A program made the translations under genes and the position numbers. From NCBI GenBank assembly GCA_019054805.1, contig JAHQIY010000012.1, forward strand, positions 806,001 through 870,000: DNA of 64,000 nt, read 5' to 3'. How positions within the stretch are numbered: the stretch's first letter is position 1; every line of letters starts with the position of its first letter. The notes under the pieces were generated by a model that ran no database searches, was not told the DNA's origin, and saw nothing but the letters and a program-made list of their open reading frames with translations. The DNA is from Brachionus manjavacas (taxonomy: Eukaryota > Rotifera > Eurotatoria > Ploima > Brachionidae). Positions 1 through 64,000 of this stretch are shown here, one piece after another.

Positions 1-639
1 CATTAATCGTGAGAAAAAATGAAATAATAAAATTAATGGCAACTAAATGGGTAAAAAACGAACAGAAATATTATAGCTTAGAGCAGACTTGTTTTAAGTT
101 TTTTAATTAAATAATGTGTTTTTTTTTTTAAATTATTAAACATTTTTAATTATCATAAATTTTTATTTTTTTTTGATCTTTAACCTCTTTTTTTTCAGCG
201 TGACAGTCCAAAATTCTAGCTGCCAAGCTTAACGGCTAAATGACCGCCTGCCACAATATTGACCGTATCTTTGACTGCCCGCTTTTTTTTTTACAGATTT
301 TTTAAACTTTCCAAAATTTTGAGATTTTTTAAACTGTCAAACTGACCGGCTTGACTAAGCCTTTTTCTAAAAAAAAAAAAATTTAAGTCAAGTCAAGTCA
401 TTGACTTGAACTTGTGACTAAATACAAAAAATATAACTGACAAAGCAAGTGCCTTATTGTCTTTAATAGATGAAACCTGCATTGAAATAAATGCAACAAA
501 CGCAACTTCCCAAGAAATTATTAAGATTTCAACAAAATTTTTTTTTGAACAAATCCTATTTACAATGATTAATTGATTGAATTTGTTCACAGAACCCAAT
601 AACAAAACGAAACTATATTTGAATTTATGTTTGAACTAG
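1..639. other. AT-rich intergenic DNA, no gene seen
   Basis: No coding region or recognised element was found. Homopolymer T and A runs dominate. At 380-425 there is a short run of the word AAGTC, also seen near 8690-8730 and 20600-20640, which marks a dispersed repeat. Confidence 0.5.
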
Positions 640-1900
640 AAAATTTTGCCGCGGAAGCTTACCTTCAACATGATGATAGGTATATGGAGCCAATTATTGT
701 TGATCATTTATTCGAGGTTTACGGGTAAATAGAGTACAAAGTGAACTCTGCCAAATGGAAAAAATAGAAACAATTCAAGAGGTTTTGGACAAAGCAAATC
801 AACTTGAAATTAGTTTCCAAAAATGTAAACAATTAATAGAAGTAAAAAATTCTAGAACAAATGAAATGAGATCAAAGAAAAATACGAAAAATTAAAAAAT
901 TCGTATGATCAGTTCAATCAAGATGCCTTTTATTCAAATCATCATCACCAAAATCCAAAACCTAAAGTAAGTTTTCTATCTAATACAAAAAATAATCAAA
1001 ATGTGAAAAATTGTCCAAAATGAATGACTATCACCTAATTTTGAACCAAAAAATAAAAATAATTTCTTCAATTGTTAACATTCAAATCTTATAAAAAAAA
1101 TTGCTACATCACATAAAGTTATAAAAAATCTTCAATTTTCCAAACATTTACATCACTGAAATCTCATTCACATCAGTATTCAAAATTGCTAACCAAAATC
1201 ACAACATTTTTAAATGCAAATGATCAACAAATTTCAAACTACAGTTCAACCGTAGCAGAAAATCTAGAAGGTGATTGCTTAATTAACGACATTTTGACTC
1301 ATTTTCAAATCGACACTGGTTCGGATAAAACAGCTATATCAGATAGAAAGTACAAGGATCTTCCAAATGGAGAAGAGATGATTCAAGTCTGGAAATGATA
1401 ATACTGGTGCTGATGGTAGTAACTTAATATTTCTTGGAAAAACTTAGGTCAAAATACAAATTGGTACATACATCACACAAATGAATGTTTACACAATTAA
1501 GGATTTGGTACAAGAGTGTCTCATTTGGTCTAGATTTTGTTAATAAATTTGAAGGGTTTAGAATACCAATTGGTCATTTAGAAACAATTTTAAAAAATTT
1601 TACAATCAAATCTATACACAACTACAACAAGAAACTTAAACAATCGTATTTGCATAACAATGACGCAAAACCTAAAACAGTACAAACCATCCACTCAAAC
1701 TTAGACACTTTTGAATGTAAGGAAGATCCATCAAAAAAATGAAGTAATCAAAAATACGATTTTAGAATTAGTAACAAGTGCCGCTTCACTCATGGATCTT
1801 AAACCATCAGCAATTACAAATCATAAAATTGACTTAATTAACCCACAACAAGAACAAATGAGTCAAAAAACACTTATAGTCCATGAGCAAACGAAATGAA
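640..1900 (+). pseudogene. LTR-retrotransposon gag-protease relic
   Basis: Broken remains of a retrotransposon polyprotein. The clearest part is an aspartic-protease active site, FQIDTGSDKTAIS, with the DTG triad at 1312-1320. After a frameshift near 1385 the text continues as NVYTIKDLVQECLI and then, in another frame, FGLDFVNKFEGF, the usual order for the C-terminal half of a Ty3/gypsy-type protease. A CP.. stretch near 1010-1075 may be what is left of a zinc knuckle. No reverse transcriptase, integrase or LTR pair was found, and stops and frameshifts rule out function. Assignment to Ty3/gypsy rather than another LTR group is inferred from the protease style only. Confidence 0.6.
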
Positions 1901-1914
1901 TTTAACAAAATGAT

Positions 1915-2011
1915 TGATGAAAAGTTTTTTTTAAGTAAAGGACGGCGAATTTTTTTTTTTTCTATTAAAAGGTATAGAATCCACATATTCTTTCATAAAA
2001 ATAGCATAGCA
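1915..2011 (+). repeat. Dispersed repeat R1, copy 1
   Basis: About 95 bp beginning with an AAGTAAAGG-type word and containing GGTATAGAATCCACATATTC. Further copies lie at 8938-9052 (inverted) and 13719-13830 (direct), the latter two at the outer ends of the inverted duplication carrying peptide genes 1 and 2. Confidence 0.7.
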
Positions 2012-2262
2012 TCTTTCTTCCAGTGTGGTCTCCAAAGTACAACACCATACTCAAGGTGATGAGGTACAAAGGCTTTCTTTAACTTACAAATAGAATCTTT
2101 GTTCGAGAATTTAAAAAATCTTTTAATCAAGCCTAAGACTTGATTTGCTTTGCTTATGGCTGAATTGATTTGAACTGACCATTTTAAATCTTTAGAAATA
2201 ATAACACCTAAATCCTTCTCCAAATTTGTTTTTTGAACAGGTTTTCCGTTTATACTAACGGG
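1990..2262 (-). mobile_element. CR1-like LINE fragment, RT C-terminal part
   Basis: The minus strand reads VSINGKPVQKTNLEKDLGVI and then continuous protein with the CR1-type landmarks KWSVQ, IKRFFKF and PHHLEYGVVLWRPHWKKD. These belong to the thumb/connection region after the reverse-transcriptase palm. The reading frame is open for about 90 codons, but the RT core and the C-terminal end are missing. The 3' end runs into repeat R1, so its last residues are repeat-derived. Dead fragment. Confidence 0.75.
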
Positions 2263-2874
2263 TGTTCAATAAAGGTTGGCGCGAGTTTGTTTTCGATAAA
2301 ATCTAATGATTCATTCATCGAAAATTTTTGAAATTTTATACATATATACATTAGACCTTAATGATTACAAAACACTTTGTATAATGTTTCTGCTTTGTTT
2401 AAACCGGAAATAAACGGCATAACCTTGACCCCACCTAAATAATCTCAATGTCCTCCTAGTTAATGATATTATTTTAATAAGTTTTATATATCATCTGATA
2501 GATAATCAAACAAGGATCAAGATGATATAGATCTTTTTTTATTATTACTTTCGGTTCAAAAGATATACTCAAAAAACCTTCAAATTTTAACCTTATTTTA
2601 AAAAGTAAAAAATTTGGTATATTTTTGATTTTGATCGTATTCCTTTTGAACTGAACAAGATATTTACACCAAATTTTGAACACTTTTATAAATTTGATTC
2701 AACTTACTAATAAAATAAAAATTTTTACAAATTTATATTTTCTTCACTATTTTATATAATCGTTTTAATGAAAAATATATGGTAGTCTTTAAGTCAGATT
2801 TTATTTATAATTACTAAGTATCGAGATAGCATATCGAGATGTAACAAGGGGTCAAAGTTATAAAAATAACTGAA
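2263..2874. other. AT-rich spacer, no gene seen
   Basis: No supported coding sequence. The left edge, starting CGGGTGTTCAATAAAGG at about 2261, is less AT-rich and could be a transposon terminus, but no partner repeat was found. Confidence 0.4.
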
Positions 2875-3424
2875 ATGTTAACATAAAAAGTGAACCTAAA
2901 AACCGATAAGCTATCATACGATTTAATTAGTTGAAAAAAAATCATATTATCACAGCATGTTTAAGTTATTGTAATTATCTCTTGACAATATTCTCCCCCA
3001 GGTATACCTTACAAAATAAAATTAAACTTACCTGTCCCTCAAAACGTTATTTTGCCACTTCAAGGATAAATTTTTTTAATTAAATTCAAGAAAATCAACT
3101 TCAAGCGTCATAAATTGATAAATATTTTTATTTTATATTCAATTTCGCTTTATTTTAAAAAAAAAAATTAAAAAATAAGTATTGATTAAGTCATGATTAA
3201 GTGAGTTAATCAATACTCATTTTTTTAAACATATTACCCCCATTTGTTTAATCAATAAACTAGGCTGAAAACCTAAATGGTAAAACAGCCCAAATAAAAA
3301 AAAAAAAAAAAACTTACATTTTAAAGCCACATCATAAAACAATGATAACTACCCCTGGATTAAGAAATAGCTACCATAACAAATACTCGAAAGACCTTTT
3401 AATTTAAAATGAACAAATTCCACT

Positions 3425-3500
3425 AGTACCTAAAACGAACTTCTTAGGTATTAAGCTAGACTCAAAATTGAAGTACACACACCATCTAAACGAATAATAT
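3425..3500 (+). mobile_element. Jockey-like LINE fragment
   Basis: A short open stretch reads KTNFLGIKLDSKLKYTHHLN, matching the FLGI..DSKL block that follows the RT palm in the Jockey-like LINEs at 41340, 49590 and 61630. Too short to classify alone. Confidence 0.5.
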
Positions 3501-3639
3501 TTTTAAAATAACCTGTTCATTCTAATTTTTATATTTTAGAAACTTAAAATTAATATTAATTTTATTTACTTATATTAATTTAACATTTTTGCATTCAAAT
3601 TTAATTAAAAATTTTCAAACTTGAGAGCTGAAAAGAACC

Positions 3640-3681
3640 GCCCCGGAGTCTTACTCCAAAGTTATTTTTCAAATAAATAAA
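3640..3681 (+). mobile_element. LINE 3' end: hairpin plus AAAT tail
   Basis: GGAGTCTTACTCC forms a perfect 5-bp hairpin, followed at once by a tail of AAAT repeats ending about 3680. The same hairpin-plus-tail layout occurs at other LINE ends in the window. It probably terminates the LINE debris upstream. Confidence 0.55.
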
Positions 3682-4023
3682 TAAAGTCACATTATTATAA
3701 AAAAAATTTCGTCGTCCCATGATTTACTTCTAAAATAAACCAAATAATCTTTTATCAAATTTTGTTTATACAAAAAAAAATATTTACTTCTAAGGAAATA
3801 AATGAATTTCCATGATTGAAATTTTGTAAAAAATTAAATTCCGATTTCAATTAATTATGAAAAAATCTCTGAATAAAAAAAAACTCTAAATCTTGTTTAA
3901 ACCTGTTCAAAATAATAAGATTAAGATTCGATAATCGATTTTTGTAATTCAACCATTGGCACAGCGTACCTGCTGGTCAGTAAAAGCGATAGTCTTGAAC
4001 TTGGACTTGTCCTGCTGATTAAA

Positions 4024-5702
4024 ATGATTTATTTCACCTTTACCAGGAAGTCCGCAGGAGTCGACCAAGTAGCAACGCACGCGCTTAAAATGTGTTCCAA
4101 GGAGCTTGCTGGACCACTCTCGCTTATTTACTCACAGTCTCTTAGCTCATCTACACTTCCCAACGAATGGAAGATTGCAAATGTATCACCAATTTACAAA
4201 ATTGGAAGTAGATCCGCAGTTGGCAACTATCGCCCAGTCTCTCTTACCTCAGTCCCATGCAAGGTCTTGGAATCACTCGTTAAGGACTACATCGTCAAAC
4301 ACCAGGACAAACACAATTTGATTACCAAGAAACAACATGGCTTTGTGGCACATAAGGCATGTTTGACCAACCTGCTTGAAACAGTTGACTACCTGACAGA
4401 CTGCGCCAGTCGTAAAGAGCCTGTAGATATAATATACCTGGACTTCGAGAAGGCGTTCGACAAAGTATCACACGAACTGCTCCTGGTCAAGCTAGCAGCG
4501 TACGGCATTCCCGAAAGCATTGTTAGCTGGATTCGTAATTTCCTGAGCGGCCGAAGACAGAGAGTAGTCATAGGCGGAGTAGAATCGGAATGGGTACCAG
4601 TTACGAGCGGCGTACCTCAGGGTTCGGTCATTGGCCCGCTTCTCTTCATCATTTACATCAATGATATGCCAGACGTGTGTGGATCTGTTTGTAAGCTGTA
4701 TGCTGATGACAGCAAGCTAATAAGCTGGGTACTACGTGTGGACAACTCTAGAAGGCTGCAGTCTGACCTCAACCGTCTTGCAGAATGGTCGGACACTTGG
4801 CGAATGAAATTCCACAAAAAGAAGTGTGTGGTCATGCATGTTGGGGACAAGAACGATTGCTACGAGTACATGCTAGGCGATCATACACTTGAAAAGACCA
4901 CAAAAGAGCGAGACCTCGGAATCATTATCACAAATGACCTTAAGTGGACTGAGCAGTCCAAGAGAGCGGCGTCTAGGGCAACGATGATAGCGTGCCGAAT
5001 CAAGCTAACCTTCTCGTATTTCTCATTGGAACTGGTGAACTTGCTCTACAAGTCGTTTGTACGGCCTCACTTAGAGTTTGCAGTCGGTGCCTGGAATCCT
5101 TTTCGGCGGGGTCACATTAAACTGCTTGAACAGGTGCAAAGGAGATTCTCAAAGCTAGTCCCTGAACTCAAATCGAAACCCTATGTTGAAAGAAGAGAAG
5201 CTCTCGGTTGGATCACTCTAGAAGAACGGCGTAGTCGAGGTGACCTCATCAAGCTCCATAAGATTCAGCAAGGCTACGACCACGTATGCTTTATCAACGG
5301 CGATCAAAGGCTGGCGTCTGATGGCCACGACGGTCCAGCAGGGAACACAAATCGAAACCCTATGTTGAAAGAAGAGAAGCTCTCGGTTGGATCACTCTAG
5401 AAGAACGGCGTAGTCGAGGTGACCTCATCAAGCTCCATAAGATTCAGCAAGGCTACGACCACGTATGCTTTATCAACGGCGATCAAAGGCTGGCGTCTGA
5501 TGGCCACGACGGTCCAGCAGGGAACACCAGAACTTGTCATCGTGCAATTGAGCGCCAGTTGGTTCGCAACTGCGAGGCACGCACCAACTTCTTCACGAAC
5601 AGGACCGCAGGTGACTGGAATGCCCTAGATGCAGCGACCAGATGCGTAACTAACACCAACACATTTAAAAATAGAATTGACAAACTACTTTATTTTTTAT
5701 AA
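4024..5702 (+). pseudogene. CR1-like reverse transcriptase, frameshifted by a tandem duplication
   Basis: RT core with the expected motifs in order: GVDQV, NYRPVSLTS, QHGF, YLDFEKAFDKVSH, GVPQGSVIGPLLF and YADD at 4699-4710, then the thumb blocks RDLGIIITNDLKW and PHLEFAVGAWNP. The palm looks catalytically complete. The first ATG (4024) and seven codons come from flanking DNA, not the LINE. A 179-bp tandem duplication (5169-5527) shifts the frame and stops the reading at 5400. After the second copy the correct C-terminus resumes as FFTNRTAGDWNALDA and ends at TAA 5700-5702. The missing N-terminus and the frameshift make it non-autonomous. Confidence 0.85.
5169..5527 (+). repeat. 179-bp perfect tandem duplication
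   Basis: Two head-to-tail copies, 5169-5347 and 5348-5526, start at CAAATCGAAACCC and end at GCAGGGAACA, with no difference that I can see. Because 179 is not a multiple of three, the duplication breaks the RT frame. The lack of divergence implies a recent event. Confidence 0.9.
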
Positions 5703-5872
5703 TATTCTTTTTGTTACCATTAAGACTAAAATTTTTCTAAAAATAGGATATTAGAAAATATGTAAAACAAAATTAATTTATAAAATTTGGAAAAAAGGTA
5801 TCTAAAAATAGCTTATTTAAAAAAGAAAAAAAAAGGCAAGTGGCTGTTATAGTGGGGCGTCTACGTGCGCCA

Positions 5873-5923
5873 CTACTTGGAGACCCAAGTCTCCCACAGC
5901 ATTTATACTACTACTACTACTAC
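5873..5923 (+). other. LINE 3' hairpin and TAC(6) tail
   Basis: GGAGACCCAAGTCTCC makes a 6-bp stem with a 4-nt loop, followed by a spacer and six TAC units at 5906-5923. In CR1-like elements a 3' stem-loop and microsatellite tail are the RT recognition end (family knowledge). Confidence 0.75.
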
Positions 5924-6140
5924 CTTTATTTTTTTTAAATTATCTTGATTGCAGTTTTCCTTAGCGGTACTTATTTTTTCGATCTTTATTTTTATAAATT
6001 TATTTATTTCTTATCTATTAACTTGGCACCTTTTTTAATTAATTTGATTTATAAAGAGTATATTTTTTTCCTTCATTGTTATATTTATCTTATCTTTATC
6101 TTGAAAATAAACAGGATTAACAAAAGAATTTGAAAAAATA

Positions 6141-6549
6141 GGGTCAATTGGGTTATGTGACTAAAGAATCTAACTGAAATATTTATTCATAAAACTTCCG
6201 AAATAAATAAAAAGTGACCAACAGCTTTAAAAAATTTATATTCTAATATTTTTTTAAAATTTATAATTAGAAAATATAAGTGAACATTTTTAAAATAAAA
6301 AAATTGATTTATCAAATATAATGCAATCTGTAATGTAAAACTTTAAGCATCGCTCTTTTTCAAAATAACCACCGCAAACAGGACAAGCTGCAGGGTCAAA
6401 ATATACAATCTAAAATCAATTTAATTATTAAAAATTTAATTTAAATATTATCATAAAAATAAAATTGCCGAATATAATGATATATAAAAAAATTTCTACA
6501 AGAAGATTTAAAAAAATTTTTTTCAATTAGAAGGATTAAATTGAAAAAT
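6141..6549. other. AT-rich spacer, no gene seen
   Basis: No supported gene or recognisable element in this stretch. Confidence 0.5.
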
Positions 6550-7502
6550 AAGAAAATAAAAAAAAAGAACATTTTTTTTGACATTTAAACTGTGACCAAT
6601 TTTCACCTAAAATCAACAGGATGTCTCTGTTGAAAACAATACAAAAATAAAAAGATAAACAAAGTCATTGATAGAACTATTGTTAATCAATTTTCACAAT
6701 TCTTGAATAAAAATAAAAACCAGTTTGAGACTAATTAGATCAAAATTTGTGCAAAATTATACACCAAAATAACAAAAAGCTAATTTGAAGTATAAAATTA
6801 GGACCTTGTTGACTTGTATCCAAAATAATCGTAAACCTCTTGAGCCATTTCCAATAAGTATATCACCTATCAAGCATAACAGAAACAATTTGATTTGCCT
6901 TCTTATCTCCCTCTCTCTTTATATCTCTCTCTCTCTTGAGAAACAATGTAAAGAAAATAGATTTAAAAAATAAAAACAAATCATGTGATTAGTAGCGATT
7001 TGTTTTGAATTGATAATAGAGCCGGAAATCTCTCGATGCATCTTATTTATTGCAACTAGGAAAAGTAATCTGATTTGATTGAGGATAAAGACCTATTGAA
7101 AAAGGAAACAACTAAACAAGACCGGGCGTGATGAAAAATTCTCAAGTGAGAAGAGATAATCTATTTGAAATAGTAAAAAAATTCGGATATTTTACAATGA
7201 GATAAATCTTTTGAATGAAGCGAATTTGACAGACTCTTGCAGAATACTTGAAATTATTGAGAAACTTTTATTTTGCTTTGATGGATTTGGGTGAAGTATG
7301 AAGCAAAGGTTTTAATTTTAAATCACTTGAAATAAATTATTCCATTTATCTGAAAAAACTAAGAATCTTATTTTTAATTCTTTTTTATTAACAGTAATAA
7401 AATAACAAATTCTGGATAAAAAAATTCTTAAAAAAGCATTTTTAGAAAAGAAAACTACTCAGAATCACAATATTAAGTAAAAAAAAATTTGATTAGAAAA
7501 TT
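6550..7502 (-). repeat. Downstream block D of peptide gene 1
   Basis: About 950 bp lying 3' of gene 1 and nearly identical to 17812-18775, 27955-28895 and (interrupted) 38870-40353. It contains the likely poly(A) signal of the peptide gene (AATAAA, reverse complement at 7384-7389) and a CT/AG microsatellite near 6908-6941. It was co-duplicated with the gene. Confidence 0.85.
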
Positions 7503-7504
7503 AA

Positions 7505-7789
7505 TTATTTTTTCTTGTAATAACCACCGTAACCATAATCATAGACTGGATATCCGCCATAACCATATCCTTGTCCGTAACCATAGCCATAACTAGGTGC
7601 ATAGCCGTATCCAGCACCATAAGTTCCAATACCGTAATCATAAGCTCCAAATCCAATACCACCAAAATGACCACTTTTTAGATTGGCATCACCACTTGAC
7701 TGAAGTTTAGACGAAGATGGAGCTGAATTCACAACTGAGAAAATGGTGGCTAAGCAAATAATGGTAAAGAGGAATTGTTTTGAATACAT
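7505..7789 (-). CDS. Secreted Gly/Tyr-rich peptide, copy 1
   Basis: 94 residues in one exon. Residues 1-22 (MYSKQFLFTIICLATIFSVV and NS) are a textbook signal peptide: a Lys, a hydrophobic core and small residues before a cut at NS-AP or NSA-P. The mature part has a Ser-rich linker (APSSSKLQSSGDANLKSG), then FGGIGFGAYDYG and repeated GYG/YGY units with 16 Tyr and no Cys, ending GGYYKKK. It should be secreted. Gly/Tyr-rich secreted peptides elsewhere form tyrosine-crosslinked cuticle, eggshell or adhesive, or act as antimicrobials. Which applies here cannot be told from sequence. Variant set: FTII, NSAP, KSGH, GQG. It faces away from copy 2 within a large inverted duplication. Confidence 0.9.
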   Translation of the reverse strand: MYSKQFLFTIICLATIFSVVNSAPSSSKLQSSGDANLKSGHFGGIGFGAYDYGIGTYGAGYGYAPSYGYGYGQGYGYGGYPVYDYGYGGYYKKK

Positions 7790-7842
7790 TTTTTTAGTTT
7801 TAATTAATAAAATGAATAATTTAATTTCAAAATAATCTAATA

Positions 7843-7850
7843 TTTATAAA
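7843..7850 (-). promoter_or_regulatory. Putative TATA box of peptide gene 1
   Basis: TTTATAAA (palindromic) 54 bp upstream of the ATG, in a context shared with copy 2 and with the proximal part of copy 4. The CCAGGTTACCC element of the other copies is absent here. Confidence 0.5.
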
Positions 7851-8512
7851 TTTTTGTAATGAACATGCTTATTTTTAGAATATCATTTAATTGGTAAATT
7901 ATTTTTTCATCGACCCCTTCGAAAACTTTAAATAAATAAATTCATAATTAATTATAATCGATTAGTTAGTTACTATTATTAGAAATTTTAGATTACTTTT
8001 CACTTATTTTCTTTTTTTATATAATAAAATAAAATCAAATATTTATTTTTTTTACTCTTAAAAATTTGTAGTTAAAATGGTTGAATTTTTGTGTTTGAAT
8101 TACAAAATGCATCCAATGTTGAATAATATTGAAATTCAGATACTTTTTTCAGTTTCGAACAAAAAAATAATTTTAATTTAATATTGCAAGCATTTACATA
8201 TTTGAAATTAAACTTTTTAGTGAAATAAAATGAATTTAATTTTTAATTGGAATTTAAAAAAAATGTTGAAAATTCTTTTTTTAACTATTAAATAATTTAA
8301 TTATTTATTTCTTTATCTAGCTAGTGCTACTTAAGAATAAAAATATATAAAAATAAAATTAAAAATAAACTTAAATATAATATATTTAATGTTTTGAATA
8401 AATTTTAAGTTTTTGGTTCTAATTTTTTTTGAATTTTAGAATTATTTTCCATATGGTGGGTATTAAATTAGGATAATGTATGGGGATATTATCAAAGTTA
8501 TGACTTGTTATT

Positions 8513-8937
8513 GATTAAAATTTTTATCAATACCTGCTTCATCTGGACCAGTTGAAAGAATTATTTTTCTAAATCTGGTTACATTTACAGAGCCCTTAGA
8601 TCAAGATTAACGGGCAGGAATTTGGAAGCAACTTCTTTATTGGTATCAAATTTGGATTTATTAAATCATCGAATTGATTTAAAATAAATCTTAAGTCATT
8701 GACTTGACTTGACTTTAGACTTGTGACTAAAAAACAAGTCTGATTCATTTAGATTAAACTTTAAATTTAATCGTTGGAACATTTGGTCTAGTCGGTTTGG
8801 TGAATCATAGTTTACCTATAATGCGAACAAATCTTGTTCTCAGTTTTTTTGAACTATTAGTTCACCTAATTTTTATTTCACATTTTTGACCAAATTTTTA
8901 TAGGTTTGCGGTCAGTGGAATGGAATAAAGAGTTATT
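8513..8937. other. Segment present in only one arm of the inverted duplication
   Basis: About 425 bp inserted in, or retained by, the left arm. It contains a GACTTGACTTGAC run (8698-8710) and, at 8785-8905, a repeat whose inverted copy is at 58740-58860 (shared words GGTTTACCTA or TAGGTAAACTATG, and GTGAA..AATAGTTCA). It is probably one or two small repeats. No coding potential. Confidence 0.5.
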
Positions 8938-9073
8938 GAATGGAATATAAACGAATGCTATGCTATTTTTATGAAAGAATATGTGGATTCTATACCTTTT
9001 AATAGAAAAAAAAAAATTTGTCGTCCTTTACTAAAAAAAAATTTTTTGCATTTAAAAGAAACAAAATTTTAAA

Positions 9074-9548
9074 TTAAAACAGACATAAACAATTGGTCAC
9101 ATCAACTCGTCGACATATTGGGCATATTGGGCAAAGAGAGCTACTGTCGAGCTCTCTCAGTTGCTGAAAACACAGGTTGCACAACATGTGAGAGCAGAAT
9201 GAGGCAACTACCCTGCGCTCACTTTTGTAGACCTCAAGGCAGACCGGTTCCTTCTGCTCTCCTCAACCATGCAACTCCGCATTCTCCTTCTCCAATTGCT
9301 CGACTCTTTGATTTTCGGATTGTAATTGTTCCTTTTGCGCACACAACTGACAGTCTTTAATAGATAATTAGGATTTTACCTCGCTGTACTTTTGGATTAA
9401 TTGCTCATTTCTAACCCTTAATTCGTCTAACTCACTCTCAAATCTTTCCTTGTTTTCCGATAGTACCCGACAAATTTCGGAAGCTTCAAGAAACCCCGCT
9501 TTTAAATTAGTGACGGTCATAATTTGCTCCAATTTAGATGCAAGTTTC
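9074..9548 (-). pseudogene. Broken coiled-coil RING-finger gene
   Basis: The minus strand reads about 155 codons in one frame with two internal stops. The N-terminal half is an acidic, Leu-rich coiled coil (KLASKLEQIM, SENKERFESELDELRVRNEQ, then KEQLQSENQRVEQLEKENAE). The C-terminal half is a C3HC4 RING: CLEV, then CSHMLCNLC, then CPICPIC. The stops are TAA after SEVKS (about 9380) and TGA after AELHG (about 9269). The second Cys of the first pair is Val, and a 9-bp tandem repeat of CATATTGGG (9115-9133) duplicated CPI. Domain order suggests a former small ubiquitin-ligase-type protein. Base composition is far less AT-rich than the surroundings, so the loss may be recent. A very short intron over the first stop is unlikely. 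Confidence 0.65.
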
Positions 9549-9639
9549 TCTTTTTTTATTTTAAATAAATAGATATATTTAAATATCTTTAAAAAAGAAA
9601 AAATTAAAAAAAGATTATCTAACATAAATCAGATAGTTA

Positions 9640-10559
9640 TTCTGTAAAAATCGGAAAATTGACTAATCATAAAAAATCTTTAGCATTTCATCTAATGATT
9701 AAGCCGGAAGCATCTATATCGACCTCAGATAGTAAAAAAAGATAACTTCGATTTTGTCAGTTCAATCAGATCATAATTCAATTGGAAAATACAGGAAGTT
9801 TTTTATTAAATTACTAAATAATTAAGTAAAAGGTGCAACCATTAAAGGCAATTAAAAAACAGATACTGAATCAACACATGCTTTAGTCAACTTGTCCAAA
9901 CCAAAGAGAATGTTTTCGGTGATCTAAATTTATGCATTAGGAACTTTGAAAAAGATAATTATAGGAGAGAAAAAAAATTTTTTTCAATGAAAAGAATTAT
10001 ACGAATATTTCGTAAGATAGGTTCAAAAAGAGAATTTACTTCCATAATGGAAGATATTGTGAGTTGACTTTTGGTAATAAAGAATCTTTTTTAAAATTAA
10101 TTAAAGATTGATCGATTACATTATAGGAAAATTTAGCTATTTAATCTTGACCTAAATGGGATAAATGAATAAGAATTAAAGGCTTCCTTACTAAGTTTTT
10201 TTGGAAAGCACGTCCATTCAATCCCATATTGATTTATTACGAAAACTTATTCCAATTATTTTAATATTTTGATAAAGAAGGGACAATAAACTTTTATGTG
10301 CCAAATTTTCAATAATTAATATTTTGGGAATGATAGACAAGAACTGTTAATTACACTTTCAAGTAAAATTAACGATATACTTGTGTGTGAAGGTGACCAG
10401 ATGAAAATAAATGAATTGCTATAACAAATTTGCGAGAACGAGAATTTGGCTTGAGACACTTCTTTACTTTGGAACGAATTCATGATGCCTTCCAAATATA
10501 TGATTTTTCTCCTGGAGGTTATTTGATTCTGACAATACATTCAGAACTTTACATGCAAC
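9640..10559. other. AT-rich spacer, no gene seen
   Basis: No supported coding sequence, repeat pair or RNA gene recognised. Confidence 0.45.
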
Positions 10560-10790
10560 CTTAAATGACTTTAGTGATACCCCGGTCTGATTACTTTTCG
10601 AAAATCTACCGAAAATATTTCGAGAAGTCACAAAATTACGAAAATTTTTCGAATTTTTTTGGAAAAAAAAACACTTCGAAAATTCTATGAAAAATTCTCG
10701 AAAAACAATTTCAGAAAACTTTTCTTTTCTGAAACGCAAATAATTTTCGAAAAATTTTCGAAATAAATTCGAAATTCTAATTTATAATAA
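10560..10790. repeat. TTCGAAAA word-repeat element
   Basis: The words TTCGAAAA, TTTCGAA and CGAAAAT recur on both strands about every 15-25 bp from a CCCCGGTCTGATTAC edge (about 10579) to about 10775. The self-complementary word makes the whole block able to fold. See the related findings on the TTTACG and CGGAAT blocks. Confidence 0.6.
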
Positions 10791-11340
10791 ATTAAAACTA
10801 AAATTGAATAAATTTCTTAAATGGAAAAAAAATAAGCAATTTGAAAGATATTAATTTTTATAAGCTTTTATTTTTTAATTTTATCTAGAAAAAAATTTAT
10901 TAACAAATTAATATCTATAAAGTCGGAAAATTTCTCATTTTAATTCAATTTTATCAATCACTTAGGTCAAAAAATATAAAAAGTTGATAATTAACTGACT
11001 AATTATATCAAAAAAGCCTTAACATAAATTTTAATCCTTTTATGAACCTACAATCAAATTGTAAAGAAGGCTTCATATTTTTTTTTCAAGTTAGCAACTT
11101 CCTTCCATTCTTTTTCACATCATGAATTAGTATTGGGTATAGTGATACTTATAAAAAAAGAAACCAATCTTTAATTATTTAATTGTATAAAATTGAAAAT
11201 AAAATTAATAACTTTTTTAAAAATTCTTAAATAATTTAAAAAAATGGACTGTATGACTATTCGATTATTCAGCTTTTCGGGGAAATAATTCAGAATAAAT
11301 TTATTAAGATCTCTCTTTGCGTCTAATTAGCCGGATTCCT

Positions 11341-11480
11341 AAACCGGGGCTGCGCCCCAGACCCCCATCAATCCCCAGTTTGTTTAAACAAAATTAACCC
11401 TTAAATTAACCATAGTTTGACTAAGCGAGAGGCGACGCTAGGCGTCTTGAGCTTTGTCAAATTAGGGTTAATTTAAAGGA
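11341..11480 (+). other. GC-rich hairpin pair
   Basis: GGGGCTGCGCCCC (11346-11358) is a perfect 5-bp hairpin. It is followed by a long imperfect stem at 11391-11475 whose arms are AAATTAACCC / GGGTTAATTT, TTTGAC / GTCAAA and an apical GACGC-TAG-GCGTC. It sits just left of the element at 11489. No coding sequence. Confidence 0.6.
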
Positions 11481-11488
11481 TAATTTTC

Positions 11489-12134
11489 GGCTTAAATTTT
11501 TTGGGGTCGACAAATTTAATTTTTTTAAGATGACAAAAATAACTAAAAGTGGTGACTAATTTAATCTATTTTACCTGACAATAAAAAACTAATTATTCTG
11601 ACAAAAAAACTAAACGACTGACAAATAATATATTGAGATGACTATTTAATAATTTTGCACTGACAAAATTTTATTCATTTTTATATTATTTTAGTTCTAA
11701 TTAAGCTATTTAGGTGGACTTAAGTGGAAATCAAAAGTAATGACCCTATGCTTCACAAGGAGTGAATAAGGAAAAAAAAAAGAAAGCAATTTAGTAATTT
11801 AGTTCTCTAGGATTGTAAGGAATGAACTTAAATTGTGACGTTTTCTCGTAGTTGACTCTAGCTTGATGATGAGATTTGGACAAAACGGTTTGTCATAATC
11901 GTCTGGAGCTTCCTTCCGATTTTAGTTCAAGATTTTGATTTTTATTGTGACCTCAAAATCATTAATTTGTTGTAAAAATAATTAATTAGTCAAAAAGTAT
12001 TTTTGTCACTCAAATCATTATTTTATCAGTCAATTAATTTATTTGTCATCATATTTAGTTTTTTTGTCAGTAGATTTAGTCTTTTTTGTCAGTAAAATTT
12101 TATTTTTTTTTGTCAGTCCATTAATTGATGGCCT
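11489..12134. mobile_element. GGC-ended non-autonomous DNA element, copy 1
   Basis: Starts GGCTTAAATTTTTTGGGG and ends with the complement of GGCCATCAATTAATGG. Subterminal arms are rich in the word TGACAAA (left) and TTTGTCA (right). The flanks are TAATTTTC (11481-11488) and TAATTTTC (12135-12142), an 8-bp target duplication, or 9 bp with one mismatch. A second copy is at 36384-36723. No transposase inside. At 11738-11785 it contains a LINE/SINE-type 3' tail (CTTCACAAGGAG then A-rich) that the second copy lacks. Confidence 0.65.
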
Positions 12135-12543
12135 TAATTTTCTAAACTAAAATTTTACCGGAATTTATTTGAAAATTTAACAATCATTTAATAGTTGAAT
12201 AATCGAATAATTGGTAAATATCGAATTTTGTCCATGACAGAAAAAATAGATGCATACAAACTATAGACGGGTAAATTTAAGATTTTTCAAATTTCAATAT
12301 TTTTTTATCACTTTTAAAATTTAAGATGCTTTATTCATACAAAATATTTTACCAAAGTGCGAGCAAATATTAAAATATGTAGGCTCTGAAAAAGAGTTTG
12401 AAGAGATAAGGAAATTTGGTACGAACACTACAGAAATACTTTTTCACAATAGCTACTAAGGAATCTATATGCACAAAAACTTGTTTAATCGGATTAAAAT
12501 AAAGATTGAACAGAAACAAAGTGGCACATAAATATTTCGAATA

Positions 12544-12637
12544 ATGGCCAAAGCACTTGTTCCTGATGCTGTTGTTTGGGCTAAAACTACAGGATGAAAA
12601 ATGGACCAGAACAATCCAGCTCTAATGGCTGCAAAAG
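12544..12637 (+). pseudogene. Unrecognised coding-like relic
   Basis: Reads MAKALVPDAVVWAKTTG, an in-frame TGA, then KMDQNNPALMAAK, and ends at a good donor site (AAAG|GTAAG at 12638). Composition is less AT-rich than the neighbours. I do not recognise the protein. It may be a leftover exon of a gene or transposon, or chance. Confidence 0.25.
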
Positions 12638-12719
12638 GTAAGAATTTCAAAAGAACTAACATTTTCATTAATATTTTTTAAGATTTTTTGTTTGATCAGA
12701 ACATTGGATTCAATGAATC

Positions 12720-13718
12720 AATGTACAAACTAGTTCTACGTAGAATAAACTGAATTTTTATTTTAATATTAATATTTTTTTTTTAAACAAATTAAAAATT
12801 CTAAATCATTAATTTAAATTTTAATAAATATTTTTTTATAAATCATTTTAAAACTTATCTAATAATCAAAATAATTAAGTTTATAATGGAATTTTTCATA
12901 AGTTTTTCTAAAATAATTAAGTTCCCCTACGAATCGCTTGTGAAAAATTCTTTGATGTTTTTTTTTCGAAAATTTTTCTTTTTTTTTTTAGTTATTGATT
13001 TGACTGGGAAGGGTCATAATATTTTAGAGGTTTTAATTCACTTACTTTTTTGTTGGATGGCGATAAATTTGCTCTTTTTCACTCCATTGGTATCTTGCCT
13101 TTATCCAGTGTATTTCTTTGTGTCAACGCCACTGACATTTTTTTTCGCAGTTTTTCAGTATAAATTATTGTACTTTATCAGCACACATCGATTTGTTTCC
13201 ATCTAATTTCTCAAGTCTAAGCTCAATCATGGATAGACAATGATATCAAACTTTTGAAAAAAAATTTTCCTTTTTGTACTTTTTGTACTTTTCAGAATAT
13301 TGTTTTATTTGGCACTGTTCCTTTTTGTACTTTTTGTAATAAATTGTAATTTTAATCATTATATTAGAACTTAAACGGGGTCCGGGGCCGAACCATGTAT
13401 AAGGGATTCGGGTATGCAGGAGGTAAGAAAAATATTTGTTAAATTTAAAAAATTGATTTTTAAAATATTTATTAATTAAAATTTTAATTACTATTTATCC
13501 TAAACCAATTTGTTTTTAGGCACAACCCGGCTGCGCAATCTCAGATGAGAGTCATAATCATCAGAAATTTTTAAAAGTTTAAAAAATTCCTAAAAATTAG
13601 CTTAGTGAGATTCTCAATCTTAATTGAATAGAGTTACTTTGAAAAGCAAAGACTATTAAAATTTCTAGAAGAAATTATATTTTAATTTTCTATCTACAAT
13701 TTTTCTATCTAAATTTTT
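12720..13718. other. AT-rich spacer with one intron-like block
   Basis: Mostly low complexity. A long open stretch at 12886-13206 is Phe-rich read-through of T runs and is not credited. The word CCTTTTTGTACTTTTTGTA occurs near 13268 and 13320. At 13378-13560 a GC-richer block is interrupted by a canonical intron-like 97 bp (GTAAGA at 13423, TTTTTAG at 13519), but I cannot name the product. Confidence 0.35.
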
Positions 13719-14489
13719 AATGAAAAAGTTTTTTAAGTAAAGGGCGACAAATTAGTTTTTTTTGCTATATATTTTTTTTCTATTAAAAGGTATAGAATCC
13801 ACATATTCTTTCATAAAAAAAGCATAACTTAACATAACTTTGATAATATCCCCATACATTATCCTAATTTAATACCCACCATATGGAAAAAAATTCTAAA
13901 ATTCAAAAAAAATTAGAACCAAAAACTTAAAATTTATTCAAAACATTAAATATATTATATTTAAGTTTATTTTTAATTTTATTTTTATATATTTTTATTC
14001 TTAAGTAGCATTAGCTAGATAAAGAAATAAATAATTAAATTATTTAATAGTTAAAAAAAGAATTTTCAACATTTTTTTTAAATTCCAATTAAAAATTAAA
14101 TTCATTTTATTTCACTAAAGAGTTTAATTTCAAATATGTAAATGCTTGCAATATTAACTAAAATTATTTTTTTGTTCGAAACTGAAAAAAGTATCTGAAT
14201 TTCAATATTATTCAACATTGGATACATTTTTTAATTAAAACACAAAAATTCAACCATTTTAATTACAAATTTTTAAGAGAAAAAAATTATTTTTAATAAA
14301 TTTGATTTTATTTTATTATATAAAAAAAGAAAATAAGTGAAAAGTAATCTAAAATTTCTAATAATAGTAACTAACTAATAGATTATAATTAATTATGAAT
14401 TTATTTATTTAAAGTTTTCGAAGGGGTCGATGAAAAAATAATTTACCAATTAAATGATATTCTAAAAATAAGCATGTTCATAACAAAAA

Positions 14490-14497
14490 TTTATAAA
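14490..14497 (+). promoter_or_regulatory. Putative TATA box of peptide gene 2
   Basis: TTTATAAA 54 bp before the ATG, at the same position as in copy 1. Confidence 0.5.
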
Positions 14498-14550
14498 TAT
14501 TAGATTATTTTGAAATTAAATTATTCAATTTATTAACTAAAACAAAAAAA

Positions 14551-14835
14551 ATGTATTCAAAACAATTCCTCTTGACCATAGTTTGCTTAACCACCATTTT
14601 CTCAGTTGTGAATTCAGCTCCATCTTCATCTAAACTTCAGTCAAGTGGTGATGCCAATCTAAAAGGTGGTCATTTTGGTGGTATTGGATTTGGAGCTTAT
14701 GATTACGGTATTGGAACTTATGGTGCTGGATACGGCTATGCACCTAGTTATGGCTATGGCTACGGACAAGGATATGGTTATGGCGGATATCCAGCCTATG
14801 ATTATGGTTACGGTGGTTATTACAAGAAAAAATAA
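14551..14835 (+). CDS. Secreted Gly/Tyr-rich peptide, copy 2
   Basis: Intact 94-residue single-exon gene with the same layout as copy 1 (signal peptide, Ser-rich linker, Gly/Tyr domain, KKK). Its variant set is LTIV, LTTIF, NSAP, KGGH, GQG. YPAYDY replaces YPVYDY, unique in the array. Substitutions are conservative and the frame is open, so it is probably functional. Upstream DNA is of the copy-1 class, without CCAGGTTACCC. Downstream, the first 100 bp resemble the other copies (ATTCTGAGTAGTTTTC) and then diverge, so its poly(A) signal may differ. Confidence 0.9.
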   Translation: MYSKQFLLTIVCLTTIFSVVNSAPSSSKLQSSGDANLKGGHFGGIGFGAYDYGIGTYGAGYGYAPSYGYGYGQGYGYGGYPAYDYGYGGYYKKK

Positions 14836-15064
14836 TTAATTTTCTAATCAAATTTTTTTTACTTAATATCGTGATTCTGAGTAGTTTTCTTTTTTCTTAA
14901 ATATATTTTTTTAAGAATTTTTTTATGCGGAATTTGAAACTTTTTGATTTTTTAAATAAAAGTTAAAAATATAATACTGAATTTAAATTTTTATTATAAT
15001 ATTCATTTGTAAAAGTTTTAGACAAAAATTTTGATAAAAATTTTTATCAAATCTATCGGTTGTC

Positions 15065-15260
15065 CCTAAAAAGCGGAATCCGGAACGCGGAATACGGAAT
15101 TCCGTGGCCCAAATTCCGCCAAAAAAATCGAAAAAAAAATTTTATAATTCCGTAAAATACATACTAAAAAGCGGAATTTCCGTCTTTTGATTTTTAAATT
15201 CTGCCGGAATTTATTTACGGAATTGACGGAATTTTTAGCGGAATTTAAAAAATAAGCAAA
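15065..15260. repeat. CGGAATT word-repeat element
   Basis: The words GCGGAAT, CGGAATTT and their complement AATTCCG recur at least fourteen times in under 200 bp on both strands, starting at AAAAAGCGGAATCCGG. Structured low-complexity block, unlike a simple microsatellite. Confidence 0.6.
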
Positions 15261-15405
15261 AAAAAATTTATTATAAAGTTCAATTTTGATTAAATGAAAG
15301 TTATACACTATAAATATCAGTTAAATTTTGTAAATCTAGTTCCTCTCACAGACAAAACCATACTTTTCGCAAATCCAACTTTAACTTTTCCAGCTCGATG
15401 ATATT

Positions 15406-16045
15406 TACTTACTTTGGCACAATCAAAATGATACCAAAATCTATACAGTTTTCACATTCTATGGAATTCTCTAAGCAAACATTTGAACAAACTGGACAAA
15501 AACAATGTTTTACTTTTTGATCTATTAAAGATTTGGCTATTTTCCATGTCGATTTATTGAAGAATTTTTCTAAACCTTCCATGTCTATCTCATCGAGAAA
15601 AATATCAGTTAATAAATTAAAATTGCTAATTATCCATTTAGCTTTTATCAAAGTATTTGAGCTGAGAATCTCATCTAAACAAGCATGATACTCTTTAAGG
15701 AGCAACTCTTTCAAAAATAACTCTGATTACTGATTCAAACTTAAAATTACCACGTCAAGTGGCAACTCAACTCTTTCGCAAATTAGTTTTAATAAATTGT
15801 TTAAACCCTCAATTTGGTTGGTAGTAATTCCGGTAAAGTGGCTAAACATCCGCTTCGCAAGCGGTTTCACTGCAAACGAAGCTAAACAATTTATATCTGG
15901 TTTTATACATTTTTCATAATAATCAACAAATTCTGTTCGCCAAGCGGGTATCAATTGACCCTGACTATTAGTATACCCGTTAATTTTATTTTCTAACTGT
16001 GATTCAAATAAAGCTTTATTTGGCTGTAAAAACAATTCTCAATTC
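15406..16045 (-). pseudogene. MULE-like transposase C-terminal relic
   Basis: The minus strand reads about 205 codons in one frame with a single stop (TAA near 15726). Landmarks: LIPAWRTEFVDYYEKCIKP, FSHFTGITTNQIEGLNNLLK, LPLDVVILSL, then after the stop ELLLKEYHACLDEI, and a Cys-rich tail, CFCPVCSNVC then CENC. TTNQIEGLNNLLK matches the T-N..E..N..LK signature after the DDE core of MULE-type transposases. The Cys-rich tail could bind zinc. The catalytic core upstream is missing. A splice-acceptor-like TTTTTACAG stands at the 5' edge. Family assignment is by motif only. Confidence 0.5.
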
Positions 16046-16496
16046 AATTCAATTTTTTCACTTCAAAATTTTAGATCATATCTGATCAATAGTTAATATT
16101 TGTATTTTTAATTAATATTGAGTTTAATTAAATTTTAAATTAAAATAAAAACTAAAAATATATTTTTTTCTAAAATTTATTTTTATTAAGATTTCAAATT
16201 AGTTATTTTGATTAGTGAAAATGTAAATAATGGCCTAATAAAAAAAATATTAACTATCTTAAAAATCTAGAATGTATTTTGATTTATTTTTATCAAAAGA
16301 TTGTTGATAATAATTATCATTTGTAAAAAATGTCTAAGTGAAATTATTTCTATAATTTCTTTTTTTTGAAAAGTAATTAACGAAATGTGAGATGATGAAA
16401 AGTTTACGTAGATTGTGGATTCAAAACTCTTAAAATATTGTGTCAACTTTTTTTATTTCTTTATTTATTTTATTAAATTTAATTAAATCTTTTAAA

Positions 16497-17411
16497 AAAA
16501 CATCTTTTTGTTAGAAATTTTTTCTTGTCACTCAAGACAAAACTAGATTTATTGTTTTTTTTTTTTCGAAGTAACACATTTGAATATGATTTAGCACATA
16601 ATAACTTAGCTGATCAAAGAATGGTCTTAAATTTCAGATGCACACACACGACCTCATTTGTACATCGACTACTGGAGACCTTTCATTTAGTACCGATTGA
16701 TTTTGAAATGCAAATACAATCTGGCACATTTTTAACAAAGTTTACACTTATTCATTTCTTTTTAACCTATTTCACCAAATCATAAAAATCTTGCATCACC
16801 GTGGAGACTTTGAAATAAAATATTTATCTTTTTTTCTCAAATTATTCGCACGATTTTCACAGTTGTACATTAAGCATTATTTGATTTTATGATGTGTCAT
16901 TTTTCTATAATCTGGGCAAGGGAGAATTTATTCATTTTAAAAAAATAAGATATTGATACTTATCTACAATTAAGAAAAAAATCAGATGCTTTTAAAGTTT
17001 ATTAAACAATGAAATATTGAATAATGTTCAATTTTCAATTTTTTTTTTCTCAATAAAACTAATTGAGATTTACTTAGCATTCCAATTTACAGAAGTATTT
17101 GTAGATGAAATTTTAATTTGTAAAATAATGCATAAATGCTATGCAAGATTTGCTGGAAATTAAATTTATTCTAAAAAAAAAACAAAATGAAAAATTTGCA
17201 AATAAAATTGAAATTTTTTATAAAATAATTCAAATAAAAATAAATTAAAATAGTAAATAATTGTTTTTTTTTTAGATATAAGATTCGGTTCTAGTGTAGC
17301 CAATGTTTCAAGATATAATCTAAAAATATTTCATCTAAATTAATGAAGTAATATAAGTTAAATCAAAAATTCTAAAAATAAACTAAAAATTTATTTTAAA
17401 CTACATCTAAA
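16497..17411 (+). repeat. Upstream block U of peptide gene 3
   Basis: About 0.9 kb nearly identical to 26637-27554 (before gene 5) and partly to 36783-37412 (about 1.2 kb before gene 8). It contains an open stretch (16525-16785) that is also open in copy 5. No protein family is recognisable and it contains long T runs, so I treat it as non-coding. Confidence 0.85.
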
Positions 17412-17457
17412 CCAGGTTACCCGATTTATCTAAAGATAAAGAAATGTACTTTATAAA
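17412..17457 (+). promoter_or_regulatory. Peptide-gene promoter, copy 3
   Basis: CCAGGTTACCC (17412-17422), then the near-palindromic GATA pair TTATCTAAAGATAA, then TTTATAAA (17450-17457), 67 bp before the ATG. Spacing is almost fixed among copies 3, 5, 7 and 8. Confidence 0.65.
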
Positions 17458-17523
17458 AACAAAAATATATTCTTGAAATATTAATCATTCATTGATTTCA
17501 ATTTATTAATTAAAACTAAAAAA

Positions 17524-17808
17524 ATGTATTCAAAACAATTCCTCTTTACCATTATTTGCTTAGCCACCATTTTCTCAGTTGTGAATTCATCTCCATCTTC
17601 ATCTAAACTTCAGTCAAGTGGTGATGCCAATCTAAAAGGTGGTCATTTTGGTGGTATTGGATTTGGAGCTTATGATTACGGTATTGGAACTTATGGTGCT
17701 GGATACGGCTATGCACCTAGTTATGGCTATGGCTACGGACAAGGATATGGTTATGGTGGATATCCAGTCTATGATTATGGTTACGGTGGTTATTACAAGA
17801 AGAAATAA
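17524..17808 (+). CDS. Secreted Gly/Tyr-rich peptide, copy 3
   Basis: Intact 94-residue gene. Variant set FTII, NSSP, KGGH, GQG. The NSSP signal-cleavage context (Ser for Ala at residue 23) is unique to this copy and should still allow cleavage. Flanked by complete U and D blocks, so gene 3 plus flanks (16497-18775) forms one duplicon with gene 5 (26637-28895). Poly(A) signal AATAAA at 17925-17930. Confidence 0.92.
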   Translation: MYSKQFLFTIICLATIFSVVNSSPSSSKLQSSGDANLKGGHFGGIGFGAYDYGIGTYGAGYGYAPSYGYGYGQGYGYGGYPVYDYGYGGYYKKK

Positions 17809-17811
17809 TTA

Positions 17812-18775
17812 ATTTTCTAATCAAATTTTTTTTTTACTTAATATTGTGATTCTGAGTAGTTTTCTTTTCTAAAAATGCTTTTTTAAGAATTTTTTTATGC
17901 AGAATTTGTTATTTTATTACTGTTAATAAAAAAGAATTAAAAATAAGATTCTTAATTTTTTCAGATAAATGGAATAATTTATTTCAAGTGATTTAAAATT
18001 AAAACCTTTGCTTCATACTTCACCCAAATCCATCAAAGCAAAATAAAATTTTCTCAATAATTTCAAGTATTCTGCAAGAGTCTGTCAAATTCGCTTCATT
18101 CAAAAGATTTATCTCATTGTAAAATATCCGAATTCTTTTACTATTTCAAATAGATTATCTCTTCTCACTTGAGAATTTTTCATCACGCCCGGTCTTGTTT
18201 AGTTGTTACCTTTTTCAATAGGTCTTTATCCTCAATCAAATCAGATTACTTTTCCTAGTTGCAATAAATAAGATGCATCAAGAGATTTCCGGCTCTATTA
18301 TCAATTCAAAACAAATCGCTACTAATCACATGATTTGTTTTTATTTTTTAAATCTATTTTCTTTACATTGTTTCTCAAGAGAGAGAGAGAGAGATAAAGA
18401 GAGAGGGAGATTAGAAGGCAAATCAAATTGTTTCTGTTATACTTGATAGGTGATATACTTACTGGAAATGGCTCAAGAGGTTTACGATTATTTTGGAGAC
18501 AAGTCAACAAGGTCCTAATTTTATACTTCAAATTAGCTTTTTGTTATTTTGGTGTATAATTTTGCACAAATTTTGAACTAATTAGTCTCAAACTGGTTTT
18601 TATTTTTATTCAAGAATTGTGAAAATTGATTAACAATAGTTCTATCAATGATTTTGTTTATCTTTTTATTTTTGTATTGTTTTCAACAGAGACATCCTGT
18701 TGATTTTAGGTGAAAATTGGTCACAGTTTAAATGTCAAAAAAAAATGTTCTTTTTTTTTATTTTCTTATTTTCAC
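17812..18775 (+). repeat. Downstream block D of peptide gene 3
   Basis: Near-identical to the D blocks of genes 1, 5 and 8. Contains the poly(A) signal and an AG microsatellite at about 18377-18410. The open stretch on its minus strand (18322-18531) is microsatellite read-through. Confidence 0.85.
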
Positions 18776-20040
18776 TCTAATCCAATTAATGGAAAAAAAA
18801 TTATTATATCTTTTTGTAAATTTTTTTTTTTAATTTTATTTTTTTACCAAAAAAATTTAAACTAAAACCTTATTTTTATCATTAATATAGTGAAAATTTT
18901 TACTACACTATTATATCATTTAAAATCCTCCTTATTTTAAAATAATACCTAATCTTTTGTTTAAAAAAAATATTTAATTTGAATCTTCAACTTAACTTAT
19001 TAATGAATTGTTAAAAAAAAACACCCTTTTACTTCTTACAACATCATTTAATTCGGCATTTTTTTTCTTTCATATCTTCCAATTTAAAAATTAAATTCTT
19101 AATAAAAATATAGATTTTGGATTATCTAAAAGTGTTAAAAGGTGAAACAAAAAATATTTCATTTTCCCGTTCATTATAAAAAATAATCTTAGAAGAAAAA
19201 TTTTCTTAAAAAATTGATCAATTTTTATTAAATTGAATATTGATTTAAAAATTTGAAATTAATATTTAATTTCGCTTAATAATAATAATAATTGATGACT
19301 TAAAATATTTTGCTAACTAAAGATAGCGTAAAATATAGACTACTTCATTTTAGGCACTAATCTAACATTTGCAACACTAATCCTTCTTTATTTTACATGA
19401 AAATTCTTACTTCATTTTTGGCCTAAAATTTAAATGAGACAGTTTGGTGTTAGTGGTTTTAAAAAAGCAAAATAGCTCAAGTCTCAGTAGGACATATATT
19501 TTCTCAGAAAAATATGACAGATAATTAAAATTTATAAAATTTTAAATAAAAAATAAAATAAAATTTTAATCTATAGAATTTAAGGTTTTTGTGATAAAAT
19601 TTTCCTATTTGAATTTTTACACGCTTGGCATTTTATCAGTATTCCTAATAATTTCAGTGAACACCGCTAGGGTAATTTTATGCTTTAAATATTAAATAAA
19701 TTAGGTCCTGAACTACACCAAACTGTTTATTTTAAATTTTAAACAAAAAATAAGAAATTATTGTTTTTGCGTAAAATATAAAAGGATTGGTGTAAAAAAT
19801 TAAAAAAAAAGAAAAATGTTTTTTTTGGGTTTTTTACTCTAAAGTATATTCAAATAATTTTAGTCGTAAAAAAAATTTGTTATGTCATACCTTGAAATAG
19901 ACTTTATAAAGTCTTTAACTCTGATTCCAATTTTATTTATTTAGTGTTCCAGAAATTTTCAATGATTATTAATTAATGCCAGCAGTATCTTTTTTGGGTC
20001 CAAAAATTTATTTCTAATTAATGATGTTCATATTATTTTA
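18776..20040. other. AT-rich spacer, no gene seen
   Basis: Low-complexity A/T runs. No supported gene, RNA or repeat pair. Confidence 0.45.
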
Positions 20041-20151
20041 TTGTTCAATTTTATTAAAAACAATAATATATTTTTTTTATCTCTAATTCATTTTAAAAAA
20101 ATATTAAATAAAAATTATTTTTTTTCAAGACCTTTCTTTGCTCTTTCAACT

Positions 20152-20385
20152 CTACAAAGTCTTTTTTTTGCTTTTTGGTTCAATTGCAAGAGTAATGCAA
20201 CGATATGGAATTGTAACATTACCATGATTTACGGCTAGTGCAATAATGTGGTAACAATAATAATTTTTCAAATAAAAGCAACAACTACATTTGCTAGTTG
20301 CCCAGCTGCTTGAGTTAAATTCAACTAGTTTAATTTCATTCACAAATTCCATTTGTAAATCATAATCTAATTTCTTTATTTTCAT
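20152..20385 (-). pseudogene. SWIM zinc-finger fragment of a MULE-type transposase
   Basis: 77 codons reading FVNEIKLVEFNSSSWATSKC, then SCCFYLKNYYCYHIIALAV. The spacing C-x-C-x(n)-C-x-H is the SWIM finger found after the DDE core of MULE/FAR1-type transposases and in a few host proteins. The upstream transposase part is absent. It could be the missing tail of an element like that at 46028-46795. Probably dead. Confidence 0.6.
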
Positions 20386-20395
20386 ATCAAACTTA

Positions 20396-20444
20396 TTTAA
20401 ATATTAAATATTAAATATTAAATATTAAATATTAAATATTAAAT
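20396..20444 (+). repeat. Heptanucleotide microsatellite
   Basis: Seven near-perfect tandem units of AATATTA. Confidence 0.85.
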
Positions 20445-21284
20445 TATTTATTTATTTTTTATTTATTTTTATTTTTAATTGTAAATAATTTTAATCTTAA
20501 TTTTTTTTTACATTTAATGCCTATGAGGCGCTCTTTTGATTTCGATATTTAATTCTTATTTATATAATAATTATTTGTGACTCTATCCAGAGTTGTTTAA
20601 GAGTCACAAGTTTCAAGTCAAGTCAAAGTCCGGACTTGGACTTTTTCCTGGGACTTGTATGTTAAACCCATACAACTCTGAGCCATTCTTTTCAGAATGC
20701 AAAAAATCATAAGCCATTAGCCATGTTTCACCACTTACACTAAAACACTCAATTTATGAATTAACTGCTAGACGTTCTCTTGGAGTTTGGATCTTTTTTT
20801 TCCCCATTAATGCTCTCTAATGAGCTATCTGTTGATGGTGGATGTTCACCTTGTGTTAAACCCTTAACCCATTCTTAAGAACATATGTATTTGGTCTTTT
20901 AATCAACACGGCTTTAGTGCCTTGGTACGAAATATTGGTTTTTTGAAATTCAGTACAAAATGAAAAAAAGAACAGAAAAAAATGTAAAAAATTTGAATTA
21001 ATTTTTTTCTAATTGTTTAAACTTAGTTCTGTTTGTACTGAACTTTTTACATTTATTTTGAAATTTGAACAAAAACTAAGTAATTATTAAAAAATAAAAA
21101 AAAACGAACACAAATTAATAATTTTGAACAAAAAAATAAATTTTTAGAATCACAGACAATGAATAGTCTTCGAAATTGAACTTGAATAAATTGAAAAAAA
21201 AGGAAGTATTTGATTTGGAAGCAAAAGGTTGGTATTCAGCATGGCATAAAAATATTTTTTTTAATTTTGTTTAATAAAATATTT
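20445..21284. other. AT-rich spacer with AAGTC repeat
   Basis: At 20600-20650 the words CAAGTCAAGTC and CGGACTTGGACTT form part of the same dispersed repeat as 380-425 and 8690-8730. No supported gene. Confidence 0.45.
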
Positions 21285-21845
21285 ATTCGCATTCTTTTAT
21301 TTTTTGTTTATTTTCAAGATAAAGATAAGATAATTTTAGCAGAGAGGGCAACAAACCTTTAAATCAAAGAAATTAAAAAAAAAGGTTGAAATTGAGCCAA
21401 GGTAATAAAGATCGAAAAAATAAGCACCGCTAAGGCAAACTGTTATCAAGATCATTTAAAAAATAAATAAAGGTAACAGTGAAATAAATCATTTTAATCA
21501 GCAGGACAAGTCCGAGATCAAGACTATCGCTTTTACTAACCAGCAGGTCCACTGTGCCAATGGTTGTATTTAAAAATCGATTATCGAGCTCACTCGGCTC
21601 TCTTATCTAATCTAAATCTGATTACTTTGCACAGGTTCTCAATCAGTCAAGGTGTTGTCAAAGAGAGAGAGAGGAAAGTATTTTGCATTTAACAGGAATT
21701 AAAATATTGAATATCAAGAGATAATTACAAGACAGAGATCAGCCACTAGCTTTCCCATGCTGTGATAATTCTTAGGATTTTTTTTTCAACTAATTAAATC
21801 GATTAATAGCCTTTCAGTTTTTATTTTCACTAGACTAATCAATTT
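21285..21845 (+). repeat. Uninterrupted copy of the duplicated zinc-finger upstream region
   Basis: Reverse match of 2875-6140 without the LINE insertions, so it records the pre-insertion state. It ends about 190 bp before the zinc-finger ATG and may hold part of that gene's regulatory DNA. An AG(5)-type run lies at 21661-21673. Confidence 0.8.
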
Positions 21846-22033
21846 CAATCAGATATATCCTATTGGCCGTATTGATACCCGAGAGAAAATTGCACAATAT
21901 TGATTAGAAAAAAGCCAATCATAAAAAATTTTTGCTCATTGGCCAAGACATCCACAGCCATCTAGCTATTTAATCGATACCAAGAAAAAAAAATTACTTT
22001 CAAAATTCAAACTTTACTAAGATAAACCCAGAA

Positions 22034-23034
22034 ATGACATCGTTCTCAATTGACAACATTTTGTCGCCTAGCTTTTCGTCCAAGCGAAAGCTTAGCGAAA
22101 TAGAGAACAGCCCTGTGTACTTGTCGCCCTACCAGAACCCACTGTTTGTCTACCTGCAAATGATGAAGTCAACGCCGAGTCCCAACTCCTCGGGCTACTC
22201 TAGCTTCACTGACACGTCCATCGAAGAGGAGAACCGCAAGCCCAAGCGCGAAAAAAAGGAATGGGCCTGTCCCACTTGCCAAAAGGTGTTCGACCGGCCG
22301 TCTCTCCTGCAGCGCCACATCAGAGTGCACACGGGCGAGAAGCCGCACGTGTGCGACACATGCGGCAAGGCCTTCTCCACCTCCTCTTCTCTGAACACCC
22401 ATGCGAGGATCCATAGCGGCGAAAAGCCGCACGAGTGCAACGTGTGCGGCAAGAGGTTCACCGCCAGCTCCAATTTGTACTATCACAAGCTGACGCACAC
22501 GTCCAATAAGCCTCACAAGTGCACCCAATGCACCAAGTCGTTCTCGACCCCCGGCGACCTCAGGGCCCATCTGCACACTCACAATGGCACGTGGCCTTTC
22601 AAATGCGACATCTGCCACAAAGGATTCACCAAGCAGACCAACCTCAGAAATCATATGATCACTCATACAGGTAATTTGAAAAGAGAGCTTTTTTTTGGTG
22701 CGGAATTGGAAATTATTTTTGATGTTAAAAAAGGCGCCAAGCCGTTCACTTGTGTGAAGTGTGACAAATCTTTTTCGATGGCTTGTAATTTGAAATCTCA
22801 TTTGAAGACACATCATGCTGCCGATGACGCTGGTGAGTAAATATTTGGAGATAAGATTTTTGTTTTTTTTGTTTTTTATTTTGTTTGTGAGAGGATTAAG
22901 ATAAGTTGGACAAACAGTAAGGTGTTGATTTATGTGTAAGAAATTAATTTTTTTTCTCTCTCTCTTTTAAAGGCGATGCGGACGAGAGCAAAGAGAACAA
23001 TCAAAGTTTTTGTGTCGATGATGATGATAATTAA
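22034..23034 (+). CDS. Six-finger C2H2 zinc-finger transcription factor
   Basis: Three exons, 22034-22670, 22734-22832 and 22973-23034, giving 265 residues. Residues 4-10 (FSIDNIL) fit the eh1 Groucho-binding repressor motif. Residues 11-76 are Ser-rich and end in a basic stretch (KPKREKKE). Six C2H2 fingers follow, starting at Cys 79, 107, 135, 163, 191 and 219, with TGEKP-type linkers. The tail is acidic (CVDDDDN). Splicing exon 1 to 2 gives HTG-AKPF, restoring a standard linker. It should bind DNA in the nucleus and probably repress transcription. eh1 plus six fingers recalls the FEZF family, but the fingers align with an offset, so orthology is not claimed. Exon 1 is far GC-richer than the surroundings. 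Confidence 0.92.
22671..22733 (+). other. 63-nt in-frame intron
   Basis: GTAATTTG donor and AAAAAAG acceptor. Length is a multiple of three with no stop, so retention would add 21 residues (starting NLKRELFFG) between fingers 5 and 6. It is called an intron because removal gives a normal finger linker and its composition drops to the local AT level. Confidence 0.8.
22833..22972 (+). other. 140-nt intron
   Basis: GTGAGTAA donor, then a CT-rich tract and TTTTAAAG acceptor. Splicing replaces an early stop (22838-22840) with the tail GDADESKENNQSF. Confidence 0.85.
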
Positions 23035-23185
23035 GAAAACAAATGAGCAACAATCAATTTTGTGATTATGACAATTTTTTTTGTTTTTTTTGTTTTAGAT
23101 TTTTTTAGATTTTATCCGGTGTTTTAATTGATTTTTATCATTTCTTTTTATTTTCTTTTGAATTCTTTAATTTTTATTGTACATA

Positions 23186-23191
23186 AATAAA
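23186..23191 (+). terminator. Poly(A) signal of the zinc-finger gene
   Basis: AATAAA 152 bp after the stop. Confidence 0.6.
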
Positions 23192-23213
23192 CATTTAAAT
23201 AACCACTCGTTGA

Positions 23214-23905
23214 TTCATTTATTTAAAAAACACCTCTTGGGTGATGAAGAATAATGAATGTAAATTTTTAAAAAAAAGTTTAAGTTACTGTAATGAATAA
23301 GCTTGATTTCTTTGTAACTTGCTTGTATACTAAGGCGGTAGGGAAGTTAACCCTATGCGCTTAAAGAAGAGCCTTTGGTGTAGATGATACTTTTCAATCG
23401 CAAACTTCTCATTTTCAACTTTTTTCTACTTCGAATTCCGCCAGGAGGGTTCGAAGTTACTGATCAGCCACTGATCGAACCATTACACCACCAGCTCGAC
23501 GACCCTATGCTCCACAAGGAGTGAATAAGGAAAAAAAAAGAATAAGCTTGCATTATTTAAAAGAGATAAGTTTAAAAGAACATGCTTTGGATTTAAATAT
23601 TTTAAATAAAATAATTACGTGATCATCAGCACCAGAAATCACGATCAACCTAAAACTAAAATTTTTAATGTTTTTCTATAAATAAAATTTTGTAAAATTT
23701 TGAAAACTTTTTTATTATCAATTGTAATTAAATTCAAATCTAAATATAGCAAGGGGAATATAAATAATTTTAAAAAAAAATTTATTGCCTCATAGGCTGT
23801 AAACAAAAATATAAAAATTAAAAGAGCTAATTTGTTAAAAAAATAAAAATAAATTTATTTTTACTTTCATCACCCAAGTGGTGTTTTTTTTTTAAATGAA
23901 TAATT
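23214..23905. repeat. Inverted repeat pair flanking a SINE-like unit
   Basis: AAAAAACACCTCTTGGGTGA (23227-23246) is mirrored at about 23874-23892 by TCACCCAAGTGGTGTTTTTT; one mismatch. It may be the ends of a 690-bp element. A weaker copy of the word is near 37520. Confidence 0.5.
23335..23545. mobile_element. tRNA-derived SINE-like unit
   Basis: The minus strand at 23500-23440 reads like a decayed tRNA: TGGTGTAATGG fits an A box and CTTCGAACCC a B box/T-loop. Next to it on the plus strand is CTCCACAAGGAG (perfect hairpin, 23506-23517) with GTGAATAAGG and an A-rich tail to 23545. That tail also occurs at 11738-11785. The head and tail point in opposite directions, so two abutting fragments are possible. 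Confidence 0.45.
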
Positions 23906-24000
23906 ATAATTTCCCAATTTTTTAAGGTATTGGTTTCAATCTCAAAATTTTTTTTTGTTTGCCGAACATTTAATAACATTATGTAAGTATTCTTTCTAAT

Positions 24001-24400
24001 TACCGTATTCCCTCTTTCGATAAAGCTGCATCACAAACTAAGACACGCTTTTGGACCAAGCACCAAAGCAAATCTCGCCCATGCCTTAGACTTGAGTCTA
24101 AGACAATAAATCAAAGGAATTTGTTTTACTATGCATTTGGTGCAGCACCGAGAATTAAAAAAATAATAAACTAGAAAAATTAAATTTTTATAATTTCGAT
24201 TTTTTGTCTTTAACTCAAGTCTTGATGACGCATTAAATTAAGAATTAAGAGATTGATGCGACCCTAAACCCGTGCTGATACTATGAGACCATGCGTTCTT
24301 AATCAAAAATGTTTTAGCATGGGCGAGATTTACTTTGGTGCTTGGTCCAAAAGCGTGTCTTAATTTGTGGTGCAGCATAATTGAACGAGGGAAAATGGTA
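24001..24400. mobile_element. 400-bp foldback element with ~80-bp terminal inverted repeats
   Basis: Begins TACCGTATTCCCTC and ends in the complement of TACCATTTTCCCTC. The arms share GACACGCTTTTGGACCAAGC, GCACCAAAG.AAATCTCGCC and CATGC. No coding capacity. Terminal TA at both ends would fit a TA-targeting superfamily. A decayed single arm lies at 47097-47300. Confidence 0.75.
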
Positions 24401-24544
24401 AATCTTATCAGTTTGATTTAGCTAGGAGCTCAAGTATTTGTTTATTTTTTGTATCTGCTAGGTTTGAGTTTAAGCAGTATCTAAGTGATTCAACTGCTTC
24501 ATCTTTTTTTATCTTTGTAGAATTATTTTACTTTTACTTCACAG
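24401..24544. other. AT-rich spacer leading to a splice-acceptor-like site
   Basis: A pyrimidine-rich run ending CTTTTACTTCACAG precedes 24545. Confidence 0.35.
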
Positions 24545-24634
24545 AGTTTGCCCAGTTATTCAGTGTCTCCAATTTCATGCCACTCACCAACTGAAAACAA
24601 TCCACCATCAATTCTTGAAAAATTGTTCCATTAA
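24545..24634 (+). other. Candidate orphan terminal exon
   Basis: After a good acceptor the frame reads SLPSYSVSPISCHSP then TENNPPSILEKLFH and TAA. Composition is protein-like and less AT-rich than the flanks. The following 270 bp loosely resemble the zinc-finger gene's 3' region. It may be a terminal exon of a lost paralogue. I cannot attach it to an upstream exon. Confidence 0.3.
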
Positions 24635-25309
24635 AAAAAATTCATAAACCAGCAATAATTTAAATTCAAAATATAAAACTAAATTTACAAATCTCAAAAA
24701 TATGAGAGTATTGGGGTTGTGAAGTTCTTTTCAATTCAGAAAAACTTGAATAACTTTTTTACTAAAAACTAAACATAAAAAAAATATTATGCTATTCAAA
24801 TTAGTTCCCTTTTGTTTATTTTTTTCTTGAACTTTCTTTATTTGATTCTTATTTTTATTGTAGATTAAAAAATATTTAAATAATCAGTCTGTAACTTATT
24901 TGGTGAAATTAAAAAAATAAAAAATTTAAATGCTTAAGTGATGTAAAAATCTACCTGGAAGATCGGTCTCGTAGCTGAATACAAATTACTTCTATTACGA
25001 ACTTTACGAACTGCCCGCTAAAGCTATCTTACTAAAAAAATATTTGAAAAAGCCATTTACAATTGTATTCTTTATATTATGATTAGTGTAATAAAAAGAA
25101 ATGAAACAATTTTACCAATTAAAAATAATTTTTATTTATTTCAAAGATTGATAATGAAAAATAAGTCAATAGCAAACTAAACTTTTTTTATAGTTACATT
25201 ATCATTAAAGTGGCAATTGGAGTTATAATTTTTATAAAAGTTAAAGAGAACTATTGTAAAAACTAATAAAAAAATTATATACTTTTATTTTTAGATAAGA
25301 AATAGAAAA
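24635..25309. other. AT-rich spacer, no gene seen
   Basis: No supported gene or element. Confidence 0.45.
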
Positions 25310-25530
25310 TTCAAGATCTGATGATCTGGAGACTAGCAGTGATTGAGATTGATGATAGTGAAAGCGTTATCAAAGAAGATGATGTAAATTTGAAAAAAGT
25401 TCTTTTTTGTATATTGAAAAAGCAGAATAAAAAATTCAAGAAAAAAATTAAATTAATATTAAGCACATTAAGCACTGGGAGTGCTTTCTGCTCTATTCAG
25501 TTGGAATTTTTTAAAATTCCCTTTTGCTGA
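25310..25530 (+). repeat. Upstream block V of peptide gene 4
   Basis: Matches 31605-31815 upstream of gene 6, including GATCTGGAGACTAGCAGTGA and AAGCGTTATCAAAGAAGATG. It shows genes 4 and 6 share a duplication history distinct from the U-block group (3, 5, 8). An open stretch here (25321-25530) is broken in the other copy and not credited. Confidence 0.75.
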
Positions 25531-25791
25531 TGAATTTATAAAAACCTTTAACTGTGAAAAATTGGAAAAAAAATTTGTGATAACTTTTAAAATTTAAAGA
25601 AAAAAAGAAAATTAATTAAGGTAAAAGAATTAAAGTTTGCTGATTAATTTTTGGTAAAACATTAAAAGTCAATTTATTTGAATAGACAATTTTTTTAATT
25701 GCTGATCCATCAAACCAAAAAGGAAGTGTAAAATCTAAATTTAAAAATCTGACTTTGCTAAATCAAAATTATTTTAAAGAAGCCATTTAAA

Positions 25792-25836
25792 CCAGGTTAC
25801 CCTAATAATCTAAATATAAAAAAAGGACTTTATAAA
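25792..25836 (+). promoter_or_regulatory. Peptide-gene promoter, copy 4 (distal)
   Basis: CCAGGTTACCC and TTTATAAA as in the other copies, but the ATG is 110 bp beyond the TATA box. In between lies DNA of the copy-1/2 type with a second TTTATAAA at about 25885, so two start points are possible. Confidence 0.6.
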
Positions 25837-25945
25837 TTCAAAAATTTTTTAAATAATTTATTATATTCATTATTTAACAAAAATTTATAAATATTAGATT
25901 ATTTTGAAATTAAATTATTCAATTTATTAATTAAAACTAAAAAAA

Positions 25946-26230
25946 ATGTATTCAAAACAATTCCTCTTTACCATTATTTGCTTAGCCACCATTTTCTCAG
26001 TTGTGAATTCAGCTCCATCTTCGTCTAAACTTCAGTCAAGTGGTGATGCCAATCTAAAAAGTGGTCATTTTGGTGGTATTGGATTTGGAGCTTATGATTA
26101 CGGAATTGGAACTTATGGTGCTGGATACGGCTATGCACCTAGTTATGGCTATGGCTACGGACATGGATATGGTTATGGCGGATATCCAGTCTATGATTAT
26201 GGTTACGGTGGTTATTACAAGAAGAAATAA
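25946..26230 (+). CDS. Secreted Gly/Tyr-rich peptide, copy 4
   Basis: Intact 94-residue gene. Variant set FTII, NSAP, KSGH, GHG; protein identical to copy 8. Its 5' region is hybrid: the distal promoter is of the CCAGGTTACCC class, while the 70 bp before the ATG match copies 1 and 2. Only about 160 bp of the D block follow, including AATAAA at 26349-26354. Confidence 0.92.
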   Translation: MYSKQFLFTIICLATIFSVVNSAPSSSKLQSSGDANLKSGHFGGIGFGAYDYGIGTYGAGYGYAPSYGYGYGHGYGYGGYPVYDYGYGGYYKKK

Positions 26231-26636
26231 TTTTTTTTCGGATCAAATTTTTTTTTACTTAATATTGTGATTCTGAGTAGTTTTCTTTTTTCTTAAATAT
26301 ATTTTTTTAAGAATTTTTTTATGCAGAATTTGTTATTTTATTACTGTCAATAAAAAAGAATTAAAAATAAGATTCTTAATTTTAATTTTTATTTTAATAT
26401 TAATTTGTAATTTTTTAAAAAAAATTTTTATCATTTCTATCAGAAGAAAAATAAATTTAGGATAATCTAAAAATAAATTAAGAGATATAAATCAAGAAAG
26501 GACCAAGTGTGAAAAAAATACTTATAGGTAATTTTTGAAGAATGCTGCTTTCAGCATTTCTGGAACATGTAATCAAAATTTATAAATTCAAAAAAGGTGT
26601 TGCAATTATAATTACTTTATTTAATGATTATCTATT

Positions 26637-27554
26637 AAAAAAACATCTTTTTGTTAGAAATTTTTTCTTGTCACTCAAGACAAAACTAGATTTATTGTTT
26701 TTTTTTTTTCGAAGTAACACATTTGAATATGATTTAGCACATAATAACTTAGCTGATCAAAGAATGGTCTTAAATTTCAGATGCACACACACGACCTCAT
26801 TTGTGCATCGACTACTGGAGACCTTTTATTTAGTACCGATTGATTTTGAAATGCAAATACAATCTGGCACATTTTTAACAAAGTTTACACTTATTCATTT
26901 CTTTTTAACCTATTTCACCAAATCATAAAAATCTTGCATCACCGTGGAGACTTTGAAATAAAATATTTATCTTTTTTCTCAAATTATTCGCACGATTTTC
27001 ACAGTTGTACATTAAGCATTATTTGATTTTATGATGTGTCATTTTTCTATAATCTGGGCAAGGGAGAATTTATTCATTTTAAAAAAATAAGATATTGATA
27101 CTTATCTACAATTAAGAAAAAAATCAGTTGCTTTTAAAGTTTATTTAAAAATGAAATATTGAATAATGTTCAATTTTCAATTTTTTTTTTCTCAATAAAA
27201 CTAATTGAGATTTACTTAGCATTCCAATTTACAGAAGTATTTGTAGATGAAATTTTAATTTGTAAAATAATGCATAAATGCTATGCAAGATTTGCTGGAA
27301 ATTAAATTTATTGTAAAAAAAAAAACAAAATGAAAAATTTGCAAATAAAAGTGAAATTTTTTATAAAATAATTCAAATAGAAATAAATTAAAATAGTAAA
27401 TAATTGTTTTTTTTTAAGATATAAGATTCGGTTCTAGTGTAGTCAATGTTTCAAGATTTAATCTAAAAATATTTCATCTAAATTAATGAAGTAATATAAG
27501 TTAAATCAAAAATACTAAAAATAAACTAAAAATTTATTTTAAACTACATCTAAA
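26637..27554 (+). repeat. Upstream block U of peptide gene 5
   Basis: Near-identical to 16497-17411 with scattered substitutions and small length changes in A/T runs. Confidence 0.85.
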
Positions 27555-27600
27555 CCAGGTTACCCTATTTATCTAAAGATAAAGAAATGTACTTTATAAA
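27555..27600 (+). promoter_or_regulatory. Peptide-gene promoter, copy 5
   Basis: CCAGGTTACCC (27555-27565), TTATCTAAAGATAA, TTTATAAA (27593-27600). Same spacing as copy 3. Confidence 0.65.
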
Positions 27601-27666
27601 AACAAAAATTTGTTCTTGAAATACTCATCATTCATTGATTTCAATTTATTAATTAAAACTAAAAAA

Positions 27667-27951
27667 ATGTATTCAAAACAATTCCTCTTTACCATTATTT
27701 GCTTAGCCACCATTTTCTCAGTTGTGCATTTAGCTCCATCTTCGTCTAAACTTCAGTCAAGTGGTGATGCCAATCTAAAAAGTGGTCTTTTTGGTGGTAT
27801 TGGATTTGGAGCTTATGATTACGGTATTGGAACTTATGGTGCTGGATACGGCTATGCACCTAGTTATGGCTATGGTTACGGACAAGGATATGGTTATGGC
27901 GGATATCCAGTCTATGATTATGGTTACGGTGGTTATTACAAGAAGAAATAA
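27667..27951 (+). CDS. Secreted Gly/Tyr-rich peptide, copy 5
   Basis: Intact 94-residue gene. The ATG at 27667 is chosen because all copies start there; an upstream in-frame ATG (27610) lies close to the TATA box and is not conserved. Variant set FTII, HLAP, KSGL, GQG. The linked HLAP and KSGL changes (His-Leu for Asn-Ser at the signal end, Leu for His after KSG) are shared only with copy 6. AATAAA at 28066-28071. Confidence 0.92.
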   Translation: MYSKQFLFTIICLATIFSVVHLAPSSSKLQSSGDANLKSGLFGGIGFGAYDYGIGTYGAGYGYAPSYGYGYGQGYGYGGYPVYDYGYGGYYKKK

Positions 27952-27954
27952 TTA

Positions 27955-28895
27955 ATTTTCTAATCAAATTTTTTTTACTTAATATTGTGATTCTGAGTAG
28001 TTTTCTTTTCTAAAAATGCTTTTTTAAGAATTTTTTTATGCAGAATTTGTTATTTTATTACTGTTAATAAAAAAGAATTAAAAATAAGATTCTTAATTTT
28101 TTCAGATAAATGGAATAATTTATTTCAAGTGATTTAAAATTAAAATTTGCTTCATACTTCACCCAAATCCATCAAAGCAAAATAAAAGTTTCTCAATAAT
28201 TTCAAGTATTCTGCAAGAGTCTGTCAAATTCGCTTCATTCAAAAGATTTATCTCATTGTAAAATATCCGAATTCTTTTACTATTTCAAATAGATTATCTC
28301 TTCTCACTTGAGAATTTTTCATCACGCCCGGTCTTGTTTAGTTGTTACCTTTTTCAATAGGTCTTTATCCTCAATCAAATCAGATTACTTTTCCTAGTTG
28401 CAATAAATAAGATGCATCAAGAGATTTCCGGCTCTATTATCAATTCAAAACAAATCGCTACTAATCACATGATTTGTTTTTATTTTTTAAATCTATTTTC
28501 TTTACATTGTTTCTCAAGAGAGAGAGAGAGAGATAAAGAGAGAGGGAGATTAGAAGGCAAATCAAATTGTTTCTGTTATGCTTGATAGGTGATATACTTA
28601 TTGGAAATGGCTCAAGGGGTTTACGATTATTTTGGATACAAGTCAACAAGGTCCTAATTTTATACTTCAAATTAGCTTTTTGTTATTTTGGTGTATAATT
28701 TTGCACAAATTTTGATCTAATTAGTCTCAAACTGGTTTTTATTTTTATTCAAGAATTGTGAAAATTGATTAACAATAGTTCTATCAATGATTTTGTTTAT
28801 CTTTTTATTTTTGTATTGTTTTCAACAGAGACATCCTGTTGATTTTAGGTGAAAATTGGTCACAGTTTATATGTCAAAAAAAATGTTCTTTTTTT
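27955..28895 (+). repeat. Downstream block D of peptide gene 5
   Basis: Near-identical to the D block of gene 3, with the AG microsatellite near 28516-28550. Confidence 0.85.
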
Positions 28896-29449
28896 TAGAT
28901 TTTTTTCAAAAAATATTCATCACTAAACTAAAGAAATATCATTTTTGCATTTACATTTAAAATTTTTTTACCTATAATTAATTTTTAATATTCAAAATTA
29001 AAAAATATCATTTAAATTTAAAATTAAATTTATTTTAATCAATTTAAATTTTTTTGATTTTTAAATTTCACAAGACTATTTAGCTGATCTGATAAAATCA
29101 AATTTATAAAAATTTAACATTTTATCTAATGACGCTTAAATCATTTAACTGAAATAAAATTAAAATTTTATCTCGACTTAATTAGTTTTTTTTTTCATTT
29201 TCAATGTTTAGATTATTATTAATATTTTGTTTATTTATCTTATTTTGATTTTGATTTTATTTTTACCTCCGCTCCAGGAGTAATAGTAATTAATGATGTT
29301 ATGATTCTTTAATTTAGGTTTAAATACAGATCTTCACATTGCTTGCTGTCATGTGGTTGTTAAGAGCAGCCTTAAATCTGTTCACCAAGTAAAATTAAAT
29401 TTGTTGAGAAAACTATGCTTTTTATTTAATGTTTTTTTAGCTTCAAATT
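28896..29449. other. AT-rich spacer with a LINE-type 3' end
   Basis: At 29262-29310 a TTTTGATTTTGATTTT run, a CTCCAGGAG hairpin and a TAATAGTAATTAATGATG-like tail resemble the 3' end of the Jockey-like LINE at 44000-44095. Otherwise no gene. Confidence 0.4.
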
Positions 29450-29850
29450 CAGCTAGCTGTTTGCCGTCAAAATAGAATGGACTTTTTTGTTTTTATAGCC
29501 ATAGTGCATCATAACGCATTTATTGATGTAAAGCTTCAAAAGCCAATCTTGTGTCCAATTTAAAAACTCTATCTAAATCTTCCTGTACACTTTTGACGAT
29601 TTCTAGTGAGTTCATTTTGGAAATAATTTTGGTATCAGCAGCTTAAAGACACTTAAAACAAATAAGCAAGCAATCATTTATATATATTACAAAGAGAAGT
29701 GTACCAACGACTGAGCCCTGAGGCATCCCACTAAAGATTTCAAACCAGCTTTAGATAATTTTAACTCTTTATCTTCTGTTGTTGAAAAGAAGCTTTAATC
29801 TATTTTAAAGGTCATTAATTCGATAAGCGTGGAGTTTGGCTTTTAATCTT
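29450..29850 (-). mobile_element. CR1-like LINE fragment, RT palm
   Basis: The minus strand gives FTKAFHCYFKD and then, after decay, SGMPQGSVVGTLLFVIYIND, the GVPQGS block of non-LTR reverse transcriptases. Further on it reads SKMNSLEIVKSVQEDLDRVF. The catalytic YADD is lost and stops interrupt the frame. Confidence 0.7.
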
Positions 29851-29984
29851 TAAAGTAACAGTGAAATGCTTTAGTAAAGTTTAATAGTGTAGTATAGTGA
29901 CATTATCAGACTATATATATAACTTGTTAATAGGATATTTATTTTTAATTTCTAAACTTATTTTAAATAGAGCGTTTAACTACA

Positions 29985-30470
29985 GTGGTGTTCTAGATTT
30001 AGCAATTTACGATAAATGACGTAAAAAATAGTAAATTTACCGAATTTTAAGTAAAATATTGTTAATTTACTTAGTTTTACGTTAAATTTGGTAAATTTTG
30101 AACATTTTACGTAAATTTATGTAAAATGTAATCAATTTATTGGCATAAAATGGCAAAATGTCAAAATTACATTAAACATTTAAAAAAGGTTAAAATTGAA
30201 AATATAAAATAAAATTATAATTAATTTAAATTAAAATCTAGATAATAATTAAATTAATAGAAAATCAAGGAGGTTGGTCAAAAAATTAAAAAGCATTAAA
30301 ACTGTTTAAAATATTTTTTTTTAAAGTAAAAATTTGTAAGTAAAATATTTTTTTTCAATTTAATTGTAAATTTTAATTTACCATTTTTTACTATTAAATT
30401 GATTACATTTACCAAAATTTACGTAAATTAGCGGAAATTTTTTTTACATAATTTTGAAAATAAATTTTAA
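29985..30470. repeat. TTTACGTAA word-repeat element
   Basis: The words TTTACG, ACGTAAA and GTAAATTT recur on both strands, with a GC-richer edge ACAGTGGTGTTCTAG at 29982. A related block at 60340-60540 ends CAGCACTGTAAG, whose complement matches this edge (CAGTG.TG.T). Another block is at 63905-63985. Confidence 0.55.
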
Positions 30471-30486
30471 AACGTAGTGAATATTT

Positions 30487-31478
30487 TTCACCAGAAAGGA
30501 AACAAGGATCTGGTCAAACACCGAAAAAAATAACTAAAAACAACTCAAGCTAAAAAAGGCTTTTGATCACAATGAAAACATCAGTCAGCGTCAAGCAGCC
30601 AAAAAGTTTGATATAAGCCAGCAAATGGTCTCAAAATTGTTGAAGAAGCTTCAAATAACACGTAGAAAAAAGATGAAAATCTCTGGCCGAACCGAAACGC
30701 AAAAAAAAGTAGATTGAGTTAAATGTAGAAATTTGTATTTAAAAAATCCAAATATTTCCTGGATTTTAGACGATGAATTCTATTTCACTCTCAGTCATGG
30801 TAAAATCAATGGAAATGATATATTTTACTCAAGTAACATTGCTGCATCACCAGCATGTACAAAATATACCCAGAAATTTGAGTAGAAATTACTTGTTTGG
30901 TTGGTCATTTATGAGAGGGATATTTCGGCGCCAATCATACGAAAAAGTGGAGTTAAAGTCAACCAAACTGTCTTTTTATACTTAAGAAAGCGTGGAGTCA
31001 TTCCGTATATTAAAACGCATCATTCAGACGGAAACTATAAGCTCTTGCCCGACTTGGCCAGCTCTCATCATGCCAATACAGTGGTCAACTATTTGATTGA
31101 CCAGAATATCAAATTTTTGCAAAAATGCGAAAACCCTGCAAATGTGTCAGAAGTACGACCAATCGAAGATATTTGGTCCATTTAGAAGGGGAAAGTGAAT
31201 GAGAATGGCTGTAAAACAAAAAACTTAGATAAACTAAGGAATAAAATACGACTTTGTACAAGAAATATGGACCAAAATCTCGTACAGGACCTTTTGGCCT
31301 CTACATCCAAATGACTCAATAATATTGCAAGAAATGAACTTATTGAAAAAGATAAAAAGATAAATAAAAACTAGAATAAAATTGCTATATTCTCTCGAAA
31401 TTTCGTTTTATTTTGATAAATATTAAAGGAGTTTTGACCTTTTAAAGTTCGTCTCAATTTTTTGCTGTCACCCGTTTA
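30487..31478 (+). pseudogene. Tc1-like transposase relic
   Basis: Decayed Tc1/mariner-superfamily transposase. In order: an HTH-like region (QAAKKFDISQQMVSKLLKKL), first catalytic Asp block ILDDEFYFTLSH (30764-30799), LLVWLVIYERDISAPIIR, second block THHSDGNYKLLPDLASSH, third block NPANVSEVRPIEDIW, and a tail ending ASTSK..NNIARNELIEK. At least one frameshift in an A run and several stops make it inactive. The right edge (CAATTTTTTGCTGTCACCCG) looks like a terminal repeat, but no matching left end was found, so the 5' part is lost. Confidence 0.8.
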
Positions 31479-31604
31479 TGCCTAAATAAAACTTTGGTCG
31501 TTTAAATAATATAAGTTGGTTAAGTTAAATTAAAAAATTAATACTAAAAATAAAAAATACTTTTATTTTTAGATAAGAATAAAATTAAGAGAAAAATGAA
31601 AAAT

Positions 31605-31815
31605 TCAAGATTTGATGATCTGGAGACTAGCAGTGATTGAGATAGATGATAGTAAAAGCGTTATCAAAGAAGATGATGTATATTTAAAAAAAGCTCTTTT
31701 TGTATATTGAAAAAGCAGAATAAAAAATTCAAGAAAAAAATTAAATTAATATTAAGCACATTAAGCACTGCGAGTGCTTTCTGTTCTATTCAGTTGGAGT
31801 TTTCTAAAATTCCCT
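31605..31815 (+). repeat. Upstream block V of peptide gene 6
   Basis: Match to 25315-25520. Relative to gene 4, the following DNA carries about 190 extra bp (about 31910-32095) and lacks about 110 bp. Confidence 0.75.
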
Positions 31816-32159
31816 TCTGCTGGCTAATTTATATTAGATTTTTGGTAAAATATTAAAGGTCAATTTATTTGAATAGACAATTTTTTTAATTGCTGATCCA
31901 TCAACTCAAAAAGAAAAATTATTTATTTGACAGGTAAGTTTATGTTCTGTCATTGCTGTGTTTTAAAAGGACCTGTAATTCATTTCTTTTTACCGAAGTT
32001 CCTAAAAAGATTTGCACTTTTAATCGAAATTTCGCAAAAATAATAAAATAAACCAATTTTTTTATCCTTGAGTATTTTTTTAATATTAAGAAAATGTAAA
32101 ATCTAAATTTAAAAATCTGACTTTGCTAAATCAAAATTATTTTAAAGAAGCCATTTAAA

Positions 32160-32204
32160 CCAGGTTACCCTAATAATCTAAATATAAAAAAAGAACTTTA
32201 TAAA
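32160..32204 (+). promoter_or_regulatory. Peptide-gene promoter, copy 6
   Basis: CCAGGTTACCC (32160-32170) and TTTATAAA (32197-32204), 91 bp before the ATG. Distal part like copy 4, proximal part like copies 3 and 5. Confidence 0.65.
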
Positions 32205-32294
32205 TTCAAAAATATTTTTATAATTTATTATATTCATCATTCTTGAAATATTCATCTTTCATTGATTTCAATTTATTAATTAAAACTAAAAAAA

Positions 32295-32579
32295 ATGTAT
32301 TCAAAACAATTCCTCTTGACCATAGTTTGCTTAGCCACCATTTTCTCAGTTGTGCATTTAGCTCCATCTTCGTCTAAACTTCAGTCAAGTGGTGATGCCA
32401 ATCTAAAAAGTGGTCTTTTTGGTGGTATTGGATTTGGAGCTTATGATTACGGTATTGGAACTTATGGTGCTGGATACGGCTATGCACCTAGTTATGGCTA
32501 TGGCTACGGACATGGATATGGTTATGGCGGATATCCAGTCTATGATTATGGTTACGGTGGTTATTATAAGAAAAAATAA
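32295..32579 (+). CDS. Secreted Gly/Tyr-rich peptide, copy 6
   Basis: Intact 94-residue gene. Variant set LTIV, HLAP, KSGL, GHG: it combines the copy-2/9 start with the copy-5 middle and the copy-4/8 end, the clearest mosaic in the array. The 3' flank differs from the D block, so termination signals are not shared. Confidence 0.92.
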   Translation: MYSKQFLLTIVCLATIFSVVHLAPSSSKLQSSGDANLKSGLFGGIGFGAYDYGIGTYGAGYGYAPSYGYGYGHGYGYGGYPVYDYGYGGYYKKK

Positions 32580-32855
32580 TTAATTTTTAATTCTAAATTT
32601 TATTTCACTTTGATCAATAGTTCATATTTTTAATTTAATTCATTTTGAATATTTATTAAATTTTCATTAGAATAAAAAATTTGTTGTTTTTTCAAAATTT
32701 TATTTATTTTTTTCGATTAGTTTATTTGTTTCTACATTAAATTCCCTTTTTTTGAATATTGAATAAAAAGACAAAAAAATTGCAAATGTTTGCTATTTCT
32801 ATAGAAACGCGATAGTAAAAATACGAATTTAAATCATTGTTTTTAGATTTTTAGA

Positions 32856-33086
32856 ATGAATGGTCAAGAAATTCAAAAATTAAAAAAGTCAGAAAAAGCA
32901 AAAAATTTGGAGCAATTTTTTATATCAAATCATCGAATATCGATTAATAGAAACAATCAACTTTTAGAAGAATTGAGCGAACTTAAAAAAGATCTTAGGG
33001 AACCAGATAAAAATTCAATTTTGAACAATAAATTCAAACAATCTAAAGTAGGACTTTTTCCAGAAAAATACGATTTTTCTGATTAA
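32856..33086 (+). CDS. Small hydrophilic protein, unrecognised
   Basis: 76 codons, highly charged (KLKKSEKAKNLEQFFISNHR, then LLEELSELKKDLREPDK), ending GLFPEKYDFSD. It starts right after TTTTTAGATTTTTAG, which could be a splice acceptor, so it may be a last exon. No family recognised. Low Phe/Ile content makes it less like chance read-through of AT-rich DNA than most short frames here, but it may be a relic. Confidence 0.3.
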   Translation: MNGQEIQKLKKSEKAKNLEQFFISNHRISINRNNQLLEELSELKKDLREPDKNSILNNKFKQSKVGLFPEKYDFSD

Positions 33087-33089
33087 TTA

Positions 33090-33589
33090 ATTTTTAGAAT
33101 AATTATTGGAGAATGGTTGGTGAGTCATACGCTAACTGGAGATACAAAAACTGCTAAATAGCTGCTAAATTTTCAAATATTTATATGAATAAAATATTTT
33201 AAACATCTATTATTCAGAATTTTTTTCCTGTCACTTCAGTCAAAACTAGATTTTTTTGATTTTTTTTAAACTCTTTTGAAAATTTCTTGATGCGCAATTC
33301 AGCACATAAGTTAACAGATCATCGCATTCATTAAAAATCAGCTAAAAATAATTTTTTAATTTTTTGTTTATTTTCAGTAGTTTTAACAAAAAAAAAATTT
33401 TTCTTCAAATTTTTTAGAAAATACCAAAAATTAATTTAACAGTGAAAAATTGGGAAATTAATTAATAGTTTAATAGCGGGACACTATTAAAAAAAATAAT
33501 TTTATCTTCTAAATCTTTATTCATAAAGCATACAATTTAAACGAAAATAAAACATATATATTTAAAGAGAGAGGGATATATGGCATGGG
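33090..33589. other. AT-rich spacer
   Basis: At 33215-33330 weak similarity to the start of block U (CTGTCACTTCAGTCAAAACTAG; CAGCACATAAGTTAACAGATC, each over 15-20 bp), so this may be a decayed U block. No gene. Confidence 0.4.
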
Positions 33590-33660
33590 CAGTGGCGTAG
33601 CCAGGAATTCTTATATGGTTGGGCAAAAGATTCAAAGCCTGAGGAGGGTTTACTACCCCC
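33590..33660 (+). mobile_element. hAT-like terminal sequence
   Basis: CAGTGGCGTAGCCAGGAATT followed by TTGGGCAAA is a phrase typical of hAT-type non-autonomous element ends in invertebrates (general knowledge). No second end was found. Confidence 0.4.
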
Positions 33661-34065
33661 TAAAGATAAATCATCAGCAAAGTTTAGATTCTCAGGCCTT
33701 GCTGTTAGCCCCCACTGTTTACCGTTCAGCCTTCCAGTTGTTTTATTATGACAAAGTCAATTACAATCAGGAAGAGTTTTGGAAAGAGAACCCAACCTTG
33801 CTTTATTCTGTGCACACCTTGAAGCTCTCACATTGTTCCTTTATGCTACATTCGGATTTCTCTTAGAAGAGCTGTATAAAGTTCTCAATCTTATGTGACA
33901 GACCATAAGATCTTAATATGACCCACAAGTTTTCTCTGTGTATGCTTTCAAAGGCTTTCTCGAAGTCAAAGAAGTTTACGAACAGTGGACTGTACCATTC
34001 CAGGCTTAATTCAATGATATTTCTCAGAGTGAATATCTGGTTAATGTATCCTTTTCCTCAAAAGA
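33661..34065 (-). mobile_element. LINE reverse-transcriptase fragment
   Basis: The minus strand reads FTLRNIIELSLEWYSPLFVN, FFDFEKAFESIHRENLWVIL and RSYGLSHKIENFIQLF, then, after decay, LNFADDLSL at about 33690-33665. It is a non-LTR RT palm with an FADD catalytic block. The style is closer to RTE/R2-like RTs than to the CR1 and Jockey copies nearby. Inactive. Confidence 0.75.
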
Positions 34066-34257
34066 TTTATTTTAGTTACAGAGAAATTTATTATTTTGAT
34101 GCTTAAAAATATTCTGCATCTTTCTCACTATTTAAAATAGGGTTGTTAATCAAAGAGATTTTTTTTGAATCATTAAAAACAAAAATCGATTAAAAAATTT
34201 TCGATTTTGATTTAAATTTAACTTTTTAAATTAATTTAAAAAAATTTGATTTTTTTC

Positions 34258-34775
34258 GGCACGTTGAAGTTTATGATCAAATGATCAAATGCTCAATTAA
34301 AAAGTAAGCATAATAATTTCTTAAATTAACGAAATGATTTTTTTTTATTGGTGATGATTTAAAATATTATGCTACAGTCTCAAAAAATTATTTTAAGTTG
34401 ATGTTAATCCATAAAATAAATGGATTAATAATCGATTTTTAGAATTAAAAAGAGTACAAAATCCGAAAAACAAAAAACTTAACATCGCAAAGATAATAAA
34501 ATTAAAAAACAAAAAATATTTTATGTAGAGAAAAAAATTTATTTATTTGCGTTATTAACTTTACTAAAAAATCAAAAATAATCGATCATTTTAGTTAATT
34601 TTGAACATACTATTGATTAAATTTTTTTTTTTTTGAAATTTTAATTTAACAAACTATGTTAATCAATGTTACATCAAGAATTTTAAAAAATTCTACCTAA
34701 ATCTTCAGGAAATTTATTATTAAATATAAAATGAGCAATTTGATATAAAGTTTTGATCATAAACTTCAACATGCC
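34258..34775. mobile_element. GGC-ended TIR element with 8-bp target duplication
   Basis: The 24-bp terminal inverted repeats (GGCACGTTGAAGTTTATGAT at 34258; complement of GGCATGTTGAAGTTTATGAT at 34775) differ at one base. Both ends are flanked by TTTTTTTC (34250-34257 and 34776-34783). 518 bp, AT-rich, no transposase. Non-autonomous element. Confidence 0.8.
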
Positions 34776-34857
34776 TTTTTTTCTCCAAATTGCAAAATAA
34801 AAAAATAAACGATTTAATGCAATTTTCAATATTATAAATATTATAAATACTAGCTTA

Positions 34858-35103
34858 TTAAACTTAACTAAAGCATTTCACACTGTTCCTCACTAATTTT
34901 TATTATTATTAATTATCTTTAAAATAATTGATAATAATAAAAAATTAGAGGCCACATGAGAAGCTTTTCCGTCTTAGTATAAAGTTGATACTAACAACTA
35001 ATGCAGAGGTCCAAGTTTGTTACGAACAAAGTCGTGAAAGAATGGAGCGCCTTGCCAACCGAAGTCATCAAAGTCATATTAGATAAAATAATTAAAATTT
35101 AAA
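34858..35103 (+). mobile_element. CR1-like LINE fragment with internal deletion
   Basis: NLTKAFHTVPH (RT palm, 34862-34894) and, further on, FVTNKVVKEWSALPTEVIK (35014-35070), the WN.LP C-terminal signature of CR1-like ORF2, ending at TAA 35101-35103. The region between them is lost. Confidence 0.65.
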
Positions 35104-35809
35104 TTAAAAACTTTCCATTTATAGTTTTCATTTTATATGAATATGAATTTGAATCTAACTCATTTGAATCCAAAAAGAATATGAAACATTTCAAAATTTA
35201 AGATTATATTAAGTTGATAATTTCTTTTTTTTTCACCAAAAAAAATTCATTTATAAAAAAATCACCTCATGAATAAAATTAATTCATTTAAATAAAATAT
35301 TTTTTTGAATCGAAAAACTCTCTTTTTTTATAATAATAGAATATTTTTTGGTAAGAAAAAAAGGTTGCCAAAATGAAACAATCGATGAATCTTTTGAAAT
35401 GTATTAGGAAATAATCGAATGCGAATCAACAAATTACAAATTGCCATTGTTACAGAACTCAATTTGATTTCAATCCAGTATTTCAATTTGAATAATAGTA
35501 TAAAAAAAGTTAAGCTAAATAAAGCTTATGTCAATCTAGTACGTGTACTTGTAAAGCTTATTTTAAGGATTATTTTTGAAAGCATACATTTGCTTTAGCG
35601 GTTAAAACCAAGTTAATCGAAATCGATTTTAGTTTCTATAGGAATGAAGAAACAACATGGTATAAAAGTAAAAGCAAAAGATTGGTTATTCAAAGATACT
35701 AATTGGATTAAAAATAATTTTTCTTACTTTTTTAATATTAAGAAAATTTAAAATCTAAATTTAAAAATCTGGCTTGGCTATATCAAATTTATTTTAAACT
35801 ACATCTAAA
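35104..35809. other. AT-rich spacer, no gene seen
   Basis: No supported gene. Similarity to the upstream DNA of genes 4 and 6 begins at about 35735 (AAATCTAAATTTAAAAATCTG). Confidence 0.45.
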
Positions 35810-35855
35810 CCGGGTTACCCTATTTATCTAAATTTAAAGAAATGTACCTTATAAA
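35810..35855 (+). promoter_or_regulatory. Peptide-gene promoter, copy 7
   Basis: CCGGGTTACCC (one change) and CTTATAAA (35848-35855), 67 bp before the ATG. The right half of the GATA pair is lost (ATCTAAATTTAAAG). Confidence 0.6.
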
Positions 35856-35921
35856 TACAAAAATATATTCTTGAAATACTCATAATTCATTGATTTCAAT
35901 TTATTAATTAAAACTAAAAAA

Positions 35922-36182
35922 ATGTATTCAAAACAATTCCTCTTTACCATTATTTGCTTAGCCACCATTTTCTCAGTTGTGAATTCAGCTCCATCTTCGT
36001 CTAAACTTCAGTCAAGTGGTGATGCCAATCTAAAAAGTGGTCATTTTGGTGGTATTGGATTTGGAGCTTATGATTACGGAATTGGAACTTATGGTGCTGG
36101 CTATGGCTACGGACATGGATATGGTTATGGCGGATATCCAGTCTATGATTATGGTTACGGTGGTTATTACAAGAAAAAATAA
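35922..36182 (+). CDS. Secreted Gly/Tyr-rich peptide, copy 7 (short form)
   Basis: 86 residues: an in-frame 24-bp loss removes eight residues (APSYGYGY or an equivalent register) from the middle of the Tyr-rich part, leaving GAGYGYGHGYGYGG. Otherwise identical to copies 4 and 8 (FTII, NSAP, KSGH, GHG). Repeated GGCTATGG words at the breakpoints point to slippage. The frame is intact, so the shorter peptide is probably made. No D block follows. Confidence 0.9.
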   Translation: MYSKQFLFTIICLATIFSVVNSAPSSSKLQSSGDANLKSGHFGGIGFGAYDYGIGTYGAGYGYGHGYGYGGYPVYDYGYGGYYKKK

Positions 36183-36383
36183 TTTATTTTTAATTCAAAA
36201 TTTTATTTCATTTTTGAACAATAGTTTAGATTTTTAAATATAATTCAAATTGATGTATTGTTAAATTTTCAATAAAAAACTAAAATTAAAGATTCTTTTG
36301 TTCTAAAATCTATTTTTTAAATTCTTTTTAAATTTATCATTTTGAATAATGAAAATGTAAACCTTGGCTTTATAAAAAAACTT

Positions 36384-36723
36384 GGCTTAAATTTTTTGGG
36401 GGTGACAAATTTAATTTTTTTAATTTTTTATTTTTTGACTCTAGCTTGATGATGAGATTTGGACAAAACGGTTTGTCATAATCGTCTGGAGCTTCCTTCT
36501 GATTTTGGTGCTGTAGTTCAAGATTTTGATTTTTTTTGTCACCTTAAAATCAGTAATTTGTTGTAAAAATAATTAATTAGTCAAAAAAGTATTTTTGACA
36601 CTCAAATAATTATTTCATCAGTCAATTAATTTATTTGTCATCATATGTAGTTTTTTGTCAGTAGATTTAGTCTTTTTTGTCAGTGCAATTTAATTTTTTT
36701 TGTCAGTCCTTTAATTGATGGTC
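36384..36723. mobile_element. GGC-ended non-autonomous DNA element, copy 2
   Basis: Same ends and TTTGTCA-rich right arm as 11489-12134, with about 300 bp of the interior missing. The flanks AAAAACTT (36376-36383) and AAAATCTT (36724-36731) are an 8-bp target duplication with one mismatch. Shared interior includes CTCTAGCTTGATGATGAG and AAAACGGTTTGTCATAATCG. Confidence 0.7.
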
Positions 36724-36782
36724 AAAATCTTTTATATTTTTTAAATACAAATTTTGAATTATCAACTAAATTCTATGTTCTT

Positions 36783-37412
36783 TTTTTTTCAAGTAACACA
36801 TTTGAATATGATTTAGCACATAATAACTTAGCTGATCAAAGAATGGTCTTAAATTTCAGATGCACACACACGACCTCATTTGTGCATCGACTACTGGAGA
36901 CCTTTCATTTAGTACCGATTGATTTTGAAATGCAAATACAATCTGGCACATTTTTAACAAAGTTTACACTTATTCATTTCTTTTTAACCTATTTCACCAA
37001 ATCATAAAAATCTTGCATCACCGTGGAGACTTTGAAATAAAATATTTATCTTTTTTTCTCAAAGTAATTCACACGATTTTCACAGTTGTACATTAAGCAT
37101 TATTTGATTTTATGATGTGTCAATTTTCTATAATCTGGGCAGAGGAGAATTTATTCATTTTTAAAAAAAAGATATTGTTACTTATCTACAATTAAGAAAA
37201 AATTAGATGCCTTTAAAGTTTATTAAAAAATGAAATATTGAATAATGTAAATTTTTTTTATCCCAAAAAAACTAATTGAGATATACTTAGCATCTTATTT
37301 ACAGAAATGTTTGAGGATTCAATTTTAATTTGTAAAATAATGCAAAAATGCTATGCAAGATTTGCTGGAAATTAAATCTATTCTAAAAAAAAAATAAAAT
37401 GAAAAATTTGCA
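36783..37412 (+). repeat. Partial upstream block U
   Basis: Matches 16560-17190 and 26700-27330 but stops about 1.1 kb before gene 8, so the block was separated from its gene or the intervening DNA was inserted. More diverged than the U blocks of genes 3 and 5. Confidence 0.8.
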
Positions 37413-38457
37413 CAAAAATTTGAATTTGCTCTGATATTTAGACTCAAAAATGAAAAACCATTAAAAAGAGAATTTGGGAAACTGGCTTCTTTTAGATGGT
37501 TTATTTTACTTATTTCAAAAAATACCTCTTATGTGATAAAAAAAGTGGAACCATTAAAAAAAGGCAACTTTAAGTTCATTATCATGATCACAAGATCAAA
37601 ATTTAATTCATTAAAATCTTAATAAAAATTATGAAAAAAGCTTTTTAATTTACTTTTTAATTAAAGACAAAATGCTTATTATCTTAATTAAAAAAAATAA
37701 TTTTATTTCCTATTGATCATTGATTGTTTTTTATAAAACATTTGTTTGAAAATTTTAAAGACAAATTTAAAATTCACATTAAAGCATCCAAATTATGGCT
37801 TAAAATGATATTTTAATAACAATTGAAATATATTTCAGCGAAACAAAGTTAAATTTTGTATTGCAAATTTTCAATATATTTATTTTGATTTGATTTTTAC
37901 TTCAGATAAAAGTTCATATAATTTTCTTCCTAATTAAAGATTTAACAAATCATTTTTTCAAAGTTTAAAAATTTAGTATTTAAAATAATGATAAAAAAAA
38001 CCTTTTATTTAAATCAAAAACTGAAAACTTTTATCTGAAATTTACATTTGATCATTAACTTAAGTGAGCCTTAAAAAAATTCTCTTTGAAAAGTATAATC
38101 AAGTTTGATATTTAAATCTTATAAATTTTGATGAAATTTTATATTTAATCTTAATGTTCAATTTTAAGTGAGTTATCTATTCCAGACTTTATCATTAGAT
38201 TAAACAAATTATGTTAAATCCAAATATGTAGCTTTGCACTAATTTTATTAAAAAAAACAATTAATTTCATTATCAAAACTTTATTTTATCATTTTGAGAA
38301 TCAAAAAAATCAAACTTCCAACGCCCTTTATATTCGGTTCAAATATTGCTTTTGTTTTAAGATATCTCAATTTCAAAAATCTATCATCTGAATTGAATAA
38401 TGTAAATTAAAATTCTTAAAATGGATAAAAAAGATTAATTTAGAATTATCATCTAAA
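37413..38457. other. AT-rich spacer, no gene seen
   Basis: No supported gene. A word resembling the zinc-finger 3' repeat (AAAAAATACCTCTTATGTGA) is near 37517. Confidence 0.45.
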
Positions 38458-38503
38458 CCAGGTTACCCTATTAATCTAAATTTAAAGAAATGTACTTTAT
38501 AAA
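38458..38503 (+). promoter_or_regulatory. Peptide-gene promoter, copy 8
   Basis: CCAGGTTACCC (38458-38468) and TTTATAAA (38496-38503), 67 bp before the ATG. Confidence 0.65.
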
Positions 38504-38569
38504 AACAAAAATATATTCTTGAAATACTCATAATTCATTGATTTAAATTTATTAATTAAAACTAAAAAA

Positions 38570-38854
38570 ATGTATTCAAAACAATTCCTCTTTACCATTA
38601 TTTGCTTAGCCACCATTTTCTCAGTTGTGAATTCAGCTCCATCTTCGTCTAAACTTCAGTCAAGTGGTGATGCCAATCTAAAAAGTGGTCATTTTGGTGG
38701 TATTGGATTTGGAGCTTATGATTACGGAATTGGAACTTATGGTGCTGGATACGGCTATGCACCTAGTTATGGCTATGGCTACGGACATGGATATGGTTAT
38801 GGCGGATATCCAGTCTATGATTATGGTTACGGTGGTTATTACAAGAAGAAATAA
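38570..38854 (+). CDS. Secreted Gly/Tyr-rich peptide, copy 8
   Basis: Intact 94-residue gene; protein identical to copy 4 (FTII, NSAP, KSGH, GHG). It keeps a D block, interrupted by two later mobile insertions (39051-39607 and 40366-40673). Its poly(A) region near 38970-38985 retains an AATAAA. Confidence 0.92.
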   Translation: MYSKQFLFTIICLATIFSVVNSAPSSSKLQSSGDANLKSGHFGGIGFGAYDYGIGTYGAGYGYAPSYGYGYGHGYGYGGYPVYDYGYGGYYKKK

Positions 38855-38869
38855 TTTATTTTTAAATTA

Positions 38870-40353
38870 AATTATTTTTATAACTTAGATTGAGATTCTA
38901 AGTAGTTTTCTTTTTTCTTAAATATCCTTTTTTAATAATTTTTTAATGCGGAATTTGTTATTTCATTGCTATTAATAAAAAAAAAATTAAAAATAATATT
39001 CTTAATTTTTTCGGATAAATGGAATAATTTTTTTCAAGTGATTTAAAATTGGCATTAGAACGTATCATTGAAAGACAAATCATAGCAACATGTTTCATAG
39101 CAAGAAAACTCATAGCAAGGTAAATTTTTTCATAGCAAGATAAATTTCATAGCAAAGTTAGAATAAAAAATAAATAAATAAACAAAATTTACCTGGATTA
39201 ATTGATTGCAAAAAAAGTTAATTTAAAAAAAGTAAATGTTTTATTGTTAATTGAATAAAAAATAAAATAATTAAATTAAATTTAATGTCTAATCTTCAAA
39301 ATTCAAAATTAAATCTTCAATATATTGACACAATTCTTCTTTATTATACAATTTACACAAACATAGCAAACGTGAATCTTTTTTTACTTGTTCAGCCGGT
39401 CTATAAAACATTTCTCCAGCTCTTACTTTGTAAATGAAATTTTGATGCAATCAAAAAATAATCCACCATAAAAAAATATTTGAAATGAAAAAATTATCTG
39501 CTTTGAATAATTTATATGCAATGAAAAAAAATTTGTTGCTATGAAAAAAATTAGAAATGCGATGAATTTTGTCTTGCAAATAGCTTGCTATGAAATGTTA
39601 CAGAGCCTTAAAATTAAAACCTTTGCTTCATACTTCACCCAAATCCATCAAAGCAAAATAAAAGTTTCTCAATAATTTCAAGTATTCTGCAAGAGTCTGT
39701 CAAATTCGCTTCATTCAAAAGATTTATCTCATTGTAAAATATCCGAATTCTTTTACTATTTCAAATAGATTATCTCTTCTCACTTGAGAATTTTTCATCA
39801 CGCCCGGTCTTGTTTAGTTGTTACCTTTTTCAATAGGTCTTTATCCTCAATCAAATCAGATTACTTTTCCTAGTTGCAATAAATAAGATGCATCGAGAGA
39901 TTTCCGGCACTATTATCAATTCAAAATAAATCGCTACTAATCACATGATTTGTTTTTATTTTTTAAATCTATTTCTTTTACATTGTTTCTCAAGAGAGAG
40001 AGAGAGAGAGAGAGAGAGATAAAGAGAGAGGGAGATAAGAAGGCAAATCAAATTGTTTCTGTTATGCTTGATAGGTGATATACTTATTGGAAATGGCTCA
40101 AGAGGTTTACGATTATTTTGGATACAAGTCAACAAGGTCCTAATTTTATACTTCAAATTAGCTTTTTGTTATTTTGGTGTATAATTTTGCACAAATTTTG
40201 AACTAATTAGTCTCAAACTGGTTTTTATTTTTATTCAAGAATTGTGAAAATTGATTAACAATAGTTCTATCAATGATTTTGTTTATCTTTTTATTTTTGT
40301 ATTGTTTTCAACAGAGACATTCTGTTGATTTTAGGTGAAAATTGGTCACAGTT
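38870..40353 (+). repeat. Downstream block D of peptide gene 8, interrupted
   Basis: Matches the D blocks of genes 1, 3 and 5 on both sides of the 39051-39607 insertion. It contains the longest AG run of the four copies (39992-40019) and ends at the SINE target duplication. Confidence 0.85.
39051..39607. mobile_element. 557-bp TIR element with 8-bp target duplication, carrying a coding fragment
   Basis: Inserted in the D block and exactly delimited by the three uninterrupted D blocks. TTAAAATT is present once in the empty sites and twice here (39043-39050, 39608-39615). Imperfect ends (GGCATTAGAACGTATCATTG; complement GGCTCTGTAACATTTCATAG) and subterminal CATAGCAA repeats. The minus strand at 39445-39295 reads LHQNFIYKVRAGEMFYRPAE then QVKKDSRLLCLCKLYNKEEL and CQYIEDLILNFED, stop: about 50 unrecognised codons, perhaps transposase remains or captured host coding sequence. 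Confidence 0.85.
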
Positions 40354-40365
40354 TAAATGTCAAAA

Positions 40366-40673
40366 TAATAATATTAGTTGCTCCTATTCTATCCTAGTAG
40401 ACAATGGGGAGGCGCTCATCTCCTTTTCAAGTACCTTTCTGAGCAACGGCTCTGATCTGACACAAAGGCTACTGCATCGATTTGATCATCTACACAGCAA
40501 TTATTACCCAGTCGAAACTGGTCCCCTTATTTTTATGATGAAAGAGGTTTAAAATTCGCCCCGTATTGCAGAAATATTTTGAAGATTTTTTTAGCCTCAG
40601 CGGGTTTTTAACCCTTGATCCTCTGCTTGTATGACTAACACGCAAACCATTTGGCTATACAGGCTCTGATGTC
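40366..40673 (-). mobile_element. tRNA-derived SINE with 12-bp target duplication
   Basis: Flanked by TAAATGTCAAAA at 40354-40365 and 40674-40685. On the minus strand the 5' end resembles a tRNA: acceptor AGCCT paired with AGGCT, A box TAGCCAAATGG, B-box region AAGGGTTAAAAACCC. The body follows, then CTACTAGGATAGAATAGGAG and an ATT-repeat tail. A tail fragment of the same family is at 45986-46027. RNA polymerase III transcription is expected from the family, not shown. Confidence 0.85.
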
Positions 40674-40685
40674 TAAATGTCAAAA

Positions 40686-41339
40686 AGTTCAAGAGAAAAG
40701 TCAAAAAAGTTTAACATTTAGTTCTGTTATCGATAATCCTTCTAAATTTAAAGATTCTTTTAATTTTTTGCTTTTGTTCACATCTCACAAAAAATGTTCA
40801 AAGATTTTTAACATATTTTAAAATAATTGCTAATAATTGATTGAATAATGATGCTTATTTGAAAATAATATATTTTACATACGTTAAGTTTTTGATTTAA
40901 ACTTTTCCGCCGCTATCTTTTATTTATTTTATTGGATTGAGTTAGCCTCCTTTAAGGAGAAGGAAGAAAAAAATAAAATAAAATTTTTTGTGTTTTTGTG
41001 TTTTTTTTTTAAATGAAAAAATTATTACCTAAAAATAAAATTTTTAAATAAAAATAGGAACGTTAGTTCAAAAAGAGAAAAAGGCATGAAAGTTAGATAG
41101 CAAGACAACTTGGACACTTGACAAAGTTGAAAACTTTCAGTACTTTTAAGACTCGTGATATGTGACAGTAGGGTTTTAAACCAAACATTTGTCTAATTAA
41201 GTTGTTTTGTAATTTATATATTGAATCCTTTGTGGTCGAATTAAGAGTGAGAGCCTCAAGACCATGTGTGAATTTAGATAAACAATATTTATTTATTTAA
41301 ATATTTTTTGAGGAAATCCTAAGGCCATGGAAAGAAGAA
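40686..41339. other. AT-rich spacer with a LINE-type 3' end
   Basis: At 40946-40985 CTCCTTTAAGGAG (self-complementary) is followed by an A-rich AAAATAAAATAAAA tail, the layout of the LINE ends elsewhere. No gene. Confidence 0.45.
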
Positions 41340-44095
41340 GAAGACCATGGAAATAATGATAATAATGAAGAAGACAATGTCTTTCAGGATGATACTTATG
41401 GGCTCACATAGAAAACAATTAAATTCAGATACTTATTTAAAAAAACAAAAATCAATAAAGAATCCTAATTTTTCAAAACAATCTTCATCTTCCAACAGGT
41501 TAGTAATTACACACTGGAACTGCTTCCAATTACCCAGTAGAATCCCTCTCTAAGAAAAGTTTTTAGCTCAGAATTGCCCTGACATTGTTCTCTTAAATGA
41601 AATAAAAATAAATCAAAATGATTTAAATTTTTACTTAAATTTTAAAAATTATAATTCAATAGTTAAAGCTCGAATTTGTAATGGTCGAGGAGTATCCGTT
41701 TTAATAAACAAGCAAATTCATTTGATCACTTTAATGCGGAGCTTCTATGCATCAAGATAAGCTTAAAAAACACAGAAATTTTTGTATTTAGTCTTTACAA
41801 TCCACCTAACATAGTACTTCCCTTTGAACTTTTTCTAGATATTTCTAAAAGGTGTGGAAAATTTATTCTAGGGGGAGATCTAAATGCGAAAGCTAAAAGC
41901 TTAGGCTGTTTAGGTGAAAATGAAAGTGGTCAAATTCTAGAGAAAATACTTAGCAAACTAAACCTCCTGTAATTAATGATACGACGCCACCATTTAATAG
42001 ATTTAAATCTGAACATTTTGAAATTCTTGATTTTTTTCTGATACCATTCTGATTAGCAGATAAAATATTGGACTTCAAAGTCTTGGAGGATCATGATATG
42101 TTAAGTGACCATTTTCCAATCCAGGCAAACATATCAATTGAGCATTATATAACAGTTAAGTCACCAAGTTCTAATTTTGATTTCAAAAAAGCAAATTGGG
42201 GATTTTTCCAAGAATTACTTAGATCCTCAAGCCTTACAATTAATTCTCTTACAAATATTGTTAAACTAAATGAACTAATTTCATTGAAAATCATGAATGC
42301 GGATCAAAAAAGTATTCCTTTTCAATCTCAGAAATTTTTTAAATCGAGTCTACCGAAGAACATTGTATTACTAATTAAGGAACGTAGGAAAGTTCGAAGA
42401 CTTTTTCAGAAAACAAGATGTCCTTCTCTAAAAATGACATTTAATAAGCTAACATCTGAGTTACGTTCAAACTTAAAGGATTTTCGGAATCAAAACTGGC
42501 AAGAGTTTATATATAAAAATGGGAAAAAACCCATTATCGAGTAGACCATTTGGAGAAAAATAAATAAATTTAGATCAAAGAAATGTTCGAGGCAAACTCC
42601 CATGTTAATTAAAGATGGAAAATGGTTCAATACAGATAAAGATAAAGGAGAAATCTTCTGAAACATCTTAAAAACAACTTTTAGTCCTCATTTAGATTTA
42701 GACATATCTGAGAGTGATACTGAAATAGCAGATACAATCTCAGGTTTCCAGAAAAAAAATAATGTACCAAATAATCTGATTGAACCAATTACTGTTTCAG
42801 AAATTACATCCTCTTTAAAAAAGTTAAAAGAAGTGTCAGGTTCAGGTATAGATGGCATGCACAACTCAATGTTAAAAAATCTCCCTTATGAGTCTTTATA
42901 TTTTGACATTTCTAAAGCTTTTGATAGAGTTTGGCACGATGCACTAATTTGTAAGCTAATTAAAACTAATCTTCCTCCTTATCTTATTTACTGGATCAGA
43001 TCATTTCTCGATTCCATATCTTTAATAGTAAAAGTAAACGGACATTTGAGTGACCAATACTTAATTAAAGCAGGGGTTCCACAAGGACCAGTAATTAGTC
43101 CGCTTCTTTTCAGCATTTTCATTAATGACATACTTAAAAGAAATAAGACTAATAGCCAATACTCTTTTCTTTTTGCAGATGACTTAGCTGCCTTTTTGAT
43201 TTTTAAAAAGAAAGGAAATCTCGAGAGTTTAATTAATAAGTACTTAAAAGAAATTAAAAAATGGCTTTTCAAATGGAAAATGAAAATGTTTGTTGAAAAG
43301 TCATGCTACACGATCTTTGAAAAAAACTCTAGAAAAAAAACTAATCTTGACCTAAAATTATAAGAGAACAGTTTAAATGTAAAAGAAAAAGTTAAGTTCT
43401 TAGGAATTACATTAGAATCAAAACTTACATTTAGTTTAATGGTGGATGAGATAAAAGAGCGCTGTAATTCAAGACTAAATGTTATTAAATATCTATCGAA
43501 TAAAAAATGGGGCCTTAAACCCAAAACATTAGGGAATCTATACAAATCCTTAATAGGATCAATTCTCGATTATTCTTTTCCTTGTTTAAATTCACTCACA
43601 GAAGCAAACATTAAATAAATACAAGTGATTCAAAATTCAGCAGTTAGATCCATCTTGAAACTAAAATATGATATTCCCTCCAACATAATGCATCATGAGG
43701 CATATAATAAACTTAAACTACTAACATTCTCAAATCGGCTTTTTGAGTTGAGTGAGAGATATGTTGGGACAGGCCTGAGTCATTCTATTCCATTAATTTT
43801 CAGACTGGTGCAGGAATTCAAAGAAGGTTTCGAATATTGAATACCCAACTCCATTGTGTAATTGCTACCTCACTATTTCCTCCTTTTTTTCTGAAACCTG
43901 AACTATGTAAACATTTGCCATATGTAACAATACATCAATGTCTTCTCAACTTTCATTTTTTTAGCTTACTTACTATATTTTGATTTTTTGTTTTATCTCA
44001 TTTTATTGACTTTAATTTTATTTTTAATTTTGATTTTGATTTTTTAATTAATTCTGAAGGAGCCCTAGATCGGTCCAGAAAACAAATAAATAATG
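41340..44095 (+). mobile_element. Jockey-like LINE, copy A (degenerate, internally deleted)
   Basis: Remains of an endonuclease-RT protein. Endonuclease landmarks: VITHWNC (41505), LLNEIK, GGDLNAKAKSLGCLGEN (41874-41924) and SDHFPIQ (42104). Then the linker (FRNQNWQEFIYKNGKKP), VSGSGIDGMHNSMLKNLP, and a jump into YFDISKAFDRVWH (42899), so the RT region with NYRPIS is deleted. The palm continues GVPQGPVISPLLFS and FADD (43174-43185), then SNKKWGLKPKTLGNLYKSLI and NSAVRSILKLKYD. The 3' UTR ends TTCTGAAGGAGCCCTAGATC and an AAAT-type tail at 44095. Several stops and frameshifts. Same family as 48673-51600 and 61630-63000. Confidence 0.85.
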
Positions 44096-44310
44096 ATATA
44101 ACCTTACTATTTCCTCTTTTTCCATCAAGCTTCAACTGTGTTTACTTCTGTCACATGTAACAACCTATTTCAATATCTTTTTAACTTTCTTTACATTTTT
44201 TTTAAAACTGATTTACTTTAATTTTATTTTTTCTTATTTTATTAACTCTATTATTTTTATTTTTAATTTTGATTTTTTTTTAAATTTATTCTGAAGTAGT
44301 CTATTTATCT
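44096..44310 (+). mobile_element. Second 3'-UTR copy of the Jockey-like LINE
   Basis: Directly after copy A the 3' UTR repeats in diverged form (ACCTTACTATTTCCTC..., TCACATGTAACAA, TATTCTGAAGTAG). It is a severely 5'-truncated insertion beside, or tandem to, copy A. Confidence 0.7.
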
Positions 44311-45119
44311 CCACAACTAAAAACTTTTCCCAACTATCCGCGTTTTTTTAACTCTATTTCTAATTTTGATTAACAATTTCATGAAGAAAACAACTGCAAG
44401 TTCGAGGGATATTGAATAAGGATTAATGATTAGCTTAAAGACCTTGAAGAAGATCTGGTCCTAACATCTATTAAAGAAACATAGGATATGCATATGATGA
44501 CGCAATATTTGGCGAACAAAGCTAGATCAATTAGACTCGAAATTAATGGGGTCAAAACGAAAATCATCTACATGAATTCCAAATTGGATACTGCGTTCAC
44601 CATCTATTGTGCATCTACAATATAAATATTAATTTTTCTACTCTAATTGAACACATATATTTAAATACATATTTTAATCATATTGCAACCATGTGGGCTG
44701 AAAAGAAGGGTCTGCCATTCGGAACTGCCCTGGCAATACTCTTCCTAAATTATTTTTTTTTATTTTTATTATATCTATTGTGCTGAAATCGAGTGTGAAA
44801 GAAAAATTAATAAATTTGGCATAAAATAATTATTTCAATTGTAAAATCTCGATCAAAAATTATTTTTGTAAATTTTCTTTTCTTAAGAAGGAATGAAGTT
44901 AAAAATGGTTTTAAAATTTTAATTTAAATAATTAAAAATAAAGCAAATTTTTAAATAAAATAAATCTATAGATTAATTTTTAAATTTTTAATTAAAAAAA
45001 CAAATATATTTCAAAAAATTATTATTACAATGGGGAAATTAAGAAAAACGTAAACTTGTTGTAATCAAAAGTTAAATAATATCTCAAAATTAAGTAAAAA
45101 AAAATTTCGAATTAAAAAC
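44311..45119. other. AT-rich spacer, no gene seen
   Basis: A less AT-rich part at 44390-44620 has no recognisable coding sequence. The rest is low complexity and includes the 3' flank of peptide gene 9. Confidence 0.4.
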
Positions 45120-45122
45120 TAA

Positions 45123-45407
45123 TTATTTTTTCTTGTAATAACCACCGTAACCATAATCATAGACTGGATATCCGCCATAACCATATCCATGTCCGTAGCC
45201 ATAGCCATAACTAGGTGCATAGCCGTATCCAGCACCATAAGTTCCAATACCGTAATCATAAGCTCCAAATCCAATACCACCAAAATGACCACCTTTTAGA
45301 TTGGCATCACCACTTGACTGAAGTTTAGACGAAGATGGAGCTGAATTCACAACTGAGAAAATGGTGGCTAAGCAAACTATGGTCAAGAGGAATTGTTTTG
45401 AATACAT
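45123..45407 (-). CDS. Secreted Gly/Tyr-rich peptide, copy 9
   Basis: Intact 94-residue gene on the minus strand. Variant set LTIV, NSAP, KGGH, GHG: the start matches copies 2 and 6, KGGH matches 2 and 3, and the end matches 4, 6, 7, 8 and 10. Its promoter is of the CCAGGTTACCC class and about 100 bp of DNA beyond it resemble the upstream DNA of copy 8. No D block follows. Confidence 0.92.
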   Translation of the reverse strand: MYSKQFLLTIVCLATIFSVVNSAPSSSKLQSSGDANLKGGHFGGIGFGAYDYGIGTYGAGYGYAPSYGYGYGHGYGYGGYPVYDYGYGGYYKKK

Positions 45408-45471
45408 TTTTTAGTGTTAATTAATAAATTGAAATCAATGAATTATGAGTATTTCAAGAATAAATTTTGAA

Positions 45472-45517
45472 TTTATAAAGTACAAATCTTTATATTTAGA
45501 TAAATAGGGTAACCTGG
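45472..45517 (-). promoter_or_regulatory. Peptide-gene promoter, copy 9
   Basis: CCAGGTTACCC (complement at 45507-45517), TTATCTAAATATAAAG, and TTTATAAA (45472-45479), 65 bp before the ATG. Confidence 0.65.
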
Positions 45518-45985
45518 TTTAAATAATAATTCTAAAATAATCTTTTTTATCTATTTTAAGATTTTTAATTTACATTATTCAATTAAGATGATCTTATTAA
45601 AATAATCTTTTCTATTTATTTTTAAGAATTTTATTGTTGAAAAAATTACATTTTCAAATAATCAAGTTTGGAAAGTCTTTGATTAAAAATCTTAAAAATT
45701 CCATTTGTTCATATCCTAATGTATTTGAAATTTTTCAAAAGCAATATTATAAACATCTAGAAATCAATTCTTCAATAATCAATGAATCTTTTGAAAACAT
45801 AAATCTCAAATAGAAAAAGAGCAGGAAATTTTTTATGATCAAGTTTCTTTTTTAAAGCCAAAATTCGAAAATATAAAATTGTTCAGAAAACTTGTAATAC
45901 AGACCACAAAGCACTTGATCATCATCTTCTCAGCTAATGCGAAATGATAAGTAAGAATTAATATACTTGCTTGCTTAGAGTAGAA
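45518..45985. other. AT-rich spacer, no gene seen
   Basis: Part resembles the DNA upstream of gene 8 (TAAGATTTTTAATTTACATT, approximate). No gene. Confidence 0.4.
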
Positions 45986-46027
45986 ATAATAAATAATAAT
46001 AATTGACCCTATTCTTTCCTAGTGGAT
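45986..46027 (-). mobile_element. SINE tail fragment
   Basis: The minus strand reads CCATTATCCACTAGGAAAGA then ATAGGGTCAATTATTATTA, matching the 3' end of the SINE at 40366-40673 including the ATT tail. Confidence 0.65.
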
Positions 46028-46795
46028 AATGGAGTAGAGAAATTAGGAAAATTTTTTTTAGAACCAACAGCTATTGTTTCCGATGCAGCTTTTGCTATCA
46101 TTAATGGCCTTTCTAAAGCATTCCCAAATATTATAGAATATCAAGAGATTATGTGCTGGTTTCATATGAAAAAAAAAGTTGAAGACAGATTTTATAGAGT
46201 AATGATAAGGATTTAGCTAAAGAACTAATATAAGACATAGAATATATTCAGATATCGCCAACTCGTCAAATGTTTGAGTAAGGACCGCAATTACTTTTAA
46301 GAAAATGGAAAAAAAAACATTGAGACTAATTCGTCCATCAAAGATTTTTTCGATCATTTTTTTAAGGAATGGATTAATTTGCATTCAGGATGTTTGAAGG
46401 TGCACATTTATTTATTCCAAGTACAAATAATGCATTAGAAGCTACTAATAGAGTTATTAAGGATCGAAAAACATTTCGAAAAAGGTTACCCTTAAGCCAG
46501 TTCCTACAGTTAGCAATTGATATTGTATATGGATGGTCGTTTGATCGTGATCCATCTAATATTAATAATAAAAAGTTATTTTAATTTTTTTCCTGCTTTC
46601 TTAAAACCAACTATTTCCCTTTATTTGTGCACGAATTCTTACCAATGGGCTAAAGAATCGAAAGAAATTAAGATAATAGATAATATGTTTTATATTACTT
46701 CGGTTGATTTTAGTAAGATTACTAATTCTGAGTTTGAGCGTTATCGATCTGAAAAATTCACGACAAGTTTTGAATCAAATTTCGAAAAATGATTT
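46028..46795 (+). pseudogene. MULE-type transposase relic
   Basis: Three blocks in changing frames: AIVSDAAFAIINGLSKAFPN followed by IMCWFHMKKKVEDRF (46070-46185), then LFIPSTNNALEATNRVIKDR and RLPLSQFLQLAIDIVYGWSF (46406-46543), then YQWAKESKEIKIIDNMFYI and TNSEFERYRSEKF (46640-46760). SDA with the downstream C-x-x-H and the STNNALE block are the conserved core of Mutator-like transposases (MULE domain). The N-terminal catalytic part and the SWIM tail are missing. Stops and frameshifts make it inactive. The SINE tail abuts its 5' edge. Confidence 0.8.
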
Positions 46796-46799
46796 TAAA

Positions 46800-47096
46800 A
46801 ACTTAATATAGCTCAAACAAATTTCTTATTTTTAATCTAAATTAAAAAAATATTTATTAAAGACTTATTTTAATTTTCGAATTCATTTTATTAGATTTAA
46901 TTAAAAATTGAATGGATTAATTTCAAAAAAAAGTTTTTGTTTTTAAGTATTATTTTGTTCATGCCAATTTTAGAGTATTATCAAATTGATAAAAAAATTT
47001 TTTCACTGATCTCTTTCAAATCAATAAATTAATTTAGATAGACGTGATAAATTTTTTATGATTATTTTGTTACTTTTGTTTGATATCTTCTTTTAC
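46800..47096. other. AT-rich spacer, no gene seen
   Basis: No feature recognised. Confidence 0.45.
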
Positions 47097-47300
47097 CATG
47101 TTATGTTGCACCACAGATTATGATACGATTTTTGACCATGCATTAAAATAATTTCGCCAATGATAAAACATTTTTGATTCAGAAAACAAGGTTTAATAGT
47201 ATAATCACGATTTTCGCTAAGATTTTAATTTAATGTGTCATCAAATTTGAGTTTAGGACAACGAAACTAAATAAAAAAAATAAATTTGGTGTTCTTAATC
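47097..47300. mobile_element. Decayed arm of the foldback element
   Basis: TTATGTTGCACCACAGATTA, GACCATGCATTAAA.TAATTTCGCC and AAAACATTTTTGATT align with the reverse complement of the right half of 24001-24400. The second arm is missing. Confidence 0.6.
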
Positions 47301-47819
47301 TTGAATTAAAAGTTTAAATTAAAAAAAAATAATTTTATTACTAAATAAAAAATTATTTAATTACTAAATTTTTCCTTCATCAGGTCGAAAAATTTCTGTG
47401 TTAAAGAATGAAGCAGACTCAAGGATTTCAATAAAAAAATATAAATTTGACAATATTGATTCTTTTTTTCTCATTTATTGAGCAATTTTATTTAAGTTAT
47501 GATTTTAAAAATATTGATAATTGATCTTTAATTAAAAAAATCTTTATAGAATTAATCATTAATTATTCATCTCGATTGTTTTATTTATAATTCATGATTT
47601 AGATTTCGGTTTTTCTTGGAAAATGAGTTATGGAATTAAATTTTTTTTAAAGAAGTGGGAATACGCATTTTTAAATTTAGTCACGCATTTGATAACTCGC
47701 CCGTAAAAGCTGGCAGGTTTTGAAGTGAAATATTTTTCATTTCCGATTAGTATATAAAAATTGTTTTTACTTATGAAGTGATCCATGGATTGGAAAAAAT
47801 CGTAATCTGATAGTAAATA
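47301..47819. other. AT-rich spacer, no gene seen
   Basis: No supported gene. A 6-bp GC-richer island at 47695-47720 (ACTCGCCCGTAAAAGC) is unexplained. Confidence 0.4.
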
Positions 47820-48340
47820 AATTCCTTATTGTGTGACGAGTCCTTTTGCAACCTTGGTCTAAAAATGTCATGTAAAAGAATCACTTTTCGGTATCCTTAA
47901 TGTCTGTATAAGAGTTTTGTTTCCAAAGCGTGGCTCAATTGAAACAGTTGTAAATAGAAAAACAGATTTTTCATGTTTGACTTGTGTTTTGATATGGTTA
48001 TCTAATTAGACCCACTTTTAATCTTCAGTTACCATTTCCAATAAAAAAACTCTTTTTTTTGTTGTCATGCTCAATCAATTGATTTCTGGGATTTTGTGCG
48101 GAACCCTTATACCGGCATTTTGAATTTTCTTACGTGCTTTTAGTTTGTTTCAAGCGATGCTAATTGTTACAAACATCTCTTTAGCAAGTTTTATTGTCTA
48201 ACGCCTCGAGTATTCCTCATGCTATTCCAAATCATCAGCTTTGACGGTTCTAACAACGCGTTCTTGTTCATTGAAGCTAAAATCTTCAGCTTTGAATCGA
48301 GCAAACCAATTTTGACAAGTGCTAACAATCAGAGCGTTAT
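47820..48340 (-). pseudogene. mariner transposase relic
   Basis: The minus strand gives CQNWFARFKAEDFSFNEQER (the QNWF.RF..GDFS block of mariner HTH regions), then TIKLAKEMFVTISIA, NAGIRVPHKIPEIN, and FLLEMVTED.KWV.LDN, corresponding to the mariner IVTGDEKW block with the first catalytic Asp region. Then KTQVKHEKSVF and a decayed end. The order matches mariner throughout. Multiple stops; the second and third catalytic Asp and both ends are lost. Confidence 0.8.
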
Positions 48341-48672
48341 ATCTAACAAATAAAATTTATTTAACACAAGTGAAATTCGATTTTGGCTTAGCAATCTTGT
48401 TCTTAATTTATAGCGTCATCACGTGATTTAAATGCTAAATTTCAAATGGAAAGTTCGCTAGCGAACCCAAGCGAAATTCAATGTTGGAATTTTAAGAATT
48501 CAGTCAAACTGAATCTTAAAAAGTTGAAGAAACCTGTTAATCACAAAAAAATTCGGAATTTATGAGAGACTCGGAATTTAAAGAATTTACAGTAATCTAA
48601 AATTTCTCTTCGAACAAAATAATAAAGTATGGATAATAAAGTTCGAACACGCCTTTACCGCATCGAAAGTCT

Positions 48673-49524
48673 TTGAACGTTCAATCGAAAATAATGGTGA
48701 ATTGTTTAAGATTGAAGATTTCCGGTGACTCGATATTTAGGTTTCACTATCTCCCAGAAGATTTCAACAAGGAATTACTTCGAGACTTTTTCGAAGCTTT
48801 TAAAATCAATGGTCTCAAAGTTGAACATATTTCAGAAGAAACATACAAAGAAAGTCAAGTTCAAAACGGTATTAAACGAGTAAAATATTCCTTCCCGAAA
48901 GAATCAAAAAAAACAATTAGTTAAAAATTTGACTGGTCCATCAGCTCTATACGGTTTAAGTGCGTAATTTCAATTGCTGGACAGAAACAAAATTGCTTTT
49001 TTTGTAATGGTGAAGGGCACAACATTGCTAGATGTCCTGTCAAGAACCAAGCTTGCAAAAACTGTAATCAAAAAGGATATTTGACCCAGAAGTGCTCTTT
49101 AGCTGAGAGGCTTAAATCGATTGAACGAGCAAAAATCGTCTATATCGAACTAGTGATTCAAGAAGAAGAAGAAGAAATTACTCAAATAGAAACAAACATG
49201 TTGGACATGATAACCAAAACTCCACAGTTCCCAAATAGCGAGTCTACAAATGATGAATCTCTTTTGTCGTCACAGTCCTGACAAAAAAGTATGTATACTC
49301 CAGTTCTATCAGTTAATCTAAATAATGATTTTGAACAAATAAACTGCTCAAATTTCGGAAAATTTAAGGATCAATCTATAAAAACAACAAAATACCTTGT
49401 TACCAATGTTCAAACAAGTAAGCAAATCAAGCGCGTTTCAGAATCCGACAATTCACAAACAGATGAATCGGAAAAACTAAAAGATCAAACTAATGTAAGG
49501 AAAACAATGAACTTAATGGCGTAA
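48673..49524 (+). pseudogene. LINE ORF1 (zinc-knuckle, gag-like) of the Jockey-like family
   Basis: One frame of about 280 codons broken by two stops (TAA 48922, TGA 49279). The first part (MVNCLRLKISGDSIFRFHYL, DFFEAFKINGLKVEHI) looks like an RRM-like fold. The middle has two CCHC knuckles: CFFCNGEGHNIARC intact, CKNCNQKGYLTQKC with Tyr in place of His. The tail is acidic and Ser-rich. This is the RNA-binding ORF1 layout of Jockey-group LINEs. It lies directly before the endonuclease-RT part, so 48673-51600 is one element. Confidence 0.8.
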
Positions 49525-49589
49525 TGCAAGACAAAAATATTGGACAGAATTCAGATAAAATTAACAGCGATTTTATACAAAAACATTCA

Positions 49590-51600
49590 AACTCGAGCAC
49601 ACAATGATGAAAAATCTATCAAGTCAACTTTCCTCTAAGAACAGGGTAGTAATTACAAACTGGAACTGTCTTCACTAAGCTAGTAGGGTTCATCTCTTAG
49701 AAAAATTTTAGCTCAAAAATGTCCCAACATTGTTTTAATCAATGAATTAAAGGTAGATTTAAGTGTGGCAGTTTTTATCTTGATTTTCACAATTAGCTCC
49801 TTTGTATAAAACTAAATTTAGAAAAGAAAAATGAAATACTTGTATTTAGTCTATATAATCCACCTAATGTACTTCTTAACTCTGGGCTTTTTAAAACATT
49901 CAAAAAAAAATGTAAAAACTACATCTTAGGTGGCGATCTAAACGCTAGAACAAAGCATATAGGCTGCATAGGGGGAAATGAAAACGGTATAATGTTGGAA
50001 AGAAAAATCCATGAGTAAGACTATTCAGTAATCAATGATAAGCGTCCTACTTTCAATATTTTTAAAAAGAACTACTTTGAAATTCTTGATCTTTTTTTAG
50101 TTTAATCTTCATTAATTGACAAAATTACCGACCTCAATGTCTTAAATAGTCAAGACATGACTAGTGACCATTTCCTAATCGAAGCATCAATTTCTATGGG
50201 CTATCAACTAGAAAAAAAATCAACAGCTAAAAAATTTAACTATGAGAAAGCGAACTGGCAATTATTTAGCGAGATTTTAAATTCTCAAATAGTTATTATC
50301 CTTGAAAGTTCTATCACTATAGATCAACTAAATGATAAAATTACAGAAAAATCATTTCTGCTTCTCCTAAAAGCAGTCCTTATCTTACTCAGAAAATTTA
50401 CAAAACCAGTCTTGCCCCGAACATTGCTATTCTGATAAAAAAACGCAAGAAACTTTCTTCAAAAAACTCGCTGTCAAAATTTCAAGCAAAAATATAATCA
50501 ACTTCCATTTGAGTTAAAGGCCTCTTTAAAAAAATTCTGGAATCAAAATTGGTTTGATTTTATCAAAAAGATTGGAAAAAACCCACTTACAAGTAGACCT
50601 TTTTGGAAAAAATTAATAAATTTAGAACAAAAAAAGGATCAAATTTAATCCCAAATTTGTTTTCAAATGACAAGGAATTCAAAACTAATGAAGAAAAGGG
50701 AAAATGCTTTAAAATACTCTTATCTTCAATATTTAGTCCTTATTCTGATTTAATTGATACTAAGAAAGATTTCGAAATATTTATTTCTAACTATGAATTT
50801 TTTAGAAATTATGATCAGAGTAATTTTAATGATCCAATTTGCTTTAATGAATTAATTATGGCTTTAAAAGATTGAAAATGAAGCGGCATCAGGACCTAAC
50901 CAAATACATAATGTTTAATGTTAAAAAACTTACCTAGAAATTCATTATTAGAAATCATAGAACTTTTTAATTTATCTCTTAGAGAAGGTAAGGTCCCGAA
51001 AGCGTGGAAAACTTCGAACATTACAATGATTCAAAAAAAGGCCTCTAATTTACACGACCTTTTAAATTATAGACCAATTAGTATTACGAGTTTCTTAGGA
51101 AAGTTACTGGAACGCATAGTATTTTCAAGATTATACAATTTTTTGGAACATAATTCACTCCTTTTTCAGGAGCAATCTGGATTTAGAAAACTTTTTTTTC
51201 TTTTTAATTCAAAAAATTGTGGAATCATTTAATAGAAAAAAAATAGTTTGTGGCCTTTTTTTTGATATTTCTAAAGCCTTCGATAGGGTTTGGCATTAAG
51301 GTTTACTTTTTAAATTGATTTTTAAAATAATGAACCAAAAAGAAATCAAGTTTCTTGGTATAAAATTTGATTCTAAATTAAATTTTAATATATTAGTAGA
51401 CGAAATTAAAGAACGCAACTAAATATTATTAAGATATTGTCAAATAAAAAATTGGGTCTGACTCAAAACACACTTATATAAAGTGTTTTGAGTCAGACAG
51501 AAATTTATATAAATCTTTAGTCGGATCAATTTTAGACTATTCTTTTCCTTGCTTGAATTCATTTTCAGAAAATAATATCAAAAAACTACTGGAGGAAGTC
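49590..51600 (+). mobile_element. Jockey-like LINE, copy B: endonuclease-RT part
   Basis: Endonuclease blocks VVITNWNC (49650), GGDLNARTKHIGCIGGNENG (49932-49992) and SDHFLIEA (50163), linker FNYEKANWQLFSEIL, then RT blocks LREGKVPKAWKTSNITMI, NYRPISITSFLGKLLERIVF and LLFQEQSGFRK (51160-51190), followed by DISKAFDRVWH. At about 51318 it jumps to NQKEIKFLGIKFDSKLNFNI, deleting the GVPQG and FADD palm. The sequence ends near 51595 at NNIKKL without the 3' UTR. Many stops. Its surviving RT region is the part deleted in copy A. Confidence 0.8.
51456..51498 (+). repeat. 16-bp perfect palindrome arms inside LINE copy B
   Basis: GTCTGACTCAAAACAC (51456-51471) and its exact complement (51483-51498) flank an 11-bp spacer. 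The intact homologue in copy C has only the left arm, so the right arm is a new inverted copy. Confidence 0.85.
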
Positions 51601-52880
51601 ATAACTTTGACTTAGACTCAAATTTTAAGTTTTTTGACTGTGATAAACAAGTCTGGTTATGGCGACATGTGGCGATCACCACACCATCTTTTGAGGTTTT
51701 ATGGCGCCGCCATGGGAGAAAATTGTTGAAAATTCAAACTAAAAAAAAATTGTTCTAATCTCCCCTTTTTTCAGACAAAATTAACAAACAAAAACCTTCA
51801 TTTGATATTTTGAAAATGTAAATGTACATGTACATGTGTACTTAATAAAATTATTTATGCAATATTTGATTAAAACTTATGTTATGTTTTATGTTCTAGC
51901 TGCCGAATTTTTTTGATCAATAATGAAATACGTTTTTTTTAAATGCCCCTTTTTCTTGTCTTAAAAATGATCTGTTTTATTAATATTTTCGACGGATAAA
52001 AAATTTATTTCATTTCATGAAATTGACGTCTTCAAAATTGTTGCTATTTTTGTTAGGCAAAAGAATAGATGACTTAATTTTTTTTAAATGTTCAATTTGA
52101 TTTTGTTTAATTAGTTAAATTTTTCCAATGAATTATCTGGATGTTGATCTGAGTCAAATTGATGGCGGCACCAAATCGATCATTTAAGATTTAAAATAAA
52201 TTTATTTAATAATTTTTTGAAAGAAAAAAATGAATAAATAGTGAATTAAATAAATAAAAAAATTGATTCTAAAAATTCATAAATTTAAATTTTGTTCGCT
52301 AAAACTTGTGTAATAAAATAATGAAGCATCTCTATTGTGTTCATCTTAGTTAAAATAATCAATGTGTCTAAATTACTTTTAACATTTTAACCTTGTCAAA
52401 ACAAATAATAACAAATTATTATCTTGCTGCTTCTTCCTCTGTATATTCTTCAATTTTAAAAGATGCATTTCAACATGTCTTTGGAATTTTTTAATTTTTT
52501 CTTAATTTTAAAATTACATGTTTATTTTAAAAAATTTAAAAAAAAGACGAATATTCGAATTAAAGTAAGTCTACTGAAGTATGGCAATTTTTTATTTAAT
52601 TAAGCAATAAAGTACTAGTAAATTTAGTCGATTAAAAAACTTCAAGCCTTTCTAGATATTTTTTATTTATTGTAATGTTCTAGTAGCTTCTTAACTAAAA
52701 GATCCTACTGTGTAGAAAAAAAATGATTTCCAAAGTAATCAGAATCACGATTCTCTAAATATTTATCTGCAGAATTTTTTGTCACTTATCTTATCATTCA
52801 CGAAATTGTCGCTTGTTTTGTTTGACTTGAAAATTTTTTATAACTAAATGCTTTAGTCATAAGATTTTCTCTAGTTAAAA
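51601..52880. other. AT-rich spacer upstream of the RING-SH3-SH2 gene
   Basis: No supported coding sequence. Presumably contains the promoter of the next gene; no clear TATA box was assigned. A TACATGTACATG-type run lies at 51821-51838. Confidence 0.45.
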
Positions 52881-54134
52881 ATGTCTTTTATAGACGAGAA
52901 TTTGCTCACATGCTTCTACTGCAATATGCACCTCGAGAGTCCAGTCTTGCTGCCCTGCAATGAAACCATTTGTTCAAAGCACGTCAAAGCATTCAGCCGG
53001 CAAAAACCTTTTGAATGCCCCAAGTGCCACGAGACCCATGTGTTGCCCGAGAGCGGTTTTCCTTCTGATAAAAAAACCCAACAAATTCTCATCTTTCAGC
53101 AGTCTTTGCAAAAGGCAAATTTTGCCAAGCTAAACAATTTGTATCAAAAATACGCCCAGCTAAAACAAAACCCATTCTATTTCATTCAGTCACATTTTGA
53201 CAAAATGAGGGCACAGATAATTGAGTACCGCGACAAAAACAAGAAAATAATTGATGATTTATTTGACGCCTATTTGCAAGAGATGCGCCAACTGGAGCTC
53301 ACTGACAAGGACAAAATAAGCCAAGTTTTGAATCCGTACCCTAGTGATGATGACTCGAATTCATGCGATTATTGGCGCTCTAAAATTGACAAACTGAGCC
53401 AACAATGGGAAAAAGTAGACGACCAAAAATCAAAATCTGAACTGGTCAGTTTGGAGAAAAAGTTGGAGAAAAAAATTTCAAATCTTGAACAAAATTCAAT
53501 GCCAAAAAATTTGGCTATTTTTACAGGCAAGCTTTTGGAGGGCGTAGAGCTCGGCAGGTTTGAGAGGAAAAAATTTTCCCGCGACGGGCCAATTCACTTG
53601 GAGTCAGCGGCAACTGCGCAGCTTCTATGCGTGGCCATGAGCGACCATGAGGCAAAGAATAGTGAAGAATTGAGTCTGAGAAAAGGAGATAATTTAGTGG
53701 TGAAAGAGCGCGGTCAAAATTTATGGCTGGTGAGCAAGGACGATAGGTCAGGCTATGTGAGCGCCAAAATGCTGGCTGAGACATGGCAGGAAGAGTGGTT
53801 TGTGGGAAAAATGGAGCGAAACGAAGCAGAGTCGGCTCTCAAAAGCGAGCCAAACAAACCTGGCTCTTTTCTCATCAGATTTAGTGCGTCGAGCAAAGAA
53901 AACCAGATATATTCGTTGTCAGTGAGGAATATAGATGCAAATATAAAGCATTACATCATTTGCCGTGAGTTGGACAAAAATGGTTGCTGGCAGTACTGGC
54001 TCTTGGGAGCGAAATGTAAATTTAACAACATTAGAGATTTAGTAGCTTGCCATTCGCACAGAAGTAATGGACTTTGTACAGAGTTAACTAGTCCGTGTAT
54101 CAAGAATAAGGGTGCGTTTATGACAACTTTTTAA
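52881..54134 (+). CDS. RING-like / coiled-coil / SH3 / SH2 adaptor protein
   Basis: 417 residues in one exon. Residues 11-49 form a RING-like site (C11, C14, C26, C31, H34, C46, C49; E28 at the usual His position). About 75-205 are charged and heptad-like (coiled coil). About 246-300 are SH3-like, with the peptide-binding aromatics replaced. Residues 306-406 are a Src-type SH2: WFVGK start, FLIRFS with the phosphotyrosine Arg 333, R313 and H357 kept, LVACHSHRSNGLC at the end. No kinase domain; it stops 11 residues after the SH2. Inference: a cytoplasmic ubiquitin-ligase-like adaptor recruiting phosphotyrosine proteins, analogous in logic to Cbl but with a different layout. GC-richer than the flanks; intact frame. 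Confidence 0.9.
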   Translation: MSFIDENLLTCFYCNMHLESPVLLPCNETICSKHVKAFSRQKPFECPKCHETHVLPESGFPSDKKTQQILIFQQSLQKANFAKLNNLYQKYAQLKQNPFYFIQSHFDKMRAQIIEYRDKNKKIIDDLFDAYLQEMRQLELTDKDKISQVLNPYPSDDDSNSCDYWRSKIDKLSQQWEKVDDQKSKSELVSLEKKLEKKISNLEQNSMPKNLAIFTGKLLEGVELGRFERKKFSRDGPIHLESAATAQLLCVAMSDHEAKNSEELSLRKGDNLVVKERGQNLWLVSKDDRSGYVSAKMLAETWQEEWFVGKMERNEAESALKSEPNKPGSFLIRFSASSKENQIYSLSVRNIDANIKHYIICRELDKNGCWQYWLLGAKCKFNNIRDLVACHSHRSNGLCTELTSPCIKNKGAFMTTF

Positions 54135-54139
54135 ATAAA
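54134..54139 (+). terminator. Poly(A) signal overlapping the stop codon
   Basis: AATAAA begins on the last base of the TAA stop, implying a 3' UTR of only about 15-30 nt if used. Confidence 0.45.
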
Positions 54140-54269
54140 AATTTTAGATGTATTTTTTATGAAATAGTTCTGTCTTATGTCTCACGTGTGTACTGGGTAC
54201 AGGAAATTATTTTAAAGATTAATATTTAATTATTGATTATTGACAAACAAAAAGCTAAACTATCTATTT

Positions 54270-54300
54270 TGTAGATCTCTATTGAGCGAATGCTCCTTCA
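54270..54300 (-). mobile_element. LINE 3' end fragment
   Basis: The minus strand reads CTGAAGGAGCATTCGCTC: a GAGC-ATTC-GCTC hairpin like that at 58973-58989 and 61665-61692. Confidence 0.5.
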
Positions 54301-54587
54301 GATGAGAAAAAAAAAACATGCGACAGAATAATTTGAATTTTTTTTATTTTTAAACCAAGCTAAATTTTAAAAAAATTTCCAAACAAGGAAATTGGAAAAA
54401 ATTAAAAAACTATAATACAGTAAAGTACGGTTATAACAAAGTCGCTGGGGGAATCAAAAAACGGTTCGTTATAACCGAACTTCGTTACATCCAAAAAAGA
54501 CAAAAAAATTTTTTTTTTTAAGTTTTTATATAATTAAAACGAATTAAAAAAGAAATAATAATGATAAATATGAAAAAAAATTATATA

Positions 54588-54986
54588 TTATTTTTTATAA
54601 TAATCGGAGATGGTTTTTTGTTTAACCATTAGACCCAAGATTTCATTCTCAATTGAACCCAAGCTATCAATTGATGACTCAAAATTATGTTTTGATTTTG
54701 AAAGATGCTTCCTTATTTGAATAATCATTTTTAAAGCTTGTTGATTTGGCATTTCCTCATCGTGTTCATCTTCATCATTTTCTTTCTGGTTCTCATCATC
54801 GCTTAGGTCGCAAACAGTTTGACTTGAACTTTCATCTTGGTTGTTAATCAAATTAATTATTTCTTCGTCGGTTTTTTCTTGATATACAGCTAATTGATTA
54901 TCAATTTCAACATCCTCTTGAAAAGAAGCGTCCGTTGGAATAAATCGAAATTGTTGAAAATGCTTCCATAATTTTTCTATTTCCAC
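54588..54986 (-). pseudogene. Tigger transposase C-terminal part
   Basis: 132 codons, acidic middle (CDLSDDENQKENDEDEHDEE) and a helical end (QALKMIIQIRKHLSKSKHNF then GLMVKQKTISDYYKK). Such an acidic linker and C-terminal helix follow the DDE core in Tigger proteins. It lies inside the same TIRs as the DNA-binding part. A host-domesticated protein is less likely because the two halves are in broken frames. Confidence 0.65.
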
Positions 54987-55057
54987 TTTTTCTTCATCTT
55001 CGTATTTTTTTGACTCGAAATTGGTATCAATAGATTCTTTATTTTTGAAACCTGCCT

Positions 55058-55568
55058 TTAAAAAACAGTTTTATCCGACGTTAATGTTGAAAGATTATTT
55101 TTCCATGTTGTAACTTCCGTTTTGTCGACTGAGCCTGGTTCTCCGTGTAATGTTTGAAGCTTGATTACATATCGAGTTTTGAACCTGTCTAGCCAGCCAA
55201 GATTCGGTTTGAATTCAGGATAATGAAATCTAATAGCGTATTCTGTTGCTTTTGATGTTATTATTGGTCCATCTATCTGTATACCATTTCCAACTTTTTC
55301 TCTGATCCATTCTGCGAGTGCTTTTTCGAGATCATCGTATTTTCCAGATTTGATTTTTTGACATTCTTCTGCTGCTGCGTTCTCTTCGAATAATTTTAGA
55401 AACTCCTCTCTACGTTTGTAAATACCGCTCATTGTACCTACTGGAATTTTAAATTCCTCGCAGACTTCGGTCTGAGTTTTTTTTTTGCTATCGATAAACT
55501 TTATGTATTTTACTTTTCATGCAACGTAAAAACCTTACGTTTAGTTGGTTTAGTTTTTTCTAACATTT
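55058..55568 (-). pseudogene. Tigger transposase N-terminal DNA-binding part
   Basis: Starts MLEKTKPTKRKVFTLHEK (ATG at about 55566), a psq-type HTH, broken by a stop and a frameshift in an A run near 55475. It continues in an open frame from 55432: MSGIYKRREEFLKLFEE, LEKALAEWIREKVGNGIQID, then ATEYAIRFHYPEFKPNLGWL and DRFKTRYVIK. The FKPNLGWLDRFK.R block is the CENP-B-type second DNA-binding helix domain of Tigger transposases. The frame stops just as the DDE domain should begin. Confidence 0.8.
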
Positions 55569-56191
55569 TTTTAACATAATATTTTTCCTGTTTTTTTTTA
55601 TCTTATAAAGGTTAATGTTCAGAATATTAATTGATCATTAAGTAGGGATTAGTTTTAAGATTTCGGTATTCAAGAAAATTCATTCTTATTTGCTGATTTC
55701 TATTATTAAAAATTAAGAAAACAATATTTCTCAAATGTATTTTTTAATATTTTCGTTATAAGCGAATAAAATTTCATTGAAAATTATCAAAAAATGCTTC
55801 GTTATAACCGAATTTTCGCTATAAGCGTACTTCGTTATAACCGTAAGAAAATGTATTAAAAGTATTATTGTTCTGAACAACAGTGTTTTATTTTTCTTTA
55901 TAAACGAATTTTCGTTATATCCGTGTTCGTTATAACCGTACTTTACTGTAATGATAATTGTGTGATTGGTAAATTAACATTCCTTCCTCCTTTAACATAA
56001 GTTGGTCATTTAAAATCAAGAGAATAGGTGAACATTCTAATTTTTAAAAAAATTGGTTATTTTTTAAACTTAAAAATTTCCGGTTCTTGTTCATTATTGT
56101 GTACCTGGAACGTGCTTTTTTGTAGCTTTGATTTTACGCAGTAATCTAAAATGACTCATCTATTGAAGTTAAGAAAGGATTAAAACCAAAA

Positions 56192-56600
56192 TCATAAACA
56201 ACAAATTAAATAATAATAATAATCAGCTCCTGCAAGAAACTTTCGGAGAAGTCTTACACGTACGACTACTATGGTAGCTTTTACACCTTTCAAACAACTA
56301 AACATTAGGCTCCTATCTAAGATAAATACATAATAAAGCACAATACAAATTACATTTGCAAATGCAGAGCTTTTTGAATGTCTTGGTAGTCCAAACATAC
56401 TTTTAAGAATGTTTGATTCAATTACTTGTATCTTCCTAGTTTCTGTCTGATTAATAGCTAGAGCATCCAGCCCATAAAGGAGCACTGGTCTTACAAACGT
56501 TTGGTACATCTGAGCCTTTAAATTAAAGTCTAGACCGGTGCTAAAGACACTTCCTTTTAACTTAAGCGCTGCCATGTTTGATGCAGTTTGTTTGCATTTG
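56192..56600 (-). mobile_element. LINE fragment, RT thumb/connection
   Basis: The minus strand reads CKQTASNMAALKLKGSVFST, then QMYQTFVRPVLLYGLDALAI, NQTETRKIQVIESNILKSMF and GLPRHSKSS: the Y..F.RP.LLYGL....N..E block after the RT palm of non-LTR elements, in a style different from the CR1 and Jockey copies here. The following residues to 56192 are low complexity. It abuts a Tigger fragment head to head at about 56600. Confidence 0.6.
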
Positions 56601-57232
56601 ATGTGAGTGTGAAAAAATATAATAGACCTCAGAGTGTTGTTTCTTCTATTCTTGAGGCAGAGAATCAGGAAAAGATAAAAAACTTATATGAAAATAATTT
56701 AATCAATCCTAGCTCTAAAAGAACGAGAGGTTCTAATTATGTTAAAATTGAAGAGGCCCTTGATCACCGATTCAAATCAGTTATGTCATATAAAAATATT
56801 ACTCTTAACGGTCGATTGATTCAAACTCAGGCTATTAAATATGCAACTATGTTATATTAAACTGATTTTAAAGCTAGCAATGGATGGTTAAACGGATTTA
56901 TAAAAGGCATAATATTACCTTTAAAATTATTGCATAGATAAACTACGATTGTATTTTGCCCAAAAGAACGAAGACTGTTCTTTATTCATTGATCAGTTGG
57001 CTAAAATGGATCAATTTTGTAGCGTCGATCAGTCTTTTCAAAGTAAAATTGAAAAATATTTTTCTTTTTAATCTATTTTTTATTATTTAATAACTAATAA
57101 TTCCTTAAAAAAAAAATTATTTTCAATTTTTTTCTTCCCATCCTTTAACATGCAAATTTGATTAATACGGTATTGGTTAAAACGATATCCATTTTTTCCG
57201 CCTAAACACATCGTATTATCCAGACTCGACTG
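56600..57232 (+). mobile_element. Second Tigger-like element, 5'-truncated and lacking the DDE domain
   Basis: Transposase text begins VKKYNRPQSVVSSILEAENQ (psq-type HTH) and continues ITLNGRLIQTQAIKYATMLY, stop, DFKASNGWLNGFIK (CENP-B-type helix), RHNITFKIIA after a frameshift, then directly a C-terminal-like QLAKMDQFCSVDQSFQSKIE ending at about 57071. The right end is the complement of CAGTCGAGTCTGGATAATAC (57213-57232) followed by TA. It is a different family from 54418-55948 but has the same kind of internal loss. Confidence 0.75.
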
Positions 57233-57245
57233 TATTAGTTAATTT

Positions 57246-57625
57246 CTACAAATAGGGATTTTTGAACCTATCGTACTCATTTTTGAAGTGATTAACTGAA
57301 CAAGAATTGATCACCTCCTCAGGAAGCATATTCCACCCATCTACTACTTTATTGATAAAAAAGTGTTCCTTCTGACTACAATTTTTAATGGTCTGCCTTG
57401 ATAGTCTTCTCTTGAGTCCTCTAATTCCCTGAGCTAGTCCTGATGAAGCTATCGATTTACATCTAGTAGGAAGTTTTTTAAAATTAAATTTATTGATACC
57501 ACTTTGGAATTTAAAAAGCTGGATCCAGTCACCTCTTTCTCTTCTCTCGCAAAGCGGAGCTAAACCAAAAAGTGCTAGTCTTCTGCTTTATTCCCAGTTA
57601 AGGATTCTTGGTACTAAAACTATTT
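57246..57625 (-). mobile_element. CR1-like LINE ORF2 C-terminal fragment
   Basis: Open frame of about 115 codons ending at TAG (57246-57248): RRLALFGLAPLCERRERGDW, then IQLFKFQSGINKFNFKKLPT, GIRGLKRRLSRQTIKNCSQK, and HFFINKVVDGWNMLPEEVIN then NHFKNEYDRF. The RGDWIQLFK and FFINKVV.GWN.LP blocks are the standard C-terminus of CR1-like ORF2. A stop near its 5' edge and the missing RT show it is a fragment. The 3' UTR side is cut by the neighbouring Tigger element. Confidence 0.8.
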
Positions 57626-57860
57626 TTTATAGTTTTAGACTTTAACAAAACAAAATAAATTATTTTAATTTAATTATCTTAAAAAGTTTCTAAAATAAAT
57701 AATTTTTGAAAAAAAATATTTTGTGAAATTTTTTTCTTATTTTTTTTTAAAGAAATTATGCAACTATTAATTTGCAGTATTTCATTTCCTAACTTTTCGA
57801 TAAAAAATTTATTAATGGTAATCCGCTAACCTTAACAAAATTAAGCAGAATCTTGAGCGT
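57620..57860 (+). repeat. 240-bp dispersed repeat, copy 1
   Basis: Direct match to 63390-63640: TATAGTTTTAGACTTT..., TAATTATCTTAAAAAGTTTC, CGCTAACCTTAAC and GCAGAATCTTGAGCG. Function unknown. Confidence 0.75.
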
Positions 57861-58429
57861 AATTTTCTACCCGGGATTAAATCGTTAGGTCATATGTTGC
57901 AAAAATGACTCGGAACACGATAGTGAAACTGTGCTGTATAGTCTCATCTTATCTAGCTTATTCTTCGGACAAGGCTCCTTCAGATTACCATTTATTCCGA
58001 TCCATGAAGCGATTCTTCAGTTAAAAGACTATTTATTAAAAGCCTTAATAATCCAATATTCCAACCTTTTATCTACCTGGTAGACCGTTTTCAATTTTTA
58101 AGCTGGCTTCAAAATGTTTCAAAATGGAACCAGTTATATAAACCTTTCTGTTTCAAATTTTTTAAAAAAGCGAAAAAGAAAATTTAGAAAGACTTTCAAT
58201 AATTTAAACTCTTTTATTGTTTTTTATTTATAATTATTTTAAAAACTAACCATATGGTTCGTATTATTCAATGTTTGAAATAAAAATTAAATCCGATGCA
58301 TCGAATAAAGGAGTATAAAATTATTTTAAATATTTAGAATTAAAATCATTCTAAAGCTAACTTCAAAAAAGTTAAATAAATAATAAACTTTTTATATAAT
58401 TTGGATGGATTGAAAATAATGCCGGCCTT
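57861..58429. other. Spacer with a possible LINE 3' end
   Basis: The minus strand at 57995-57970 reads AATCTGAAGGAGCCTTGTCC, resembling the LINE ends. Otherwise no gene. Confidence 0.4.
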
Positions 58430-58530
58430 TTCAATTTCAGATCTAAGAAATGTTCACAACAAATACCATCATTACTCAAAGACGGTATTGAGTTTAGTAC
58501 AGATAAAGATAAAGTGTTTTTATTATTTAT
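58430..58530 (+). mobile_element. Jockey-like LINE fragment (linker region)
   Basis: FRSKKCSQQIPSLLKDGIEF then STDKDKV aligns with FRSKKCSRQTPMLIKDG...NTDKDKG in copy A (42569-42645) and FRTKKGSNLIPN in copy B. Confidence 0.65.
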
Positions 58531-58739
58531 GGTGTAAGGCAAAGATTTAAGAAAAGAGCGCATTTGGGTATTTGGGATTGTTGAAAGGGTAATTCCAAGT
58601 CAAACAGATCAGAGCAAATTCTATTTCTAAGGCTTCTTCAAATTAAAAAAAATTATTAACTAATTTTTAAATCAGTTTCGAGAAGTAAGAATTCTTTTAA
58701 ATAGCTTTATTCAATGTGTTCACTTAATTCTGTTTTGAT

Positions 58740-58860
58740 TCACCCTAATTATATTTGGAACAAAAAAATTGGGTGAACCAATAGTTCACACAATCTGAGA
58801 AAGAATTTTTCGGATAATAAGTGAACTATGGTTTACCTAACCGACCAGGTCCGGTTTTTC
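58740..58860 (+). repeat. Dispersed repeat with inverted copy at 8785-8905
   Basis: GGTGAACCAATAGTTCAC, GTGAACTATGGTTTACCTA and CCGACCAGGTC align with the reverse complement of the left copy. Confidence 0.7.
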
Positions 58861-58964
58861 AACAATTGAATAAAAACTTTATTCTAAGTGAATTATTTAT
58901 CTTTTTCTGTGTATTCATTTTATATTTTGTTTTATATTATTTAACTTTATATTTAGTTTTTTCA

Positions 58965-59012
58965 TTTGTTTTTATTTTGAAGGAGCATTTGCTCGATAAA
59001 AATAAATAAATG
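58965..59012 (+). mobile_element. LINE 3' end: hairpin plus AAAT tail
   Basis: TGAAGGAGCATTTGCTCG (GAGC-ATTT-GCTC hairpin) followed by AAAAATAAATAAATGAA. Upstream T-rich DNA resembles the Jockey-like 3' UTR. Confidence 0.6.
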
Positions 59013-59453
59013 AATTGTTAAAAAGTTTTAAAAGAATTTTCAAAATTTTTTTCAAACAAAAATTCAACTCATTCTATTTCATCAAATAGTTTAATTTCAA
59101 ATATGAAAATGCTTGCAATATTAACTTAAAATTATTTTTTTTTTTGAAACTGAAAAAAATATTTGAAACATCGCATTTTTTCAATGTTATTTTAACATTG
59201 GATACATTTTTTAATTCAAACACAAAAAATTAAACCATTTCTTATTTGGAGTTTTTCTTTTCTTTTAGATGTATTGAATGACAAAAAATTTTAGTCATTT
59301 TCTTCTTTGCCTCACTGAAAAGTGAAAAAAAATAATCTTTTATTTTAAACTCAATTATTGGTGTGACATTTTGAATGATATTAAATCAAAAAATTTGGTC
59401 GAATTCTAAATATTTTTAAAAATTACTTTAAAATAATTTTTGTATTATTGTAA

Positions 59454-59500
59454 CCAGGTTTGCCCTTTTTATCTAAATATAAAGATTTGTACTTTATAAA
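59454..59500 (+). promoter_or_regulatory. Peptide-gene promoter, copy 10
   Basis: CCAGGTTTGCCC (diverged element), TATCTAAATATAAAG and TTTATAAA (59493-59500), 66 bp before the ATG. Confidence 0.6.
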
Positions 59501-59565
59501 TTCAAAATTTATTCTTGAAATATTCATCATTCTTTGATTTCGATTTATTAATTAAAACTTATAAA

Positions 59566-59850
59566 ATGTATTCAAAACAATTCTTCTTGGCAATTGTCTG
59601 CTTAGCCACAATTTCCTCTATTGTGAATTCAGCTCCATCTTCATCTAAACTTCAGTCAAGTGGTGATGCCAATCTAAAAAGTGGTCATTTTGGTGGTATT
59701 GGATTTGGAGCTTATGATTACGGTATTGGAACTTATGGTGCTGGATACGGCTATGCACCTAGTTATGGCTATGGCTACGGACATGGATATGGTTATGGCG
59801 GATATCCAGTCTATGATTATGGTTACGGTGGTTATTACAAGAAAAAATAA
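59566..59850 (+). CDS. Secreted Gly/Tyr-rich peptide, copy 10
   Basis: Intact 94-residue gene, isolated from the rest of the array by about 14 kb. ATG 59566 is chosen by alignment with the other copies; the upstream in-frame ATG at 59515 is not conserved. It is the most diverged signal peptide (FFLAIVCLATISSIVNSAP), yet the mature part equals that of copies 4 and 8 (KSGH, GHG). That contrast fits either selection on the mature peptide or gene conversion restricted to the coding core. It has its own 3' flank. Confidence 0.92.
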   Translation: MYSKQFFLAIVCLATISSIVNSAPSSSKLQSSGDANLKSGHFGGIGFGAYDYGIGTYGAGYGYAPSYGYGYGHGYGYGGYPVYDYGYGGYYKKK

Positions 59851-60339
59851 TTAATTTTTCATTTCATAATTTTGTCAATTTTTTGATGGTGACTTTATTT
59901 GATTAATTTCATTAGATTGTTAGAACATTATTAAAAAAAATTTAAATTATTTTCAACTATTAAATAAAAAATAATAATTTTGTTAAATTTAATATTTGAC
60001 TTCGAGTTGCAAAGTTATTAAAATTCCCTAGTTTAAGTGTTGATTTCAAGAGACTACCCATTTGAGATGGATATATTTCATCAGTGATAGCATCTCTTAC
60101 TCTATCAAAATATGTCTAGAAAACATATAACGAAAATATATATCTAAAAAACTTCTTATTTCAATAATTAAATTAAGCTCGCTAAAGCTGATTCCGACAA
60201 GATGAGTTTTTTGGTGTTATACATAAAGGAAATTATAGAGCTAGACAATAAAAATGTCTTTTATCTAAGAAATCCCAAAGACTTTATGTGATTGCAGTAT
60301 GTTCTCGGCTAAGTAAGTTTTTATCCACCTTACAATTCT
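59851..60339. other. AT-rich spacer, no gene seen
   Basis: No supported gene. Confidence 0.45.
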
Positions 60340-60540
60340 CTAAAATTTTTACAAAATTTCGCTGAATTTTACAGTAATTATCGGTATTTTACGATAATTA
60401 TCGTTATTTTACGAAAAATACCCTTGTTTAGATTACGATATTTTACGGTAAATATGGTAAAATATCGTGAATTTACCATAATTTACGTAAAAAATGATGA
60501 ATTCAAGGTATCGTAGCAGCACTGTAAGAGTGAATTTATT
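60340..60540. repeat. TTTTACG word-repeat element
   Basis: TTTTACG, ATTATCG and GGTAAATATGGTAAA words on both strands, ending GTAGCAGCACTGTAAGAG. Related to 29985-30470 by its words and by its GC-richer end. Confidence 0.55.
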
Positions 60541-60875
60541 TCCCCACAAGATTTAAGTAAATATATTATTTTAACACACACAATATCCCTGAAAATTAAC
60601 AATTTTTTTTTCCTTATCTGTACAAAAAAATTAGTTATTTACCCACAAATTGATATTAAATTTCTTTTATTTTTAACATTAAAATCTATCAATAAAAAAA
60701 TTGAAGCTCATCCGATTTCTTTTTCAACTTCTAATGTCATTTTATTAATTTAATTAGTTCAACACACCTTTTTATATGGACACTTTTTTAAAATTTTAAA
60801 TACCAATGACGAAAGGAGTTTCATTACTGAAAGCCTTTTTTTTGAGATATTAAATAAACAATTAAAATTTTCACA

Positions 60876-61040
60876 ATGGAACAAGAATTGTTTATTGGTA
60901 AATTTTTCGAATCTTTTGACGATTTTCTTCAAATATTGAACGACTATTCAAAGCAATCATTTGCAATATGGACAACTTTCAATAAATAAACCAATAACAA
61001 TTGATGTATCATCTTACAATGCAATTTAAACAACTGAAGA
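60876..61040 (+). pseudogene. Possible MULE-type transposase N-terminal relic
   Basis: MEQELFIGKFFESFDDFLQI then LNDYSKQSFAIWTTFNK, stop. The F.S.DDF...L..YSKQSF pattern resembles the FAR1-type DNA-binding start of some MULE transposases. Acidic, degenerate text follows to about 61330. Tentative. Confidence 0.35.
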
Positions 61041-61439
61041 AAAGTCAATTGAAGAGCAAGTTGAACTCGATGTACCTAAGACAGCCGATTTAGAATTACC
61101 AAGTCAAGAAGATGATATTCAAACCGAGCATCGATGCATTCATAACAAAAAGTCGTGTAATTGACGAAGTGCATATTCAAGCTATCCCATCAAAAATACA
61201 TCCTAGCATACTTAGCTCTTATGTTAGTTTGTCTAATGAGATATTCTCTCTTGTTTCATATTATTTTACTAATGATGCTCTCTTAATATTGCAAAATAAC
61301 TCAAAAGCATTGAGTATAAAAATATTTTTTACTTGATACAGCAATTAATTGACAGACAAGAAAATGAAAAAAACTTTATAAAATAAATTAGTACTCAATT
61401 TTTTATTCATTTATTGCGCGACTCATGAACATGTTCAGC

Positions 61440-61625
61440 ATCAATTTGTTTTTTGTTTGAAGCAGCCGCTTTTTTTTATTGAGTGGTTTGAACAACGTTG
61501 ACACGTTTTTTTGGTCTACCACGACCACGTTTGAGTTGAGTTGTTTCTACACCAGCAGTGGTTTAATTAATTCAACGAGGTTTGTTTCTTCTTTCTCTTC
61601 ATTTTCATAGATGATTTCTGTTGTA
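61440..61625 (-). pseudogene. AT-hook fragment
   Basis: The minus strand reads TTEIIYENEEKEETNLVELI, then after a frameshift GVETTQLKRGRGRPKKRVNV and VQTTQ, stop, KKAAASNKKQIDAE. RGRGRPKKR is a canonical AT-hook (minor-groove DNA binding). Perhaps part of the same transposon as 60876. Broken. Confidence 0.5.
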
Positions 61626-63008
61626 TTTTTTATTTATTATTTATTTGTTTATTTATTTGTATTCTGTACCGAGCTAAAGCTCCTTCAGAATAAATTAAAA
61701 ATAAAATAAAAATTAAAGTTAATAAAATTAGATTAAAAAAAAGAATCAAAATAGAGTAAATAAGCTAAAAAAATTAAAGTTGAAAAGACATAAATTGGAA
61801 AAGATTGTTACATGTGGCACATGTTTAAATAGTTCAAGTTTCAGGAAAAAAAGAAGAAACAGTAAGGTAGCAATTACACAATGGAGTTGGGTATTCAATA
61901 TATCTTGATTCGAAACCTTCTTTGTATTCCTCCACCAGTCTTTCAACCAATGGAATAGAATGACTCAGTCCTGTCCCAACATATTTCTCACTCAACTCAA
62001 AAAGACGATTCGAGACTGTTAGTAATTTTAGTTTATTAAAAGCTTCATGTTGCACGATGTTGGAGGGAGTATCATATTTTAACTTAAGGATAGATCTTAC
62101 TGCTGTATTCTGAATTGCTTGTAGTTTTTTGATATTATTTTCTGAAAATGAATTCAAGCAAGGAAAAGAATAGTCTAAAATCGATCCGACTAAAGATTTA
62201 TATAAATTTCCTAGTGTGTTTTGATTGAAACCCCATTTTTTGTTTGACAATATCTTAATAATATTTAGCCTTTTGTTGCAGCGTTCTTTAATTTCGTCTA
62301 CTAGTATATTAAAGTTTAACTTAGAATCAAATTTAATACCAAGAAAATTGATTTCTTTTTGGCTCACTATTCTGTTTCCATAGATTTTTAAGTTTAGATT
62401 ATCACCCTCTTTTTTGTACCTAGAAAAGACTACTGAACACGACTTTTCAACTGATATCTTCATTTTCCATTTAATAAGCCATTGTTCTAGTTCGTTGGTG
62501 TATTTATTAATCTTATTTTCTAGGTTCCCTTTCTTGTTATAAATGAAGAATGTAACTAGATCATCTGCGAAAAGCAGAGAGTATTCATAATTTGTTTTGT
62601 TTCTTTTTGGGATGTCATTAATATATATACTAAATAAAAGAGGACTAATTACCAAGCCTTGAGGAACACCTGCAGTTATTTTATATTCTTCGCTCAGATG
62701 ATCATTCACATTTACCTTAAATGTCCTACTATCTAAAAAGGATCTAATCCAGTTAGTCAAGTAATGAGGTGGATTCATTTTAATCAATTTAAAAAGTAGA
62801 CCTTCATGCCAAACCCTATCAAAGGCTTTAGAAATATCAAAAACAGGCCACAAACTCTTTTTTTCTATTAAATGATTCCACAATTTTTTGAATTAAAAAG
62901 AAAAGATTATCTGATGTTCGCCGGTGTTTCCTAAATCCAGATTGCTCCTGGATAAGGAGTGAATTTTGTTCCAAATAATTGTATAATCTTGAAAATTTGT
63001 ATTTTTAT
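61626..63008 (-). mobile_element. Jockey-like LINE, copy C (5'-truncated, youngest-looking)
   Basis: On the minus strand it starts within RT at FSRLYNYLEQNSLLIQEQSG (about 63000), has one frameshift in an A run near 62870, and then a 345-codon open frame to 61834: FDISKAFDRVWH, GVPQGLVISPLLFSIYINDI, LLFADDLVTFF (catalytic FADD), INFLGIKFDSKLNFNILVDE, NTAVRSILKLKYD and the C-terminus. The 3' UTR ends TTCTGAAGGAGCTTTAGCTC (GAGC-TTTA-GCTC hairpin) and a long AAAT-type tail at 61690-61626. It shares the 3' end with copy A. Lacks ORF1 and endonuclease. Confidence 0.88.
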
Positions 63009-63389
63009 TTGCTTATATACTGGTATATCTAGATAGTCTTCATACGTTTATTTATCGCTAAAATCACTTACATCTTAAAGTATGTTTCATAAATTTGTTT
63101 ATATCAGTGTCTTCACTGCTAGGTTCGGTGTTCTCGTAACTAGTCTTATTCGAAGAGTCGGTGTCTGGATACATCATTTTTCAATTGTTCTATTTAAATA
63201 ATTTCTTGAAATAAAGAAATTAGGAAAGAAACGATAACCAAGAAAATTTGAGAGGATTTATAACCTTATTATTTGATTTATAGAGGCTTTTTAAAATAAT
63301 TAAATTTGGTTTTTTAAATTTAATTATTCTATGTAAATTCGAAAGGTTCTTTTTTAGGATGAAATTATTTTTACTTTGTTTTTTCACTT
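63009..63389. other. Spacer, no gene seen
   Basis: A less AT-rich part at 63105-63180 shows no recognisable protein. Otherwise low complexity. Confidence 0.4.
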
Positions 63390-63640
63390 TATAGTTTTAG
63401 ACTTTTACAAAAAATTAAAATAAATTATTTTAAATTAATTATCTTAAAAAGTTTCTAAATTTCTAAAAAAATTATTTTGTGAATATTTTTTTCTTATTTT
63501 TATAAAGAAATTACGCGTATATATTTCACTTCAAATATTATGAAATATTTCTTTCCTAAATTTTTTATAAAAAAATTTTTAATCGTAATACGCTAACCTT
63601 AACTAATTTTCGCAGAATCTTGAGCGCTTGATAAAAAGAG
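63390..63640 (+). repeat. 240-bp dispersed repeat, copy 2
   Basis: Direct match to 57620-57860 with small length changes in A/T runs. Confidence 0.75.
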
Positions 63641-64000
63641 CTAAAAATATTTAAAGAATTAAATAAATTTAAGATTTCTATTAAATTCTAAAAATATGAG
63701 TCGTTTTTGTTCACAAAAAATAGAGTTTATTTTTATATACTTTTGAAAAGTAAACCAAAAATGAGAAAAATTACATTAATTGAATTAAATCGTCACTTTA
63801 TTTTGATTATCTTCACTAATTAGTTAAATAATAGCAAAATAAACAAAAAATAACAAAAATTTAACACTCTATTTCAATATACAATAATGCGACGAAATTA
63901 TTCTTTTGGGTAAATCCACGTAATTCCAGGTAAATTGCCTAAGTTATTTGGGTTAATTCACGTAATTTTACCTAAAATTAAAAATTCTATAATTAAAAAT
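63641..64000. other. AT-rich end of window with TTTACG words
   Basis: At 63905-63985 GGTAAATCCACGTAATT, GGTAAATTGCC and CACGTAATTTTACC repeat the vocabulary of the TTTACG blocks at 29985 and 60340. No gene. Confidence 0.45.

Follow-up and report, generated by a model that had tools for sequence, protein, structure and literature searches.

A candidate RING–SH3–SH2 protein without a kinase domain in the rotifer Brachionus manjavacas, a predicted adaptor and possible ligase of phosphotyrosine signalling

In the Cbl family, a 4H-EF-SH2 (TKB) part comes first and the RING after, and in SOCS-box SH2 proteins SH2-guided ubiquitination proceeds via the SOCS box and Cullin-5. Phosphotyrosine-directed ubiquitination is known for Cbl and Hakai according to a review that includes ubiquitin ligases in the SH2 proteins and covers the HYB domain of Hakai (PMC3507883). 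In other cases the partners are separate chains: SLAP and SLAP2, with an SH3–SH2 pair and no kinase, have been linked to c-Cbl-driven receptor loss (excerpts of PMC4539169), and C. elegans TRIM-21 acts with SRC-1 and the SH2 adaptor NCK-1 on CED-1 (excerpts of PMC9388098). Single-chain combinations have been engineered, among them a man-made RING–SH2(Drk) that lowers EGFR signalling and raises endosomal trafficking in Drosophila (PMC3038869), a RING–SH2(Grb2) described in a review (PMC11310040), and an SH2–U-box that promotes BCR-ABL degradation, relative to which an SH2–RING chimera was reported to be weaker, with data not shown there (PMC4916441). In the extracts of these sources at hand, the engineered ligases are built from Cbl or CHIP and no SH3 is described. 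Among the papers listed from the open-licence literature searched, none named a natural RING–SH3–SH2 protein in its title or abstract opening.

We describe here such a predicted protein, encoded by an ORF at 52881..54134 on the + strand of a 64,000-nucleotide stretch of rotifer DNA (the window). Its 417 aa are arranged as a RING-like domain, a helical region, an SH3 and an SH2, and by this domain content it is not a TRIM, a Cbl, a SOCS protein or a Src kinase. Like the engineered RING–SH2 and SH2–U-box ligases, it would combine an E3-type domain and an SH2 in one chain, with activated tyrosine-kinase targets as a prediction, but it is of natural origin, its RING is a variant one and it includes a long helical part. 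It shares with Cbl the presence of a RING and an SH2-type domain in one protein but has the RING first, an SH2 of the Src type and no Cbl_N in Pfam searches, which also found no SOCS box in it, unlike in the SOCS proteins. It resembles SLAP and SLAP2 in its kinase-less SH3–SH2 pair; SLAP, however, borrows Cbl in trans and TRIM-21 pairs in trans with an SH2 adaptor, whereas this protein has its RING-like domain and its own SH2 in the same chain. From TRIMs it differs in having no B-box and an SH3–SH2 pair as its C-terminal part, and from Src kinases, where the kinase follows the SH2, in that it stops instead. Our best reading is of a phosphotyrosine-guided RING adaptor, possibly a ligase, that would down-regulate tyrosine-kinase signalling, its activity being a prediction.

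The frame opens with an ATG at 52881 in an A-rich context, runs for 417 codons with zero in-frame stops and closes with a TAA ending at 54134, on whose final base, by direct reading, an AATAAA starts. Each of the other five frames contains 12–33 stops over the same interval, and an independent-base model puts the probability of so long an open run at 1.4e-16 with the composition of the window and 5e-13 with that of the ORF itself. A codon-usage score trained on 12 own-genome genes (10 RING-family members, a Src-type and an Abl-type frame, all relatives of one or other half of the protein) was above zero for frame 0 in all 20 of the 30-codon segments wholly within the ORF and negative in 7/7 segments outside it or straddling its ends; frame 0 was the top of six frames in 19 of the 20 internal segments, the exception being residues 321–350. 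GC3 was 0.49 overall and 0.44–0.62 across five segments, so that in this respect the halves resemble parts of a single gene. RING-like, SH3 and SH2 domains had originally been predicted to occur in one protein without a kinase, and this holds, given the single 417-codon frame, the support from Pfam and a family profile and the finding of no kinase in the ORF by Pfam. That the RING and SH3–SH2 parts instead represent two transcripts, or that their joint is removed as an intron, we regard as very improbable: there is a 3′ splice-like stretch (TTTTTACAG) close to the joint, with its end at 53526, and the ORF contains several GT-type 5′ motifs, but the long stop-free frame, a positive frame-0 score across the junction (residues 181–250) and the one-piece frames of 373 to 616 aa in 15/23 RING-family members read all argue against it. 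Upstream of the ORF, TTTTCTCTAG at 52865–52874, six bases before the ATG, resembles a 3′ splice site, and a 5′-UTR intron or trans-splicing is possible there.

The C-terminal half was readily recognised. The SH2 (residues 306–391; 53796..54053, + strand) scored 57.1 bits with PF00017 (cut-off 21; E 1.9e-15), and the PDB SH2-chain match extends to about residues 407–410. The SH3 (residues 250–300; 53628..53780, + strand) was identified by SH3_2 (PF07653; 25.2 bits, cut-off 21.8, E 1.3e-5) and by alignment with HCK and the Src- and Abl-type frames, with SH3_1 (22.3 bits, cut-off 22.9) and SH3_9 (22.1 bits, cut-off 30) both under cut-off. HCK and Src were the top PDB matches (E 4.2e-20), with a single alignment spanning residues 242–410. 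In its own genome, the best match of the pair was a complete Src-type kinase frame on contig C15 (39–40% identity), followed by a partial Src-type copy, with 41% identity over the SH2 part, and, on contig C23, an Abl-type frame (32–34%). The HCK and Src matches and the identity to the own Src-type frame bear out the Src-type character attributed to the pair at the outset. The partial second Src-type copy (L011; C15:945542-948862) lies ~8.6 kb from the complete frame, and its 183-codon frame comprises an N-terminus and an SH2, with SH3 and kinase not seen by eye.

Relative to the own Src- and Abl-type frames, the protein retains R313, R333 and H357, which we take to be the alpha-A2, beta-B5 and beta-D4 positions and the main SH2 phosphotyrosine contacts; its beta-D6 position is Ile, and Arg in both of those frames. 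Judged by these residues, the phosphotyrosine side looks mostly intact. At the six positions of the SH3 that are presumably PxxP-groove sites (S254, H256, E263, W282, S294 and M297), four residues are lost, one is conservatively changed (Asp to Glu) and the Trp is kept, although its retention is uncertain, the HCK alignment being shifted by one residue at the groove Trp and placing Leu there. Ser and His take the place of the two ALYDY tyrosines, Ser that of the groove proline and Met that of the last tyrosine. The aromatic groove residues of a PxxP-binding SH3 are largely gone from residues 250–300, and the domain would be a structural partner for the SH2 and not a reader of PxxP motifs. SLAP is further characterised by a Cbl-binding tail; here the ORF ends 26 residues past the Pfam SH2 match, with a tail of just 10 aa after residue 407, and its own sequence has neither a Met-Gly myristoylation start nor a tyrosine after residue 391.

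The RING-like zinc domain (residues 11–53; 52911..53039, + strand) is more divergent, and its assignment draws on a family profile, a match to the TRIM2 RING and a table of ligand positions. In the Pfam search suggested by the original prediction, SH3_2 and SH2 exceeded their cut-offs but the RING did not: the single protein scored 10.7 bits with zf-C3HC4_3 (cut-off 27) and 10.9 with zf-C3HC4_4 (cut-off 30), and it was absent among the 99 genome matches of PF13445 (E up to 0.1; a lower bound). With residues 1–200 as query, however, at least 38 places in the own genome are matched at E up to 1. One of these is the gene itself; the strongest of the rest has an E of 2.4e-11, and identity to C15:1499431 is 34% over residues 5–142. 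A profile of 11 other family members scored the protein at 62.4 bits (E 1.5e-18), first among 917 window ORFs (next ORF, 9.6 bits) and above the best of 2000 shuffles of the RING segment (13.4 bits); since these members were themselves recruited by similarity to the protein, the score attests to kinship and is no independent discovery. When a 12-row family profile that includes the protein was compared to the PDB, the TRIM2 RING was the best match (E 3.9e-12), with further matches to the RINGs of TRIM56, RBBP6, TRIM3 and TRIM32. The ‘TRIM-like RING’ first proposed can therefore be kept as far as the family profile, nearest to TRIM2 and TRIM56, is concerned, but the protein is no TRIM, as it has no B-box: between residues 61 and 245, H105, C162 and H239 are the only Cys or His. 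Among 23 scanned family members, three reach a RING Pfam cut-off (L026, barely, L037 and L042), and all three carry the canonical His at the fourth ligand. A tree of 19 RING-helix rows grouped the protein with L015, L017, L019, L024, L025, L040 and L042, but only as a hint, given weak support (78/85) and long branches, and single-sequence structural models (mean pLDDT 35.8 for the full protein and 49.4 for residues 1–80) were too poor to interpret.

One family member (L018; C12:791609-791938) lies ~67 kb upstream of the gene on the same contig. Elsewhere, C1:1418332-1496197 contains a cluster of related genes with 10 matches to the residues 1–200 query, several of which encode a half-RING (LPCG...C-x2-C-x2-H, without the first Cys pair) plus the helical part, and in two of which (L045 and L049) the unit is doubled within one frame; a MATH domain was recognised there in L039 and L045.

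In canonical RINGs the fourth zinc ligand is His. Cys or His occupies seven canonical ligand positions in the protein, but the fourth is E28, and this position is mostly Glu across the RING-helix family. The zinc-ligand candidates within residues 11–53 are C11, C14, C26, C31, H34, C46, C49 and H53, and in the 12-row alignment C11, C14, C26, C31, C46 and C49 are invariant and H53 is present in at least 90% of rows. Of the 16 pattern-complete family members that lack the canonical His, 14 have, by script, a His at the fourth residue past the last Cys, and reading the rows of the remaining two, L018 and L025, revealed a His at four and three residues past the last Cys respectively. With a downstream His in 16/16 such members, which are related by descent and do not imply 16 separate events, eight ligands may be kept, H53 replacing the fourth ligand in the second zinc site. 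Among members with the canonical His, L037 and L042 also have the downstream one and L026 does not. The pattern-complete PF13445 RINGs of the genome have the canonical His in 24/24 and the downstream His in 1/24 (L089, also a weak match to the family query), a comparison in which only the downstream column is informative, as PF13445 selects for the canonical His, and in which the 24 are partly non-independent (rows L065–L067 and L076–L077 are identical). If real, the apparent relocation of the His would be a case in which to test how much a RING can diverge without ceasing to work.

At the linchpin position, directly after the last Cys, the protein has H50 and not Arg or Lys. An R/K linchpin occurs in 21/24 pattern-complete PF13445 RINGs versus 3/16 family RINGs without the canonical His, and H50, together with this rarity in the family, is the main evidence from sequence against direct ligase activity. 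The residue preceding C14, presumably an E2-contact position, is Tyr. Because of the Glu at the fourth zinc ligand and the His at the linchpin, the ligase side of the protein is questionable, and it is quite conceivable, though we would put it short of an even chance, that the protein is a pseudo-ligase, that is, an SH2 adaptor whose RING-helix half only dimerises or docks and which competes with Grb2-type adaptors or kinases with no ubiquitination. E28, H50 and the missing R/K linchpin in 13/16 family RINGs without the canonical His all speak for it; on the other hand, zinc-ligand candidates are kept in the 12-row alignment, so that the domain seems to be kept folded, and some RINGs are active without an Arg linchpin. 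A putative new phosphotyrosine-directed ubiquitin ligase, as first envisaged, stays plausible.

Between the RING-like domain and the SH3–SH2 pair lies a helical region (residues 63–205; 53067..53495, + strand), delimited by alignment with paralogues, a heptad test and a low-confidence model, and partly common to the RING family in that alignment. The heptad periodicity of residues 96–130 was equalled by 0/500 shuffles and that of residues 89–123 by 9/500, but by at least 41/500 in the other 24 of 26 overlapping segments. The coiled coil originally proposed, which in TRIMs is antiparallel, is partly supported, its heptad signal lying mainly at residues 96–130. The linker that follows (residues 206–249; 53496..53627, + strand) was defined by eye from the family alignment and has a positive frame-0 score. 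Also by eye, a short LG-type motif common to several family members occurs just before the part in which their C-termini differ.

Domain content beyond this point varies. The RING-helix part is followed by WD40 repeats in 3/23 scanned members (L024, L025 and L036) and by a MATH domain in 2/23 (L039 and L045), L036, L039 and L045 having no first Cys pair. These relatives have a similar N-terminal half and a one-piece frame but a different C-terminal domain, and by eye the SH3–SH2 pair is located in about the same place as their WD40 and MATH ends, which suggests C-terminal domain swapping. From this alignment, the SH3–SH2 fusion appears to be one among several exchanges behind a shared N-terminal half, in line with the fusion of a RING-helix protein and a Src-like SH3–SH2 that had been foreseen and that the own-genome relatives found for each half corroborate. 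That the protein is a phosphotyrosine-guided RING protein, with an N-terminal RING-helix half joined to a Src-type SH3–SH2 pair, is a proposal on which we are evenly poised. The fuller proposal, of a natural single-chain phosphotyrosine-directed ligase that is independent of Cbl and SOCS proteins and is built on a RING-helix chassis with a relocated His ligand and interchangeable WD40, MATH or SH3–SH2 readers, is tentative and would be the more doubtful of the two. Given its WD40- and MATH-ended siblings, the RING-helix half would be a chassis that can be reused with new substrate readers. Six further members (L013, L014, L016, L021, L022 and L028) are one-piece frames of ~500–520 aa whose C-terminal half has no convincing Pfam match; our guess is a diverged beta-propeller.

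For the proposed phosphotyrosine-guided RING protein we envisage that the SH2 would dock on phosphotyrosine of activated receptors or cytosolic tyrosine kinases and that the helical part would bring chains together. The RING half, either by itself or paired with another RING, could then recruit a ubiquitin-conjugating enzyme, and the bound target would be ubiquitinated and removed. If its RING is active, the protein would be a negative regulator of the Cbl or SLAP type, with parts fused that act in trans in other animals (SLAP with Cbl, NCK-1 with TRIM-21). A natural fusion of this kind, if true, would mean that evolution independently reached the laboratory RING–SH2 design.

The genome assembly (114 Mb, 61 contigs) has animal-type content, including Src- and Abl-type frames, identified as such by eye and containing kinase domains, as well as Cbl_N and SOCS boxes. 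The protein as a whole was found in it just once, and the bacterial and archaeal genome contigs and viral contigs searched yielded no relative. We considered whether the protein might replace a lost Cbl, but this was rejected, as the genome retains one Cbl_N place (C2:7406244, E 2e-35), followed 2.5 kb further by a PF13445 RING, as well as eight SOCS-box places; the protein would then supplement these systems, not replace them. The idea that it is one of many RING–SH2 fusions was likewise rejected: only 1/31 SH2 places has a RING-family place (of 38) within 20 kb, and for two other SH2 places a PF13445 RING (of 99) lies on the opposite strand, 7.6 kb away in one case and 16.2 kb in the other, all three place counts being lower bounds.

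The surroundings of the gene are rich in mobile elements. Among window ORFs of at least 130 aa, reverse-transcriptase pieces occur on both sides of it (3925-5400, 42662-43363 and 61834-62892), and a piece with a Tc5-type transposase DNA-binding domain in Pfam lies at 55058-55516 on the − strand. The four downstream ORFs of at least 130 aa comprise two mobile-element domains and two with no Pfam match at 0.001, and no kinase was seen close by, the nearest kinase match listed on the contig being ~361 kb away (142 of 352 candidates scored). Such a setting could suggest a decaying, functionless chimera left behind by mobile-element activity, an explanation also favoured by the single copy of the whole protein and by a 26-base direct pair with an A-rich end that flanks the gene (52698-52723 and 54289-54314, 73% alike), which is probably due to chance in a search covering direct repeats of at least 14 bases. 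We nevertheless consider it unlikely, because the frame is open and its Cys/His ligands and SH2 contacts are kept despite deep divergence, and its GC3 of 0.49 compares with 0.22–0.43 in the 23 family members. With halves ~30–41% identical to their nearest own-genome relatives and with frame and key residues kept, we infer prolonged selection on a functional protein.

Downstream of the gene, an inverted stretch at 54423-54482, which we assume to be similar to the end of a pogo/Tigger-type element, is accompanied by frames at 54588-55516 on the − strand. The only other clear non-mobile frame recognised among window ORFs of at least 130 aa is a C2H2 zinc-finger frame at 21974-22840 with six zf-C2H2 stretches in Pfam, alongside which there are a few unnamed frames.
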